Part shown: in pieces, positions 1 to 56,060 of the stretch
Position numbering within the stretch: position 1 is the stretch's first letter
How the letters are laid out: each line of letters begins with the position of its first letter
Origin: Clostridiaceae bacterium
GTDB lineage: Bacteria > Bacillota > Clostridia > Peptostreptococcales > T1SED10-28
Reading direction: 5' to 3'
NCBI GenBank assembly: GCA_003553525.1
Contig: PWEO01000089.1
Location: 1-56,060 of the forward strand
Length of the DNA: 56,060 nucleotides
Made by a program: the position numbers and the translations under genes
Notes under the pieces: generated by a model
Database searches by the model: none
Told to the model about the DNA's origin: nothing
Seen by the model: the letters and a program-made list of their open reading frames with translations, nothing else

Positions 1-27
1 TGATTGTAAATCTATTGTAAACTCCAT
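1..27 (-). CDS. Partial gene, only the first 9 codons in the window
   Basis: An ATG at 27 is preceded by a strong ribosome site (AAAAGGGGAGATATT). The reading MEFTIDLQS runs off the window edge. It starts 24 bp after the stop of the YtxH-like gene, so the two are probably cotranscribed. In many Firmicutes a DUF948 membrane protein neighbours ytxH, which would fit, but nine residues cannot prove the family. Confidence 0.5.
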
Positions 28-50
28 AATATCTCCCCTTTTAGTAATTT

Positions 51-431
51 TTACTCTTTAGCCTGTTCTTCTTCATCGGAATCTCTTTTTACTTCAGTAT
101 TTTCTGATTCTGTTGTAAAGTTAGTTTTCGTACTTAACCAAATTTCTTCTGCTTGTCCCTTTTTTTCTTCTAAAAGTTCCGATGCCCGTTCTTTTCCTTG
201 CTCAAAATGCTCTTCCATCTGCTCTTTTAAACGAATGGCTTCATCCTTTGTTTTTTGACGGGTAACTTCTCCTTTATCCGGCGCATATAGTACACCGAGT
301 ACCGCACCAAGAAAAGTCCCGAAGAAAAGCCCCTTCACCAACCCTTTTTTACGTGCTTCCGCTTTAGATTGTTGAAGATTCATAACATCGGAAATTTTTT
401 TCAATCGCTTTTCTAAATTCCTGCAATACAT
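51..431 (-). CDS. YtxH-like general stress/envelope protein
   Basis: This is a 126-residue protein with one membrane segment (about residues 32-50, containing GLFFGTFLGAVLGVLYAP), which is the glycine-rich YtxH signature ending in an AP-D-K-G motif. A long, highly charged helical tail follows, rich in E, K and Q and likely coiled coil. Family members are small membrane-anchored proteins of unknown biochemical role, named from the Bacillus stress gene ytxH. The ATG at 431 was chosen over an upstream TTG (461) because AAAGGGAG lies just ahead of it. The next gene downstream starts 24 bp later. Confidence 0.8.
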   Translation of the reverse strand: MYCRNLEKRLKKISDVMNLQQSKAEARKKGLVKGLFFGTFLGAVLGVLYAPDKGEVTRQKTKDEAIRLKEQMEEHFEQGKERASELLEEKKGQAEEIWLSTKTNFTTESENTEVKRDSDEEEQAKE

Positions 432-512
432 CCTAACACTCCCTTTCCTATTTAGACTCAATCACATAGTTTTTATACCCAGTAATATCATGTTAAAACA
501 ACGAGATTAGTA

Positions 513-2459
513 TTACAAATCATTAAATCCATTAATATCTTCTAAAAGATTTTTGCGATATTCGCCATATAAAGTTTTTAAATTCGTAATTTTCTGTTGC
601 ATTTCTTGTTGAAGTTTAGAGGCCTCTAAGTAGTTCTTATCCTTAAGTTCTTTCTTAATTTTTGAGAACAAAGATGTTTTATCCAGTCGATCCTTCATCA
701 GTTCATAACGAATTTTATTAATTTTTTCCCAGTTCACAACGTCCAAATCCGATAAATTCTGATTCCCGTGGAGTCTTTTACATGCTCTTACCAGTTCAAT
801 GTTTTGTGGCAATATTCGTCCGACCAGTTCTTTAATCCAAATATCTAAGTTAGCTTCAATAATGGAATTGATTATTTTTTCTTCAAAAACCCCACCTCTA
901 TGGAGCATTAATTTCTTGTCATAATTTTGATTGAAAATATGAATACATTCCCATACAGTAGCCGGGGATTTACCGAACATTCTTTGACGTTCATCTTCCG
1001 TATAATCGTCAAAAACATCTTTTTCACTTCGATAGACTCGGTCTTTTTCCAAATAGAATTTTTCTTCTCCTAGTGATTTCGAATATTCCCTTTCAATATC
1101 CTTCGCCGATAGATTCCCCGCTAATACTTCTTTAATACCGTCTAGCATTGATTGATACATAGCGGCAACATAGATATAGGTATTCGAGTTCGGGCTAGGT
1201 GAGCGCAGTTCAAATCGGGTTGCATGGGGATTGATAATATCCCGAACAAGCCCCAGAAGAACTGTACGGTTTCTCGAAGGAATATCCGGGGTATGACCCA
1301 CAGAGCCTACAATAGAAACAGGGGCTTCAAAACCGGGCTTTAATCTATTAAAGGCATCATTCGTAGAGTTAATAAAAGGATTGATCACATCATAATTTTT
1401 AAGAATCCCAAGGAAGGCCCCCCATCCCACAGGGTTTAAAAAGTCTTTCTTAATATCGTCAGGAACAAAAGCGTTTATTTTTTTACCATTTTTTAACTGG
1501 TACTGCACCCCAACATGTGTGTGTTTTCCGCTTCCTGCAACACCTTCAATTGGCTTTGCAGAAAAAGTAACTTCCAAACCGTAATATTCAAATACTTCTT
1601 CAATTAGTTCTCGAATAAACAGTTCATTATCTGCTGCTTGAAGGGCAGTACTATATTTCCAGTCTACTTCCAACTGCTCCATTACGTGATTAAACTTTCC
1701 CTTTAATCCTATTTTTGCACTGACTCCTCCCACTTCTTTGTGAGCCATTTCCGGCCCGAATCCATAATCTTCTAAAACAATCATTACTTCTTCCAAAGCG
1801 GTTCTTACATTTCCTTTGGTTCGTTTCCAATATTGTTCCTTCAGCATCTGAGAGGTCGTTAGTTTTTCTTCATCAGCAGATTCTTCTGGGCTTTTTACCC
1901 AGAATTCCAGTTCCGTGGCGGTTGTTAAATATACCTTTTGTACTCCTTTATCATAAAAATCTGTCAGAGGTCCGTCTTTATATTTATCAATAGACGAAAG
2001 CATAAATTCTTCAAAATAGCTTTCAGCTCTTTTTAGAATCGATCGTGAATCCACCATTTTTTCATTGTGTTTTAAAAATGCAGGAATTCTTAATGTACCT
2101 AAGGGCATATTAGTTTTCAAATCATCATGATAATAATTGTAATCCACAAACCAGTTAACTTCTAAGTCCGGGATTAGGTCCACTTTCGCATTATTCAACG
2201 TAGCAATTTTGTGCAAAATAACGCTGGAGCCGTCTGTCTGTACACCTTCTTTTAAAAAACTATTCAATTCTTTTAAAAACAACGATACGGGAATTTTTTC
2301 ATCAGTATCATTCCCTCCAAGGTCTACACCAACCAAAGAGACGAATTTTATATAGCTGTGGATGGATAAAATTTCTTTTAGATACTTTTCTTGATGGGTC
2401 CAAGGAGGCAATGTAAAGAGTTTGTCCTTGGAGAGTATTTCTTTGAGTTCTGTTTCCAT
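513..2459 (-). CDS. glnA: Glutamine synthetase, divergent long form (GS catalytic family)
   Basis: This 648-residue protein belongs to the glutamine synthetase superfamily, which joins ammonia to glutamate using ATP. Visible landmarks are a DGSSV loop near residue 78, a TELEFWV stretch carrying the first metal-binding glutamate, an AHKEVGG segment, a GSGKHTHVG segment matching the family's N-G-S-G-x-H ATP/ammonia region, and an ELRSPSPNSN-type motif near residue 420. It is about 200 residues longer than ordinary type I enzymes, with the excess mainly at the C terminus and in insertions. It does not look like type III (GlnN). The ATG at 2459 was chosen because GAAGGAAGG precedes it; a TTG nine bases upstream would overlap that site. 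The exact substrate is inferred; a gamma-glutamyl-amine ligase activity cannot be excluded. Confidence 0.8.
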   Translation of the reverse strand: METELKEILSKDKLFTLPPWTHQEKYLKEILSIHSYIKFVSLVGVDLGGNDTDEKIPVSLFLKELNSFLKEGVQTDGSSVILHKIATLNNAKVDLIPDLEVNWFVDYNYYHDDLKTNMPLGTLRIPAFLKHNEKMVDSRSILKRAESYFEEFMLSSIDKYKDGPLTDFYDKGVQKVYLTTATELEFWVKSPEESADEEKLTTSQMLKEQYWKRTKGNVRTALEEVMIVLEDYGFGPEMAHKEVGGVSAKIGLKGKFNHVMEQLEVDWKYSTALQAADNELFIRELIEEVFEYYGLEVTFSAKPIEGVAGSGKHTHVGVQYQLKNGKKINAFVPDDIKKDFLNPVGWGAFLGILKNYDVINPFINSTNDAFNRLKPGFEAPVSIVGSVGHTPDIPSRNRTVLLGLVRDIINPHATRFELRSPSPNSNTYIYVAAMYQSMLDGIKEVLAGNLSAKDIEREYSKSLGEEKFYLEKDRVYRSEKDVFDDYTEDERQRMFGKSPATVWECIHIFNQNYDKKLMLHRGGVFEEKIINSIIEANLDIWIKELVGRILPQNIELVRACKRLHGNQNLSDLDVVNWEKINKIRYELMKDRLDKTSLFSKIKKELKDKNYLEASKLQQEMQQKITNLKTLYGEYRKNLLEDINGFNDL

Positions 2460-2532
2460 TTTGACCAATCCTTCCTTCGTATTTTCTTAAAATAATCTAG
2501 CTTATCGTTCGTCCCGCAACATATTAATATGG

Positions 2533-2549
2533 TGTTAATTTTATTAATA
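2533..2549. promoter_or_regulatory. Possible GlnR/TnrA-type operator in the glnA leader
   Basis: The sequence TGTTAATTTTATTAATA fits the GlnR/TnrA pattern TGTNA-N7-TNACA with one mismatch, in the last half-site. It lies just downstream of the predicted -10 box of glnA, where a repressor would block initiation. This is a pattern match only, in AT-rich DNA. Confidence 0.3.
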
Positions 2550-2554
2550 TATGC

Positions 2555-2583
2555 ATTATATATAATCAGTGTAAGATTGTCCA
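2555..2583 (-). promoter_or_regulatory. Predicted sigma-A promoter of glnA
   Basis: On the minus strand TGGACA (2583-2578) and TATAAT (2560-2555) are separated by exactly 17 bp. This would give a leader of roughly 90 nt in front of glnA. Confidence 0.6.
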
Positions 2584-2670
2584 CCTATTAATAAATTTAA
2601 GTAATTAATTATATATATTCAACATTTTTACTATAATCTTTTGTTAGGTCAATTTCTTTTTAAATTTAAG

Positions 2671-2701
2671 GAAAAAATCACCTTCTAGTTTGAAAGTGAT
2701 C
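2671..2701 (-). terminator. Intrinsic terminator overlapping the end of the AroH-AroK fusion gene
   Basis: ATCACTTTC and GAAGGTGAT form a hairpin followed by TTTTTTCC on the minus strand. The hairpin includes the stop codon of the fusion gene, so transcription likely ends here before the glnA promoter. Confidence 0.6.
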
Positions 2702-3497
2702 TTTCTCTCTCATGATCTTCTAATTTTCGAATAAGCTCCTGAACAAGATTATTAGGTGTTTCTTCTCCGACATGAAGTGAGATATCCGCCACTTTGTTAT
2801 AGATATTCCGGCGATCTTCCATAAGTTTTTCTATTCTTTTTTTCAGATGCTTTTCATCTGCTACTAAAGGTCTGGTCTGGTCAAGAATTAATCGATTATA
2901 GATAGTATTAATATTCCCTTCCAGATGAACGATGACTCCATTCTTTTTCATGGTTTGTACGTTTTGAGGATTTAAAATTATCCCGCCACCACATGCTATT
3001 ACTTTTTTGTACTTATGGATATCCCATTGTTTTTGAATGTTTTCTATTAATTTTGTTTCTAAGTCTCGAAAATATTCTTCTCCTGATTCTGTAAAAATCT
3101 CTTTAATTTTTTGTTGTTCCAACTTTTCTATATAAAGATCCGTATCTAAAAAATCCCATTTTATCTTTTGTGATAATTTTTTCCCCAGGGTGGTTTTACC
3201 AACTGCCATAAAACCGATAATATATATATTATTATTAAACAAATTGTTCCATTGATAACATTTGCTTACGTCCATGATTTTTTGATAGATTTCTTCAAAA
3301 TAAGGACCATAGTTACTCGCTTCCTGTGTGATTTTCTCTATTACTTCCCTTTCTCGAGAAGGATTTTCAATATACTCTTCATTTAAGATTTTATACTCCA
3401 TAATATCTTCTAACATTAAAAAGCGCTCTTTCAATAAATATGAAATTTGTTGATCTATTTCATTAATTTTGTTCCTGGTGTTTTTTATATCACTCAT
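2685..3497 (-). CDS. Chorismate mutase - shikimate kinase fusion protein
   Basis: The 270-residue protein combines two shikimate-pathway activities. Residues 1-80 look like an AroQ-type chorismate mutase (all-helical, starting with the N-K-I-x-E-I-D-Q-Q-I pattern). Residues 90-265 are shikimate kinase: Walker A GFMAVGKTT with K101, the D118/D120 pair, R144 in the G-E-E-Y-F-R-D-x-E motif, the G170-G172 loop and R209 before P-L. The kinase phosphorylates shikimate, and the mutase converts chorismate to prephenate. The gene stands alone here; no other aro gene is in the window. The start follows a GAGGAAATATT site. Fusions of these two domains are known in some Clostridia, so the arrangement is credible rather than an assembly error. 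Confidence 0.88.
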   Translation of the reverse strand: MSDIKNTRNKINEIDQQISYLLKERFLMLEDIMEYKILNEEYIENPSREREVIEKITQEASNYGPYFEEIYQKIMDVSKCYQWNNLFNNNIYIIGFMAVGKTTLGKKLSQKIKWDFLDTDLYIEKLEQQKIKEIFTESGEEYFRDLETKLIENIQKQWDIHKYKKVIACGGGIILNPQNVQTMKKNGVIVHLEGNINTIYNRLILDQTRPLVADEKHLKKRIEKLMEDRRNIYNKVADISLHVGEETPNNLVQELIRKLEDHERERSLSN

Positions 3498-3549
3498 AAT
3501 ATTTCCTCTCTACTATTAATTACAGGCTTTTATACTCATACTAAAAAAA

Positions 3550-3726
3550 TTAATCCTCGTTATTTTCTTTATAAGGCAGTAAAAAAATAACCAGTAATGC
3601 TATTACAGAAAAGATGAATCCTAGAAAAAACCAGATAAAAGGATTGCGATTTTTTTCTTTGGCTTTTATTGCTGTAAACATTCCTACGACTAATTCAAAG
3701 ATAATAATAAAAATATAATGTTCCAT
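3550..3726 (-). CDS. Small two-helix membrane protein, 58 aa
   Basis: This short ORF begins at an ATG preceded by a perfect GGAGGT site six bases away. It encodes two hydrophobic segments (about residues 4-19 and 30-51) separated by a basic stretch (KAKEKNRN). The second segment, NPFIWFFLGFIFSVIALLVI, resembles the aromatic-rich helix that follows basic K-G-R-N-like loops in many small Firmicute membrane proteins. No function can be assigned. It lies alone between mgtC and the chorismate mutase fusion. Confidence 0.7.
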   Translation of the reverse strand: MEHYIFIIIFELVVGMFTAIKAKEKNRNPFIWFFLGFIFSVIALLVIFLLPYKENNED

Positions 3727-3838
3727 CAAGCTACCTCCATAATTTTTTTCTGCTTTATAAAGTATATCATAAAAGAAAAAACACAGAAATAGAAATCAAG
3801 ATAATATTTCAATTATTCAGGATTTTTAAGTTGAAACA

Positions 3839-4537
3839 CTAAGTTAGTTCCTCCTCATCCCAAATAATACTTTCTACACCCTTGATTTTTTTTAATTCTG
3901 CGTAGCACGCTGATCGTTTAAAATTTTTAGGTGTCCTTATGAAAAAAGTAATCTCCAGGTCTTTTTCAATCTCTTCATCGCTATAACTTTTTTGGTCTAC
4001 AATGATATTTTTAATGTTGATTTGATATTTCCCAAAAATCGTACCGATTTCTCCGACTAAACCCGGACGTCCGACCGCCTTAAATCGAACTTGTGAAAAT
4101 CTTTTTATCTTGTATATTTTACCTTCTAAAGCTTTTAGACCCATCAAGGAAAAAAGAGCAAGAAAAGTAGTAAAAGAAGCTGCTGCATAGTAACCTAGTC
4201 CGATAGCTAATCCGATTCCACCGCTAATCCAAATACTAGCAGCAGTGGTAAGTCCTCGGACATTAGTACCTTCCCGCAAGATAGTTCCCGCTCCTAAGAA
4301 ACCGATCCCACTTACTACTTGTGCTGCTAATCTCGCTGGTTCTCCTCCAGATCCATCAGGACCTAAACCATGAAAACCATAGGCAGATAATATCATTATT
4401 AAGCAAGAGCCTAAAGTAACTAAAATATGAGTACGAAATCCTGCGGGACGGTTACTGATTTCTCTTTCAAAACCGATTACCCCACCCATAAAGGCTGCTA
4501 AAGCCAACCTTAAACCAATTTCCATCGTTCCGATCAT
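3839..4537 (-). CDS. MgtC/SapB family membrane protein
   Basis: This 232-residue protein has an N-terminal MgtC domain (about residues 5-135) with the family signatures GxxIGFEREISNRPAGFRTH and GIGFLGAGTI, four to five membrane helices, and a C-terminal cytosolic ACT-like domain (about residues 150-230). MgtC proteins are linked to growth in low magnesium and to regulation of ATP synthase or acid tolerance in pathogens; the role in this organism is unknown. The start is set by GGAGGG eight bases upstream of ATG 4537. It appears to be a single-gene unit. Confidence 0.85.
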   Translation of the reverse strand: MIGTMEIGLRLALAAFMGGVIGFEREISNRPAGFRTHILVTLGSCLIMILSAYGFHGLGPDGSGGEPARLAAQVVSGIGFLGAGTILREGTNVRGLTTAASIWISGGIGLAIGLGYYAAASFTTFLALFSLMGLKALEGKIYKIKRFSQVRFKAVGRPGLVGEIGTIFGKYQINIKNIIVDQKSYSDEEIEKDLEITFFIRTPKNFKRSACYAELKKIKGVESIIWDEEELT

Positions 4538-4732
4538 AGGGGAAACCCTCCTTTATGTTAATTATCATAGATATACTTTTATGATTATGTCCATACTTGA
4601 TCTAAATTTTAAAAAATATAAAGTTAATCTTGACTTTTCAGTGAAATTTATTGTATTAGATATTTCAACTAAACTTTTGGGTATAGAATACTTATAACCA
4701 TATTTTACTATTATAATCAGAGGAGGAATATC

Positions 4733-6364
4733 ATGAACATACAATTTTTAGGTGCTGCAAAGGTTGTAACCGGAAGTAATATTTTAATTGCCACAAAAAA
4801 ATATAAATTATTAATCGATTGCGGCTTGTTCCAAGGAAGCGAAGAACTTGAAAAGCTTAATCACGAACCTTTTCAATTCAATCCTAAGGAAATTGACTTT
4901 ATGCTTCTTAGTCATGCCCATATTGACCACAGCGGAAGAATTCCAAAACTGGTTAAGGAAGGTTTTCAAGGGAAAATTTACTGCACTAACGCTACCTATG
5001 ATTTATCCGATATTATGCTTAAAGACAGTGGACACATTCATGAGCAGGATACTAAATGGATAAATAAGTCTAGAAAACGTTCCGGCAAAAACACCCTTGA
5101 GCCCCTATATACTGTTGAAGATGCTGAAAATAGTCTTCGATATTTCGAACCTGTACTCTATGATCAAAAGGTTGATATTACGGAAGGGATCTCCGTTCGC
5201 TTTATAGATGCCGGACATATATTAGGTTCCTCCATTGTGGAATTATGGATTAAAGAACAGGAAGATACTGTAAAAATTGTTTTCTCCGGTGACTTAGGAT
5301 CACCGGGAAAACCTATTATCCGTGACCCTAAGTTTGTGAAAGAGGCTGATTATTTAATTCTAGAATCTACCTACGGTAACCGAATCCATGAAAACAAAGA
5401 ATTTCGAATGAAAAAATTGATGAAAATCATTAATGATACCGTATCGAAAAATGGTACTGTTATTATTCCATCCTTTGCTGTTGGACGAACCCAGGAACTG
5501 ATTTATGAACTTCATAAATATTATGAAGAACATGACAATATTGAAGAATTTTTGAAAATCCCGATTTATATTGATAGTCCTATGGCTATTTCAGCTACTG
5601 AAATTTTCAAAAAAAACACCTATGCTTTTGACGACGAAGCACGGAAATATATTTTAGAAGGCAATAATCCCTTGGATTTTGAAAACCTGTATTACGTCAG
5701 AGATCACAAAGAATCCATGAGATTAAATGATGCCGACTATCCCAAGGTTATTATCTCTGCCAGCGGTATGTGTACTGCCGGCCGTGTAAGACATCATTTG
5801 AAGCATAACTTATGGAAAGATAAAAATGCAGTAGTATTTGTAGGTTACCAGGCCCACGGTACCTTGGGAAGAATTCTACAGGAAGGCATAAAATCTGTGA
5901 AAATCCTTGGTGAAGAAATTGCTGTTAAAGCATCGATTCACAGCGTGGAAGGATTTTCAGCCCACGCTGACCAAGAAGGTTTGATTGACTGGGTGGGACA
6001 TTTCGAGAAAAAACCACAAAAAATTTTTTTAGTCCATGGTGAAGAGGAGAATTCGAGGGGATTGTATGAATTAATTAAAGATAAATATGGACTGAAATCT
6101 TTAATACCTTCAATGGGATACTCCTTCACCGTTGAAGAATCCGTACTTAAAGAAGAATCCGGCGAAATGCTTAAGCCGGTTGAACGTAAAGAAGTAATTA
6201 AAAAAGAACTTCAAGAAGTATTGAACCAGTTTCAAAACTTAGAAGATAAGACCGATCGATTCTTAGATGAAATAGTTCTGGAAAAAGAATATGATAAGAT
6301 AAAGAATAAACTTCTCGAACTGCAACGGGAACTGATGGACATTACTATGCTTATCGGAAAATAG
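4733..6364 (+). CDS. Beta-CASP metallo-beta-lactamase fold RNase-like hydrolase
   Basis: This 543-residue protein carries the zinc motif HAHIDH (residues 61-66), the later ligands in AGHILGSS and FSGDLG, and the beta-CASP signatures ESTYGN and SAHADQ. These mark the YSH1/CPSF-73-like branch of RNA-processing hydrolases, so RNA cleavage is the likely activity, though the substrate is unknown. Beyond about residue 470 there is a charged, probably coiled-coil tail that is longer than in minimal members. The start follows AGAGGAGGAATATC. It is the only plus-strand gene in its neighbourhood and is divergent from mgtC. Confidence 0.85.
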   Translation: MNIQFLGAAKVVTGSNILIATKKYKLLIDCGLFQGSEELEKLNHEPFQFNPKEIDFMLLSHAHIDHSGRIPKLVKEGFQGKIYCTNATYDLSDIMLKDSGHIHEQDTKWINKSRKRSGKNTLEPLYTVEDAENSLRYFEPVLYDQKVDITEGISVRFIDAGHILGSSIVELWIKEQEDTVKIVFSGDLGSPGKPIIRDPKFVKEADYLILESTYGNRIHENKEFRMKKLMKIINDTVSKNGTVIIPSFAVGRTQELIYELHKYYEEHDNIEEFLKIPIYIDSPMAISATEIFKKNTYAFDDEARKYILEGNNPLDFENLYYVRDHKESMRLNDADYPKVIISASGMCTAGRVRHHLKHNLWKDKNAVVFVGYQAHGTLGRILQEGIKSVKILGEEIAVKASIHSVEGFSAHADQEGLIDWVGHFEKKPQKIFLVHGEEENSRGLYELIKDKYGLKSLIPSMGYSFTVEESVLKEESGEMLKPVERKEVIKKELQEVLNQFQNLEDKTDRFLDEIVLEKEYDKIKNKLLELQRELMDITMLIGK

Positions 6365-6415
6365 TTTCCTAAAAGTGCTCTTTTAATTCTTAAAAGATTG
6401 GCTTGGAAACTTTTC
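6363..6415 (+). terminator. Probable terminator after the beta-CASP gene
   Basis: AGTTTCC and GGAAACT pair around an inner CTTTT/AAAAG helix and are followed by TTTTC. The hairpin begins at the stop codon of the plus-strand gene. The outer stem is only seven pairs, so confidence is moderate. Confidence 0.5.
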
Positions 6416-6482
6416 AATTAATTATCATATTGGTGTAGTTATCTAATATGATTTACAAAAAATGTGATATAATCAGAACTTT

Positions 6483-6512
6483 AAAAACAGTAGATACTTA
6501 TCTACTGTTTTT
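6483..6512. terminator. Bidirectional intrinsic terminator
   Basis: The arms AAAAACAGTAGA and TCTACTGTTTTT are perfectly complementary around a six-base loop, with A and T tracts built into the stem. It overlaps the last codons of the small minus-strand ORF and can stop transcripts from both directions. Confidence 0.75.
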
Positions 6513-6653
6513 CCATGCATCAATTCGCTGGTTTCGATTATTATAAAGCTTGTTCCATTCCCAATATCCCTTTACTTCTTGATTGGTATTGGCGTGGTTC
6601 TTTTCAAAGGTTTCATAGGACTTTAATAATTTGTTATTATCTTTCTTTTGCAC
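6498..6653 (-). CDS. Small basic/aromatic protein, 51 aa, unknown function
   Basis: This short ORF starts at GTG 6653 behind AGGTGGTGGTAA and ends inside the terminator hairpin. The product is polar, with a distinctive central GYWEWNKLYNNRN patch and no membrane segment or signal peptide. A sigma-A-like promoter (TTGAAA, 16 bp, TATAAT) lies just upstream, so the reading frame has promoter, ribosome site, stop and terminator all in place. An overlapping ATG one base upstream is in another frame and stops after ten codons. No family recognised. Confidence 0.6.
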   Translation of the reverse strand: MQKKDNNKLLKSYETFEKNHANTNQEVKGYWEWNKLYNNRNQRIDAWKNSR

Positions 6654-6693
6654 ATTTACCACCACCTCGTATAATTAAACTGTGTTAAGTATT

Positions 6694-6721
6694 ATTATAC
6701 ATTACTTTGGAATAATTTCAA
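6694..6721 (-). promoter_or_regulatory. Predicted promoter of the 51-aa ORF
   Basis: TTGAAA (6721-6716) and TATAAT (6699-6694) on the minus strand are spaced 16 bp apart, about 40 bp upstream of the GTG start. Confidence 0.5.
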
Positions 6722-6728
6722 GTGTAAA

Positions 6729-6757
6729 TTGACTATCCTTTATTCTTTTGATAAAGT
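6729..6757 (+). promoter_or_regulatory. Predicted promoter of the GNAT gene
   Basis: TTGACT (6729-6734) and TAAAGT (6752-6757) are separated by 17 bp, about 50 bp ahead of the ATG. It is almost back-to-back with the promoter of the 51-aa ORF. Confidence 0.45.
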
Positions 6758-6805
6758 AATGAAGAGGATTTTCAATTGTTGATGTATCTATAGGAGGATT
6801 ATTTA

Positions 6806-7270
6806 ATGACAGAAGTAAAATTGGCAACAGAAAATATGCAAAATTATTTTATTAATGATTATTTGAATCGCTATGGTTCTTTTCAAGATCTCGCGGAACA
6901 GTATGCAAATGCCTGTATTTTTTCTAATCGATCCCTTGTGGTCATGAAAAACAATAAAATTATTGGAGGTATTACTTGGTCTATAAAAGAAGGAATCAAC
7001 TCAGGAATGGTAGAGATATTTCAGATGTCAATTCTTAAGGATTTTCGTGGACAAGGTTATGGTTCTATATTGGTTGATAACTGCCTTACAGATATTGAAG
7101 AATTCTATCGGTTACGAAACACTCCTTTGCAACGGGTTTATATTATCATAACTGAGTCTAATATCATTGGTCGTAATTTGTATCGTAATAAAGGATTTTA
7201 TATCGCAACCAGCTTGATGCATCACCGTTTTAATAGTAGAATGGATTTATTGTATGTAAAGGACTATTAA
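6806..7270 (+). CDS. GNAT family N-acetyltransferase
   Basis: This 154-residue protein shows the acetyl-CoA binding signature of the GNAT fold, with the RGQGYG loop near residue 88, preceded by the MVEIFQMSILKDFRGQG strand and followed by a Y-R-N-K-G-F segment near the C terminus. It probably transfers an acetyl group to an amine on an unknown substrate. ATAGGAGGATTATTTA precedes the ATG. The apbE gene follows within about 55 bp on the same strand, so the two may form a unit, although their functions do not obviously connect. Confidence 0.85.
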   Translation: MTEVKLATENMQNYFINDYLNRYGSFQDLAEQYANACIFSNRSLVVMKNNKIIGGITWSIKEGINSGMVEIFQMSILKDFRGQGYGSILVDNCLTDIEEFYRLRNTPLQRVYIIITESNIIGRNLYRNKGFYIATSLMHHRFNSRMDLLYVKDY

Positions 7271-7324
7271 CCTTTAAAATGAATGGACTATATTTTATTA
7301 TCTTTAATCAGAGGAGTGTTTAAT

Positions 7325-8374
7325 GTGAAAAACAATATGAAAAATTCCTTTTTCTTAGGGATCGCTTTTACTACTTTTATACTTTTATTCGGGTGCTCAG
7401 AACAAGAGGATTTTCAATTGGTCCAGCAAAGTAAATTTGCCTTGGGGACCTATAACCAAATAACCCTTTATGCTCCCGACGAAGAACAGGGGCAAGACAT
7501 TATTAATGAGGTTTTTACACGAGTTAATGAAATTGAGAATTTGATGAGTATTAATATTGAGGATAGTGATGTATCTAGACTTAATGACCAGGCCGGTGAA
7601 TCAGCAGTTACCGTTGATCCTGAGACCTTCTATTTGTTACAATTGGGTAAGGAGTATAAAGAAATAACCAATGAAACATTTAATATCGGAATTGGTGCAC
7701 TGATTGATCTTTGGGATATTGGTGGCGATGATCAGAGAGTTCCTGATAAAAGTGAAATTGAAGCATTGCTGGGTCACTTTGATCTGGATCAACTAACTCT
7801 CAATGAGGATAGTTATGAAGCAAAAATTGATGACCCTGAAATGATTATAAATTTAGGAGGCATCGCTAAAGGGTATGCTGTGGATGAAGCTATTCGAATT
7901 ATAAAGGAACATGGAGTTGAACATGCTATTGTGGATTTTGGCGGAGATGTTTATGTACTCGGCGGAAACCCTGATGGCAATGACTGGAGAATTGGCATCA
8001 GCAATCCGGAAATCGGAGAATCCGGTGTGGTAGGAAGGCTCTTTTCTTCGGATATGGCTGTTGTATCTTCCGGTGATTATGAACGTTACTTTAAGAAAAA
8101 TGGCCAATTGTATCACCATATTCTAAATCCTTTTACCGGCTATCCTACAGACAATCAATTATCCAGTGTTACAGTTATATCTGATACCGCTCTACAAGGA
8201 GACATTCTTTCTACTGCAGTTTTTGTTATGGGTCTTGAAGATGGTCTAAACTTTATTAATGAAATGGATGATATTGAAGCGATCTTGATTACAGAAAGTA
8301 AGGATGTGTATGTAACAGCTGGAGCTTCTGATCTTTTTGAGATAATGGATGAAGAATATGTTATTGTAGAATAA
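7325..8374 (+). CDS. apbE: FAD:protein FMN transferase lipoprotein (ApbE family)
   Basis: The 349-residue protein begins with a lipoprotein signal peptide (hydrophobic core and an LLFGCS lipobox, Cys near residue 24), so it should sit on the outer face of the membrane. The ApbE domain shows INLGGIAKGYAVD and the HHILNPFTGYPT segment, with the later T-A-L-Q-G-D-I-L-S-T-A metal/FAD site. Such enzymes attach FMN covalently to threonines of Rnf/Nqr subunits and other secreted flavoproteins. GTG 7325 was chosen because GAGGAG lies eight bases upstream; the ATG 42 bases earlier has no ribosome site. No rnf genes are in the window. Confidence 0.88.
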   Translation: MKNNMKNSFFLGIAFTTFILLFGCSEQEDFQLVQQSKFALGTYNQITLYAPDEEQGQDIINEVFTRVNEIENLMSINIEDSDVSRLNDQAGESAVTVDPETFYLLQLGKEYKEITNETFNIGIGALIDLWDIGGDDQRVPDKSEIEALLGHFDLDQLTLNEDSYEAKIDDPEMIINLGGIAKGYAVDEAIRIIKEHGVEHAIVDFGGDVYVLGGNPDGNDWRIGISNPEIGESGVVGRLFSSDMAVVSSGDYERYFKKNGQLYHHILNPFTGYPTDNQLSSVTVISDTALQGDILSTAVFVMGLEDGLNFINEMDDIEAILITESKDVYVTAGASDLFEIMDEEYVIVE

Positions 8375-8420
8375 TAACCTAGTCATTGATCGACTGAAAA
8401 CTATAGTATAATAATTAAAT

Positions 8421-8478
8421 AAAAAAACATAACTCCATTCATAGTTGAAGAATATTCTATGAATGGAGTTACGTTTTT
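8421..8478. terminator. Bidirectional terminator between apbE and the HAD gene
   Basis: AACTCCATTCATAG (8431-8444) pairs perfectly with CTATGAATGGAGTT (8457-8470). A-rich and T-rich flanks make it usable from both strands, which suits the convergent genes here. Confidence 0.8.
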
Positions 8479-8565
8479 ATGATGTTCTCTTTCTGCTATT
8501 CTTCAAGAAATTTAAATGATGGCTATTCCAACTTCTATTTTACCAATGAAAATTCGTTATATATT

Positions 8566-9294
8566 TTAATCTAGGATTTCCACATCAGTATTCAATTTAT
8601 AAATTACATCTTTTCGCTCTACTACCAAATTAACTCTTTCTTTCAATAAACTATCTTTTTTAATATTTATCAGCAGTTCTTTTACAGGATTAACGGCTGT
8701 TGGATTACCCACGGCTCTCAACATGGAAATATCACCATTGGTATCTCCATAGGCATAACTCTTGGATAAGTCCAAATCATACTTTTCTTGGAAATTTTTA
8801 ATGGCTTCTTCTTTGCTGTGAGAGTCCCACATTTGATCAATTTCTCCTGTTAAGATTCCCTCACTATCCACATGATATCTAGTCCCAACAAAATCCTGCA
8901 CCCCATATTTTTCCGCCATTTTCTCTACTAAGTAATCCGGTCCTCCGGAAATGAAAATAATGGTATGCCCTTGATCCTTATGCCATTGAATTTTATCGCG
9001 GGTATACACGTATACCCGTTCTCCTTTTGTAGCAATTACCTGGTCACACATGAATTCCATATGCTTTCGATTAATACCCTTCACAGAATTTATATATATT
9101 TGGGCTACTTCCAAGAGATAGTCTTCATAGTTCCCTTGTCTTTTATCCCAGTTATGAAAAGTTTGTTTAGCTTCATTATGCCATATTGAAGGATCAATTA
9201 TTTCATACTTAATCATTTTCTTAAAATGTTCCACCATTAAGGAATCTCTATATAAGGTACCATCTACGTCAAATAATGCCCCTATTTTTTTCAT
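8566..9294 (-). CDS. HAD family phosphatase (SerB-like, HAD-IB)
   Basis: This 242-residue protein has all HAD landmarks: the nucleophile motif DVDGTL at residues 9-14, the serine motif IIFISGG, and the terminal metal motif AYGDTNGDISM. The spacing and the all-helical cap between motifs I and II fit the HAD-IB group, which includes phosphoserine phosphatase and related enzymes; the substrate is not determined. AAAGGAGAGGATAGAC precedes ATG 9294, so the upstream in-frame extension was dropped. It lies downstream of the Na/Pi symporter gene, with a terminator between them. Confidence 0.82.
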   Translation of the reverse strand: MKKIGALFDVDGTLYRDSLMVEHFKKMIKYEIIDPSIWHNEAKQTFHNWDKRQGNYEDYLLEVAQIYINSVKGINRKHMEFMCDQVIATKGERVYVYTRDKIQWHKDQGHTIIFISGGPDYLVEKMAEKYGVQDFVGTRYHVDSEGILTGEIDQMWDSHSKEEAIKNFQEKYDLDLSKSYAYGDTNGDISMLRAVGNPTAVNPVKELLINIKKDSLLKERVNLVVERKDVIYKLNTDVEILD

Positions 9295-9344
9295 GTCTAT
9301 CCTCTCCTTTACTCTTTCAGTTAATATACCCAATAACATACAAA

Positions 9345-9376
9345 ATAACCCCATTTCTCTTAGGAAATAGGGTTAT
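9345..9376 (-). terminator. Probable terminator after the Na/Pi symporter gene
   Basis: ATAACCC and GGGTTAT with an inner ATTTC/GAAAT helix form a hairpin, followed on the minus strand by a short T run (TTATTTTG). One base bulges in the stem. Confidence 0.5.
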
Positions 9377-9404
9377 ATATTTATCAATAATATAGTTCTT
9401 CTAC

Positions 9405-11024
9405 CTACGCCTGAGAATTTAGTTTAATTTGATCTAGTACAGAGTAAGCGATGTTTGAAGCGTGGTCGCTAATTCTTTCTAAATTACTGATAATATCTAA
9501 AAACACTACTCCGGATCCGGTATTACAAAGATTTCTATTCAACCGATCAATATGATTAGCACGTAAGTTTTTCTCCATTTCATCTACTCGGTTCTCTATT
9601 TCTAAGACTTCTAATGCTAGAGACTGATCTAAGTTTGTCATGGCAGTCAGAGATTTTTCATAGGCATCAATAGTCATCGTGCTCATTTTATCCAATTCAT
9701 CATTTGCTTCTTCTGAAAAGAATAAATCGTTTTCCAACTTATATAAAGCAAGTTCTGCAATATTATCTGCATGATCTCCTACTCGCTCAATATCATTGAT
9801 TGTATTAAATAGTCCGGTGAGAATTTCCCGGTTTTTCTTCGATATATCGGTATTTGAGAGTTTAACTAAATATGCCGAGAGCTCTCGTTCAATTTCATTT
9901 ACAATCTTCTCAATTCTAAAACCTTCCATGATGGCTTTTTCATTTTTATTGAAAAATCCTTGCAGTGCCGTATGAAGAGTTTTTTTAGCAGTGTTCCCCA
10001 TATGTAGGGTTTCCCGCATTGCGGAGTTCAATGCAATAGAAGGAGTTTCCAACAATCGAATATCAATGTATTTGATACCCTCTTGAATATCTTCTTCTCC
10101 CGGTACAATTTTTTTCGCGGTTTTAACGATTAGACCTGCAAAAGGCAATAGCATTAGAGTACTGACAATATTAAAAATCGTATGAGCATTCGCAATTTGA
10201 CGTGTAACACTATCAGGTGACAACTGTTCTACTACCCAGTACAATGGCGCTCTAAGGAATATTAAAAATATCAAAGTTCCCACCACATTAAATACAAAGT
10301 GGGCCGCTGCAGCTCTACGGGCAGTTCTATTCGCTCCGATTGAAGAAATGATTGCAGTTACGGTGGTTCCTATATTAATTCCAAATAATACCGGTAACGC
10401 TGCATTTAAAGGTACCAAGCCTTGTAGAGATAATGCCAGCACAATACTGGTCGATGCGGTACTACTTTGCAGTGCAACAGTAATGAAAAAACCGGCTAAT
10501 ACTCCTAATAAAGGATTATCTGAAAAACTAATGATCAAATCCTGGAAAGCTTGCATTTCTCTAAGTGGCCTTAGGGCATCTCCCATGAAAGTCATACCAA
10601 CAAATAAAATGCCAAAACCAATAAAAGCTTCTGCAATCTGTTTGATTTTACGGTTTTTTGTTACCAGCCATATAATAACAGCAACCCCGATAACAATCGG
10701 CGCATATTGATCAACTCTAAAAGAAATAACTTGAGCCGTAACAGTGGTACCAATATTAGCACCCATGATAACTCCTACAGCTTGACTAAGATTCATCATA
10801 CCTGCATTTACGAATCCTACAACCATTACCGTAGTGGCACTACTACTTTGTACAATAGCGGTAACTACCGCGCCCACAACTACACCTAGAAGTCTGTTGG
10901 TAGTTAAAAGTCCGATAATATCCTTTAATTTATCTCCGGCTGCCCGTTGTAAGCTCGTACTCATAACATGCATACCGTAAAGGAAGAGACCAAGTCCTCC
11001 TAGTACACCGAAAAATATCTCCAT
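9405..11024 (-). CDS. Na/Pi cotransporter family protein with PhoU-like C-terminal domain
   Basis: The 539-residue protein carries two homologous NptA-type membrane repeats, each with the hallmark Q-S-S-(S/T)-A pattern (QSSSATTVM near residue 60 and QSSTASTSI near residue 187), and GxNIGTTVTA motifs after each. Residues from about 340 form a soluble helical domain with two PhoU-like repeats (R-V-G-D-H-A-D-N-I and R-I-S-D-H-A-S-N-I). The predicted role is sodium-coupled phosphate or anion uptake, or export. The start is supported by GGGAGGCAGCAGC. Confidence 0.88.
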   Translation of the reverse strand: MEIFFGVLGGLGLFLYGMHVMSTSLQRAAGDKLKDIIGLLTTNRLLGVVVGAVVTAIVQSSSATTVMVVGFVNAGMMNLSQAVGVIMGANIGTTVTAQVISFRVDQYAPIVIGVAVIIWLVTKNRKIKQIAEAFIGFGILFVGMTFMGDALRPLREMQAFQDLIISFSDNPLLGVLAGFFITVALQSSTASTSIVLALSLQGLVPLNAALPVLFGINIGTTVTAIISSIGANRTARRAAAAHFVFNVVGTLIFLIFLRAPLYWVVEQLSPDSVTRQIANAHTIFNIVSTLMLLPFAGLIVKTAKKIVPGEEDIQEGIKYIDIRLLETPSIALNSAMRETLHMGNTAKKTLHTALQGFFNKNEKAIMEGFRIEKIVNEIERELSAYLVKLSNTDISKKNREILTGLFNTINDIERVGDHADNIAELALYKLENDLFFSEEANDELDKMSTMTIDAYEKSLTAMTNLDQSLALEVLEIENRVDEMEKNLRANHIDRLNRNLCNTGSGVVFLDIISNLERISDHASNIAYSVLDQIKLNSQA

Positions 11025-11150
11025 GCTGCTGCCTCCCAGTTCATATACTTATGATTTTTTGTCACGCGAATGTTATTATATCAAAAGAAAAATAGAATTG
11101 CCATAGAGTTATGCAAAATATATTTCCTTATTTAATAACGATATAATGTT

Positions 11151-11495
11151 TTAGATTTCTATATCTTGAATGTATACATTAACTTGTTCAACCGGGATAT
11201 CCGTCATAGATTGGACCATTTCTTTTATTCGTTTTTGTACTTTTTCTATAACATCGGGAATTCGAATACCTAGTTGGATAACAACCGATATATTAACCAC
11301 AATTTCTTCTTCCCCTTTTTGAATTTTCACTCCCTTTTTACTGGAAGTTTTATTGCTAAAGACTTCAGCAAACGAACCCGAAACTCCACTGGAAAAAGAA
11401 ACGACGCCCTCTACATCTTTTACAGCTTCTCGAATGACTGTCATAATTACTTCATTAGAAATTTCAATTCTTCCTTCTTTACTCATAATTTCCAT
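11151..11495 (-). CDS. Asp23/Gls24 family envelope stress protein
   Basis: This 114-residue protein spans the whole Asp23/Gls24 domain: an N-terminal GRIEISNEVIMTVIREAVKD segment and the central VNISVVIQLGIRIPDV strand followed by an amphipathic V-Q-K-R-I-K helix. Members are abundant small proteins tied to alkaline or envelope stress, without known enzymatic activity. The gene overlaps the 3' end of mobA by 17 bp, with AAGGAGG before its ATG, so it is translationally coupled to mobA. Confidence 0.85.
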   Translation of the reverse strand: MEIMSKEGRIEISNEVIMTVIREAVKDVEGVVSFSSGVSGSFAEVFSNKTSSKKGVKIQKGEEEIVVNISVVIQLGIRIPDVIEKVQKRIKEMVQSMTDIPVEQVNVYIQDIEI

Positions 11496-12129
11496 TTGCC
11501 TTCCTCCTTGAATAATTGCTTATTACTTTCGCTCGCTCATAGTCCTCTTTATTATTGATATTAAAAAAACTGGTTTCTTCAGGATCAAAACGATGAATTA
11601 TTTCTTCACCCACGGTTCCTACTTTGACTTTCGGAAAAAAGTCTATAATCTTATAATGCTCTCTATCTATCATATGTTTTATAGGGCTTAAACAGTTTTT
11701 ATGGTAAATCCCATGTAACGGTTGATAATATTCCTTGATTTTAGGTACTACCACATCATAATCCTTAGATAAGCCCGTAAGATAGTTGATCAGACCTTCA
11801 TTAACAAAGGGCATATCACAGGGTAGAAAAAAACCATAATCCGTTGGAATCTGCGCTAAACCGGAATAAAGTCCTACCAAAGAATTTTTTTTATCGACAT
11901 TTACAAGATCCTCTACAAAGATTACATTTTCTAAAAAATCGTATAATTCACTCTGATTTGTTACAATATATACAGTTTGATCAAATATTCTTTCAAGTTT
12001 TTGAACCATGATCTCTATGATTTTCTGATTATCAATTTTCAATAATGCTTTGTTTTTTCCCATCCGGCTGTTGGCTCCTCCGGCTAATATTACGGGAGTG
12101 ATGTTCGGTCTTCTCTTAGTACTATACAT
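11479..12129 (-). CDS. mobA: Molybdenum cofactor guanylyltransferase-like NTP transferase
   Basis: This 216-residue protein shows the nucleotidyltransferase signature LAGGANSRMGKNKALL and the metal-binding FFLPCDMPF motif, then QPLHGIYHKNCL, the usual MobA order. It should transfer GMP to molybdopterin to build the bis-MGD cofactor. The ATG at 12129 overlaps the TAG of the upstream gene (ATGTATAG), which suggests coupled translation. A GTG at 12144 is an alternative, and neither start has a clean ribosome site. No other molybdopterin genes are in the window. Confidence 0.82.
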   Translation of the reverse strand: MYSTKRRPNITPVILAGGANSRMGKNKALLKIDNQKIIEIMVQKLERIFDQTVYIVTNQSELYDFLENVIFVEDLVNVDKKNSLVGLYSGLAQIPTDYGFFLPCDMPFVNEGLINYLTGLSKDYDVVVPKIKEYYQPLHGIYHKNCLSPIKHMIDREHYKIIDFFPKVKVGTVGEEIIHRFDPEETSFFNINNKEDYERAKVISNYSRRKANGNYE

Positions 12130-12409
12130 CGTCTGTCTTTTCACTTCCTAATCTATTTCCCTCAAGTTTAAGCGGTTGCTTAATAATGTCTTGAGTGAGT
12201 AATATTTCTTCCGAATCAGCTGAACAAAAAACCACTTCGCAATTTTCATTGTCACATAAATGGAAGTGGGCACTATGAACATAGGGTCGCACCGATTCCT
12301 TAATCATTCCATATACCTCATTAGTGATAACTTTATGAGTGGGAGAGTGGCATAAGGGGCATCGGACTTCATTTTTTTGACAACTTTTTTTACATGTACT
12401 ACAAGACAT
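12122..12409 (-). CDS. Stand-alone CopZ_N-like zinc/[2Fe-2S] protein
   Basis: This 95-residue protein is rich in cysteine: C3, C6, C10 at the N terminus, then CPLC, and HLCDNENCEVVFCS in the middle. The CPLC ... C-x5-C-x-V-V-F spacing matches the N-terminal domain of Archaeoglobus CopZ, which binds zinc and a [2Fe-2S] cluster; here no copper-chaperone HMA domain follows. It heads a three-gene unit with mobA and Asp23, so an iron-sulfur or metal-delivery role around molybdenum cofactor is possible but unproven. AGGAGGAATTTCC precedes the ATG. Confidence 0.7.
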   Translation of the reverse strand: MSCSTCKKSCQKNEVRCPLCHSPTHKVITNEVYGMIKESVRPYVHSAHFHLCDNENCEVVFCSADSEEILLTQDIIKQPLKLEGNRLGSEKTDDV

Positions 12410-12617
12410 GGAAATTCCTCCTATTGTATCCTTTCTATCCTATAAAAATATTATTAGCTATACATCTATAAACATTTTAACACAGAGATTCTTTAGATGC
12501 TATACTAAACCCCTCATTCTATAAATCTGATTGACATTTATTACTATACATTTTATGATGTGTCATATGGATTTATAATAACCAGACTGATTTATTACTT
12601 TATAACTACCAGGAGGC

Positions 12618-13003
12618 ATGTACAATAAAAAATTTGATAATCCTTATTATCACTTAAGTGAACCGGATTCTTCTTTAGGCTTTTTAAGTAAGGTCGAACA
12701 GAAGAAGAGTTCTTTTTGCCATTACAGTCTCTGTTAGGCTATCTTCATTGGATCGATTGATCGAAGAAGATCCTGATAACCATGGACTTAAGCTTATTCA
12801 GGCAGAAAACTTTTAATATGAATCGACTAAGGGAGGCGTTTGAAAAAGGGGTTGTCGAGAGTTTTATCATTGAAATGAAATCTGGGTTTTTCTTTGCTCT
12901 ATGGAGTAATTACTACCTGGGAATTATTTGTTATCAAAATCAAGAAACACAAAAGTCATTGAAGCACCTTAAAAAAGTGTATAGTCTCTATAGTATTTCT
13001 TAA
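12618..13003 (+). pseudogene. Decayed gene, frameshifted, TPR-like C terminus
   Basis: An ATG after CCAGGAGGC opens a frame (MYNKKFDNPYYHLSEPDSS...) that stops at a TAG near 12735. Sensible protein continues in the other two frames: LPLQSLLGYLHWID, then LIEEDPDNHGLKLIQAENF, then from about 12816 MNRLREAFEKG through a hydrophobic SNYYLGIICYQNQ and LKHLKKVYSLYS, which looks like a tetratricopeptide helix pair. At least two or three frame changes are needed to join these pieces. This is either a real pseudogene or a run of sequencing errors. The surviving 73-codon ORF (12782-13003) is only its last fragment. The function of the ancestor is unknown. Confidence 0.6.
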
Positions 13004-13072
13004 AATATTTTGAGATGCTATAAAAAGTTAAAGAATAGGAAAGTATAGAATCCTTCATATAACACTTATCTG

Positions 13073-13118
13073 ATAACAAAAAGGAGACCGTTAGTATAGC
13101 CGGTCTCCTTTTTGTTAT
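13073..13118. terminator. Strong bidirectional terminator
   Basis: ATAACAAAAAGGAGACCG and CGGTCTCCTTTTTGTTAT are a perfect 18-bp inverted repeat around a ten-base loop. It separates the decayed gene from the leuS 3' end and works in both directions. Confidence 0.85.
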
Positions 13119-13227
13119 GGAATTTTAGCTCAGTAAAATCACTTGTATTTGATTATGCCTGTTCCTTAAGTATCAAGAGAGAAATTTTTCCGCTACAAAC
13201 AAAGTAGTCTTAAAATAGTATTAGAGA

Positions 13228-15651
13228 TTATCCCTTAACCACGATATTATAGATTCTACCGGGAACATAGATCTCTTTTACAATTTGACGGTTTTCCAAA
13301 TGTTCCTTAATCCCTTCTGTTTCCTTGGCAAGTTTTTCTACGATTTCTTTTGATGCCTCCGCCTCGACTTCTACTTTTCCTCGAACTTTACCATTAACTT
13401 GTACAGCAATTTCGATGTACTTATCTACAGTTTTTTCTTCATCCCAAGTAGGCCAGTGTTGTTCGACAATTCCCTCATTGTGCCCTAAAACTTCCCATAA
13501 CTCTTCCGTTATATGAGGTGCTACAGGGTTTAGAAGCATCAATAAAGTTTTAAACTCTGCCTTTGTAACGCTACCAAGATCATAGAATTCATTAATTAGT
13601 GTCATCAGTGCAGCAATACCGGTATTATACTTTAAGTTTTCATAGTCTTCGCTGACTTTCTTTATAGTTTGATGCATTTTCACTTCAAGCTCCTTCGAAA
13701 ATTCGTCACTATCTACCATTATATCTTGAATTTTCCATACCCGATCCAAAAATCTTCGGCATCCCTTGACTCCGTTTTGTGACCAAGGTACGCTTTTTTC
13801 AAAGTCACCGATAAACATTTCGTAGACCCGAAGAGTATCCGCTCCAAACTCCTCCACAATTTCGTCAGGATTTACTACATTCCCCTTGGACTTCGACATT
13901 TTCTCATTATTTTCTCCAAGAATCATCCCATGGGAAGTTCGTTTATAATAAGGCTCTTTTGTCGGTACCACATTGATATCATATAAGAATTTATGCCAGA
14001 ATCTAGAATATAATAAGTGGAGTGTGGTGTGTTCCATCCCACCATTATACCAATCTACAGGCAGCCAGTAGTCCAGTCGCTCTTTAGAAGCTAAGGCATT
14101 ATCATTATTCGGGTCCATGTACCGCAAATAATACCAGGAGGAACCTGCCCACTGTGGCATTGTATCGGTTTCCCGTCTTCCTTCTTTATTACAGGAAGGA
14201 CACATGGTTATTACCCAATCTTTAATATTTGCTAATGGGGACTCGCCATCATCGGTAGGTTCATAATTATCCACTTTTGGAAGTTTAAGTGGAAGATCCT
14301 TTTCAGGAAGTGGAACCCATCCACAGTCATCACAGTAGACCAGAGGGATCGGTTCTCCCCAATACCGTTGTCTAGAAAAAACCCAGTCCCGCAGTTTATA
14401 ATTAACTTTATTCTCTCCAAGTTCTTCCTTTTCAAGCCATTCACTGATTTTGTCGATTCCTTCCTGAGGTTTTAGACCATTAATGAAACCAGAGTTTACT
14501 AGGATTCCTTTATCCACTTCGGTGAAAGCTTCAACAGAAACATCCCCACCTTTTACCACCTCTTTAATGGGAAGTCCAAACTTATTTGCAAACTCCCAGT
14601 CTCGATTATCGTGACCGGGTACTGCCATAATAGCTCCAGTTCCATAACTCATTAATACATAGTCAGAAATCCATACCGTCATTTTTTCCTTCGATGCAGG
14701 ATTAATAGCCTTAATACCTTTTAGCTCAATGCCGGTTTTCTCTTTAACAAGTTCACTACGCTCAAAATCCGACTTTTTCGAAGCTTCATGCTGATAGTGA
14801 TGAACTTCATTAAAGTTTTCTATCTGACTTTTTAGCTTGCTTAGTATCGGATGTTCCGGTGAAATTACCATATAGGTTGCGCCGAAAAGGGTATCCGGTC
14901 TCGTGGTGAATACTTTTAAAACTTCTTCGGATCCCTCAATAAAAAACTTTATTTCCATGCCTTTAGACTTTCCTATCCAATTTTTTTGCTGAGTTTTTAC
15001 CCGTTCAATGTAATCCACTTCATCCAGATCATTAATTAGTCTTTCAGCATACTCCGTAATCTTTAACATCCATTGATTTTTAACTTTTTGAACCACTTCT
15101 CCACCGCAGCGCTCACAGCCCCCCTGTACTACCTCTTCATTGGAAAGTCCAATTTTGCACGAGGTACACCAATTTATAGGGATCTCCTGCTTATAGGCTA
15201 AGCCTTTCTCAAATAGTTTTAGAAAAATCCACTGTGTCCATTTATAGTAACTCGGATCCGTGGTATTTATTTCTCTGGACCAATCAAATGAGAATCCTAA
15301 AGATTGCAACTGTGCTTTAAATCGAGCCACATTTTGTTTAGTAACTTTTTCCGGGTGTATTTTATTCTTTATTGCATAATTTTCCGTAGGTAAGCCAAAA
15401 GCATCCCAACCCATAGGAAATAATACATTATATCCTTGCATCCTTCTTTTTCTAGCCACCACATCCAGGGCTGTATAAGGTCTTGGATGTCCTACATGAA
15501 GCCCCTGTCCCGAAGGATAAGGAAACTCGATCAAAGCATAAAACTTCGGACGATCATCACTTTCTTTTACATGAAATACTTGTTTTTCTTCCCATCGGTC
15601 TTGCCACTTCTTTTCAATAGATTCAGGATGATAACTAGGATTTGCGTTCAT
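13228..15651 (-). CDS. leuS: Leucyl-tRNA synthetase
   Basis: The 807-residue class I synthetase charges tRNA-Leu. The HIGH motif appears as HVGH near residue 41, the catalytic KMSKS as EKMSKSKGN, and between them lies the CP1 editing domain with the T-rich [14 protein letters not shown] segment and the [19 protein letters not shown] editing pocket. A zinc-ribbon-like CTSC ... CERC pair sits near residue 160. Length and order fit bacterial LeuRS. ATG 15651 follows AAAGGAGGAAAAAA; the longer in-frame start was rejected. Expression is controlled by the T-box leader directly upstream. Confidence 0.97.
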
Positions 15652-15699
15652 TTTTTTTCCTCCTTTAATGATTCTAATTTCATGCATATTTCTTTCATC

Positions 15700-15733
15700 A
15701 AAAAAATCTTCCTCTCATTTAGAGACGAAGATT
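15700..15733 (-). terminator. T-box attenuator hairpin of leuS
   Basis: On the minus strand AATCTTCGTCTC pairs with GAGAGGAAGATT and is followed by TTTTTTT. It overlaps the T-box so that antiterminator and terminator are mutually exclusive. Confidence 0.8.
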
Positions 15734-15922
15734 CGCGGTACCACACTAATTGATAAGGATTAATTCACTTATCCACTCTTCGATTAACGGATCGTAACCG
15801 GTCTAACTTAATGTTTTCAGCCAGACTGCTCCTTAGACGAGTTCGACGACTTTGTTTGCCATATTCCACCCTTCATGGCTCTCTGTAAAACAAAGTTACT
15901 GTCTACTACTTCTAATCATCGC
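15700..15922 (-). promoter_or_regulatory. T-box leader (tRNA-Leu sensing riboswitch) of leuS
   Basis: The minus strand holds a T-box core, TGGTACCGCG at 15743-15734, and a stem I region with the AGTAGTAGAC and GGAGCAGTC elements. In the specifier loop, GAACTC places a CTC leucine codon at 15841-15839. The leader ends in a terminator hairpin (15733-15700) in front of leuS. Uncharged tRNA-Leu pairs with the CTC and the T-box bulge and stabilises the antiterminator. The specifier choice is by eye. Confidence 0.88.
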
Positions 15923-15928
15923 ATTTAA

Positions 15929-15958
15929 ATTATATAAGTATAAAATTGATTATAACAA
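15929..15958 (-). promoter_or_regulatory. Predicted promoter of the leuS T-box transcript
   Basis: TTGTTA (15958-15953) and TATAAT (15934-15929) on the minus strand are spaced 18 bp apart, just after the stop of the DMT transporter gene. Confidence 0.55.
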
Positions 15959-15973
15959 AGTTGTCAGAATAAA

Positions 15974-16930
15974 TCAATCAAAACTCTTAGAAATCTCTTT
16001 TTGTTCAACAGACGGCTTTCTATTACCAGGTTTAATTCCATAGTAATTCGTTCCCCATACTCCAAGCAAAATCAATATTGCTCCAACTATATGAAACCAG
16101 TAAAAGGGTTCTCCCAAAACAAGTATACCAGCAATTATAGAGACCACTGTAACCAAATTTCCAAAAACTGCGGATTTTGTAGCTTCAATTTTTGAAAGCA
16201 TAAAATTCAGCATGAAAAAAGCCACAACTGAAGATAGTATTCCCAAATAGGTTACGGCAACTAAAGCATTGAGATTTAAGAGCGGAGTAAAGTAATGTGT
16301 TATTTCTCCTCGTACTATATGATCTGTGATTGCTATTCCATTAAAGACCACAAGACCTACCATCATCATAAAAAAAGTAATCTCTATTGCATTAAAATAT
16401 AGAGAAGATTTTCGGGATAAAATATTAAATGCTCCTGCAGAAAAGACCGCTCCCAACAGAACCAACATCCCAACATAATTGCCTTCCACTTCACTTTCCC
16501 GCATAATGGTGATAAAGATTACACCGGCAACGGATAAGAATATGAAAAACCATTGTTTTTTACTCGGTTTTTCATTGAGAAATATCACTCCCAGGATGGC
16601 TGCCACCACCGGAATTAATGAAATCATCATCCCGCTCTCAGAAGCAGATGTCATATCAACCCCTGTAACCTCACAAATAAAGTACAGTATCGGTTGAAAT
16701 AAGGTTAAAAAGAATAAGGGTTTCATTCTTCGTCCGGAAAAATTGATTTTGATAACATTAAATAACCTCAAAATCCATAGTAAAGAGCTAGCGAATAAGA
16801 AACGGAGTCCTAGTAAATGAAAAGGATCTAATAATTCTAAGGCTCCTTTTGTAAAGGTAAAGGAAAATCCAAATATAACAGCAACCAAAAGTCCTGCGAG
16901 AATCGGTAATAATTCTTCTTTCTTATTCAT
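15974..16930 (-). CDS. DMT superfamily (EamA) transporter
   Basis: The 318-residue protein has about ten membrane helices arranged as two EamA repeats, with the typical G-x-S-F-T-F-T-K-G start, a short basic cytoplasmic link, and a second repeat ending in ILLGVWGTNYYG. The predicted role is drug or metabolite export or uptake; the substrate cannot be told from sequence. ATG 16930 follows AGAGGGACTTA, so the longer N-terminal extension was dropped. It lies between the tmRNA terminator and the leuS promoter as a single gene. Confidence 0.82.
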   Translation of the reverse strand: MNKKEELLPILAGLLVAVIFGFSFTFTKGALELLDPFHLLGLRFLFASSLLWILRLFNVIKINFSGRRMKPLFFLTLFQPILYFICEVTGVDMTSASESGMMISLIPVVAAILGVIFLNEKPSKKQWFFIFLSVAGVIFITIMRESEVEGNYVGMLVLLGAVFSAGAFNILSRKSSLYFNAIEITFFMMMVGLVVFNGIAITDHIVRGEITHYFTPLLNLNALVAVTYLGILSSVVAFFMLNFMLSKIEATKSAVFGNLVTVVSIIAGILVLGEPFYWFHIVGAILILLGVWGTNYYGIKPGNRKPSVEQKEISKSFD

Positions 16931-17056
16931 TAAGTCCCTCTTTTCTCTTAATTTGTGTAATAGTCTAAAAGCATGTAAAATATTTGTTAAAGTATGGAAA
17001 GCGATTTTAATAATCATATGTAACAAAATATTCATCTAGTTAACTTATTAATTACA

Positions 17057-17090
17057 ATAAAAAAGCATTATGGTTTACCATAATGCATTG
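17057..17090 (-). terminator. Terminator of the smpB-ssrA transcript
   Basis: GCATTATGGT and ACCATAATGC form a perfect stem with a two-base loop, followed by TTTTTTATTG on the minus strand, directly after the tmRNA 3' CCA. Confidence 0.85.
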
Positions 17091-17098
17091 TTTTAAAT

Positions 17099-17458
17099 TG
17101 GTGGAGGCGGTGGGAATTGAACCCACGTCCGAAAGCCCTTCACCATCAGCTTCTCCGAGTGCAGTTACTATTTTGAAATTCGCCTTTCAAAACGCCCAGT
17201 AACAGGCTTTAAGATCAGCTAGTCCTAATTGTACAACTTAGCGTCAGGACATCCGCTAAGTCGTTCCCCACATTGGTTGGCGCCTCATCCTAAGCTGTGG
17301 GAACTTAGAAGAGACGGGCTACCTAATAAATTAGGCAGCTAATGCGTAGTTATTGTTATCTGCGTTTATCTTTAGTGCTCAGTTTTTTTACGTGTGAAAG
17401 AGCAAAACACGACTCGCTACTGATGGATACAGACCCCCGTCGAAACCAGTACGCCCCC
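17099..17458 (-). ncRNA. ssrA: Transfer-messenger RNA (tmRNA)
   Basis: The 360-nt RNA starts GGGGGCG (17458-17452), which pairs with the 3' CGCCTCC before the discriminator A and an encoded CCA (17101-17099). The 3' T-arm GGTTCAATTCCC and the 5' ACTGGTTTCGACGGGG are classic one-piece tmRNA features. The tag reading frame is GCA GAT AAC AAT AAC TAC GCA TTA GCT GCC TAA, giving ADNNNYALAA. It rescues stalled ribosomes with SmpB. Its first base is the last base of the smpB stop codon, so it is processed from the smpB transcript. Confidence 0.97.
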
Positions 17459-17928
17459 TAAATCTCTTTTTGACGCTGTCGTAGAGCTTTTTGGATGTTA
17501 CGATCAGCATCTCTTTTTGCAATATCCCGTCGTTTGTCATGGATAGCTTTTCCTTTAGCAACGCCAATGGAAATCTTAACCATTCCGTTTTTCAGGTAAA
17601 CCTCTAAAGGGATTAAAGTATATCCTTTTTGTTTTATATAACCGATAAGCTTACGAATTTCTTTTTTATGAAGCAAAAGTTTTCGAACCCGCAAAGGATC
17701 TTTATTGTAAATATTTCCCTTTTCATATGGGCTGATGTGTACTCCGTGAAGAAACACTTCTTCTCCGTTAACTTGAGCATAGCCTTCTTTAATATTGATT
17801 TTGCCCATACGAATAGATTTTACTTCGGTACCTACCAGGACAATCCCAGCTTCCAAAGCTTCTTCAATGAAGTATTCGTGTCTTGCTTTTCGATTCGTTG
17901 CCAGTACTTTACCCTTTTGATTTGCCAT
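17458..17928 (-). CDS. smpB: SsrA-binding protein SmpB
   Basis: This 156-residue protein binds tmRNA and guides it to stalled ribosomes. Visible marks are N-R-K-A-R-H-E-Y near the N terminus, [13 protein letters not shown], the HISPYEKGN loop and the basic C-terminal tail [22 protein letters not shown] 17928 follows AAAGG, so three upstream in-frame codons were dropped. Its stop codon overlaps the tmRNA 5' end by one base. A consensus promoter (TTGACA-17-TATAAT) sits 55-80 bp ahead. Confidence 0.97.
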
Positions 17929-17982
17929 AAACTTCATCCTTTAACTGCGTAATCAAGCTACTTTGCTTATGCTGCTAGAGCA

Positions 17983-18011
17983 ATTATAACATGAGATAGG
18001 ACAACTGTCAA
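17983..18011 (-). promoter_or_regulatory. Strong sigma-A promoter of smpB-ssrA
   Basis: A perfect TTGACA (18011-18006) and perfect TATAAT (17988-17983) are separated by exactly 17 bp on the minus strand. It lies between rnr and smpB and should give high, constitutive output of tmRNA. Confidence 0.85.
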
Positions 18012-18070
18012 TTTATTGAACGTTGCCCTTGCCCTCACTTTAACGTGTCTGTAAATATTGATTTGTTAGA

Positions 18071-20242
18071 TTATTTTTCAGAAATTTTCTCACTATTGTC
18101 TTGGTCACTATCTTCTGTTTCTCTATTGACCAAGCTAAAGTTCACTTCTCCTTCCATAACATTTACCTTTTCAACCTTAACCACCACAGATTCTCCAATT
18201 CGGAATTGTCGATTGGTACGCTCTCCCAAAATCTGTTGTTTTTCACGGTCATAATGATAATAATCATCAGTAAGTGAGCTTAGACGAATTAACCCTTCTA
18301 TAGTATTAGGCAGTTCTACAAAAATACCAAAGGAAGTTAAGCTGGTAATAACCCCTTCAAATTCTTCACCAATCTTGTTGGACATGTATTCTGCTTTCTT
18401 AAGGTCTACGGTCTCACGTTCGGCCGCCATAGCTTCCCTTTCTCTCGTTGAGGATTGATCTGCTACTTTCGGTAAATTCTTTTCTAGTTTTTTTAAAACA
18501 TTTTTCGATAGCTCGTTGTTTAAGTGCCATTTGATGATTCGATGAATCATCAAATCGGGATATCGACGAATTGGAGATGTAAAATGACTATAATATTCCG
18601 ATGCAAGCCCAAAGTGCCCTATATTATCTGCTGAATACTCGGCCTTTTGAAGTGATCGTAACATTAGCGTATTAAGCATTTTCTCCTCTTTTTTCCCTTT
18701 AACCTTTTCATTGATCTCTTGCAGTGCTTTAGGGTGCACCTCATTTTGGATCCCTTTTATTTGATATCCGAAATTATAAATAAAGCGGTTAAATTCCTGG
18801 ATTTCTTCAAGATCTGGTTCTTCATGAACTCTATATAAGAACGGAATCTCCAACCAGTGGTATCGTTCTGCTATGGTTTCATTACATACTAACATAAACT
18901 CTTCAATGATTCTGTTGGCGATTCTTCGCTCTTCTTCTTGGATATCCACCGGGTTCCCTTCATCATCCAAAATAATTCTAGCTTCCGGAAAATCGAAATC
19001 AATAGCTCCACGATCCATTCGTTTTTTTCGTAGAATTTCACTTAACTCTTTCATTTCTTTAAACATTTCAATATAATCCTCATACTTCTTCATCAATTCC
19101 TGGTCTTCATTTTCCAAAACATCAGAAACATCTTCATAGATTAAACGTTCCTTAGAATTAATTACACTTTCAAAAATTTCTTCATTTTTCACTTTGCCTT
19201 TAAAGTCTATCTCCATAAAAACCGATACTGCTAATTTATCTGTATTCGGATTTAGACTGCACAGGTTATTAGAAAGTTTTTCTGGAAGCATTGGAATTAC
19301 TCGATCAATTAAATAGACACTGGTCCCTCTTTCTAAAGCTTCTTCATCTAAAGGGGAGCCTTCTCTAACGTAATGAGTTACATCGGCAATATGTACCCCT
19401 AGCTTATAGTTTCCATTGTCCAATTTTTCTAAGGATACTCCATCGTCTAAATCCTTTGCATCAGCCCCATCAATGGTTACAATGGTTGTGCCTCTAAGAT
19501 CCTTTCTTCGTTTCAATTCATTTTCGGATACTCCTTGTTTAAAGTTCTCAGCTTCATTTTCCACTTTTTTTGGAAATTCCAAGGGAAGTTGATGTTGTTT
19601 GATAATTGAGAGGATATCTACTCCTTTATCTTCCTGGTAACCAAGAATTTCACTGACTTCCCCTTCCGGACTTTTTCTTCTGCCCTCAGGCCATTTGACA
19701 ATTTTACAAACAACTTTTTGACGGGTGGATGCTCCATTTTCACTACCCTTTGGAATGAAAATATCCTGCTGGATTCTTTTATCATCAGGAATAACGAACC
19801 CGAAGTTTTTACTGCTTTCATAAGTTCCTACGATTTCCGCATTACTTCTTTTAATAATTCGGATGATCTCACCTTCGGCTCGACTTGTTTCGGTCTTAGG
19901 AGACTCTATCCTACCGATAACTTTATCGTTGTTCATAGCACCATTCATTGCTCCTGGTGGAATAAAAAGATCATCACTGTCTTTTTTTTCCGAGATTAAA
20001 AACCCAAAACCCTTCGGAAAGACTTGCAATCGTCCGACCACCAAATCCAGTCGCTCCGGTACAGCATATCGGTTAGTTTTCGTTTGAATTATCAAACCTT
20101 CTTTTTCCATATCATTTAAAGCTTGGCTAAACTCTTTTTGTTGACTCTTTTCAATATTAAAGGCCTGCATCAATTCTTTTTTAAGCATCGGCTTGTAGGC
20201 CGACCTTTCCATATAATCAAGCAATTTTTCTTTGATTTTCAA
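18071..20242 (-). CDS. rnr: Ribonuclease R
   Basis: This 723-residue 3'-5' exoribonuclease has an N-terminal winged-helix domain (residues 1-65), cold-shock domains, the RNB catalytic core with the aspartate cluster in TIDGADAKDLDDGVSLEKL, and a C-terminal S1 domain (EGVITSLTSFGIFVELP) ending in an acidic-basic tail. RNase R degrades structured RNA, including the mRNA released during trans-translation, which fits its place just upstream of smpB and ssrA. Translation appears to start at TTG 20242, preceded by AAGGAGGGAAAGGA; no ATG is better placed. Confidence 0.95.
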   Translation of the reverse strand: MKIKEKLLDYMERSAYKPMLKKELMQAFNIEKSQQKEFSQALNDMEKEGLIIQTKTNRYAVPERLDLVVGRLQVFPKGFGFLISEKKDSDDLFIPPGAMNGAMNNDKVIGRIESPKTETSRAEGEIIRIIKRSNAEIVGTYESSKNFGFVIPDDKRIQQDIFIPKGSENGASTRQKVVCKIVKWPEGRRKSPEGEVSEILGYQEDKGVDILSIIKQHQLPLEFPKKVENEAENFKQGVSENELKRRKDLRGTTIVTIDGADAKDLDDGVSLEKLDNGNYKLGVHIADVTHYVREGSPLDEEALERGTSVYLIDRVIPMLPEKLSNNLCSLNPNTDKLAVSVFMEIDFKGKVKNEEIFESVINSKERLIYEDVSDVLENEDQELMKKYEDYIEMFKEMKELSEILRKKRMDRGAIDFDFPEARIILDDEGNPVDIQEEERRIANRIIEEFMLVCNETIAERYHWLEIPFLYRVHEEPDLEEIQEFNRFIYNFGYQIKGIQNEVHPKALQEINEKVKGKKEEKMLNTLMLRSLQKAEYSADNIGHFGLASEYYSHFTSPIRRYPDLMIHRIIKWHLNNELSKNVLKKLEKNLPKVADQSSTREREAMAAERETVDLKKAEYMSNKIGEEFEGVITSLTSFGIFVELPNTIEGLIRLSSLTDDYYHYDREKQQILGERTNRQFRIGESVVVKVEKVNVMEGEVNFSLVNRETEDSDQDNSEKISEK

Positions 20243-20285
20243 ATCCTTTCCCTCCTTCTTGCGACTATTCTTTTCTTAAAGTTAC

Positions 20286-20588
20286 TTACCAAATCAAATA
20301 ATAAAGCACCCCAAAGAAAACAGCCCATTGTAGTACATATATACCCGGGATTCCAATATAAAACTTCTTTTTGGAAGTTTTATGTTTAAAAATCAACATT
20401 CCAAAGGCAATACCTATAGTTCCTCCTAAAAATGCTATAAAAATTAATTTATTTTCTGTAGTCCTTCCCTTTTGTTTTTCTGCTTTTTTCTTGTCCCATC
20501 CCATAATCAAAAAACCGAATAACGTTAATAAGGTTATATAAGAATACAGGATTGGCCCATAGTTCGTAATACTATCTTGTATATTCAT
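20286..20588 (-). CDS. DUF1294 small membrane protein
   Basis: The 100-residue protein has three to four membrane helices and the DUF1294 signature: GWDKKKAEKQKGRTTENKL after the first helix, then GGTIGIAFGMLIFKHKTSKK. Biochemical function is unknown. It lies between the hppA terminator and rnr, 43 bp from rnr, and may share that transcript. The start is supported by AGGAGG a few bases upstream. Confidence 0.8.
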   Translation of the reverse strand: MNIQDSITNYGPILYSYITLLTLFGFLIMGWDKKKAEKQKGRTTENKLIFIAFLGGTIGIAFGMLIFKHKTSKKKFYIGIPGIYVLQWAVFFGVLYYLIW

Positions 20589-20604
20589 TTAACTCCTCCT
20601 ACTG

Positions 20605-20644
20605 AAAAAAGTTCCTAACCTCTGGAGATTAGGAACTTTTAAAA
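20605..20644 (-). terminator. Terminator after hppA
   Basis: AAAAGTTCCTAA and TTAGGAACTTTT form a perfect 12-bp stem around a ten-base loop, with A/T tracts on both sides. It separates hppA from the DUF1294 - rnr unit. Confidence 0.85.
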
Positions 20645-20685
20645 TCACTTGAATACTTATAAAGTTTTCACAAAAGAAAAACTTC

Positions 20686-22695
20686 TTACAGACTTAGGAG
20701 TCCGCCAATACTTAAGAATAAAGGAGCAAACACTACAGATACAATGGTCATCAACTTGATTAAAATATTGATTGAGGGTCCGGAAGTATCTTTAAAAGGA
20801 TCTCCAACAGTATCTCCAACTACTGCTGCTTTATGAGCTTCGCTTCCTTTTCCTCCATGTTCTCCGCCTTCAATGTATTTTTTTGCGTTATCCCATGCAC
20901 CACCGGCATTTGCCATCATAATGGCAAGTACAACACCTGCTGCTAGGGCTCCGGCTAGTAATCCTCCAACTGCTGCCGGTCCTAGTAAAATCCCCATTGC
21001 AATTGGAGAAGCTACAGCTAAAATTCCTGGAACAATCATTTCTCGAAGAGCAGCCTTCGTACTGATGTCTACGCAGCGAGCATAATCAGGCTTCTCTGTT
21101 CCTTCCATAATCCCAGGAAACTCTCGGAACTGTCTGCGAACTTCTCCGATCATTTCGAATGCCGCTTTACCAACAGCCTCCATGGTAAGAGCTGAGAATA
21201 AGAATGGAAGCATTCCTCCGATTAAAAGTCCGATAATAACCGTTGGCTCCGTTACACTAATTCCTACTTCTGTTAATTGAACAGCCTCTGTATATGTTGC
21301 AAATAGTGCGAGTGCAGTTAATGCGGCAGAACCGATAGCAAAACCTTTACCAATTGCTGCAGTGGTATTTCCAACTGCATCTAATTTATCCGTTGTTTCA
21401 CGAACTTCCGGCGGCAAATCGCACATTTCTGCGATTCCACCAGCGTTATCCGCAATTGGGCCATAAGCATCTACTGCTACGGTCATTCCAGTTGTAGCAA
21501 GCATTCCGACTGCTGCTAGTGCAATACCGTATAACCCGGCAGAGCTATAAGCAACAAAAATACCGATGCAAATGAAAATAATTGGTATAGCTGTGGATAG
21601 CATACCTACCGATAGGCCACTAATAATTGTAGTTGCTGCTCCAGTTTCTGCTTGATTTGCAATTTTTTTCACATAACCATATTTTTCAGAAGTATATACT
21701 TCTGTTAATTGACCAATAAGCATTCCGACTACAAGTCCGGCAACAATCGCTACAAAAGGACCTGTGGCATCAAGTAAAAAGTTACTTAAAAAGAAAGCTA
21801 CAACAACGGTAATAATTCCGCTAACCCATGTTCCTGCTTTTAGAGATTTTTGTGGATCTCTTCCATCTTTCCCTTTTACAAAAAAGGTTCCGACAATGGA
21901 TGCTAAAATCCCTGTTGCAGCCAGTAGCAATGGGAACATAGCTCCCTCAAGACCAAAAGCTAAAAGACCTAATGCAATGGCTGAAATAATAGATCCTACA
22001 TAGGATTCGAAAAGATCAGCTCCCATTCCCGCAACATCTCCAACATTATCTCCCACGTTGTCCGCAATAGTTGCAGGATTACGTGGATCGTCTTCAGGGA
22101 TTCCCGCTTCAACTTTTCCTACTAAATCCGCGCCGACATCCGCAGCCTTAGTATAAATTCCGCCACCAACACGACCGAATAACGCAATGGATGATGCACC
22201 GAAAGCAAATCCGGTTATAATTTGAGCCGCAGATTCAGCCCCCTGAGAAGCTTCCAATAAAAAGAAAAGTCCTCCGACTCCAAGCAGTCCTAAACCAACT
22301 ACGCTCATTCCCATAACTGCTCCACCGGAGAAAGCAACATCTAAAGCTTTGTTAATGCCACTAACTCGAGCAGCATTGGCAGTACGAACATTTGCCATGG
22401 TTGCTACCTGCATACCGAAAAAACCGGCTAGACCTGAGAAAAGAGCACCAATAATGAAACAAATGGCTGTAAGCCAGTTTACCCCGAATCCTAAAACAAC
22501 AAATACAATTGCTACAAAAATAGCTAACGCTTTATACTCTCTTGTTAAAAATGCCATGGATCCCTCATGTATGTAAGCTGCTATCTCTTTCATACGATCG
22601 GTTCCCGCATCTACTTTTTTCACTTTGGCTGTTAAAAAGTAGGCAAAAATAAGCGCAACAACACCTAAAAGTGGTGCTATAAGTACAATTTCCAT
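20686..22695 (-). CDS. hppA: Membrane-bound ion-translocating pyrophosphatase
   Basis: The 669-residue, about 16-helix protein couples pyrophosphate hydrolysis to sodium and/or proton export. The substrate site is seen in [22 protein letters not shown] and [20 protein letters not shown], and in the later DNAGGIAEM and [13 protein letters not shown]. The diagnostic [10 protein letters not shown] has alanine where potassium-independent enzymes carry lysine, so it is the potassium-dependent class, which includes sodium pumps. It follows secG by 31 bp. Such pumps save energy in amino-acid fermenters. The ion pumped is not proven by sequence. Confidence 0.95.
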
Positions 22696-22726
22696 TAATA
22701 TTCCTCCTTCACCTTATGAAATTTTA

Positions 22727-22954
22727 TTATTGTATTGCTACAAGGGCTAATGCAATTCCTATAAACAGTACTGCTGCTACGGTTGTTGCTTTATTTAGTA
22801 ATGATTCATATCCTTTACCTTTTCTACCCATTAATTGTTCTGCGCCCCCGGATATCGAACCAGATAATCCTGCACTTTTCCCAGATTGTAACAAAATACT
22901 TGCAATTAGAACTAAGGATACTACAACCTGTCCAACCATTAATGCTAATCTCAT
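22727..22954 (-). CDS. secG: SecG preprotein translocase subunit
   Basis: This 75-residue protein has two membrane helices joined by the SecG loop (LLQSGKSAGLSGSISGGAEQL). It assists SecYE in protein export. ATG 22954 follows AGGAGGTGGAGGAA; the slightly earlier GTG would overlap that site and was rejected. Its usual Firmicute neighbour rnr is separated here by hppA and a DUF1294 gene. Confidence 0.92.
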   Translation of the reverse strand: MRLALMVGQVVVSLVLIASILLQSGKSAGLSGSISGGAEQLMGRKGKGYESLLNKATTVAAVLFIGIALALVAIQ

Positions 22955-22989
22955 TTCCTCCACCTCCTATATATGTTCTTAACATAGTT

Positions 22990-23018
22990 ATTCTATCATA
23001 GACAACTGTTAAAATCAA
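22990..23018 (-). promoter_or_regulatory. Predicted promoter of secG-hppA
   Basis: TTGATT (23018-23013) and TAGAAT (22995-22990) on the minus strand are 17 bp apart, just downstream of the eno terminator. Confidence 0.5.
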
Positions 23019-23063
23019 TGGAATTGTTTCGATGATTCGATTAACCTTTAAAGATAAAATCAT

Positions 23064-23097
23064 GAAAAACCAACCTCTTTCAAAGAGGTTGGTTTTA
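23064..23097. terminator. Hairpin terminator in the secG leader region
   Basis: AAAACCAACCTCTTT and AGAGGTTGGTTTT form a near-perfect stem with flanking A and T tracts. It lies upstream of secG on the minus strand and downstream of eno, so it most likely ends the glycolytic transcript. Confidence 0.75.
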
Positions 23098-23165
23098 GCA
23101 ATCAAATAATCTTCTGAGAAAAATTTTCTGAAAGGTCATGTCACTTTTTATTAATTCATCAGTAG

Positions 23166-24482
<1,317 letters not shown>

Positions 24483-24514
24483 TTATATATATTTCTATAT
24501 AGATTTGAAACCTT

Positions 24515-26041
24515 TTATTGATTTTTTATTAAGCTCTCTCCTGTCATTTCCTTGGGCTTCGGCAGTTCTAAAAGATCCAGGATTGTTGGAGCAAGATCAC
24601 ATAAGCTCCCAGGACCGGAAAGGCTTTTCTTTAGTTTCTGTATTAAAATAAAAGGTACTTGATTCGTTGTGTGGGAAGTAATCGGTTTTTGGTTTTTCAA
24701 ATCATACATTTCTTCTGCGTTTCCATGATCTGCGGTCATTAAGACTACTCCATTAATCTCCAGCACTTTTTGTACAATTCGGTGCATTTCTCGGTCCACG
24801 GTATTCAAGGCTTTGATTAAGGCATTCATATCCCCTGTATGACCTACCATATCAGGATTTGCATAATTAATGACGATAAAGTCATAAGGATTGTTTTCTA
24901 ATTTCTCCATCAATGTATCCGTAACTTCCTTTGCACTCATTTCCGGTTTTAAATCGTAGGTTGCTACTTTCGGAGAGGGGACTAGTGCCCGTTCCTCCAT
25001 GGCATTTTCCTTTTCTACTCCACCATTAAAAAAATAGGTTACATGGGCATACTTCTCAGTTTCCGCAATTCGCAACTGGGAAAAGTTGTGTTGACTTAAG
25101 TATTCGCCAAGGGTTTTGTCGAGCTTTGTAGGGGGATATAAGACCGGTACAGTTTTATAATTTTTATCATATTGAGTCATAGTCACATAATGTAAATTTA
25201 AGTTTTTTTCCACCGGAAATTCAGAAAAATTTTCTTCCGTTAGTGCCCTAGTCATTTGTCTTGCCCTGTCTGCACGAAAATTAAAGAACAATAACCCATC
25301 ATTCTTTTCGATCTTTCCATCAACACCGGAAACAACCAGCGGGGTCATGAACTCATCGTTCATTCCTTCTTCATAAGCTTGTTTTATACCTAATTTAGGA
25401 TCCAGTACCTCTTTTCCTATACCATAGACTAATGCTTTGTAAGCTCTTTCAGTGCGTTCCCATCGTAAGTCCCGGTCCATTGCATAATATCGTCCTGTTA
25501 CTGTTGCAATTTCTCCAATACCAATTTCCTTGATTTTTTCTTCCAACTCATGGATGTAGTCTTTAGCACTTTTCGGAGGTGTATCCCGACCATCTAGAAA
25601 GCAGTGAACATAAACTTTCTTTAATCCTTTCTCTTTGGCAATCTTCAAGAGCTCATATAAATGGGTATTATGGCTATGAACCCCACCGTCGGATAATAAA
25701 CCGAGAAGGTGTAACTTTTGATCCTCATTCCTAACATAATTTGTCAAGCTTTTCAGTCGTGGGTTCTCTTTTAATCGATCTTCCCGTATATCTTTGGAGA
25801 TCCTAGTGAGTTCTTGATAAACCACACGACCTGCTCCGATATTTAAGTGTCCAACTTCAGAGTTTCCCATTTGTCCTTCCGGCAAACCCACAGCCTCTCC
25901 ACTGGCCTGTAATGTGGTGTTGGGATAGTTGTTCATATAGTACTGTAGATTTTTCATATCCGCCTGCTTTACCCCGTTACCTTCACTCTCATCTCTTAAT
26001 CCCAAGCCGTCCAAAATCATAAGCATTATTGGTTTTTTCAT
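24515..26041 (-). CDS. gpmI: 2,3-bisphosphoglycerate-independent phosphoglycerate mutase
   Basis: The 508-residue manganese enzyme interconverts 3- and 2-phosphoglycerate. D11 (ILDGLG) and the phosphoserine nucleophile S61 (MGNSEVGHLNIGAGR) are present, as is the FLDGRDTPPKSA motif and the metal-binding ADHGNAE near residue 440. ATG 26041 follows GTGAGGATTTTT, so four upstream codons were dropped. It lies 15 bp after tpiA and 59 bp before eno in the glycolytic operon. Confidence 0.97.
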   Translation of the reverse strand: MKKPIMLMILDGLGLRDESEGNGVKQADMKNLQYYMNNYPNTTLQASGEAVGLPEGQMGNSEVGHLNIGAGRVVYQELTRISKDIREDRLKENPRLKSLTNYVRNEDQKLHLLGLLSDGGVHSHNTHLYELLKIAKEKGLKKVYVHCFLDGRDTPPKSAKDYIHELEEKIKEIGIGEIATVTGRYYAMDRDLRWERTERAYKALVYGIGKEVLDPKLGIKQAYEEGMNDEFMTPLVVSGVDGKIEKNDGLLFFNFRADRARQMTRALTEENFSEFPVEKNLNLHYVTMTQYDKNYKTVPVLYPPTKLDKTLGEYLSQHNFSQLRIAETEKYAHVTYFFNGGVEKENAMEERALVPSPKVATYDLKPEMSAKEVTDTLMEKLENNPYDFIVINYANPDMVGHTGDMNALIKALNTVDREMHRIVQKVLEINGVVLMTADHGNAEEMYDLKNQKPITSHTTNQVPFILIQKLKKSLSGPGSLCDLAPTILDLLELPKPKEMTGESLIKNQ

Positions 26042-26056
26042 AAAAATCCTCACTTT

Positions 26057-26803
26057 CTAGAAATTCACTATTTCAATAAAATCCTTTGGTTTAAGACTGG
26101 CTCCTCCAACTAAGGCACCATCGATATCCGCTTGATTCATTATTTCTTCAACGTTTGCAGGCTTTACACTGCCCCCGTATTGAATAATGATCTCTTCAGA
26201 TATTGCCTCGGTAAAAAGCTCTTTCAGTATCGAACGTACAAATGAAGCCATCTCATTAGCATCTTCCGGTGAGGCAGTCTTGCCGGTTCCAATAGCCCAT
26301 ACCGGTTCATAGGCTACAATAACCTTCGAAGCCTCATTCTTTGAGACATTATCAAAGCCCTTAATCAATTGATCTTTAACAATTTCGAAAGCTTTCTTGT
26401 CTTCTCGTTCCTCTAAGGTCTCTCCCACACACAGAATGGGTCGAAGGCCTTTCTCCAAGGCTTTTACGACTTTTTTATTAATGATTTCATCCTTTTCATT
26501 AAATATTTGTCGCCTCTCGGAATGGCCCAGAATGACAAAGTCCACACCTAAGTCTAATAGCATCTCCGCAGAAACTTCTCCGGTAAATGCCCCTTCATCT
26601 TCCCAAGACATATTCTGTGCTCCCAGTTTTACAGAAGAGTTGCTAAGCATCTGTGCAGCGGATGCCAGCGACGTAAAGGTTGGACATATGACGACTTCTA
26701 CCTCAGTCTCACCCATTAATTTTTCAAACTCTTGAATGAATTTTTTCGTCTCATCATTATTTTTGTTCATTTTCCAATTTCCTGCAATCACAGGTACTCT
26801 CAT
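26057..26803 (-). CDS. tpiA: Triosephosphate isomerase
   Basis: The 248-residue TIM barrel interconverts dihydroxyacetone phosphate and glyceraldehyde 3-phosphate. Catalytic residues K11 (GNWKMNK), H94 (ILGHSERR) and E166 (AYEPVWAIGTGKTA) are all present, as are the C-terminal phosphate-binding GGSVKP and GGASLK loops. GGAGAGGTGATGAAACA precedes the ATG. It is third after gap and pgk in the operon. Confidence 0.98.
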   Translation of the reverse strand: MRVPVIAGNWKMNKNNDETKKFIQEFEKLMGETEVEVVICPTFTSLASAAQMLSNSSVKLGAQNMSWEDEGAFTGEVSAEMLLDLGVDFVILGHSERRQIFNEKDEIINKKVVKALEKGLRPILCVGETLEEREDKKAFEIVKDQLIKGFDNVSKNEASKVIVAYEPVWAIGTGKTASPEDANEMASFVRSILKELFTEAISEEIIIQYGGSVKPANVEEIMNQADIDGALVGGASLKPKDFIEIVNF

Positions 26804-26844
26804 TGTTTCATCACCTCTCCTTTGCTGTAGTCCTATTTGTTTGT

Positions 26845-28035
26845 TTATTTGTCTTCGATGCTGTCAATTCCCGGGAGGATTTTTCCTTCTAGAAGCTCAA
26901 GAGAGGCTCCCCCACCGGTGGAAATATGACTCATTTCATTCGCCAATTGAAATTTCTCTACGGCGGCAGCACTGTCTCCGCCTCCAATAATTGTTACCCC
27001 TTTGCTTTTGGCCAAACTCTCGGCCATGGTTTTTGTACCTTTTTCATAGCTGGACATTTCAAACACGCCCATGGGACCATTCCAGATGATTGTGTTTGCC
27101 TTTTGTATGGTTTCATCGAATAAAGCAATGGAAATCTCACCAATATCCAGTCCCATTGTGTCATTGGGAATGTTTTTCACGTCCACGGTCCAATGTTCAG
27201 CGCTATTATCGAACTCTTTTGCAACCACGGTATCTACGGGAAGAATTAGCTCAACTCCTTGACTTCTGGCATTTTGCATTAGCTCCTTTGCCAAAATGAT
27301 TTTATCTTCTTCAAGGATGGATTTCCCAACATCGTAGCCCTTTGCTTTAAGGAAGGTATACGCCATACCTCCCCCGATGATCAGTTGATCTACTTTTCCT
27401 AAGAGATTTTTAATAACCCCGATTTTATCCGATACCTTAGCACCGCCTATGATGGCAACAAAAGGTCTTTTAGGGTTTTCCAGGGTCTTTGTGAAAAACT
27501 CCAACTCTTTTTCCACGAGAAATCCTACGGCGGAAGGCAAATTTTTCGCTAAACCGAAGTTGGACGCATGCGCTCTATGAGATGTGCCAAATGCATCATT
27601 TACGTATAAGTCTCCCATAGAGGCTAAATCCTTAGCAAATGTCTCATCGTTCTCGGTTTCTTCTTTCCGAAAACGAATGTTCTCCAACAAACCGATATCT
27701 CCCTCATTCATTTTTAGAACTTCTCTTTTCGTCTGATCACTGATGACCTTTTCATCTGAATAGAAAACAACCTCAGTGTTTAGTAGTTTTTCTAAGCGCT
27801 TCGCCACCGGTTTCAATGAAAGTTTCGAATCAAATTTCCCTTTAGGTCTTCCTAAGTGGGATATCAAAAGAACTTTTCCACCTTGATCTTTCAAATATTC
27901 TATCGTTTCTATTGCACCTTGAATTCGTCGGTCATCGGTAATATCTCCTTGATCATCCAGAGGGACATTAAAATCACAACGAAGCAGGATGCTTTTCCCT
28001 TTGATTTGTAAATCTTTTAAGGTTTTTTTATTCAT
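26845..28035 (-). CDS. pgk: Phosphoglycerate kinase
   Basis: The 396-residue kinase makes ATP from 1,3-bisphosphoglycerate. N-terminal LLRCDFNVPL, the basic patch SHLGRPKG, NDAFGTSHRAHAS and the C-terminal GGGDSAAAVEK nucleotide loop are visible. CAAAGGAGGATATT precedes the ATG. It follows gap by 35 bp. Confidence 0.98.
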   Translation of the reverse strand: MNKKTLKDLQIKGKSILLRCDFNVPLDDQGDITDDRRIQGAIETIEYLKDQGGKVLLISHLGRPKGKFDSKLSLKPVAKRLEKLLNTEVVFYSDEKVISDQTKREVLKMNEGDIGLLENIRFRKEETENDETFAKDLASMGDLYVNDAFGTSHRAHASNFGLAKNLPSAVGFLVEKELEFFTKTLENPKRPFVAIIGGAKVSDKIGVIKNLLGKVDQLIIGGGMAYTFLKAKGYDVGKSILEEDKIILAKELMQNARSQGVELILPVDTVVAKEFDNSAEHWTVDVKNIPNDTMGLDIGEISIALFDETIQKANTIIWNGPMGVFEMSSYEKGTKTMAESLAKSKGVTIIGGGDSAAAVEKFQLANEMSHISTGGGASLELLEGKILPGIDSIEDK

Positions 28036-28070
28036 AATATCCTCCTTTGAAAATCATAGCTTTTATTTCA

Positions 28071-29075
28071 TTATTCCTTTGAGAACATGTAATCTACCAA
28101 ATCCACCACTCTTACAGAATAACCCCACTCATTATCATACCAGGCAATTATTTTAATCAGGTTATCCTGCATAACATCCGTAGATAAACCATCAATAATC
28201 GTGGAAAAATCACTTTTTATATAGTCTGCAGACACTAAGGGTTCATCAGAGTAATCAAGAATACCTTTTAGTTCATTATCAGCAGCCTTTTTAAACATTT
28301 CATTCACTGCTTTTTTATCAGTTCTTTTTTCGACTTCAACAACTAAATCCACTACCGATACTGTTGGTGTGGGAACCCGCATAGCCATTCCCGTTAATTT
28401 TCCTTTCAACTGAGGGAGTACTAAAGAAACCGCCTCTGCTGCGCCTGTAGTGGTTGGAATGATGGACAACGCCGCAGCCCTTGCTCGTCGTAGATCTTTA
28501 TGGGGAAGATCTAAAATATTTTGATCATTCGTGTAAGAATGGATGGTAGTCATAATTCCTCTTTTTATAGTAAAGTGATCGTCTAAAAGCTTTGCAAAGG
28601 GTGCTAAACAGTTGGTGGTACAAGAAGCGTTTGATACGACATTATGCTTACTTGCATCGTAATCCTTTTCATTAACTCCCATTACCAAAGTAATGTCTTC
28701 ATTTTTTGCCGGTGCAGTAATAATTACTTTTCGAGCTCCTGCTTTTATATGAAGGGTTGCTTCTTCCTTAGATCGAAAAATTCCTGTGGATTCAATAACC
28801 AAATCTATACCAAGATCTTTCCACGGTAAATTTTCAGGATTTTTCTCAGCAAAGATTTTGATTTCTTTTCCGTTAATTACCAGTGCGCTTTCATGGACTT
28901 CCATTTTCTCAGTCATTTTTCCATAAACACTGTCATGTTTCAATAGATGTCCTAAGGTTTTTGCGTCAGTTAAATCATTAATAGCCACGATCTCCCAGTC
29001 TAATTTCTTTTCTAGATAAGATTTTAAAACATTTCTTCCAATTCTTCCAAAACCATTGATTGCTACTTTTTTCAT
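28071..29075 (-). CDS. gap: Glyceraldehyde-3-phosphate dehydrogenase (NAD type)
   Basis: The 334-residue enzyme oxidises glyceraldehyde 3-phosphate. The Rossmann motif GFGRIGRN, D34 (NDLTD), which favours NAD over NADP, the active-site C152 in [12 protein letters not shown], and the phosphate-binding TTTGAAEAV and WYDNEWGYS stretches are all seen. TAAGGAGGATTATT precedes the ATG. It is the first glycolytic gene after rpoN, 89 bp downstream of it. Confidence 0.97.
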
Positions 29076-29164
29076 AATAATCCTCCTTAGAATTTAATAT
29101 CACTTTATCTATTATATAAATAAGGATAGAGTGCTAATTTAATTTTCGAAGTAGAAAGCATTCT

Positions 29165-30541
29165 TTAATATCGCTTCCTCTTAGAAGATGATAGGATTCT
29201 TAAGTTATCGCGATATTTTGCAACCGTCCTACGTGATATGCTTATTCCTTTCTTCTGTAGAATTTTAGTTATTTTTTCATCGCTGAGAGGCTTTTGAGGA
29301 TCTTCTTCACTAATAAGATCTTTAATATAATCTTTAATGCTATTGGAGGATATAGCTTCTCCCCCAGTTTTGCTCAGTCCGCTTGAAAAGAAGAATTTCA
29401 GTTCAAAAGTGCCTGCCGGTGTTTGTACATATTTTCCGTTGGTAGCTCTGCTAACTGTGGACTCATGTATATCTAATTCCTCAGCAACTTCTTTTAATGT
29501 GAGGGGTTTTAAAAACTTCTTACCATGTTCGAAAAATTCTTTTTGATTTCCAATAATGTTTTCTACCACTCGATAAATTGTCTGTTTTCTTTGTTCGATA
29601 TTTTTAATCAACCATACCGCAGCATTTAGTTTATCATTCAAGTACTTTTTAGTATCCTGACAGTTAAGATTTTCTCCACTTAAGACCATCTTACGATAAT
29701 CTTCCCGAATATAGAGTCTCGGGACCGAGGAATCATTGTAGACCACCACATATTCGTCTTGAATCTTTCGAACAATTACATCGGGCACAATATATTTATT
29801 TTGATTGGTAATAAATTGTCTCCCGGGCTTAGGTTCCAGAGAGCGGATAAAATCACAAATCTTTTGAACTTCGCTAACAGGAATATGCAGTTCTTTTGCA
29901 ATTTCCGGATATTTGTTGGAAGCCACCATTTCCAAGTAATGTTCTACCACCAGATACACTATGGGTTGTTGAACATTTTTATTTTTCAATTGAATCAATA
30001 AGCATTCTTTTATATTTCGGGCTCCTACGCCGGAGGGATCAAAGGTTTGTATGATTTTTAAAATTCCTTCAATCATGTGCGGCTCTTCATTTAAATCTTT
30101 CGCTAAAATTTCAGTGCTTATTGTTAGATACCCATTTTCATCTAAATTATTGATAATAAATTCACCAATTTCATTATATTTTCCTTCAACGGAAGTTAAG
30201 TGAAACTGAAATAACAAATGCTCTTGCAAGGTTGCTTCTTTCGATATGATATTTTCATAGCTGAATTCTTCATGGTCCGGATTATACGGATTCGGCGCAT
30301 AATGACGATTATCATGATCTTCAATATATTCTTTCCAATTGATATCCTGTTCCTTATCTTCTTTTAATGGCTTTACCGTTTCTTCGGTAACTTCTAAGAC
30401 CGGATTACTTTCCATCTGTTCTTTAACATACTGATCCAACTCTAAGGCATTTAACTGTAAAACCGTTATTGCCTGTTTAAGTTGAGGAGTCATAACCAAC
30501 TTTTGTGATTGTGTTAATTCCAGACCATATCCCATTCTCAT
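29165..30541 (-). CDS. rpoN: RNA polymerase sigma-54 factor
   Basis: The 458-residue protein has all sigma-54 parts: the glutamine/leucine-rich activator-binding region I (residues 1-50), an acidic link, the core-binding domain, the helix-turn-helix LKEVAEELDIHESTVSRATN, and the RpoN box RRTVAKYRD near the C terminus. It directs transcription from -24/-12 promoters with enhancer-binding proteins. ATG 30541 follows AAAGGTGAT; the longer in-frame start was rejected. Its place at the head of the glycolytic genes is where many Firmicutes carry the repressor gene cggR. Confidence 0.97.
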   Translation of the reverse strand: MRMGYGLELTQSQKLVMTPQLKQAITVLQLNALELDQYVKEQMESNPVLEVTEETVKPLKEDKEQDINWKEYIEDHDNRHYAPNPYNPDHEEFSYENIISKEATLQEHLLFQFHLTSVEGKYNEIGEFIINNLDENGYLTISTEILAKDLNEEPHMIEGILKIIQTFDPSGVGARNIKECLLIQLKNKNVQQPIVYLVVEHYLEMVASNKYPEIAKELHIPVSEVQKICDFIRSLEPKPGRQFITNQNKYIVPDVIVRKIQDEYVVVYNDSSVPRLYIREDYRKMVLSGENLNCQDTKKYLNDKLNAAVWLIKNIEQRKQTIYRVVENIIGNQKEFFEHGKKFLKPLTLKEVAEELDIHESTVSRATNGKYVQTPAGTFELKFFFSSGLSKTGGEAISSNSIKDYIKDLISEEDPQKPLSDEKITKILQKKGISISRRTVAKYRDNLRILSSSKRKRY

Positions 30542-30573
30542 ACAGATCACCTTTGCTTTCATAGTATAGTAGC

Positions 30574-30602
30574 ATTATACCACTCTCCAAGACAAAAATA
30601 AA
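30574..30602 (-). promoter_or_regulatory. Predicted promoter of rpoN
   Basis: TATAAT (30579-30574) is preceded by TG one base upstream, forming an extended -10. A weak -35 TTTATT (30602-30597) lies 17 bp away. Confidence 0.5.
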
Positions 30603-30628
30603 GAAGTCCTGCCGTTCAATTAAATATT

Positions 30629-30643
30629 GGCACAAAAATTGCA
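30629..30643 (+). promoter_or_regulatory. Exact sigma-54 promoter consensus
   Basis: TGGCAC-AAAAA-TTGC matches the -24/-12 consensus TGGCAC-N5-TTGC at every position. It points rightward, into the 3' end of the permease gene in antisense. It partly overlaps the permease terminator hairpin, so chance similarity is possible. No enhancer site is identified. Confidence 0.4.
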
Positions 30644-30670
30644 AAGACCAAAATTTCAGCCTTTGCAATC
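30634..30670 (-). terminator. Terminator of the nucleoside ABC transporter operon
   Basis: ATTGCAAAG and CTTTGCAAT form a nine-bp stem, followed on the minus strand by TTTTTGTGCC, about 65 bp after the last permease gene. Confidence 0.6.
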
Positions 30671-30734
30671 ATTTGCTTTTTTATTAAAAACATCAGTTGC
30701 CATTTTAATAATCAACACAATTTTTATGCTATTT

Positions 30735-31682
30735 TTATCTTCCACCTTTATCGTAAGGTTTTCCAACAGCCTTTGGTGCTACGGATTGTCGACTGAATGC
30801 CACTAATGCCACAATCGTTAACACGTAAGGTAAAGCAAAGAAGAATTCATTAGGGAGCTGCGCAAGAATTTCAAATCTTGATGAATACAGCGCAAAGATT
30901 CTGGAAAAACCGAAAAATAGTCCTGCACCAAGCACACCAATGGGTTTCCATCGACCGAATATTAATGCAGCAAGTGCAATAAATCCAGTTCCTCCAATAC
31001 TCATCACCGTGTATTGAATATCCTGGGTAAGCACTAGGATTCCTCCGCCAAGCCCTGCGAAAATTCCTGATATAAATACTCCGATATAACGCATTTTAAA
31101 AACGCTTACTCCCATACTATCCAAAGCATGGGGATGTTCGCCGGCAGCTCTTAGTCGAAGTCCAAAAGGAGTTTTGTAGAGTACAAACCAACTTACTACC
31201 ACTAAAATTATTGCAAGATGGACCGTAAGATATACCCGTGTAAATAAAATCTCACCAATGAAAGGGATCTCACTTAATCCATGAAAAGTATATCGCTGAA
31301 AACTCAGAGAAAAACTTTGAGTCCTTTGTTGCCCGAAGATTACTTGGGCCATATAGATGGTTACACCGGTTGCTAACATGTTAATGGCCACACCAGATAT
31401 TATTTGGTCTGCTTTTGCATGAATACTTAAATAAGCATGAATTAAAGATACCAGTCCACCTACAAGAGCACCCAATAATATAGCAATCCATGGCGCAAAA
31501 GAAGTGTATGGTTGAAGATAAACCAAAAATGTGGCTGCCGTAAATCCTCCAAACATCATTAGGCCTTCCAAACCAATGTTTACGATTCCTGATCTTTCAG
31601 AAAACATCCCCCCTAAGGAGGTTATAACTATAGGAGTGGAGAAAACCAAAGTAAGTGCCAGCATAGAATAAATTAAGTCCAT
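30735..31682 (-). CDS. ABC transporter permease, purine-nucleoside type (NupQ-like)
   Basis: The 315-residue inner-membrane subunit has about eight to ten helices and the BPD_transp_2 pattern, including ERSGIVNIGLEGLMMFGGF near the N terminus and the ALDSMGVSVFKMRY region. With the preceding permease it forms the channel for nucleoside uptake. The start codon overlaps the stop of the other permease (TAATGG). The gene ends the operon. Confidence 0.88.
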   Translation of the reverse strand: MDLIYSMLALTLVFSTPIVITSLGGMFSERSGIVNIGLEGLMMFGGFTAATFLVYLQPYTSFAPWIAILLGALVGGLVSLIHAYLSIHAKADQIISGVAINMLATGVTIYMAQVIFGQQRTQSFSLSFQRYTFHGLSEIPFIGEILFTRVYLTVHLAIILVVVSWFVLYKTPFGLRLRAAGEHPHALDSMGVSVFKMRYIGVFISGIFAGLGGGILVLTQDIQYTVMSIGGTGFIALAALIFGRWKPIGVLGAGLFFGFSRIFALYSSRFEILAQLPNEFFFALPYVLTIVALVAFSRQSVAPKAVGKPYDKGGR

Positions 31683-32791
31683 TATTGCTCTCCCTCCTCT
31701 ACCTTAAGTTTTATAAGCGCCTGTTTAATTGGATATTTCATTGCAACAAATACAATAATGATAGCAATGATTATGATCGCAATGTCTCTAGGGATTCTAC
31801 TGATCTGCATGATCGTTTGGGATGCTTTCAACCCACCAAACAATAAACCAGCAAGAACTGAACCAAGAGCGGTGCTTCCACCTACTAAAGCTACAGCTAT
31901 ACCGTCAAAACCGTAATTTTCAAAACTTCCGAGAACCCTTCCATAACCGAAGGTTCCCACAACCAGTATGGCTCCCGCAAGTCCTGATAGTGCTCCTGCA
32001 ATAGTCATTGATAGCGCTGCATTACGTTGTACTTTCATCCCTGCATATTCCGATGCAAGAGGGTTGAACCCTACGGATTTCAACTCATATCCAAAAGTTG
32101 TTTTATTAATAATAAAGTAAAATAACACGGCACAGACAATCACCACCAGAAAACCCCAATGAAGTCTTGAATTATTGGTAATGGAAGAGAGAAAATCACT
32201 TTGCAGTGTGGCCCTTGCGGGTAAATCCGCTGTCCTCGTTGAGGAACTTTCCGGCAATGCGCGAATATAGTAGTTTGAAACATATAATGCTGTGTAGTTC
32301 AGCATAATGGTAACTACCACTTCATGCACACGAAATTTCGCTTTAAGTATTCCCGGTATAAAGCCCCAAAAAGCGCCTCCCGTTGCACCTGCCAGAAGCA
32401 CCACAACCGGAAATATTACAGGCGGCAAGCTAAGCATAAGTCCGGCATAACTTGCGGCTAAAGCACCGATCATCACCTGACCCTCACCGCCAATATTAAA
32501 TAATCCCGTTCTAAAGGCGAAGGAAACAGAAAGTCCTGTTAAAATTAGTGGGATAGAATAAACAAAAAACTCTCCAAAATAACGTGCGTTAAAAGCTGAC
32601 CCGGCAGTGAATAAATTAGGTAGATTAATTCCCGTTACCGCTCTGATGAAAGAGGTGAATAGATCAATAGGATTGAGTCCACTGAAAATCATAATGACTG
32701 AACCTGCTAAAAATCCTAAAGCGATAGCTATAATAGGAATTAAAAAACTGTGATTCGCCTCATTGGCTAAAAAATTTCTTAGTTTATTCAA
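31682..32791 (-). CDS. ABC transporter permease, purine-nucleoside type (NupP-like)
   Basis: The 369-residue membrane protein has about ten helices, with the family features LTGLSVSFAFRTGLFNIGGEGQ and GFNPLASEYAGMKV. It pairs with the second permease. Translation likely begins at TTG 32791, eight bases inside the end of the ATPase gene and nine bases after AGGAGG, so the two are translationally coupled. Confidence 0.88.
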   Translation of the reverse strand: MNKLRNFLANEANHSFLIPIIAIALGFLAGSVIMIFSGLNPIDLFTSFIRAVTGINLPNLFTAGSAFNARYFGEFFVYSIPLILTGLSVSFAFRTGLFNIGGEGQVMIGALAASYAGLMLSLPPVIFPVVVLLAGATGGAFWGFIPGILKAKFRVHEVVVTIMLNYTALYVSNYYIRALPESSSTRTADLPARATLQSDFLSSITNNSRLHWGFLVVIVCAVLFYFIINKTTFGYELKSVGFNPLASEYAGMKVQRNAALSMTIAGALSGLAGAILVVGTFGYGRVLGSFENYGFDGIAVALVGGSTALGSVLAGLLFGGLKASQTIMQISRIPRDIAIIIIAIIIVFVAMKYPIKQALIKLKVEEGEQ

Positions 32792-34319
32792 CCTCTTCCA
32801 CCTCCTTTTTCTTTGAACCGGCCATCATAAGACCTAACTGATTTTCATCGGTTTTATCCGCTTGTACAATATCCACAATTTCTCCTTCGTATATGACTGC
32901 TATACGATCGGATAGATTTAAAACTTCGTCTAATTCCAAAGACATTAATAGAATTGCTCTCCCTTTATCCCGTTCTTCTATTAATCGTTCATGAATATAT
33001 TCAATCGCGCCTACATCCAATCCTCGAGTAGGTTGTGCCGCAATTAATAAGTCCGGAGACCGGTAAAGCTCTCTGGCAACAATTGCTTTTTGCTGATTTC
33101 CTCCGGACATTCCCCGTGCACTAGAAACACTTCCCTGTCCACTACGAACATCAAACTCCTTGATTCGATCATCTGAAAATTTACGAATTTCATCGAACTG
33201 CAAAATCCCGTTTTTAGAAAAAGGGGCTTGAAAATAGGTTTGTAAAATCATGTTCTCTTCTAAGTTAAAGTCCAGTACCAGTCCTCTTTTCTGGCGATCT
33301 TCCGGAATATGTCCGATACCCTTTAACGTTTTTTGCCGTGTGCTTAACTTTTCGATGGACTCTCCATTTAGAATAATTGAACCTTTTTCCACTTCTCGAA
33401 GACCAGTGATAGCTTCCATTAATTCCGATTGCCCATTCCCATCAATTCCCGCTATGGAAGTAATTTCTCCTGCTCGCACTTCCAGGCTAAGTCCTTTGAC
33501 AGCATCTAATTTTCGACTGTCTTTAACCCATAAATCCTTCAACTGTAAAACAACTTCTTTAGGCTTTGCCGGTTCCTTTTTTACTTCAAAACTGACTTCC
33601 CGGCCAACCATCATTTCTGCCATTTCTTCTTCAGAGGTCTCCGCTACATCAACGGTACCGATATATTTTCCTTTGCGAAGAACCGTGCATCGGTCTGCAA
33701 CTTCTTTAATTTCTCTTAGTTTATGGGTGATAAGCACAATAGTCTTTCCCTCTTTCACTAAATCCTTCATGATTTTCATCAATTCTCTAATTTCCTGTGG
33801 TGTAAGTACTGCCGTAGGCTCATCCAAAATTAAAATGTCTGCTTTTCGATAAAGAGTTTTTAATATTTCCGCTCTTTGTTGCATACCTACAGAAATGTCG
33901 ATGATTTTTGCATCGGCCTCTACTCTTAGACCATATAAATCACTGATCTCCTTAACCTTATCTCTAGCACTTTTCATATCGATCCTTCTAAAGGATTTTC
34001 TAGGCTCATCCCCTAAGATAATATTTTCCGTTACAGTAAAATCTTCCACCAATTTAAAGTGCTGATGTACCATTCCGATTCCTAATTTATCTGCAACTTT
34101 AGGATCGGTTATTTCTACTTTTTCTCCACGAACCTTAATTTCTCCTTCTTCCGGTTGGTAAAGTCCGAATAAAACACTCATCAGGGTTGATTTTCCTGCA
34201 CCGTTTTCTCCAAGTAAAGCATGGATTTCGCCTTCCCTTACTTTTAAATCTACCTGATCATTTGCTTTAATACCTGGAAATTCTTTGGTGATTCCTAACA
34301 TTTCGATTGCATATGCCAT
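32784..34319 (-). CDS. ABC transporter ATPase with two nucleotide domains (NupO-like)
   Basis: The 511-residue ATPase carries two ABC modules. The first has Walker A GENGAGKST, a Q-loop, signature ISVGMQQRAEI and Walker B LILDEPTAV. The second has a degenerate Walker A GIDGNGQSE, a signature MSGGNQQKAIVARE and DLLIAAQPTRGLDVG. This is the sugar/nucleoside uptake architecture with one weakened site. Its permeases follow directly, but its expected binding-protein gene bmpA lies 745 bp upstream across decayed DNA. Confidence 0.92.
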   Translation of the reverse strand: MAYAIEMLGITKEFPGIKANDQVDLKVREGEIHALLGENGAGKSTLMSVLFGLYQPEEGEIKVRGEKVEITDPKVADKLGIGMVHQHFKLVEDFTVTENIILGDEPRKSFRRIDMKSARDKVKEISDLYGLRVEADAKIIDISVGMQQRAEILKTLYRKADILILDEPTAVLTPQEIRELMKIMKDLVKEGKTIVLITHKLREIKEVADRCTVLRKGKYIGTVDVAETSEEEMAEMMVGREVSFEVKKEPAKPKEVVLQLKDLWVKDSRKLDAVKGLSLEVRAGEITSIAGIDGNGQSELMEAITGLREVEKGSIILNGESIEKLSTRQKTLKGIGHIPEDRQKRGLVLDFNLEENMILQTYFQAPFSKNGILQFDEIRKFSDDRIKEFDVRSGQGSVSSARGMSGGNQQKAIVARELYRSPDLLIAAQPTRGLDVGAIEYIHERLIEERDKGRAILLMSLELDEVLNLSDRIAVIYEGEIVDIVQADKTDENQLGLMMAGSKKKEVEEVE

Positions 34320-34394
34320 AATATTTCTCCTATCTTTATAATATTATAGTAATATTTTTTACTCCCTGATATATTGCAAGTTCTATTAACTCTT

Positions 34395-34601
34395 TTATTT
34401 TTTTGCATCAGGGATGTTATTATCGACTTTTTCCCGTTGTTTCAGAGGTAAACCTCGATGATGCGCCCGAATAAGTTTATATTTTACTTCCGGATAATCC
34501 TTTAATACCTCAGCAGTTTTTTTTAACATAATTATTTTTAACATAATTATTTTTAACATAATAAGGTTCTGTTCAAAAAAGGGTGGTGTTAATTCTTTCA
34601 A
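34395..34601 (-). pseudogene. Remnant ORF, possibly mobile-element derived
   Basis: A 68-codon frame starts at ATG 34601 with no clear ribosome site. It passes through a three-unit 15-bp tandem repeat (translated M-L-K-I-I) and ends in a basic tail (KLIRAHHRGLPLKQREK). The tail looks like a fragment of a larger protein, perhaps a transposase, but I cannot name the family. On the plus strand, GGTTCTGTTCAAAAAAGGG (34564-34582) resembles the terminal repeats of some insertion sequences. No partner end is seen. Confidence 0.3.
34521..34563. repeat. 15-bp tandem repeat, about three copies
   Basis: The unit TTTTAACATAATTAT is repeated almost perfectly three times, the last copy diverging at its end. 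It lies inside the remnant ORF and looks like replication slippage. Confidence 0.7.
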
Positions 34602-34962
34602 ATTTCATAAGCTTTAATGTCGACTAATTATCCGTCTGTAACTTCGATTGAAAGTTCTTGATCCTTGCAGTCAAAATTTAGACTCGTTTAAAATAACAAC
34701 TTGAAATTTTTTTCAGTCATGTTTCTATAATTTTCACTTTTACATGGCATTGAAATCGTTTCAGGATTATGACAATACACACAGTTTAATTTGTAGCTCT
34801 CTGTAAAAACTGAGAATCACAATCTTCATAATCCAGTATTCTTTTTGCTACATTTGGCAAAACATGCTGTTTTTGTTCATAGGTCATGGCTTTATTTTCT
34901 ATAATACCTTGGTTTTATTCTCTTGTAGATATCATATATCTTATCTCAAATTGATTATGATT
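34602..34962 (-). pseudogene. Decayed DNA with a cysteine-rich radical-SAM-like scrap
   Basis: No intact gene is present. On the minus strand a frame from about 34891 reads MTYEQKQHVLPNVAKRI... and stops at about 34783. Directly after, another frame reads CVYCHNPETISMPC, which resembles the C-x2-C-H-N-P segment of glycyl-radical-enzyme activases, before stopping again. I treat this as a possible remnant, with chance similarity as the alternative. It separates bmpA from its ATPase gene. Confidence 0.25.
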
Positions 34963-35005
34963 CGCTAAAAAAAACCAAGACTATAAAATCTTGGTTTTTA
35001 TAGCG
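34963..35005 (-). terminator. Terminator after bmpA
   Basis: CGCTA/TAGCG and AAAACCAAGA/TCTTGGTTTT form a long interrupted stem with an A/T tract on each side, about 60 bp after the bmpA stop. It would separate bmpA from the ATPase gene. Confidence 0.75.
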
Positions 35006-35064
35006 GAATATTAAGTTCATATGTTATATCAGCTTTAACAACTCATTGCTTTAACTGATTACTA

Positions 35065-36114
35065 CTATTGTAATCTTGAAGGCAAAGTAGGCACTTCTAT
35101 TTCACCTGATACAATTTGATCGATGTAACTTTGTACCTCGGCTAAAATATCATCGCTTAAGTTCGGATTTTCTTCCGGTAGAGAAACTCCTTCATTTTCT
35201 AAATCAAATTCAATGATGTCTCCTCCGGGGAAGTTTCCTTCATAAGTCATAACAGATACTTCGTAGGCTGCTACGTCCACTCTTTTCATCATGGAAGTTA
35301 AAATCGCAGAGTTTTCTCCATCGTAGATTCCATCTTCATATTGGTCTCGGTCAACACCGATTGCCCATACATCTTCACCGTCGCCTCTTCGTTCCATGGC
35401 CTCATTAATCATACCATTTCCTGAACCTCCAGCGGCGTGGTAGATAACATATGCTCCGTCATCAAACATAATAGATGCAATAGATCTTCCTGTTGAAGGA
35501 TCTGAGAAATCACCTACATATTCTACTAAAACGTTCATATCCGGATCTACAGCCCATACTCCCGCTTCAAAACCGGCTTCAAACTTCTGGATTAATTCAA
35601 AGTCTACACCGCCAATATAGCCAACTGTATCTTCGCCGGCTTCTTGTGCAGTAAGAGCTGCTGCAACTCCTACAAGGAAAGATCCTTGTTCTTCAGCAAA
35701 AATAGCACTTACAATATTGTCTCGTTCTACTACAGCATCAATTAGTAAAAAGTTTTGGTTCGGAAAGTTATCGGCTACTTGACCGATAGCATCTTCAAAC
35801 AAGAATCCAGGTGCAACAATTAGATCTACTTCGTCATCTGCAAAACTGGATAAATTAGGAACATAATCCGCATCGGCTTCTGATTGAAGATAGTTTGTTT
35901 CCGCACCATATTCATCAGCAAATTCTTGAATTCCCTCCCAAGTACCTTGGTTAAATGATTGATCGTCAATTCCTCCGGTGTCGGTAACAAGTCCTACAAA
36001 GAAATCTTCACCGTTTGCTACATCATTTCCGTTGTCGTCCCCATTACAACCGGTTAAAACTAAGACCATCGATAGTAATGCGACTACTAATAAAATCCAT
36101 AAATTCTTTCTCAT
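35065..36114 (-). CDS. bmpA: BMP family nucleoside-binding lipoprotein
   Basis: The 349-residue protein has a lipoprotein signal peptide ending in LTGCNGDD, so it is anchored outside the membrane, followed by a BMP domain (GLVTDTGGIDDQSFNQGTWEG near the start of the mature protein and the YHAAGGSGNGM loop). It should capture purine nucleosides for the downstream ABC transporter. AGGGGAGGTAAAAGA precedes the ATG. The mature part is strongly acidic, as is common in secreted proteins of alkaliphilic or halotolerant anaerobes. Confidence 0.9.
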   Translation of the reverse strand: MRKNLWILLVVALLSMVLVLTGCNGDDNGNDVANGEDFFVGLVTDTGGIDDQSFNQGTWEGIQEFADEYGAETNYLQSEADADYVPNLSSFADDEVDLIVAPGFLFEDAIGQVADNFPNQNFLLIDAVVERDNIVSAIFAEEQGSFLVGVAAALTAQEAGEDTVGYIGGVDFELIQKFEAGFEAGVWAVDPDMNVLVEYVGDFSDPSTGRSIASIMFDDGAYVIYHAAGGSGNGMINEAMERRGDGEDVWAIGVDRDQYEDGIYDGENSAILTSMMKRVDVAAYEVSVMTYEGNFPGGDIIEFDLENEGVSLPEENPNLSDDILAEVQSYIDQIVSGEIEVPTLPSRLQ

Positions 36115-36138
36115 TCTTTTACCTCCCCTATTTTTAAT

Positions 36139-36176
36139 ATTTTAGACTTATTGAACGATTTCTATGAGTCTAAAAT
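36139..36176 (-). other. Hairpin in the bmpA 5' leader
   Basis: ATTTTAGACT and AGTCTAAAAT form a perfect ten-bp inverted repeat with an 18-base loop between the promoter and the start codon. No T run follows, so it may stabilise the mRNA or bind a protein. The purine riboswitch core is not seen. Confidence 0.5.
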
Positions 36177-36206
36177 TCGGTCCTGCGTTGCATGAACCTT
36201 AGCTTC

Positions 36207-36235
36207 ATTATAATATAGCAAAGTCGAAAATGCAA
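36207..36235 (-). promoter_or_regulatory. Predicted promoter of bmpA
   Basis: TTGCAT (36235-36230) and TATAAT (36212-36207) on the minus strand are 17 bp apart. Confidence 0.65.
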
Positions 36236-36269
36236 CGCTCATTTCTTTCTATACCCTTTAAATTTAACA

Positions 36270-36325
36270 ATAAACCCCATTCCCTGACAAACCTGTTTAT
36301 AGGTTCCGATTGGAATGGGGTAAGA
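36270..36325 (-). terminator. Terminator of the glycine reductase operon
   Basis: ACCCCATTCC and GGAATGGGG form the outer stem and AACCT/AGGTT an inner stem, followed on the minus strand by TTTATTGTT, about 45 bp after grdD. Confidence 0.65.
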
Positions 36326-36367
36326 ATTAGTTGTAGATACCATTTAGTATAAAATCACTACTCTATA

Positions 36368-37561
36368 TTAGCAATCCTCCGGAACACCGACAGCATAATC
36401 TGCTTTTTTTAGTACTTCAATGGCTTTTTTTATATTTCCTTCACTTACCATTACCACCGGTCCGGTACAACCCATGCCACTTTCTGCATAGATGTTGTTT
36501 TTCCAGAGTTCATGTACTGCATCTTCCAACTCCATAATATCGATGCCTGATAAGGATCCTGTAACCACTTCTTTTGGTGGTTGTTTAACCTCTTCCTCAT
36601 CATCGGATTTTTTATGGGATTTGGTAAGGGAATCCAGAATATCTTTAAGTCCAGCTTTATTGGCTTTATCGTATTCTTCTTTTATCCTTTGTTCCAGCTT
36701 TCCCTCAACTAGTTCCGCAGCATATTCTAATGCTTTTGCCACAACAGGACTTCCTGAAGCACGAGATAAAATCAAAATATTTTTATCGTATCCTTCACCG
36801 ATTCCAGGCCCATATCCATAACCTAAGGCTTCATAATCTCCGCCGGTATGAAAGGAAGAAAAGATTTTCATAAAGATATTTCCAGTTAAGGTGTCTTGAA
36901 CCATTACATCAGGACTTCCAGCCAATAAGTCGTTCCCACGCATAACAACGCCGCCGTCAGCTCGCATTGACTCAGAGAAATCCATATCATAGCCGTTATT
37001 TACCAGGGTGCTTAAAGCTTTTTCAACTTGTCTTGCACCGTCCACATTTAATACACCGATTTTAGGATTCTTCACACCCGAAGCTTTCGCTGCAATAACG
37101 CCATGAATTGCATTTCGCACCATAGCTTCCGTACGATCCGTTGCCGAAGTTCCCGTAGTTGTAGCTAAATACATCTCCTTACCTTTTCCAGGAGTAATAA
37201 CTTTCCCCACGGTTGATACCCCGATAGGGAAGTTATAATGCATTGTTACACATGCCTGGATTTTCTTCGTAGCTAATAATTCCTCCATGATATTATGCAT
37301 CTCAGATTCATCCTGAGCTTCAATTACCTCTAAGTCGGTATCCATCTTGGGACCTATCAGCAATACATCAAAACTCCCTGATTTTCCTGCAATTTCAGCA
37401 CCTTTAACAAGATTCTCCACTCCATGCTCACTACCTAAGGTTGTAAGACCAACGGTTACTCTTTCACCAAAATTACCAGTCTCCATACCTTTTGCGATGT
37501 CATTAAAAACTTTACCTATTTGCTTTTTTATTTCTATGTGTTGTTCTGTCACTCCATTCAC
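36368..37561 (-). CDS. grdD: Glycine/sarcosine/betaine reductase component C, alpha subunit
   Basis: The 397-residue GrdD works with GrdC to release acetyl phosphate from the carboxymethyl-selenoether bound to GrdA. It has a PlsX-like fold, and the conserved GMGCTGPVVM near the C terminus carries the likely acetyl-accepting cysteine. It follows grdC by 23 bp and is last in the operon. A GTG at 37561 begins the frame, but AAAGG lies too close to it; a GTG three codons later is an alternative start. Confidence 0.93.
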   Translation of the reverse strand: MNGVTEQHIEIKKQIGKVFNDIAKGMETGNFGERVTVGLTTLGSEHGVENLVKGAEIAGKSGSFDVLLIGPKMDTDLEVIEAQDESEMHNIMEELLATKKIQACVTMHYNFPIGVSTVGKVITPGKGKEMYLATTTGTSATDRTEAMVRNAIHGVIAAKASGVKNPKIGVLNVDGARQVEKALSTLVNNGYDMDFSESMRADGGVVMRGNDLLAGSPDVMVQDTLTGNIFMKIFSSFHTGGDYEALGYGYGPGIGEGYDKNILILSRASGSPVVAKALEYAAELVEGKLEQRIKEEYDKANKAGLKDILDSLTKSHKKSDDEEEVKQPPKEVVTGSLSGIDIMELEDAVHELWKNNIYAESGMGCTGPVVMVSEGNIKKAIEVLKKADYAVGVPEDC

Positions 37562-37584
37562 CGCCTTTCATAGTCAAGGTTTTA

Positions 37585-39126
37585 TTATTCACCCATTAGG
37601 TTCTTAGCAAAATCCTTCATGGTTTCTGCAATCATGGTTCTGATTTCCTGTTCAGAAACACCGCTACCACTTGTTTCAATTTTTCCTGTATTTTTTTCTA
37701 AAATCACAGAAACACCATCAAACTGATTGGTCATTCTCGCTAAGAAAAGACTTCCTTTTCCTACAATCATTGCTCGGTTTATTTCTCCATTTTTAAAAGC
37801 TTCCAAGGCCGGTCCTATATAAGGTACCCCCGATGGAATATGACCCTGAGTCGGTGCCCAACCGGGCATACCATGTTTGCTACCGAAGGTTGCAACATCC
37901 TTACGTTCCATTTCCTTTCTTTTTACACCAAGGGCTGCAATCATTTTGTAGTTTGATGCAGGCACATCTCCAGCTCCTGCTGGCTTCGTAATGTCGGGAT
38001 TCTGCATTTCTACAGAGTATTTGTCCACATCGGTAATTTTCAGTCCGCCTTTATCCAATGGGGCTGTGATTAGAGCAGTGATAACTGCTTGTGGTGAAGA
38101 TCCGGTTCCCACAGTATGACGTCCCACTAAGTCTGTTCGAATAACCGGGTGCATTCCATCATTTTTCGTTACCAGTACTGCAAAACCTCCCAGTACGTCT
38201 TCAATAATAGGCATATCTTTTTTAACATGATCTTTACCATTCATACCTAGTTTTGCAACAGCACCTCCTGCGGCTACTAAAACATTTTCATAAACCCCCG
38301 CCTGTACTAATGCCGCAGCTTCAATTAATGCATGAGTAGGTGCTGCACAGAAAGCTCTAAGGTCAGATCCCGTAGCATTCACTGCACCGATCATTTCAGC
38401 GATGGCTTTTGCAAAGTTTCCGCCACCTCTTTGGTTAATATCTCCACAAGCTTCTTCTGAACACTCAATTACATAATCAATATCTTCTACATTTATATCA
38501 TTTTTAGCAATCAAATTTTCAGCTGCCAAAACTCCCGATGCCTTTACTGCTAAGTTCTCAAACATAACATGGGCATTTAAGTTGGGATCCGTCTCATGAG
38601 CTCTTTTAACACAACCTACCACTTTATCATTATGGTAGATGGCTTCTGCAGCGAAATTATTGATTGCTTTTTGAATATCAGAAATATCTTCCCCATCTTT
38701 AAGCTTTGCTACCAGTTCATCTTTTACTAAGGGATGATCTTCGAGCTTTTTCTTGACCTCTTTGCTGAAATTACTTTCGAGCATTACCAGATCAAACACA
38801 TCGTTTATTTTAATCAGTCCGATAAATTCATCCTGTGGCATAATTTCTCCAAATTTCCCAAAACGATCAGCACCTTCAACTTGTTTATCATACCAGGGCA
38901 TTTCAAAGTCATTAAGATCTTCAGGCTTTAATGTCCCGATATAGGTTTGATTTGGTGGATACGATACTACTTCTTCAAAGCTTCTTAAATGCTCGGGAAG
39001 TTTCTTTAGATATTCCGATTCCGGATTGGCTCTTCTTTCTCCTGTTTGTGTGGTTCCATTATGGATAATCATATCTGGTGTGTGAACAAGTATATAACCT
39101 GCTCCTTTTAATACTGAATAATTCAC
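37585..39126 (-). CDS. grdC: Glycine/sarcosine/betaine reductase component C, beta subunit
   Basis: The 513-residue GrdC has a thiolase/FabH-like fold and forms the acetyl-phosphate-producing component C with GrdD. Landmarks are VLVHTPDMIIHNGTTQT-like residues near the N terminus, CSEEACGD near residue 223 and RAFCAAPTHALIEAAA. GTG 39126 was chosen because GGAGG lies eight bases upstream and the resulting N terminus (MNYSVLKGAGY) fits family members; the ATG five codons earlier overlaps that site. A 111-bp gap with a hairpin precedes it, after grdB. Confidence 0.93.
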   Translation of the reverse strand: MNYSVLKGAGYILVHTPDMIIHNGTTQTGERRANPESEYLKKLPEHLRSFEEVVSYPPNQTYIGTLKPEDLNDFEMPWYDKQVEGADRFGKFGEIMPQDEFIGLIKINDVFDLVMLESNFSKEVKKKLEDHPLVKDELVAKLKDGEDISDIQKAINNFAAEAIYHNDKVVGCVKRAHETDPNLNAHVMFENLAVKASGVLAAENLIAKNDINVEDIDYVIECSEEACGDINQRGGGNFAKAIAEMIGAVNATGSDLRAFCAAPTHALIEAAALVQAGVYENVLVAAGGAVAKLGMNGKDHVKKDMPIIEDVLGGFAVLVTKNDGMHPVIRTDLVGRHTVGTGSSPQAVITALITAPLDKGGLKITDVDKYSVEMQNPDITKPAGAGDVPASNYKMIAALGVKRKEMERKDVATFGSKHGMPGWAPTQGHIPSGVPYIGPALEAFKNGEINRAMIVGKGSLFLARMTNQFDGVSVILEKNTGKIETSGSGVSEQEIRTMIAETMKDFAKNLMGE

Positions 39127-39162
39127 AACTGTCACCTCCATGAGTTTTCGCAGTTTTTAAAT

Positions 39163-39191
39163 TACCAGCTACTCCTTTGGAATAGCTGGTA
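39163..39191 (-). other. Intercistronic hairpin between grdB and grdC
   Basis: TACCAGCTA and TAGCTGGTA form a perfect nine-bp stem around an 11-base loop in the grdB-grdC gap. The minus strand continues AATTTAAAAA rather than a pure T run, so it is a weak terminator, a processing site or a stabiliser of the upstream selenoprotein mRNA. Confidence 0.6.
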
Positions 39192-39252
39192 TCTACTGCT
39201 CAGTTTGCTTATCACTTGTTTATATTTTTTTACTTAATTACAATCGAAAGTT

Positions 39253-40560
39253 TTAGTCAAAGACAGTTTGTCCGCTTACTTCTGTTGAAAGGGCAACTAA
39301 CGACCGTTCGACTATTTTTCGTCTTAGGGCTTTTGCTTCGTCAGCATCTAAGGACGGGCTTCCTAATGGGTGAGGAATGGCAATTGCCGGAACAATTCGA
39401 TTCGCCCCCACTGTTAAGGAAATCGGTACTACTGTACAAATATGAACTACCGGAATTCCGGCTCGTTCAATTTCTTTAACCATCGTTGCACCGCAACGTG
39501 TACAGGTGCCTCAGGTGGAGGTTAATATAACAGCATCCACTCCGTCTTTAATTAGCTCTTGAGAGAACTCTTCAGCAAAAGCTTTGGAGCTTGCAACAGA
39601 GGTTCCGTTTCCAGTTGTACTGTAGAAATATCGATGAAGTTCTTTAATTTTGCCTTCAGTCTCAAGGTCTCTTAGTACGTCTACGGGCAACACGCAGTCT
39701 GCATCCGCATTGGCATAGGGGGGATCATATCCACCGTGGGCGGTTTCATGACTGGCCTCTAAAAGATCGCCCAGATCTGCAATATCATACTTGCCATATT
39801 TAGAAGCACTTGAGGATTCTATTCTGTCAGGGTTTCCTTTTGGAACAATTCCTCCAGAAGTTACCAAGGCAATCTTTGCTTTTGAAATGTCTTTTACCGG
39901 AGGTAATGGATCAACACGATCAAAATTCGGCATGGGATATTCTGTCGTAAAAGCTTCTCCTGACATTTTCTTCATAAGCATATCAACTGCTCTTTTCGAA
40001 CCTCTTGTTTCATGAAAATAATTCTTTCTTATCCCCATAGGGATATAGTTATCCTCTTCAGGACTTCCAATTTCTTCACCATTTAGCTTCTTAATCGCTA
40101 AGCTTGCCATTAAAGGGATCGCTTTTCTCATTTTTGCTGCAGAATTTCCGGTTTCAATAATATGCACGGTCTTCTTAAACATATCTGCACCCGGGTTTTC
40201 AGGATACATTCCAGTCATACTCGGAATATTTAATTCGCTTTTAACGGCATCAGCAATCGTTCCACAAGCAACACCATAACGTCCTGCATTAAATGCGGGA
40301 CCTGCAATGAATAGGTCTGCGTCATACTTCTTCACTAGTTCCAAAACTTCAGTTTTAGCTTCTTCAAGGTTTTCATTGAAGTAAGAGTCTCCACATATAA
40401 TGGTTGCAACAATTTCTCCTTCATTTTGCAATGCCGATTGCAGGGCCATACCAGGACCTACAACTCCTTCTCTCACTTCAGGTTTCATGTCTGCTTTTTC
40501 TTCCCCACCGATTCCGCCAAAAAACTGATTAATATAATGGACAATTCTTTTTTTACTCAT
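39253..40560 (-). CDS. grdB: Glycine reductase component B gamma subunit, selenoprotein
   Basis: The 435-residue protein includes one selenocysteine encoded by TGA at 39513-39511 (residue 350). The frame continues in register as T-S-T-U-G-T-C-T-R-C-G-A-T, giving the family's UxxCxxC redox motif, and both halves are typical GrdB. With GrdE it binds glycine as a Schiff base and transfers the carboxymethyl group to the selenol of GrdA. The gene lies 35 bp after grdA. A naive caller reports it as two ORFs, of 349 and 76 residues. Confidence 0.96.
39488..39513 (-). promoter_or_regulatory. UGA codon and SECIS-like hairpin in grdB
   Basis: Directly after the TGA (39513-39511) the minus strand can pair GCACC with GGTGC around a 12-base loop, within the coding sequence. 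Bacterial SECIS elements sit in exactly this position and bind SelB. The fold is judged by eye. Confidence 0.5.
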
Positions 40561-40595
40561 TATTTCCCCCCTCTCTAAATTTTAACGGGAACATA

Positions 40596-41072
40596 CTAAT
40601 CATTAAATTTACCAAATTCCCCACGAATTTCTTCCATTTCTTCAATGATCTCATCGACTTCTAAAACCATTTCCATCATTCCGATTTGATCGTCATAAAC
40701 ATTTTCATCAACTGCACTTTTAAAAGTTTCTTCTACAGCATGAAATACTCTTAGTCCCAACTGGACTCCTGCTAATGGACCTGCAAAGGTTGGATCTCCG
40801 TTAGTTACGGTTTCTGCGGCTAATCCGGCAGCTTCTGCTTCTGCTGCTCCGATTACGATAACCATATTCTCCGCACCGTGTTTTTCCGTAAGATCTTTAA
40901 CTCTTTGCTGATTTTCTAAATCCATAGCACCTGCAGCCGTTCAGACAAAACACTCAGTGGAAGAATATACCACTTCAGCGTCAGTGCTTTTTAAGCATTC
41001 TTCGATAGCCGGTCCTGGAATACCATCTCTATCGCCAATGATGATGATTTTCTTTCCATCAAATACTGACAT
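40596..41072 (-). CDS. grdA: Glycine/sarcosine/betaine reductase complex selenoprotein A
   Basis: The 158-residue selenoprotein carries the reducing centre C41-F-V-U44, with U encoded by TGA at 40943-40941, followed by [11 protein letters not shown], the family signature. It accepts the carboxymethyl group from component B and is reduced through thioredoxin. ATG 41072 follows AGAGGATGGTAAAT. ORF callers lose the first 44 codons and start at M49. It lies between grdE and grdB, and a possible internal promoter precedes it. Confidence 0.97.
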
Positions 41073-41112
41073 ATTTACCATCCTCTCATTTTCTATTTTA
41101 GTTTGACTTATA

Positions 41113-41140
41113 ATTATATACTTATTTGTAATACATTCAA
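41113..41140 (-). promoter_or_regulatory. Possible internal promoter ahead of grdA
   Basis: TTGAAT (41140-41135) and TATAAT (41118-41113) on the minus strand are 16 bp apart, in the 114-bp grdE-grdA gap. It would allow extra grdA mRNA, but the region is very AT-rich. Confidence 0.4.
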
Positions 41141-41186
41141 TTATAAGAATGCAATAATTGTTAAAATGTAAACGAATTTAACTAAA

Positions 41187-42473
41187 TTAGTACCCTTTGC
41201 TGGTTAATTTCACAAATCCGGTCTCATTGGTAGCTCCGGTGATTGCTTGGATTTCCACTTCAATACTTCCGTCAGCTCGAAGACTTCCATCAAATCCTCC
41301 CGCAATGGAATCCACATAATCCGTCATCCCAATGATTTTTTTCATCGGTGGAAGAAGAATTACTTCATTTGCATTGCCGTTGGTAATTACTGCGTCAGCT
41401 TTAGGATCAGCATCAGCTAAGGACTGTGATGCTCCATCTCTTCCGGCGTATTCATCGGTTACAATTACAGTTTTGATATTTTTCTCTTCGATCTTCTTAC
41501 AGTTCATAATTAAATCTGTATCCGGATTTCCGAATCCTTCCTGGGAAACGATTACTCCGTCCAGTCCTAAGAATTCCGTAAGCTTCGCAGTCCAGTCTGA
41601 GGATCGCTCCTTATCTGCAAGATATACATTTTCATTTGTTATGATTACACCTACAAAGTTGATCTCTTTTCCGTGTTTTTCATATAGATCTTCTATAATC
41701 CCATTGTTTAAGTGTACGTAGGTCGGATTCTTATCACAAGCTGAAACACAGTTACCACTTACAATAGCGCCGTCCATAATCTCAGTCGGATATAAAAGCG
41801 TCGGTACGATCTTTTTCGCGTCCACTCCATATACATAAGTATCATGAAGAAGACCTTGCGTCTGAAGCATATACACATATCCGATTTTCGGCAGATCAGG
41901 ATATTTCTTTACAGAGTCTAATAATGGTTCCGTTTCATATTCTTGAATTTCATCAGCCTCAAGTTCTCTTGCAACTTCCCCTAGATATCGGGCAGCTTTA
42001 AATCCGATCATTCGTACTGCAGATTCGTGATCATATTGCTTAACCCCTTCGATAGGATGTGCCACTACCACAATATTATGGGTTTTTGAAAATGGAGTGT
42101 ACTCTGCTCCTGGACCGGACATATCGATGATCCCTTCTTGAAATCCTACGATCTTTCCGGCAGTTACCACTGCTACATTTTTCAGTGCGTGGGTTGTACC
42201 GCTTCCTACAGTTTGCACTTTACTTAACATTCCCGGAAAAATCCCTCCCGGTCCATCAACTTTTACCCGAGGTTCAATCACATCTTTTACCGGTGTAATA
42301 CGCACTTCATCTCCGGGATGAGTAATGTCAATTTCAATAGACTCAATATGCTCGTCACCGCCGATGGCCTCCAACATCTCCTCTTTGTTAACAAAAAGGG
42401 TCTTGTTTTCAACCTTTGTAACCTCTCCAAACTTCACATCATCAATAAAAATTTTGCCTAACTTCAGCTTCAA
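41187..42473 (-). CDS. grdE: Glycine reductase component B proprotein (alpha and beta subunits)
   Basis: The 428-residue precursor is cleaved at an Asn-Cys bond to make two subunits, one with a pyruvoyl-type carbonyl that binds glycine. Cys242, in SGNCVSACDKNP, matches the cleavage position described for GrdE of glycine-fermenting Clostridia. TTG 42473 was chosen because GGGAGG lies eight bases upstream and the N terminus (MKLKLGKIFIDDV) matches known members; a GTG three codons earlier overlaps that site. It follows trxA by 62 bp. Confidence 0.95.
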   Translation of the reverse strand: MKLKLGKIFIDDVKFGEVTKVENKTLFVNKEEMLEAIGGDEHIESIEIDITHPGDEVRITPVKDVIEPRVKVDGPGGIFPGMLSKVQTVGSGTTHALKNVAVVTAGKIVGFQEGIIDMSGPGAEYTPFSKTHNIVVVAHPIEGVKQYDHESAVRMIGFKAARYLGEVARELEADEIQEYETEPLLDSVKKYPDLPKIGYVYMLQTQGLLHDTYVYGVDAKKIVPTLLYPTEIMDGAIVSGNCVSACDKNPTYVHLNNGIIEDLYEKHGKEINFVGVIITNENVYLADKERSSDWTAKLTEFLGLDGVIVSQEGFGNPDTDLIMNCKKIEEKNIKTVIVTDEYAGRDGASQSLADADPKADAVITNGNANEVILLPPMKKIIGMTDYVDSIAGGFDGSLRADGSIEVEIQAITGATNETGFVKLTSKGY

Positions 42474-42535
42474 AACCTTCACCTCCCTTTTTAATTACAG
42501 GCCCGGAAGACAGCTCTTAACAGGCCTGCTAACCT

Positions 42536-42853
42536 CTACACAAACTTTTTAATCATGGCTTCTACATTTTCCTTTGAAGCTTGTTCCTTCGTTACTTCTT
42601 CTTTTTTTTCTCCACCTTGATAAATGGCGATGGTAGGTAGTCCTAAAACTTTTTGTTTAATAGCCAGTCTTCTGGCTTTTGTGGTGTCAAGCTTAACAAA
42701 TTTGATTTGTTCTCCATAAACTTCTTCTAACGCTTCGATATCCGGCATTAAAGCTTTGCATGGTTCACAACCTTCACTCCAGAAATCAACTAAAACTGCT
42801 TTTTCTTCTTGTAATACTTCTTCTTCGAAATTACTCTTATCTACAGCTAGCAT
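42536..42853 (-). CDS. trxA: Thioredoxin of the glycine reductase system
   Basis: The 105-residue thioredoxin has the active site C29-E-P-C32 instead of the usual CGPC, a variation typical of the thioredoxins encoded in grd operons. The cis-proline loop GLPTIAIY is normal. It passes electrons from TrxB to the oxidised selenoprotein A. TTAAGGAGGTGAATTAA precedes the ATG. Confidence 0.94.
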   Translation of the reverse strand: MLAVDKSNFEEEVLQEEKAVLVDFWSEGCEPCKALMPDIEALEEVYGEQIKFVKLDTTKARRLAIKQKVLGLPTIAIYQGGEKKEEVTKEQASKENVEAMIKKFV

Positions 42854-42935
42854 TTAATTCACCTCCTTAAAAGGTCAAATTCTAAAATACTATTATTTAT
42901 TATATTAATCACTCATTGGTGAAATATAACCTCGG

Positions 42936-43883
42936 TTACTCTTCAAAAGCATGTTCTATATATTTTTCTGCTTGAATAGCGGCTATTGCTCCGTCTCCAA
43001 CGGCTGTTGCTACTTGCCTTAGGGTCTTTTCCCGAACATCTCCCGCCGCGAAAACTCCTGGTAAGTCAGTATGCATATTATCATTAGTGATAATATAACC
43101 GGCTTTTGATAAGTTTAATTTTTCTTTAAACAGTTCCGTTTGAGGTATATACCCTACAAACACAAAGATTCCAAAAGTTCCATCTTCCTCATCCGCATGG
43201 TGTTCGGTTACTTCTCCGGAGTTGAGATTTTCTAGTACTAAGGATTCTACCATACCGTCCCCTTTAATTTCTTTTACCTGAGAATTCCAGATAAAGTGGA
43301 TTTTTTTATTCTTAAATGCTTTTTCCTGTATCGACTTCGCCGCTTTAAGTTCATCTCGACGATGTACAATGGTAACTTTTCGCGCAAATTTTGATAAGTG
43401 AATCGCTTCTTCTACTGCAGAATCTCCTCCACCGATTACAAATACTTCGAAATCACTGAAAAAATCGGCATCACAAGTTGCACAGTAGGAAACACCTTTA
43501 CCGGTTAACTCATCTTCACCGGGAGCCCCGATTTTTCTTGGAGAAGCGCCGGTTGCAATAATAACCGATTTGGCCTTGTAGGTTCCTTTATCTCCCGTAA
43601 GCACTTTAATCTTGTCTTCCAATTTTACTTCCTTAATGTTGTCTTTTTCGATTTCTGCACCAAACTCTTTGCACTGGGCTACCATTCTTGCAACCAGGTC
43701 CGGCCCGGTGGCATTTTCAATTGAGCCGGGATAGTTGGCAACCTCATCAGTTGTGGCAATTTGTCCCCCAGGCGAATCTTTTTCCAATACTAAGGTGGAC
43801 ATTCTGTCCCGAGCTGCATATAGTCCAGCCGTTAAACCTGATGGTCCTGCTCCGATAATAATGACGTCGTAAATTTTTTCCAT
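42936..43883 (-). CDS. trxB: Thioredoxin reductase of the glycine reductase system
   Basis: The 315-residue flavoprotein has the FAD motif GAGPSGLTAG, the redox pair C134-A-T-C137, the second nucleotide motif GGGDSAVEEA and the C-terminal FAD motif AAGDVREKTLRQVATAVGDG. The HRR-DE stretch after the second motif points to NADPH use. ATG 43883 follows AAGGGGTGAAATT, so the 15-codon extension was dropped. It lies between grdX and trxA. Confidence 0.95.
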   Translation of the reverse strand: MEKIYDVIIIGAGPSGLTAGLYAARDRMSTLVLEKDSPGGQIATTDEVANYPGSIENATGPDLVARMVAQCKEFGAEIEKDNIKEVKLEDKIKVLTGDKGTYKAKSVIIATGASPRKIGAPGEDELTGKGVSYCATCDADFFSDFEVFVIGGGDSAVEEAIHLSKFARKVTIVHRRDELKAAKSIQEKAFKNKKIHFIWNSQVKEIKGDGMVESLVLENLNSGEVTEHHADEEDGTFGIFVFVGYIPQTELFKEKLNLSKAGYIITNDNMHTDLPGVFAAGDVREKTLRQVATAVGDGAIAAIQAEKYIEHAFEE

Positions 43884-43941
43884 AATTTCACCCCTTGATT
43901 TAGTTTTAATATTTATATACTCAAGCATGTGCTTGATAAAT

Positions 43942-44325
43942 CTACTTGTTAGCTGATTCTAGTGCTCCTTTAATCAAATGATAATCAATTTCCTGAAAAT
44001 CTGCTAATAAATCCTTCCGAAGCCCTTGGGTTCGGTCCCGAATCGAGAAAAATTTCTTCGTGGTTTCAATACTATCTTCAATCATAGTAACGGATCGGTA
44101 ATCTAATGCTTTAGGCTTGTTTGTAACCAACAAGCTTTTATACGGGGTCTCATTGGGTTTGATACTTCCTGAAAGAGGATGGGTCAAGAGTTCATGACCT
44201 TTATGGATTTCACCCCTGGCATAACACAAAACTTCCAAGTAGCTCTTCTCAAGAAAAACAAGTGCCGTTCTGTCTTGATATTTATCTTTTACTAAAGGAT
44301 TGTTGGTAATAAGAATATGGTCCAT
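43942..44325 (-). CDS. grdX: GrdX family protein
   Basis: The 127-residue GrdX is a small cytosolic protein found at the start of glycine reductase operons; its function is unknown. It begins MDHILITNNPLV and has no membrane segment. ATGGAGGGTCATT precedes the ATG. It is the first gene after the glycine riboswitch, so it is the immediate target of the expression platform. Confidence 0.88.
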   Translation of the reverse strand: MDHILITNNPLVKDKYQDRTALVFLEKSYLEVLCYARGEIHKGHELLTHPLSGSIKPNETPYKSLLVTNKPKALDYRSVTMIEDSIETTKKFFSIRDRTQGLRKDLLADFQEIDYHLIKGALESANK

Positions 44326-44373
44326 AATGACCCTCCATTTTTCCCCATGCGAGAATTTTCTTTCAATTTAAGC

Positions 44374-44425
44374 AAACAAAAACAGAGCAGTTATGACAAC
44401 TCCCGGTTGCATAATCTACTCTGTA
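44374..44425 (-). terminator. Expression-platform terminator of the glycine riboswitch
   Basis: ACAGAG/CTCTGT and TTATG/CATAA with AAC/GTT form a long interrupted hairpin on the minus strand, followed by TTTTTGTTTG. It lies between aptamer 2 and grdX, where glycine binding would decide whether it forms. Confidence 0.7.
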
Positions 44426-44428
44426 TGA

Positions 44429-44604
44429 TTTACCTGAGAGTTTATTCCCAAAAGTTCTTTGGGCTTTGCTCCTTCGGTGCACTTTTCGTGCTTTCCAGAG
44501 AACTGTCCAAGTACGGTCCTTTTGCCTGAGAGATTCACTAAAAAATGGGCTTTTTTAGTTTGTTCCTTCGGCGCCCGGGTATTAACGCTCCGGGTCTCTC
44601 CCAC
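44429..44604 (-). promoter_or_regulatory. Tandem glycine riboswitch
   Basis: Two glycine aptamers lie in series on the minus strand. Aptamer 1 (about 44604-44512) has GGGAGAGACC, GCGCCGAAGGA and CTCTCAGGCAAAAGGACC. Aptamer 2 (about 44503-44429) has TTCTCTGGAAAG, GCACCGAAGGAGCAA and AAACTCTCAGGTAA. These are the conserved glycine-binding cores. The linker is about eight bases. Induction of the grd operon when glycine is plentiful is the expected outcome. Boundaries are approximate. Confidence 0.95.
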
Positions 44605-44648
44605 ACTCTTCATCCAGTGTTCTGCTATGAAATTGTTACTTTAATGAC

Positions 44649-44677
44649 ATTATATTATAGATATTTTAAAAGAGCAA
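44649..44677 (-). promoter_or_regulatory. Promoter of the glycine reductase operon
   Basis: TTGCTC (44677-44672) and TATAAT (44654-44649) on the minus strand are 17 bp apart, placing the start of transcription about 40 bp ahead of aptamer 1. Confidence 0.65.
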
Positions 44678-44747
44678 TATATTTTAGTAAATATTTAATA
44701 TTTTTTTAACGAAGTTTCATTTTCCATTAAATTTTTCTATACAGCCA

Positions 44748-45242
44748 TTAAAATTCGGAATCACTTTTAGACATATGAGGAAAATCCCATTGTCTTAACA
44801 CCTCATAAATTACAACGGCGCAAGCATTGGATAGATTTAAAGACCTTGCATTTTCAATTTGCATCATGGGAATGGTAATATTGGTTTCCCGATGCTCCTT
44901 TAATATTTTCTCTGGTATCCCTTTGCTTTCTTTCCCGAACATTATGAAAACCTCTTTATAGCTTTTATAGTTCACATCACAATATAGTCGGTGTGTTTTT
45001 GTCGTTGCATAAAAAACAGTTTTATCATAATGTTGGTCTAAAAATTCTTGATAGTTATTATAATAATGAAGCTTTAAAGAACTCCAATAGTCAAGCCCTG
45101 CTCTTTTTACCGCTTTTTCACTTAAAGAAAATTTAATGGGTCCGATAATGTGCAGTATTGTATCGGTCACCACACAAGTTCTGGCAATATTTCCTGTGTT
45201 TTGAGGAATTTCTGGTTCTAATAGCACGATGTTTAGCGACAT
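44748..45242 (-). CDS. trmL: tRNA (cytidine(34)-2'-O)-methyltransferase
   Basis: The 164-residue SPOUT methyltransferase modifies the wobble base of tRNA-Leu. It has EPEIPQNTGNIARTC at the start, the FGKESKGIPE loop, and the trefoil-knot motif IENARSLNLSNACAVVIYE at the end. AAGGAGATGCAAC precedes the ATG. It is upstream of the grd promoter with no visible terminator between, so slight read-through is possible. Confidence 0.93.
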   Translation of the reverse strand: MSLNIVLLEPEIPQNTGNIARTCVVTDTILHIIGPIKFSLSEKAVKRAGLDYWSSLKLHYYNNYQEFLDQHYDKTVFYATTKTHRLYCDVNYKSYKEVFIMFGKESKGIPEKILKEHRETNITIPMMQIENARSLNLSNACAVVIYEVLRQWDFPHMSKSDSEF

Positions 45243-45384
45243 GTTGCATCTCCTTTTAATTTACTTGAACTTTACTTATAATAATATACCAAAAAATTTC
45301 AAGATAATAAAACTATAAAAATTCACAATTCGGGTATGAACAATTGTAGTTTATAATATATTTATGGAAAGGTGGTTTTTGAAA

Positions 45385-46155
45385 TTGAAATCCTATAACC
45401 AGTACAATAAATTGAAGGTCACACATATTTTCCATAGCGGTGTAATCGTAGAAACGGAGAAGAACCTATTGATCATCGACTACTACTATGAAAAAGATGC
45501 TCTGAATAAGAAAGAATTACTCGTTTACCTTAAACAACAAGCTCACAAAGATTTCTATTACTTTGTTACCCATGGTCACGCAGATCATTTTACGGATGAA
45601 ATTTTTGATCCTCCATACCAAAGTTCGAAAAGCAACACCCGCTATATCCTAAGCGAAGACTTGGTAAGTTATAAAAATAGCCATCCAAACACTACGCTAT
45701 GTCGTCCTTATCAAAGCTTTAACGTAGGTGGTTTAAGTATTACAACCTTCGGTTCAACAGACCTGGGAGTTTCTTACCTGATTAAAGACAATTCCTGCGA
45801 TGCACTGATTTTCCATAGCGGTGATTTAAACTGGTGGCACTGGAGTCATTTCACCCCGGATGAGCAATTACAAGAGAAGAAAGACTTTTTAGAAGAACTT
45901 CAAAAATTAAAAGATTATATAGTTCAAAGAAAAGTAATTCTTGATATCGCTTTCGTTCCCGTCGATCCCCGACTGAAAGAATTCTATCAGTTAGCCGCCA
46001 ACGCATTTTTAAAAGAGATACAACCGAAGAAAATGTTTCCTCTACACTTTCGTGAGCATTACAAAATTACAAAAAAATTCAAAGAGCAATGCAGTGTCCC
46101 CGATAAGTTCGAAAGTGTAGCCCATTCTATGGAAACCTATAGTTTGCAGGATTAA
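45385..46155 (+). CDS. MBL fold metallo-hydrolase
   Basis: The 256-residue protein has the THGHADHF zinc motif and later ligands in IFHSGDLNWW and FPLHFREH. It resembles the UlaG-like group of metallo-hydrolases, but its substrate is unknown. The longest frame starts at ATG 45364, which lacks a ribosome site and lies about ten bases from a TATAAT box. TTG 45385 has AGGTGG nine bases upstream and is preferred; TTG 45379 is another possibility. It converges with the DUF362 gene. Confidence 0.78.
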   Translation: MKSYNQYNKLKVTHIFHSGVIVETEKNLLIIDYYYEKDALNKKELLVYLKQQAHKDFYYFVTHGHADHFTDEIFDPPYQSSKSNTRYILSEDLVSYKNSHPNTTLCRPYQSFNVGGLSITTFGSTDLGVSYLIKDNSCDALIFHSGDLNWWHWSHFTPDEQLQEKKDFLEELQKLKDYIVQRKVILDIAFVPVDPRLKEFYQLAANAFLKEIQPKKMFPLHFREHYKITKKFKEQCSVPDKFESVAHSMETYSLQD

Positions 46156-46199
46156 TGCTTCACATTAAAAAAATCTTTTCAATAAAGAATGCTTCACAT
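46154..46199. repeat. Short direct repeat at the convergent gene ends
   Basis: AATGCTTCACAT occurs at 46154-46165 and again at 46188-46199. It covers the stop codon of the plus-strand gene and the end of the DUF362 gene. No obvious terminator lies between the two genes. Confidence 0.5.
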
Positions 46200-47304
46200 G
46201 GACGGCTTTTACCGGACATAGCTCCTGGCAGCAAAAACACCTTATGCAATTCTTTAAATCTGCATAGGGTTTTTTATTTTTAAACATAATGACTTGGGCC
46301 GGACAAACTTTACCACAGTCTCCACAGGAAATACACTGCTTATGATCAAAAGTCGGTTTTGGTAATAATAAACTATTAAGAGGGCCTTCTAAAAACTTAG
46401 GAACTCTTCCATTTACAAAATTTATATCGGTAATTTCCGGTGTTTTAAAAGGTTCTAACGAAAAGTCCTCTAAGGATCTTCCCCGAAGAATAATTTCTGA
46501 AAAATCTTTAGGAACAAGTTTTCTTTCAATACTTCTTTGAATGGTCGGAACTTCCAAGGGATCAATATTTACTAACCGACATGCAATGACGTCCAACGCA
46601 TAAGGGCTTGAGGAAGCAATTACAGCCCCTATTTTACGAAGATCCCCAGAAGAAGGCCCATCTCCTTCCATTCCCACAATACCGTCCATAAACGATAGTA
46701 CCGGAGTCTTATAACTGCATATATCAACTAACATATTTGAAAAATTTTTCAACTCAGGATATTTAAAATGATATTCTGCTTTGATCAGTCCTGGAATAAT
46801 TCCATACATATTCTTTACAGCTCCGGTAAATTTCATCATTCCATGAGTTTTTAACTTGGAAACGGAAATAATTTTATCCACTTCGTCCAGGACTTCCATT
46901 GCAGTAATTTGTGTTAATATTGTTCCATTCGGAAATTCGCTGATTGTTTCTTTAGTGTTGTAATTTAGTCTAAAGCCACTATCCGTCGCTATTTTTTCGA
47001 TCCCACAGGCTTTGTAAACCCCTTTTAACAAGGTTTTATTAAAAGGACCTCCTGGACTGTCCGCTATAATCACTGTACATCCATGATCTCTCAGTATGTC
47101 CCCTAGGGCTTGGACAAAAGTTGGATGGGTTGTAACTCCTTCTTCTGGATTTTTTTTCATTAAAAGATTTATTTTTAACAGCACTTTTTCATTTGGAGTA
47201 ACGTATTTCGAAAGTCCTCCTAAATGATCTATGTTTTGTTTTAAGGCTTTTTTTATTTCTTCATATTGGTACTGATCACATTTTTGCAAAGTTACCATTT
47301 CCAC
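46165..47304 (-). CDS. DUF362 protein with two C-terminal [4Fe-4S] motifs
   Basis: The 379-residue protein has an N-terminal DUF362 domain (about residues 20-300) and a bacterial ferredoxin domain with CISCGDCGKVCP and CIRCFCCQELCP, enough for two [4Fe-4S] clusters. It is likely a cytosolic redox protein; partners are unknown. The GTG at 47304 lies a few bases after AAGGGGTGG and was kept; an ATG two codons later is possible. Confidence 0.82.
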   Translation of the reverse strand: MEMVTLQKCDQYQYEEIKKALKQNIDHLGGLSKYVTPNEKVLLKINLLMKKNPEEGVTTHPTFVQALGDILRDHGCTVIIADSPGGPFNKTLLKGVYKACGIEKIATDSGFRLNYNTKETISEFPNGTILTQITAMEVLDEVDKIISVSKLKTHGMMKFTGAVKNMYGIIPGLIKAEYHFKYPELKNFSNMLVDICSYKTPVLSFMDGIVGMEGDGPSSGDLRKIGAVIASSSPYALDVIACRLVNIDPLEVPTIQRSIERKLVPKDFSEIILRGRSLEDFSLEPFKTPEITDINFVNGRVPKFLEGPLNSLLLPKPTFDHKQCISCGDCGKVCPAQVIMFKNKKPYADLKNCIRCFCCQELCPVKAVHVKHSLLKRFF

Positions 47305-47388
47305 TCGGCCACCCCTTATTTTATCTTGTCATGAATACCTTGAATTATAATCAAAATCATATTCTTTTAATATACTTTATCATCTAGA

Positions 47389-47417
47389 TTGACAAAGCTT
47401 TCACATTGTTTTATACT
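47389..47417 (+). promoter_or_regulatory. Promoter of perR
   Basis: TTGACA (47389-47394) is a perfect -35, and TATACT (47412-47417) a good -10, with exactly 17 bp between. Confidence 0.75.
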
Positions 47418-47425
47418 GATTATAA
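47411..47425. promoter_or_regulatory. PerR box overlapping the perR -10
   Basis: TTATACTGATTATAA matches the PerR operator TTATAATNATTATAA at all but one specified base. It covers the -10 element of perR, so it should mediate autorepression. Confidence 0.7.
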
Positions 47426-47469
47426 AGAATAGTTTTCGTGTACGTTTATATTAAAAAGGTGGTTTAAAA

Positions 47470-47886
47470 ATGAATCGATTAATTGCAACTCTGAAAGAAA
47501 ACGAATGCAAGGTAACCCTTCAACGAATTGCCATTTACGAAACCCTGAAGAACACAAAAGCTCATCCCAATGCCGAAGCGATCTACAAGCAGCTTTCGCC
47601 AAAATACCCCACCATTAGTTTAGCAACGGTTTACAAATCTCTAGAATTATTTGTATCCCTCGGGTTGATCCAAGCCATAAATGTAGAGGAAAACAGCTTT
47701 CGCTACGATGGTAACTCCAAACCCCATCCTCATCTTATCTGTTCAAACTGTGAAAAGGTGGAAGACCTGGATGAACATCCGTTTGCAGATCTTTGCCAAG
47801 AAGTAGAAGCTCTTTCAGGCTACAACATTGAAAAACAACAATTGAATTTTTACGGACGCTGTCCTGACTGTACTCAAAAATCTTAA
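47470..47886 (+). CDS. perR: Peroxide-responsive Fur-family repressor PerR
   Basis: The 138-residue regulator has the Fur-family winged helix (TVYKSLELF) and two CxxC zinc pairs (C91/C94 and C131/C134). The regulatory metal residues H32, D80, H86, H88 and D99 have the exact spacing of Bacillus subtilis PerR (H37, D85, H91, H93, D104). The aspartate at the last position separates PerR from Fur. It represses peroxide-defence genes until iron-catalysed histidine oxidation. A PerR box lies in its own promoter. Confidence 0.92.
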   Translation: MNRLIATLKENECKVTLQRIAIYETLKNTKAHPNAEAIYKQLSPKYPTISLATVYKSLELFVSLGLIQAINVEENSFRYDGNSKPHPHLICSNCEKVEDLDEHPFADLCQEVEALSGYNIEKQQLNFYGRCPDCTQKS

Positions 47887-47932
47887 CTACTCCCACTGCA
47901 ACCGATTCCCATGCACGAGTAGATTAACTAAA

Positions 47933-47980
47933 GAAGAAAGGTCCTTTCCTAATGCTTTTCCTGGGAAGCCTTTCTTTTTT
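47933..47980. terminator. Terminator between perR and DUF2225
   Basis: GAAGAAAGG and CCTTTCTT pair around a 27-base loop that has its own partial pairing, followed by TTTTTT on the plus strand. It includes the end of the minus-strand DUF2225 gene. Confidence 0.5.
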
Positions 47981-48647
47981 TATTATATGCTTCCTTTGCA
48001 ATTCGCCATTGTTCTCTAGCTTTTATTTTAAGGTGTCGATAATACTTAATATCCGAATGATCCACGACTTTTCCATACCAATGAATCGCCTGTTGGTAAT
48101 TGCCCAATTCTCGATTCAATTCTCCAATCAAGTAGGTCATAGGTACTTCTTCAATGGTATCAATTGGCATAACCTCAGTCTCATAGGCTTCGGTAAATGC
48201 AATAATTGCATTTTTGAGAAAAACCCCTTCTTTTTCTGAACCCATTTCACGATAGGTCCAAGCTAACTTTAAGCAAAGGCCGCCAATGTAGCCTTTGCTT
48301 TTTTTTAGTATTGTAGCAATTGCTAAGGCTAGTTTATAGGTGTTTTCTACCTCGGAAAGGGATCGATTTCCTCCGTAACTTTTCTTTGTCCATTTCGATG
48401 AGATAGCTTCTTTAATAATAGGGATTTCTTGTTTTTTTATATTATAGAATTCCGACTCCGTAGCACTATAGCCGCACTCAGGGCATACCCAAACATGATA
48501 ATGCATGGGGCTTATATCTTCATACTCTACATAAAAATCTTCATGGCGTTTTAGGACCTTAAGTCTTCGGTTTCTGGTCTTTTGTGTTGTGAAATGGTTT
48601 TTGCATACGGCACACTCCACTTCTTTATTAAATAATCTCATATCCAT
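47949..48647 (-). CDS. DUF2225 domain protein
   Basis: The 232-residue protein has two zinc-type pairs at the N terminus (CAVC and CPEC, about residues 13 and 56), then tetratricopeptide-like helices (LAWTYREMGSEKEG and ELGNYQQAIHWYGKVV). This is the DUF2225 layout; function is unknown. GGAGGACTATTA precedes the ATG. It ends the DUF503-nth-FtsA-like unit, 19 bp after the FtsA-like gene. Confidence 0.83.
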   Translation of the reverse strand: MDMRLFNKEVECAVCKNHFTTQKTRNRRLKVLKRHEDFYVEYEDISPMHYHVWVCPECGYSATESEFYNIKKQEIPIIKEAISSKWTKKSYGGNRSLSEVENTYKLALAIATILKKSKGYIGGLCLKLAWTYREMGSEKEGVFLKNAIIAFTEAYETEVMPIDTIEEVPMTYLIGELNRELGNYQQAIHWYGKVVDHSDIKYYRHLKIKAREQWRIAKEAYNKKRKASQEKH

Positions 48648-48666
48648 TAATAGTCCTCCAAACTTT

Positions 48667-50595
48667 TTATATCCAATATATTTCTATATGATCTCCTTCT
48701 TTTAATACATCTACAAAACCTGCTCTTCTACCATTTAAGGTCATTACCAGTTTTCCTTTAGCTTTCTTTCTTTCAAAATCAATATAGTTGAAAATATCTG
48801 TAAATATTATGGAACCTTTTTTCGAAGGAATCTCCACCGGGGTTTGGTTCACATGCAACCTTACTGTTTTTCGGTTATCCATCGCTGCTTCTTTACTCAC
48901 CACACTTTTGTTTGTTTCTTCAGCACTTTTTCCTTTGCTTTCAGTACTTCTTTCTTTGCTATTGCATTCTTTATGGCATTCCAATTGATCATCAATGATA
49001 ACATCTTTCTTTTCCTTATATAAAACAATCTTATCCTCATCCTTAACCAATGTATTTAATGTCTTACGCTGGTCATTGATATAATAACTATAATTTTTCT
49101 GCCACTTAGAAGGAAGCAAATCTTTTAACGAATATTTGATTCCTCCTTTAGCAAAAAGAGGTTCCATATTAATTTCATCACCGTTCTTTATGGCGTTATC
49201 AATTCCTGCGATTTTACCGTTTAAGTATATGAAGGCCTTTTGTTCCCCGGGAGAAAAAATTCTTTTAGACTCATTGTCTACAGTAATGGATCTCTCATTA
49301 AAATCCTTTGGTATTAAATCTCTGGGGTTTATCTTTGCTAGGGCTAAAGCATCTCCAATTTTAAGATTGTTCCGTTGAAACATTTTATATTTTTTGCGAT
49401 TAACAATGACTTCAATAAAATCCTCTCGTTGATCTTTAATGGATTTATTGAAAATTCCAAGAGGGGTAATGGCTTCCGGTCCGTGCAAATTTTTTGTATT
49501 AATAGTACATCCTTCAACATCCTCAATAGTCTTCATAACCACTCGATTCTCAGGAATTTTAAGAAAGTGAGAAATTCCTTTTGAAATCCCAGGAATTTGA
49601 CTTCCGCCGCCGACGAGAAATACGGCACTTGTGGTTTTTCCATTAATCTCGATAATCTCATCAGAGATTTTTTCAGAAATCAAGTTAATACTTTCTTGAA
49701 CTTTCTCAACTACTTCCTTCGTGGAAAGTTTAAGGGTTTCGCCTAATATATTCGTCACAACATGCTCCTCCTCTTGAGACAACTTGCATTTTAATGTCTC
49801 TGCTTGGTCAAATCCAAGAAGAAAAGCTTTTGCGATTTCCTCTGTAATCTCATCTCCTGCTACACTGGTCATTCCATACCCAATTACGGTTCCCTCTTTG
49901 GTAATGGCAATATCAGAAGTACCGGCCCCAATGTCCACTAGAGCAATGTTCAACAACCTTATATTTTCCGGCACAATAATGTCAAGGGCTGCAATGGGCT
50001 CCAAAGTCATGTAATCTACTTCCAGGCCTGCCTTTGCCATAACGGTATGTAAACTTTCCACAACAATTTCCGGTAGAAAGGTAGCAATAATTTGTCCAGT
50101 TAAATCCTTCCCTTTTTGTCCTATGGGATTGCTTATTTCCATATCATCAAGCAGGAATTTCGTTAAAGAGTGCCCCACACAAAAGTACTTTGTCTTGTTC
50201 TCTTGAATAGAATTCATCTCTTCATAGGCCTTTTTAAGGCTTTCAAATTCCAAAACTTTAATTTGATCTCTTGTGATTTCTTTATTATGATTAAGTGAGA
50301 TATTTTGAGATATTTTCAAAGTTCTTAGGGCTCTACCTGCTGCTGCAATGGATACTTGTTTAAGGGAAAAACCGACCTCCTGTTCCAGCTGCGCTTTCAC
50401 TTCATTAACAATTTCCAATACCCTGGGGATATCATGGATTTGTCCGTCAACCATGGCCCTTTTTCTGTGATATCTTATGACTGAATGAGTGATAGTAAAA
50501 CTCTGATTGTCTGCTATTCCGAGAATGCCTACCACACTGTTAGTTCCAATATCTAATGCGAAAATTATATTATAGGGATTCAGTTCTTTTTCCAT
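48667..50595 (-). CDS. FtsA-like actin-fold protein with repeated C-terminal motif
   Basis: The 642-residue protein has an FtsA/PilM-type ATPase domain (about residues 1-380), with phosphate motifs ALDIGTNSVVG and LVDIGAGTSDIAI and a VFLVGGGSQIPG adenosine loop. Residues 380-642 hold an unusual tail in which a motif occurs twice: FIYLNGKIAGIDNAIKNGDE and VMTLNGRRAGFVDVLKEGDH, both beta-grasp/SLBB-like. A charged linker with E, K and S repeats separates them. It is not the classical ftsA of the division cluster, and no ftsZ is nearby. AAAGGAGCTCAAG precedes the ATG; it follows nth by 17 bp. Confidence 0.8.
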   Translation of the reverse strand: MEKELNPYNIIFALDIGTNSVVGILGIADNQSFTITHSVIRYHRKRAMVDGQIHDIPRVLEIVNEVKAQLEQEVGFSLKQVSIAAAGRALRTLKISQNISLNHNKEITRDQIKVLEFESLKKAYEEMNSIQENKTKYFCVGHSLTKFLLDDMEISNPIGQKGKDLTGQIIATFLPEIVVESLHTVMAKAGLEVDYMTLEPIAALDIIVPENIRLLNIALVDIGAGTSDIAITKEGTVIGYGMTSVAGDEITEEIAKAFLLGFDQAETLKCKLSQEEEHVVTNILGETLKLSTKEVVEKVQESINLISEKISDEIIEINGKTTSAVFLVGGGSQIPGISKGISHFLKIPENRVVMKTIEDVEGCTINTKNLHGPEAITPLGIFNKSIKDQREDFIEVIVNRKKYKMFQRNNLKIGDALALAKINPRDLIPKDFNERSITVDNESKRIFSPGEQKAFIYLNGKIAGIDNAIKNGDEINMEPLFAKGGIKYSLKDLLPSKWQKNYSYYINDQRKTLNTLVKDEDKIVLYKEKKDVIIDDQLECHKECNSKERSTESKGKSAEETNKSVVSKEAAMDNRKTVRLHVNQTPVEIPSKKGSIIFTDIFNYIDFERKKAKGKLVMTLNGRRAGFVDVLKEGDHIEIYWI

Positions 50596-50612
50596 CTTGA
50601 GCTCCTTTCAAT

Positions 50613-51269
50613 TTAAGATTCACTACGAAGTTTTCGATTATAAATGCAGTACTGTCGAATTTCACATATCTCACAAAGGGGTTTGCGGGCTTTACAGACC
50701 CTTCTGCCGTGCAGAATAAACCAGTGATGGGATTTGGACCATAAATGCTTCGGAATTTTTTTCATTAATTCCTTCTCAGTATCCTCCACAGTCTTAGCTT
50801 TTACAATCCCTATGCGATTAGTTACCCTAAAAACATGGGTATCTACTGCAATAGCCTCCTGTCCGAAAACATTACTGATGACCACATTGGCGGTTTTCCT
50901 CCCTACACCCGGAAGTTTTACCAGATCTTCCCTATTTTCCGGAACTTTTCCATCATATTCATTTAAAAGCATCTCACAGGTCTTTAAAATATTTTTGCTT
51001 TTATTTCGATAAAATCCACTGCTTTTTATAATTTCACCTAACTCCTCTTCCGTAAGCTTTATAATATCCTCAGGACCGGGATATAAGTCGAAAAGTTTTT
51101 TAGTAACAATATTCACTTGCCGGTCCGTAGACTGGGCCGCCATAATTGTTGCAATCAGCAGCTCGAAGGGATTATTAAAATTCAACTCGCTTTTTGCATC
51201 GGGATAATTACTTTTAAGTATTTTCAATACAGTATCGATCTCACTCTTATTCAGTTTGTATTTTCTCAT
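50613..51269 (-). CDS. nth: Endonuclease III
   Basis: The 218-residue DNA glycosylase/AP lyase removes oxidised pyrimidines. The helix-hairpin-helix LPGVGRKTANVV carries catalytic K125, and D143 follows in AVDTHVFRVTNRIG. A [4Fe-4S] motif (C-x6-C-x2-C-x5-C) ends the domain. ATG 51269 follows GAGGGTGG; a GTG three codons earlier overlaps that site. It is 12 bp after the DUF503 gene. Confidence 0.95.
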   Translation of the reverse strand: MRKYKLNKSEIDTVLKILKSNYPDAKSELNFNNPFELLIATIMAAQSTDRQVNIVTKKLFDLYPGPEDIIKLTEEELGEIIKSSGFYRNKSKNILKTCEMLLNEYDGKVPENREDLVKLPGVGRKTANVVISNVFGQEAIAVDTHVFRVTNRIGIVKAKTVEDTEKELMKKIPKHLWSKSHHWFILHGRRVCKARKPLCEICEIRQYCIYNRKLRSES

Positions 51270-51281
51270 ATCATCCACCCT

Positions 51282-51563
51282 CTAGAAAATTTCATAATGT
51301 AAGATCTCCATGTCAAATCGACCGTCACGATCAATATAACCGATGACCTTTTGTAAAACTTCGTCTACATGTTTTTTATTATTGCTAACACAGGCGATTC
51401 CAATCTCAGATCTTTGCCATTTATCCTGATCTCCAACCTCAGCAATAGAAACATTGTACCGATATTTTATTTTTTCGATGATACTTTTAATCAAATGTCG
51501 TTTTTCTTTCAAGGAGTGATTTTCAAACATAATTAGTTGAATATTACAAATTCCTACGATCAT
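51282..51563 (-). CDS. DUF503 domain protein
   Basis: The 93-residue protein matches DUF503 throughout: a short ferredoxin-like fold with SLKEKRHLIKSIIEKIK and AEVGDQDKWQRSEIGIACVS. Family members often sit next to rbfA/infB; here it heads the nth unit instead. Its role is unknown. GAGGTGGTTTA precedes the ATG. Confidence 0.85.
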   Translation of the reverse strand: MIVGICNIQLIMFENHSLKEKRHLIKSIIEKIKYRYNVSIAEVGDQDKWQRSEIGIACVSNNKKHVDEVLQKVIGYIDRDGRFDMEILHYEIF

Positions 51564-51650
51564 TAAACCACCTCATCGTTTTTATCTACCCTCTATTATA
51601 ATGAATTATTAGTAAAATGAAAACCTTTGTTGTTCATTTCCTTTTAAAAC

Positions 51651-51680
51651 AATAAAAAAGCCGGCAATATGCCGGCCTTA
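51651..51680. terminator. Terminator after kbl
   Basis: AAAGCCGGCA and TGCCGGC form a GC-rich stem with a short loop, and TTTTTTATTG follows on the minus strand. It separates kbl from the DUF503 unit. Confidence 0.8.
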
Positions 51681-51772
51681 GTTTCCTTTCATTTGATCAA
51701 TCCGTTACTGATGTTATGGTTGATCGCTGTTCCTTCAAAATTTTAGTATTCATGGTAGCATATATTTGGATT

Positions 51773-52960
51773 TTAAACAATTCCCATTTCTTTCCCAACA
51801 GAAACAAAGGTTTCTACCGCTTGGTCCAACTGTTCTTTTGTATGCCCGGCAGTTACCATGCACCGTAGTCTTCCCATACCCTTTGGTACAGTGGGAAATA
51901 CGATTCCCGATACAAAAATGCCATTTTCCAATAATTTCTTGCTAAATTTCATGGTAGCCTCTTCTTCTCCCACCATTACCGGCGTGATTGGCGTTCCGCT
52001 ATTTCCAATATCGAATCCGGCTTCCTTCATCCGGTCCTTAAAGTACCGACCATTTTCCCATAGTTTGTCAGTAAATTCCGTGGTACTCATCAAAAGCTTT
52101 ACCGCTTCTGAAATAGCGCAAACCGCAGCCGGAGGTAAAGATGTACTAAAAAGAATAGGTCTTCCACGATGACTTAACCACTCTTTCATGGTATTACTTC
52201 CTGCCACGTAACCACCTACAACCCCAATGGCCTTCGAAAGAGTACCTATTGTAAAGTCCACTCGACCATGAAGTCCAAAGTGGTCAACTGTGCCTCGACC
52301 GCTCTCCCCTAAGACTCCTGAACCATGGGCATCATCTACATAAGTCATAGCTTTATATTCTTCTGCCAACTCAACAATTTCCGGTAGCGGTGCAATGTCA
52401 CCATCCATACTGAATACACCGTCTGTAATTATTAGCACATTGGTGTATTGATCTCTTTTTTCTTTTAAAATCCTTTCCAAATCCGCCATGTCAGCATGTT
52501 TATAAACCGTCTTGTCTGCACGGCTAAGTCTAGCTCCGTCTATGATGCTTGCATGATTTAATTCATCGGAAATGATTAAATCTCCTTTTCCGGTGATCGC
52601 TTGAATAGTCCCGGCGTTACAATTAAATCCCGACTGATAAACCATTACGGCTTCTTCCCTCTTAAATTCTGCCAGCGTTTTTTCTAATTCTTCATGAATG
52701 TCCATGTTTCCCACGATGGTTCGAACAGCTCCGGAACCTACCCCGTATTTTTGGATCCCTTGGATCGCTGCTTCTTTCAATTTTGGGTGGTTAGCAAACC
52801 CTAGGTAGTTATTAGAAGACAGGTTAATTACCTTTTTTCCGTTCAGAAGGATATCCGATTCATTAGGGCCTTCTAAAACTGGTAATGTGCGATACACTCC
52901 ATCTTTCTTTAGACCTTCAATTTGGTCTTTAATAAACTGTAATTCATGTACATTTGACAT
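51773..52960 (-). CDS. kbl: Glycine C-acetyltransferase (2-amino-3-ketobutyrate CoA ligase)
   Basis: The 395-residue PLP enzyme splits 2-amino-3-ketobutyrate with CoA into glycine and acetyl-CoA. The PLP lysine is K243 in [13 protein letters not shown], the aspartate pair is in YVDDAHGSG, and [12 protein letters not shown] is typical. It follows tdh by 139 bp in the same direction, the usual tdh-kbl pair for threonine breakdown. AAAGGAGGCTTATTA precedes the ATG. Confidence 0.94.
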
Positions 52961-53099
52961 TAATAAGCCTCCTTTATTGATGAAACCGGTATATTTTGTT
53001 TTTTTCGATACAGGTTTTTCTTTAATGCAAGGTTATTTTATTCTATCGCTGTTAAAATGTTGAATTGCTTTTACGTTATTACTATATACCCACCAATAC

Positions 53100-54170
53100 T
53101 TACTTCTTATGTTTTTCCAGTATGGAAGAATCCGGGTATAATACGACTTTACCACAATTTCCTGATTCCATCAATTCAAAGCCTTTTTCATAGTCTTCCA
53201 TAGGTAATCGATGAGTAATAATTGGCTCCAGATTCAAATTCCCGGATTCGATCAATCCCTTAACCTGATACCAGGTTTTGTACATTTTTCGTCCGGCTAT
53301 TCCCTGAATGGTAATTCCTTTAAACACTATATCATTTGCTACATCTAAAGATATTTTGTCGTTAGGAATTCCGAGCATGGACATTCTTCCTCCGAGTTTC
53401 AAGTATTTCAAAGCTTGGTCAATGGCTTTTGCATTACCCGACATTTCTGCTACGATATCCACACCTAAACCATCGGTTTCGTTCAACACTCGTTGAATAG
53501 GATCTTCTTCCATAGGGTTTATAATAACGTCCGCCCCAATCTTCTTTGCTAAGTTCAGGCGATATTCATTAACCTCTATTGCAATTACCTTTGAAGCTCC
53601 TACCGCTTTTGCAACTGCAACCGACATAATACCAATGGGCCCGCAACCTACTATTGCAATGGATTTCCCTACGATATCGCCCTCCATAATCGTGTGTACA
53701 GCATTACCAAGTGGCTCTTGGACGGCTAAGTATGCCGGATCGATACCCTTGGGGTTTATCCAAGCATTAGCTTCAGGAATTGCAACATATTCTGCATAGG
53801 TTCCGTCCACATCTACTCCTAAAATCTTTGTATCTTTACAAATATGAGCTTGACCGGTCTTGCAAAACTCACAAACTTCACAGACTATATGGGTTTCCGC
53901 AGAAACGATATCTCCCAACTTAATAGATTTAACATCTTTACCAATTTTCACGACTTCCCCGGCAAACTCATGACCCATCACATAAGGGGGTTTGATACGC
54001 CCTTGAGACCACTGGTCCCAGTTGTAAATATGGGCATCGGTTCCGCAAATAGAAGTGGCATGGATCTTCACCAGTACTTCGTTACTTTCCGGCTCCGGTT
54101 TCCCCTTAGTGGCAAATACCGCACCTCTTTCCGCTTTTTCCTTAATAACTACATTCATTAATTCACTCAT
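53100..54170 (-). CDS. tdh: L-threonine 3-dehydrogenase
   Basis: The 356-residue zinc alcohol-dehydrogenase-type enzyme oxidises threonine with NAD. The catalytic zinc site is C42-G-T-D, H67-E68, and the structural zinc site has C97, C100, C103 and C111. The NAD motif is GCGPIG near residue 180. ATG 54170 follows GAGGAGGATGTTT; the frame could extend five codons but that start would overlap the site. It precedes kbl, giving glycine for the glycine reductase encoded about 10 kb away. Confidence 0.92.
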   Translation of the reverse strand: MSELMNVVIKEKAERGAVFATKGKPEPESNEVLVKIHATSICGTDAHIYNWDQWSQGRIKPPYVMGHEFAGEVVKIGKDVKSIKLGDIVSAETHIVCEVCEFCKTGQAHICKDTKILGVDVDGTYAEYVAIPEANAWINPKGIDPAYLAVQEPLGNAVHTIMEGDIVGKSIAIVGCGPIGIMSVAVAKAVGASKVIAIEVNEYRLNLAKKIGADVIINPMEEDPIQRVLNETDGLGVDIVAEMSGNAKAIDQALKYLKLGGRMSMLGIPNDKISLDVANDIVFKGITIQGIAGRKMYKTWYQVKGLIESGNLNLEPIITHRLPMEDYEKGFELMESGNCGKVVLYPDSSILEKHKK

Positions 54171-54296
54171 AAACATCCTCCTCATAAAATATTAATTTTC
54201 CTTGAAATCCATTATGTTGAAGAAATATACTCTATACAACAATTTATTATATATATAAAGTATTGATAAAACATTGTCCTTCTCTACATCATACAA

Positions 54297-54326
54297 CAAA
54301 AAAGAGGATTTCTCCTCATTTTTTAA
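54297..54326 (-). terminator. Terminator after queG
   Basis: AAAAGAGGA and TCCTCATTTTTT-type arms form a hairpin with a four-base loop and a long T run (CTCTTTTTTG) on the minus strand, just after queG. Confidence 0.75.
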
Positions 54327-54345
54327 AAAAGTTGTAAAATTAAAA

Positions 54346-55416
54346 TTATTTCTTATCTATGTTTTCAAGCTTACTTAAGGTCCATTGAGCCGCATCTCTC
54401 AAGTCATCACGCTCATCTTTTAGAAAGGGGCGTATATAAGGAATAGCTTCAGGATCTTCTAAATTCCCCAGTACGATTAATGCATTTCTTTTTAATACTC
54501 TTGCCCCTCTCCAAGCGCTGGCATTATTGCCATAGATCTCTTTGAACTCTTTATTGGTTAAGTTCAAAAGCTTGATTAAATCAGGATTTTCCGGGAGAGT
54601 TGTAGGTATGAAGGATGATACAGGAGAATACTCCAACTCTGCATTATATGGACATACATTTTGACACTCATCACACCCGTAAATCCGATTACCTATTCGA
54701 GTTTTATTTTCGTCAGGCATAATGCCTTTGCTTTGTAAAATCCCACTTATACAGCGGGTAGCATTCAAACGATAGGGGCTTTCAATAGCTTCCCCAGGAC
54801 AAGACTTGATACAGAGTTTACAATCTTTACATAGTGATAGGGTCTTACTTACTATTTCTGGCTTTAAATATTTTAAGCCCTCCACCTCTTGGTTAATAAG
54901 CATGTATCCATAAAATACGAAAGATCCGTATTTTGGATGGTAAAAGAGGTTATTGTAGCCATAGGAGCCTAAATTAGCTTTTGCCGCCAAATATCGATCT
55001 ACCAAAGGACCGGTATCTACATAGGATTGATAAGCGATGTTGGAACAAAGCTTTTCCAAAGATAATCCAAGGTTTTTCATATTTCTATGGAAGACCCGAT
55101 GATAGTCTTCCCCCCAAGCAGTTCTCGCAAGCTCGCCTCGGAAAATTACACCCCCGGTATTTTTATTTGTATCTTGCAAGGGCTCGACAAAATAAGGTAA
55201 ACCTAAAACAATGATAGACTTACAATTTTCCATTGTTTTAAAAGGGTTACACTTTTCTTCTATATCTTGATTATTAAATGCAAAGTGATATCCTTCGTTT
55301 ACAAATCGATCCAGTCTTTCCTTTAAATCCATAAAATACTGGGGTTTTACAACTCCAACAATGGGAAAACCTTGAATTTGTGCTTCTACTTTTAGTTTCT
55401 CAAATGAAATACTCAT
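54346..55416 (-). CDS. queG: Epoxyqueuosine reductase
   Basis: The 356-residue enzyme completes queuosine synthesis in tRNA by removing the epoxide oxygen, using cobalamin. Marks are YVDTGPLVDRYLAAKANLG, with the catalytic aspartate, and two [4Fe-4S] motifs, CKDCKLCIKSCP and CDECQNVCP. A HEAT-repeat tail follows (EAIPYIRPFLKDERDDLRDAA). It lies 38 bp after the signal peptidase gene. Confidence 0.93.
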   Translation of the reverse strand: MSISFEKLKVEAQIQGFPIVGVVKPQYFMDLKERLDRFVNEGYHFAFNNQDIEEKCNPFKTMENCKSIIVLGLPYFVEPLQDTNKNTGGVIFRGELARTAWGEDYHRVFHRNMKNLGLSLEKLCSNIAYQSYVDTGPLVDRYLAAKANLGSYGYNNLFYHPKYGSFVFYGYMLINQEVEGLKYLKPEIVSKTLSLCKDCKLCIKSCPGEAIESPYRLNATRCISGILQSKGIMPDENKTRIGNRIYGCDECQNVCPYNAELEYSPVSSFIPTTLPENPDLIKLLNLTNKEFKEIYGNNASAWRGARVLKRNALIVLGNLEDPEAIPYIRPFLKDERDDLRDAAQWTLSKLENIDKK

Positions 55417-55454
55417 ATAGTTACTACCCTACCTTAAAAATTAATAAAATCCGC

Positions 55455-55991
55455 TTAATTATTAAACCATTCTATTTCACTTAGCGGCCAAACCTTGGCT
55501 AAAACTTTACCTTGGACGCAGGTGCTACAGACATAACCAAACCATCTGCTATCATTACTCGAAATACGATTGTCCCCTAATAAGTATACCTTATTTTCAG
55601 GAACAACTCCACTGCTTAAAGCACTATTTCCGACGGGATAATCTGAACAGGCAATATACTCTTCGCAGTAATCTATCCCATCAATAACTAAGCCTCCCTC
55701 TTTTAATACATACTCCTCTTTTTCCATGGCGATGACTCTTTTTACAAATTTTTGAGAGGGATCTTTGGGGGGCGTGAAAATCACTATATTCTTGTATTCT
55801 ATATTTTCTATTGCTTTTTCAGTAGTGATTACAATTACACGGTCCCCACAAGATAATGTAGGATTCATTGAATTGCCTCTTATGGCAACGATCTCGATAG
55901 GGGAATAAATCAAAAGCAGGGTTATTGTTAATATAATAACAAGAAGGACGAAAAAAATATTCTTCATCTTAAGAAGTCTATTTTTTTTCAT
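55455..55991 (-). CDS. lepB: Signal peptidase I
   Basis: The 178-residue protein has one N-terminal membrane anchor (residues 12-30), then the Ser/Lys protease core: S41 in GNSMNPTL, K84 in KFVKRVIA, and the GDNR-S-NDSR box near residue 138. It removes signal peptides from exported proteins. GGAGGGGATAGCAT precedes the ATG and overlaps the stop of the upstream partial gene, so the two are coupled. Confidence 0.92.
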   Translation of the reverse strand: MKKNRLLKMKNIFFVLLVIILTITLLLIYSPIEIVAIRGNSMNPTLSCGDRVIVITTEKAIENIEYKNIVIFTPPKDPSQKFVKRVIAMEKEEYVLKEGGLVIDGIDYCEEYIACSDYPVGNSALSSGVVPENKVYLLGDNRISSNDSRWFGYVCSTCVQGKVLAKVWPLSEIEWFNN

Positions 55992-55994
55992 ATG

Positions 55995-56060
55995 CTATCC
56001 CCTCCTTGCCGTGTCGAGAATTTCTCGGACGCTAACATTAGGTTTAATATTATTGAAGAA
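55995..56060 (-). CDS. Partial gene, last 21 codons in the window
   Basis: An open frame enters from the window edge on the minus strand and ends in NIKPNVSVREILDTARRG followed by TAG at 55997-55995. Its stop lies within the lepB ribosome site. The tail is protein-like, but too little is seen to name a family. Confidence 0.45.
   Translation of the reverse strand, partial: FFNNIKPNVSVREILDTARRG

Follow-up and report, generated by a model that had tools for sequence, protein, structure and literature searches.

Results

The glycine reductase operon and its leader

The window, a stretch of 56,060 nucleotides from a Clostridiaceae bacterium (assembly GCA_003553525.1, contig PWEO01000089.1) whose closest relative among sequenced genomes is a MAG from sediment, carries on its minus strand a complete glycine reductase operon in the order grdX-trxB-trxA-grdE-grdA-grdB-grdC-grdD. 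The first gene, grdX (43942-44325), matches the GrdX model NF038093 with 131.2 bits (cut-off 40) and is followed by the thioredoxin reductase gene trxB (42936-43928; TIGR01292, 381 against 343 bits), the clostridial thioredoxin gene trxA (42536-42853; NF047697, 162 against 140 bits) and grdE, encoding the component B proprotein (41187-42482), a member of the GrdG/GrdE family that misses the cut-off for the sarcosine GrdG (654 against 780). Two selenoprotein genes come next: grdA (40596-41072), whose product reaches 268.9 bits (NF040748, cut-off 130) when its in-frame TGA is read as U, and grdB (39253-40560), with an in-frame TGA at codon 350 and a SECIS element (RF01990; 39510-39473, minus strand) on the 3' side of that codon. 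The beta and alpha subunits of component C are encoded by grdC (37585-39141; NF040746, 832.6 bits, cut-off 450) and grdD (36368-37561; NF040747, 601.5 bits, cut-off 350), respectively. Read through its TGA, GrdB passes the glycine reductase equivalog TIGR01917 (733.5 bits, cut-off 602); identities as sarcosine reductase (731.8 against 800 bits) and betaine reductase (564 against 775 bits) were rejected on the NCBIfam cut-offs.

The interval from trmL to grdX contains a leader RNA of about 320 nt on the minus strand, with a minimum free energy well below that of shuffled sequences (z = -4.0). It is preceded by a putative sigma-A promoter, TTGCTC-N17-TATAAT (44649-44677, minus strand), which an earlier note, made from the sequence alone, had claimed. 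The -10 hexamer is perfect, but the -35 hexamer has only three of six consensus matches and is too weak for the rule of the consensus promoter scan, which did not list the element. In the sister genome L036, the closest relative (its GrdX is 78% identical), both hexamers and the 17-nt spacer are identical, and we therefore judge the promoter plausible.

Two glycine aptamers joined by a kink-turn

A covariance-model search with the Rfam glycine riboswitch family (RF00504, curated cut-off 32 bits) returned two matches above the cut-off on the minus strand of the leader, in agreement with the two aptamers originally proposed. Aptamer 1 (44504-44613) is well conserved, with a score of 67.5 bits (E = 6e-12, cmscan) and the canonical GGGAGAGACC core. 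Aptamer 2 (44411-44508) qualifies more weakly, with 43.0 bits in a whole-genome search and 34.8 bits in cmscan (over 44502-44417), and has CUGGAAAGC where CUGGAGAG is expected, while retaining the CUCUCAGG and ACCGAAGG segments. On account of this replacement and the weak score, aptamer 2 might bind glycine poorly. The two aptamers stand in tandem, and their full-model matches share five flank bases.

The linker between the two P1 helices, GGACAGUU (44508-44501), has the length of about eight bases that had been read from the sequence. It carries the 3' strand (GA-CAGU) of a kink-turn helix, P0, whose 5' strand (ACUG-GAU-GA) lies in the leader at 44610-44618, and this helix is supported by covariation across relatives. 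Among 27 grdX leaders, 102 of 108 P0 cells are paired, against 80.4 expected from partner shuffles (none of 10,000 reached 102), a statistic that ignores the kinship of the loci and for which the register was set by eye at the GA conserved in both strands. With duplicates removed, 47 pairs remain against 36.3 expected. The compensatory changes (ACUG/CAGU, UCAG/CUGA, ACGG/CCGU and GCGG/CCGC) include plain double changes.

The second aptamer shares a strand with the terminator

The expression platform consists of an intrinsic terminator (44372-44424, minus strand) in which a hairpin stem (44424-44382) is followed by the U-tract UUUUUGUUUG. It had been placed at 44374-44425, which is correct to within a few bases, and 'directly' before grdX, a distance that amounts to 56 nt from the ATG. 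The 3' strand of aptamer-2 P1 (CAGAG, 44423-44419), which can pair either with CUCUG (44500-44496) or within the terminator, lies wholly inside the 5' arm of the terminator (44424-44416), at its base, so that P1 and the terminator are mutually exclusive. The predicted energy of the terminator fold is -45.3 kcal/mol, compared to -32.4 kcal/mol with P1 enforced, in calculations that omit tertiary contacts and co-transcriptional timing, and the unliganded RNA is therefore predicted to terminate. It follows from this preference and from the exclusivity of the two helices that glycine would have to lock P1 before the 3' arm of the terminator is made. The fusion of P1 and terminator is conserved in L036 and in most related grdX leaders.

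Glycine riboswitches at other grdX loci

Of 291 genomes from the class, 35 encode GrdX, and a scan of 30 GrdX loci detected glycine aptamers at the majority. We also took the 40 loci from public genomes whose GrdX matched best. In 28 of these a glycine riboswitch lies a short distance upstream of grdX on its own strand, 22 times as a tandem and six times with a match to aptamer 1 only; the remaining 12 showed none over 1.5 kb, and some of these grdX genes may be internal to the operon or lie at contig ends. (A match pair on G292:C36, which is not the contig of locus L037, C75, was left out of the counts.) The grdX leaders of Alkaliphilus, Natronincola, Geosporobacter, Anaerovirgula, Thermotalea and others resemble that of the window in order, spacing and P1/terminator fusion, but differ in their loop sequences, and a few have aptamer 1 alone. 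The exact aptamer spacing of the window recurs in 43 of 50 tandem pairs from the genomes of the 40 loci. As most related leaders also share the P1/terminator fusion, the linker and platform, which the earlier note had described as unusually compact, are ordinary.

Other RNA elements were recognized in the genome that contains the window. A second tandem glycine riboswitch (L005, 4155-4420; G000:C158), with nearly the same spacing (its two matches overlap by 4), stands before a gene starting at 4487 whose product, a putative transporter, is a membrane protein of the PTS_EIIC_2 family (PF13303, 182 bits). In this riboswitch too, one strand is common to aptamer-2 P1 and the terminator (AAAGGACAGAGAACAAUAG...UUUUCUGUCCUUUUUUU). 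Such an anatomy would make it an ON switch of the putative transporter, whereas glycine symporters are reported to have OFF switches. Two loci encoding 64% identical relatives of the PTS_EIIC_2 protein (L120 and L121) gave no riboswitch match. Unlike the reductase operon, the glycine cleavage operon of this genome (gcvT-gcvH-gcvPA-gcvPB-lpd; L118, 3864-4133; G000:C25) has no glycine aptamer upstream. Elsewhere on the minus strand of the window are a T-box leader (15718-15928, 125 bits), upstream of an 819-aa ORF (13228-15687), and a tmRNA (17099-17458, 203 bits).

Unequal conservation of the two aptamers

Aptamer 1 outscores aptamer 2 in all 22 grd tandems (means of 62.5 and 45.5 bits), as compared to 16 of 28 other tandems from the same genomes, taken irrespective of the genes that they control (Fisher p = 0.0004, the loci not being independent). 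A 2019 study of glycine riboswitches reported conservation of aptamer 1 in those controlling gcv and of aptamer 2 in those controlling transporters (PMC6944388); the reductase context is absent from its text. Our comparison of scores suggests that the aptamer-1 bias reported for gcv extends to grd, a modest and small extension.

Discussion

The operon, both aptamers, P0 and the strand common to P1 and the terminator, all read directly from the DNA, point to a standard-type tandem glycine riboswitch through which the glycine reductase operon is regulated by attenuation of transcription, a reading to which we assign a probability of roughly 0.93. Without glycine, the terminator hairpin would capture the CAGAG strand of aptamer-2 P1 and transcription would halt at the U-tract before grdX. 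With glycine, the two aptamers would dock together, with the kink-turn P0 keeping them in place, and aptamer-2 P1 would be locked; the terminator would then be blocked and the genes from grdX through trxB, trxA, grdE, grdA, grdB and grdC to grdD transcribed, which we infer to occur as a single transcript. The glycine-ON polarity, also claimed in the earlier note, is predicted from, and supported by, the P1/terminator overlap, and when glycine is plentiful the glycine reductase genes are most likely turned on.

The foremost alternative is that aptamer 2 is a decaying 'ghost' which no longer binds glycine and keeps only P1 and the docking contacts, so that aptamer 1 alone reads the switch. The invariable lead of aptamer 1 in the grd tandems, the leaders that retain aptamer 1 only and the published model of aptamer-2 degradation in the gcv context (PMC6944388) are in its favour, and the aptamer 2 of the window is among the weaker ones. 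Yet this aptamer still passes the Rfam cut-off with both retained segments intact, and covariance scores are no measure of affinity; we consider such a loss of binding unlikely. Far less probable is that the hairpin is the plain terminator of trmL (44748-45242), which lies upstream on the same strand, and that the aptamers act otherwise, for instance on translation: the stem is built from aptamer-2 P1, here and in most related leaders, and a promoter-like sequence conserved in L036 precedes the leader. Membership of the variant glycine-GGAnGA class (RF03166), perhaps for a ligand other than glycine, is hardly credible, as the tandem model, while aligning over its full length, scores 86.5 bits against a curated cut-off of 110 and was rejected, aptamer 1 fits RF00504 with its canonical core, and the operon degrades glycine.

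The attenuation that we favour has close precedents. The tandem glycine riboswitch of Bacillus subtilis is an ON switch that acts via a terminator and requires the kink-turn (PMC5666159); this gcvT riboswitch shares with the window the tandem aptamers, the kink-turn leader-linker, the transcription terminator and the ON architecture, but governs glycine cleavage rather than the reductase. The grd operon of Clostridioides difficile (CD2357-48) includes trxA3/trxB3, likewise has an upstream glycine riboswitch, and shows induction by glycine (PMC11477304, PMC10880999), a likeness to a different organism drawn from published descriptions of the operon. The earlier note was right that a reductase is guarded here in place of the usual gcv genes, but this is no oddity, given C. 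difficile and the 28 of 40 loci described above.

Whether regulatory context (catabolism or transport) sets which aptamer survives could be tested with the aptamer-1 bias of the grd riboswitches. Tentatively, these riboswitches may be coming to depend on aptamer 1 while aptamer 2 serves mainly for docking and coupling to the terminator, and the window would represent an intermediate of this decay, a possibility that we consider well short of probable. Induction by glycine of its own reductive fermentation, already known from C. difficile, fits the predicted switch at this locus, which lends weight to the idea that clostridia in general may place this energy-yielding reductive pathway under direct control by glycine.
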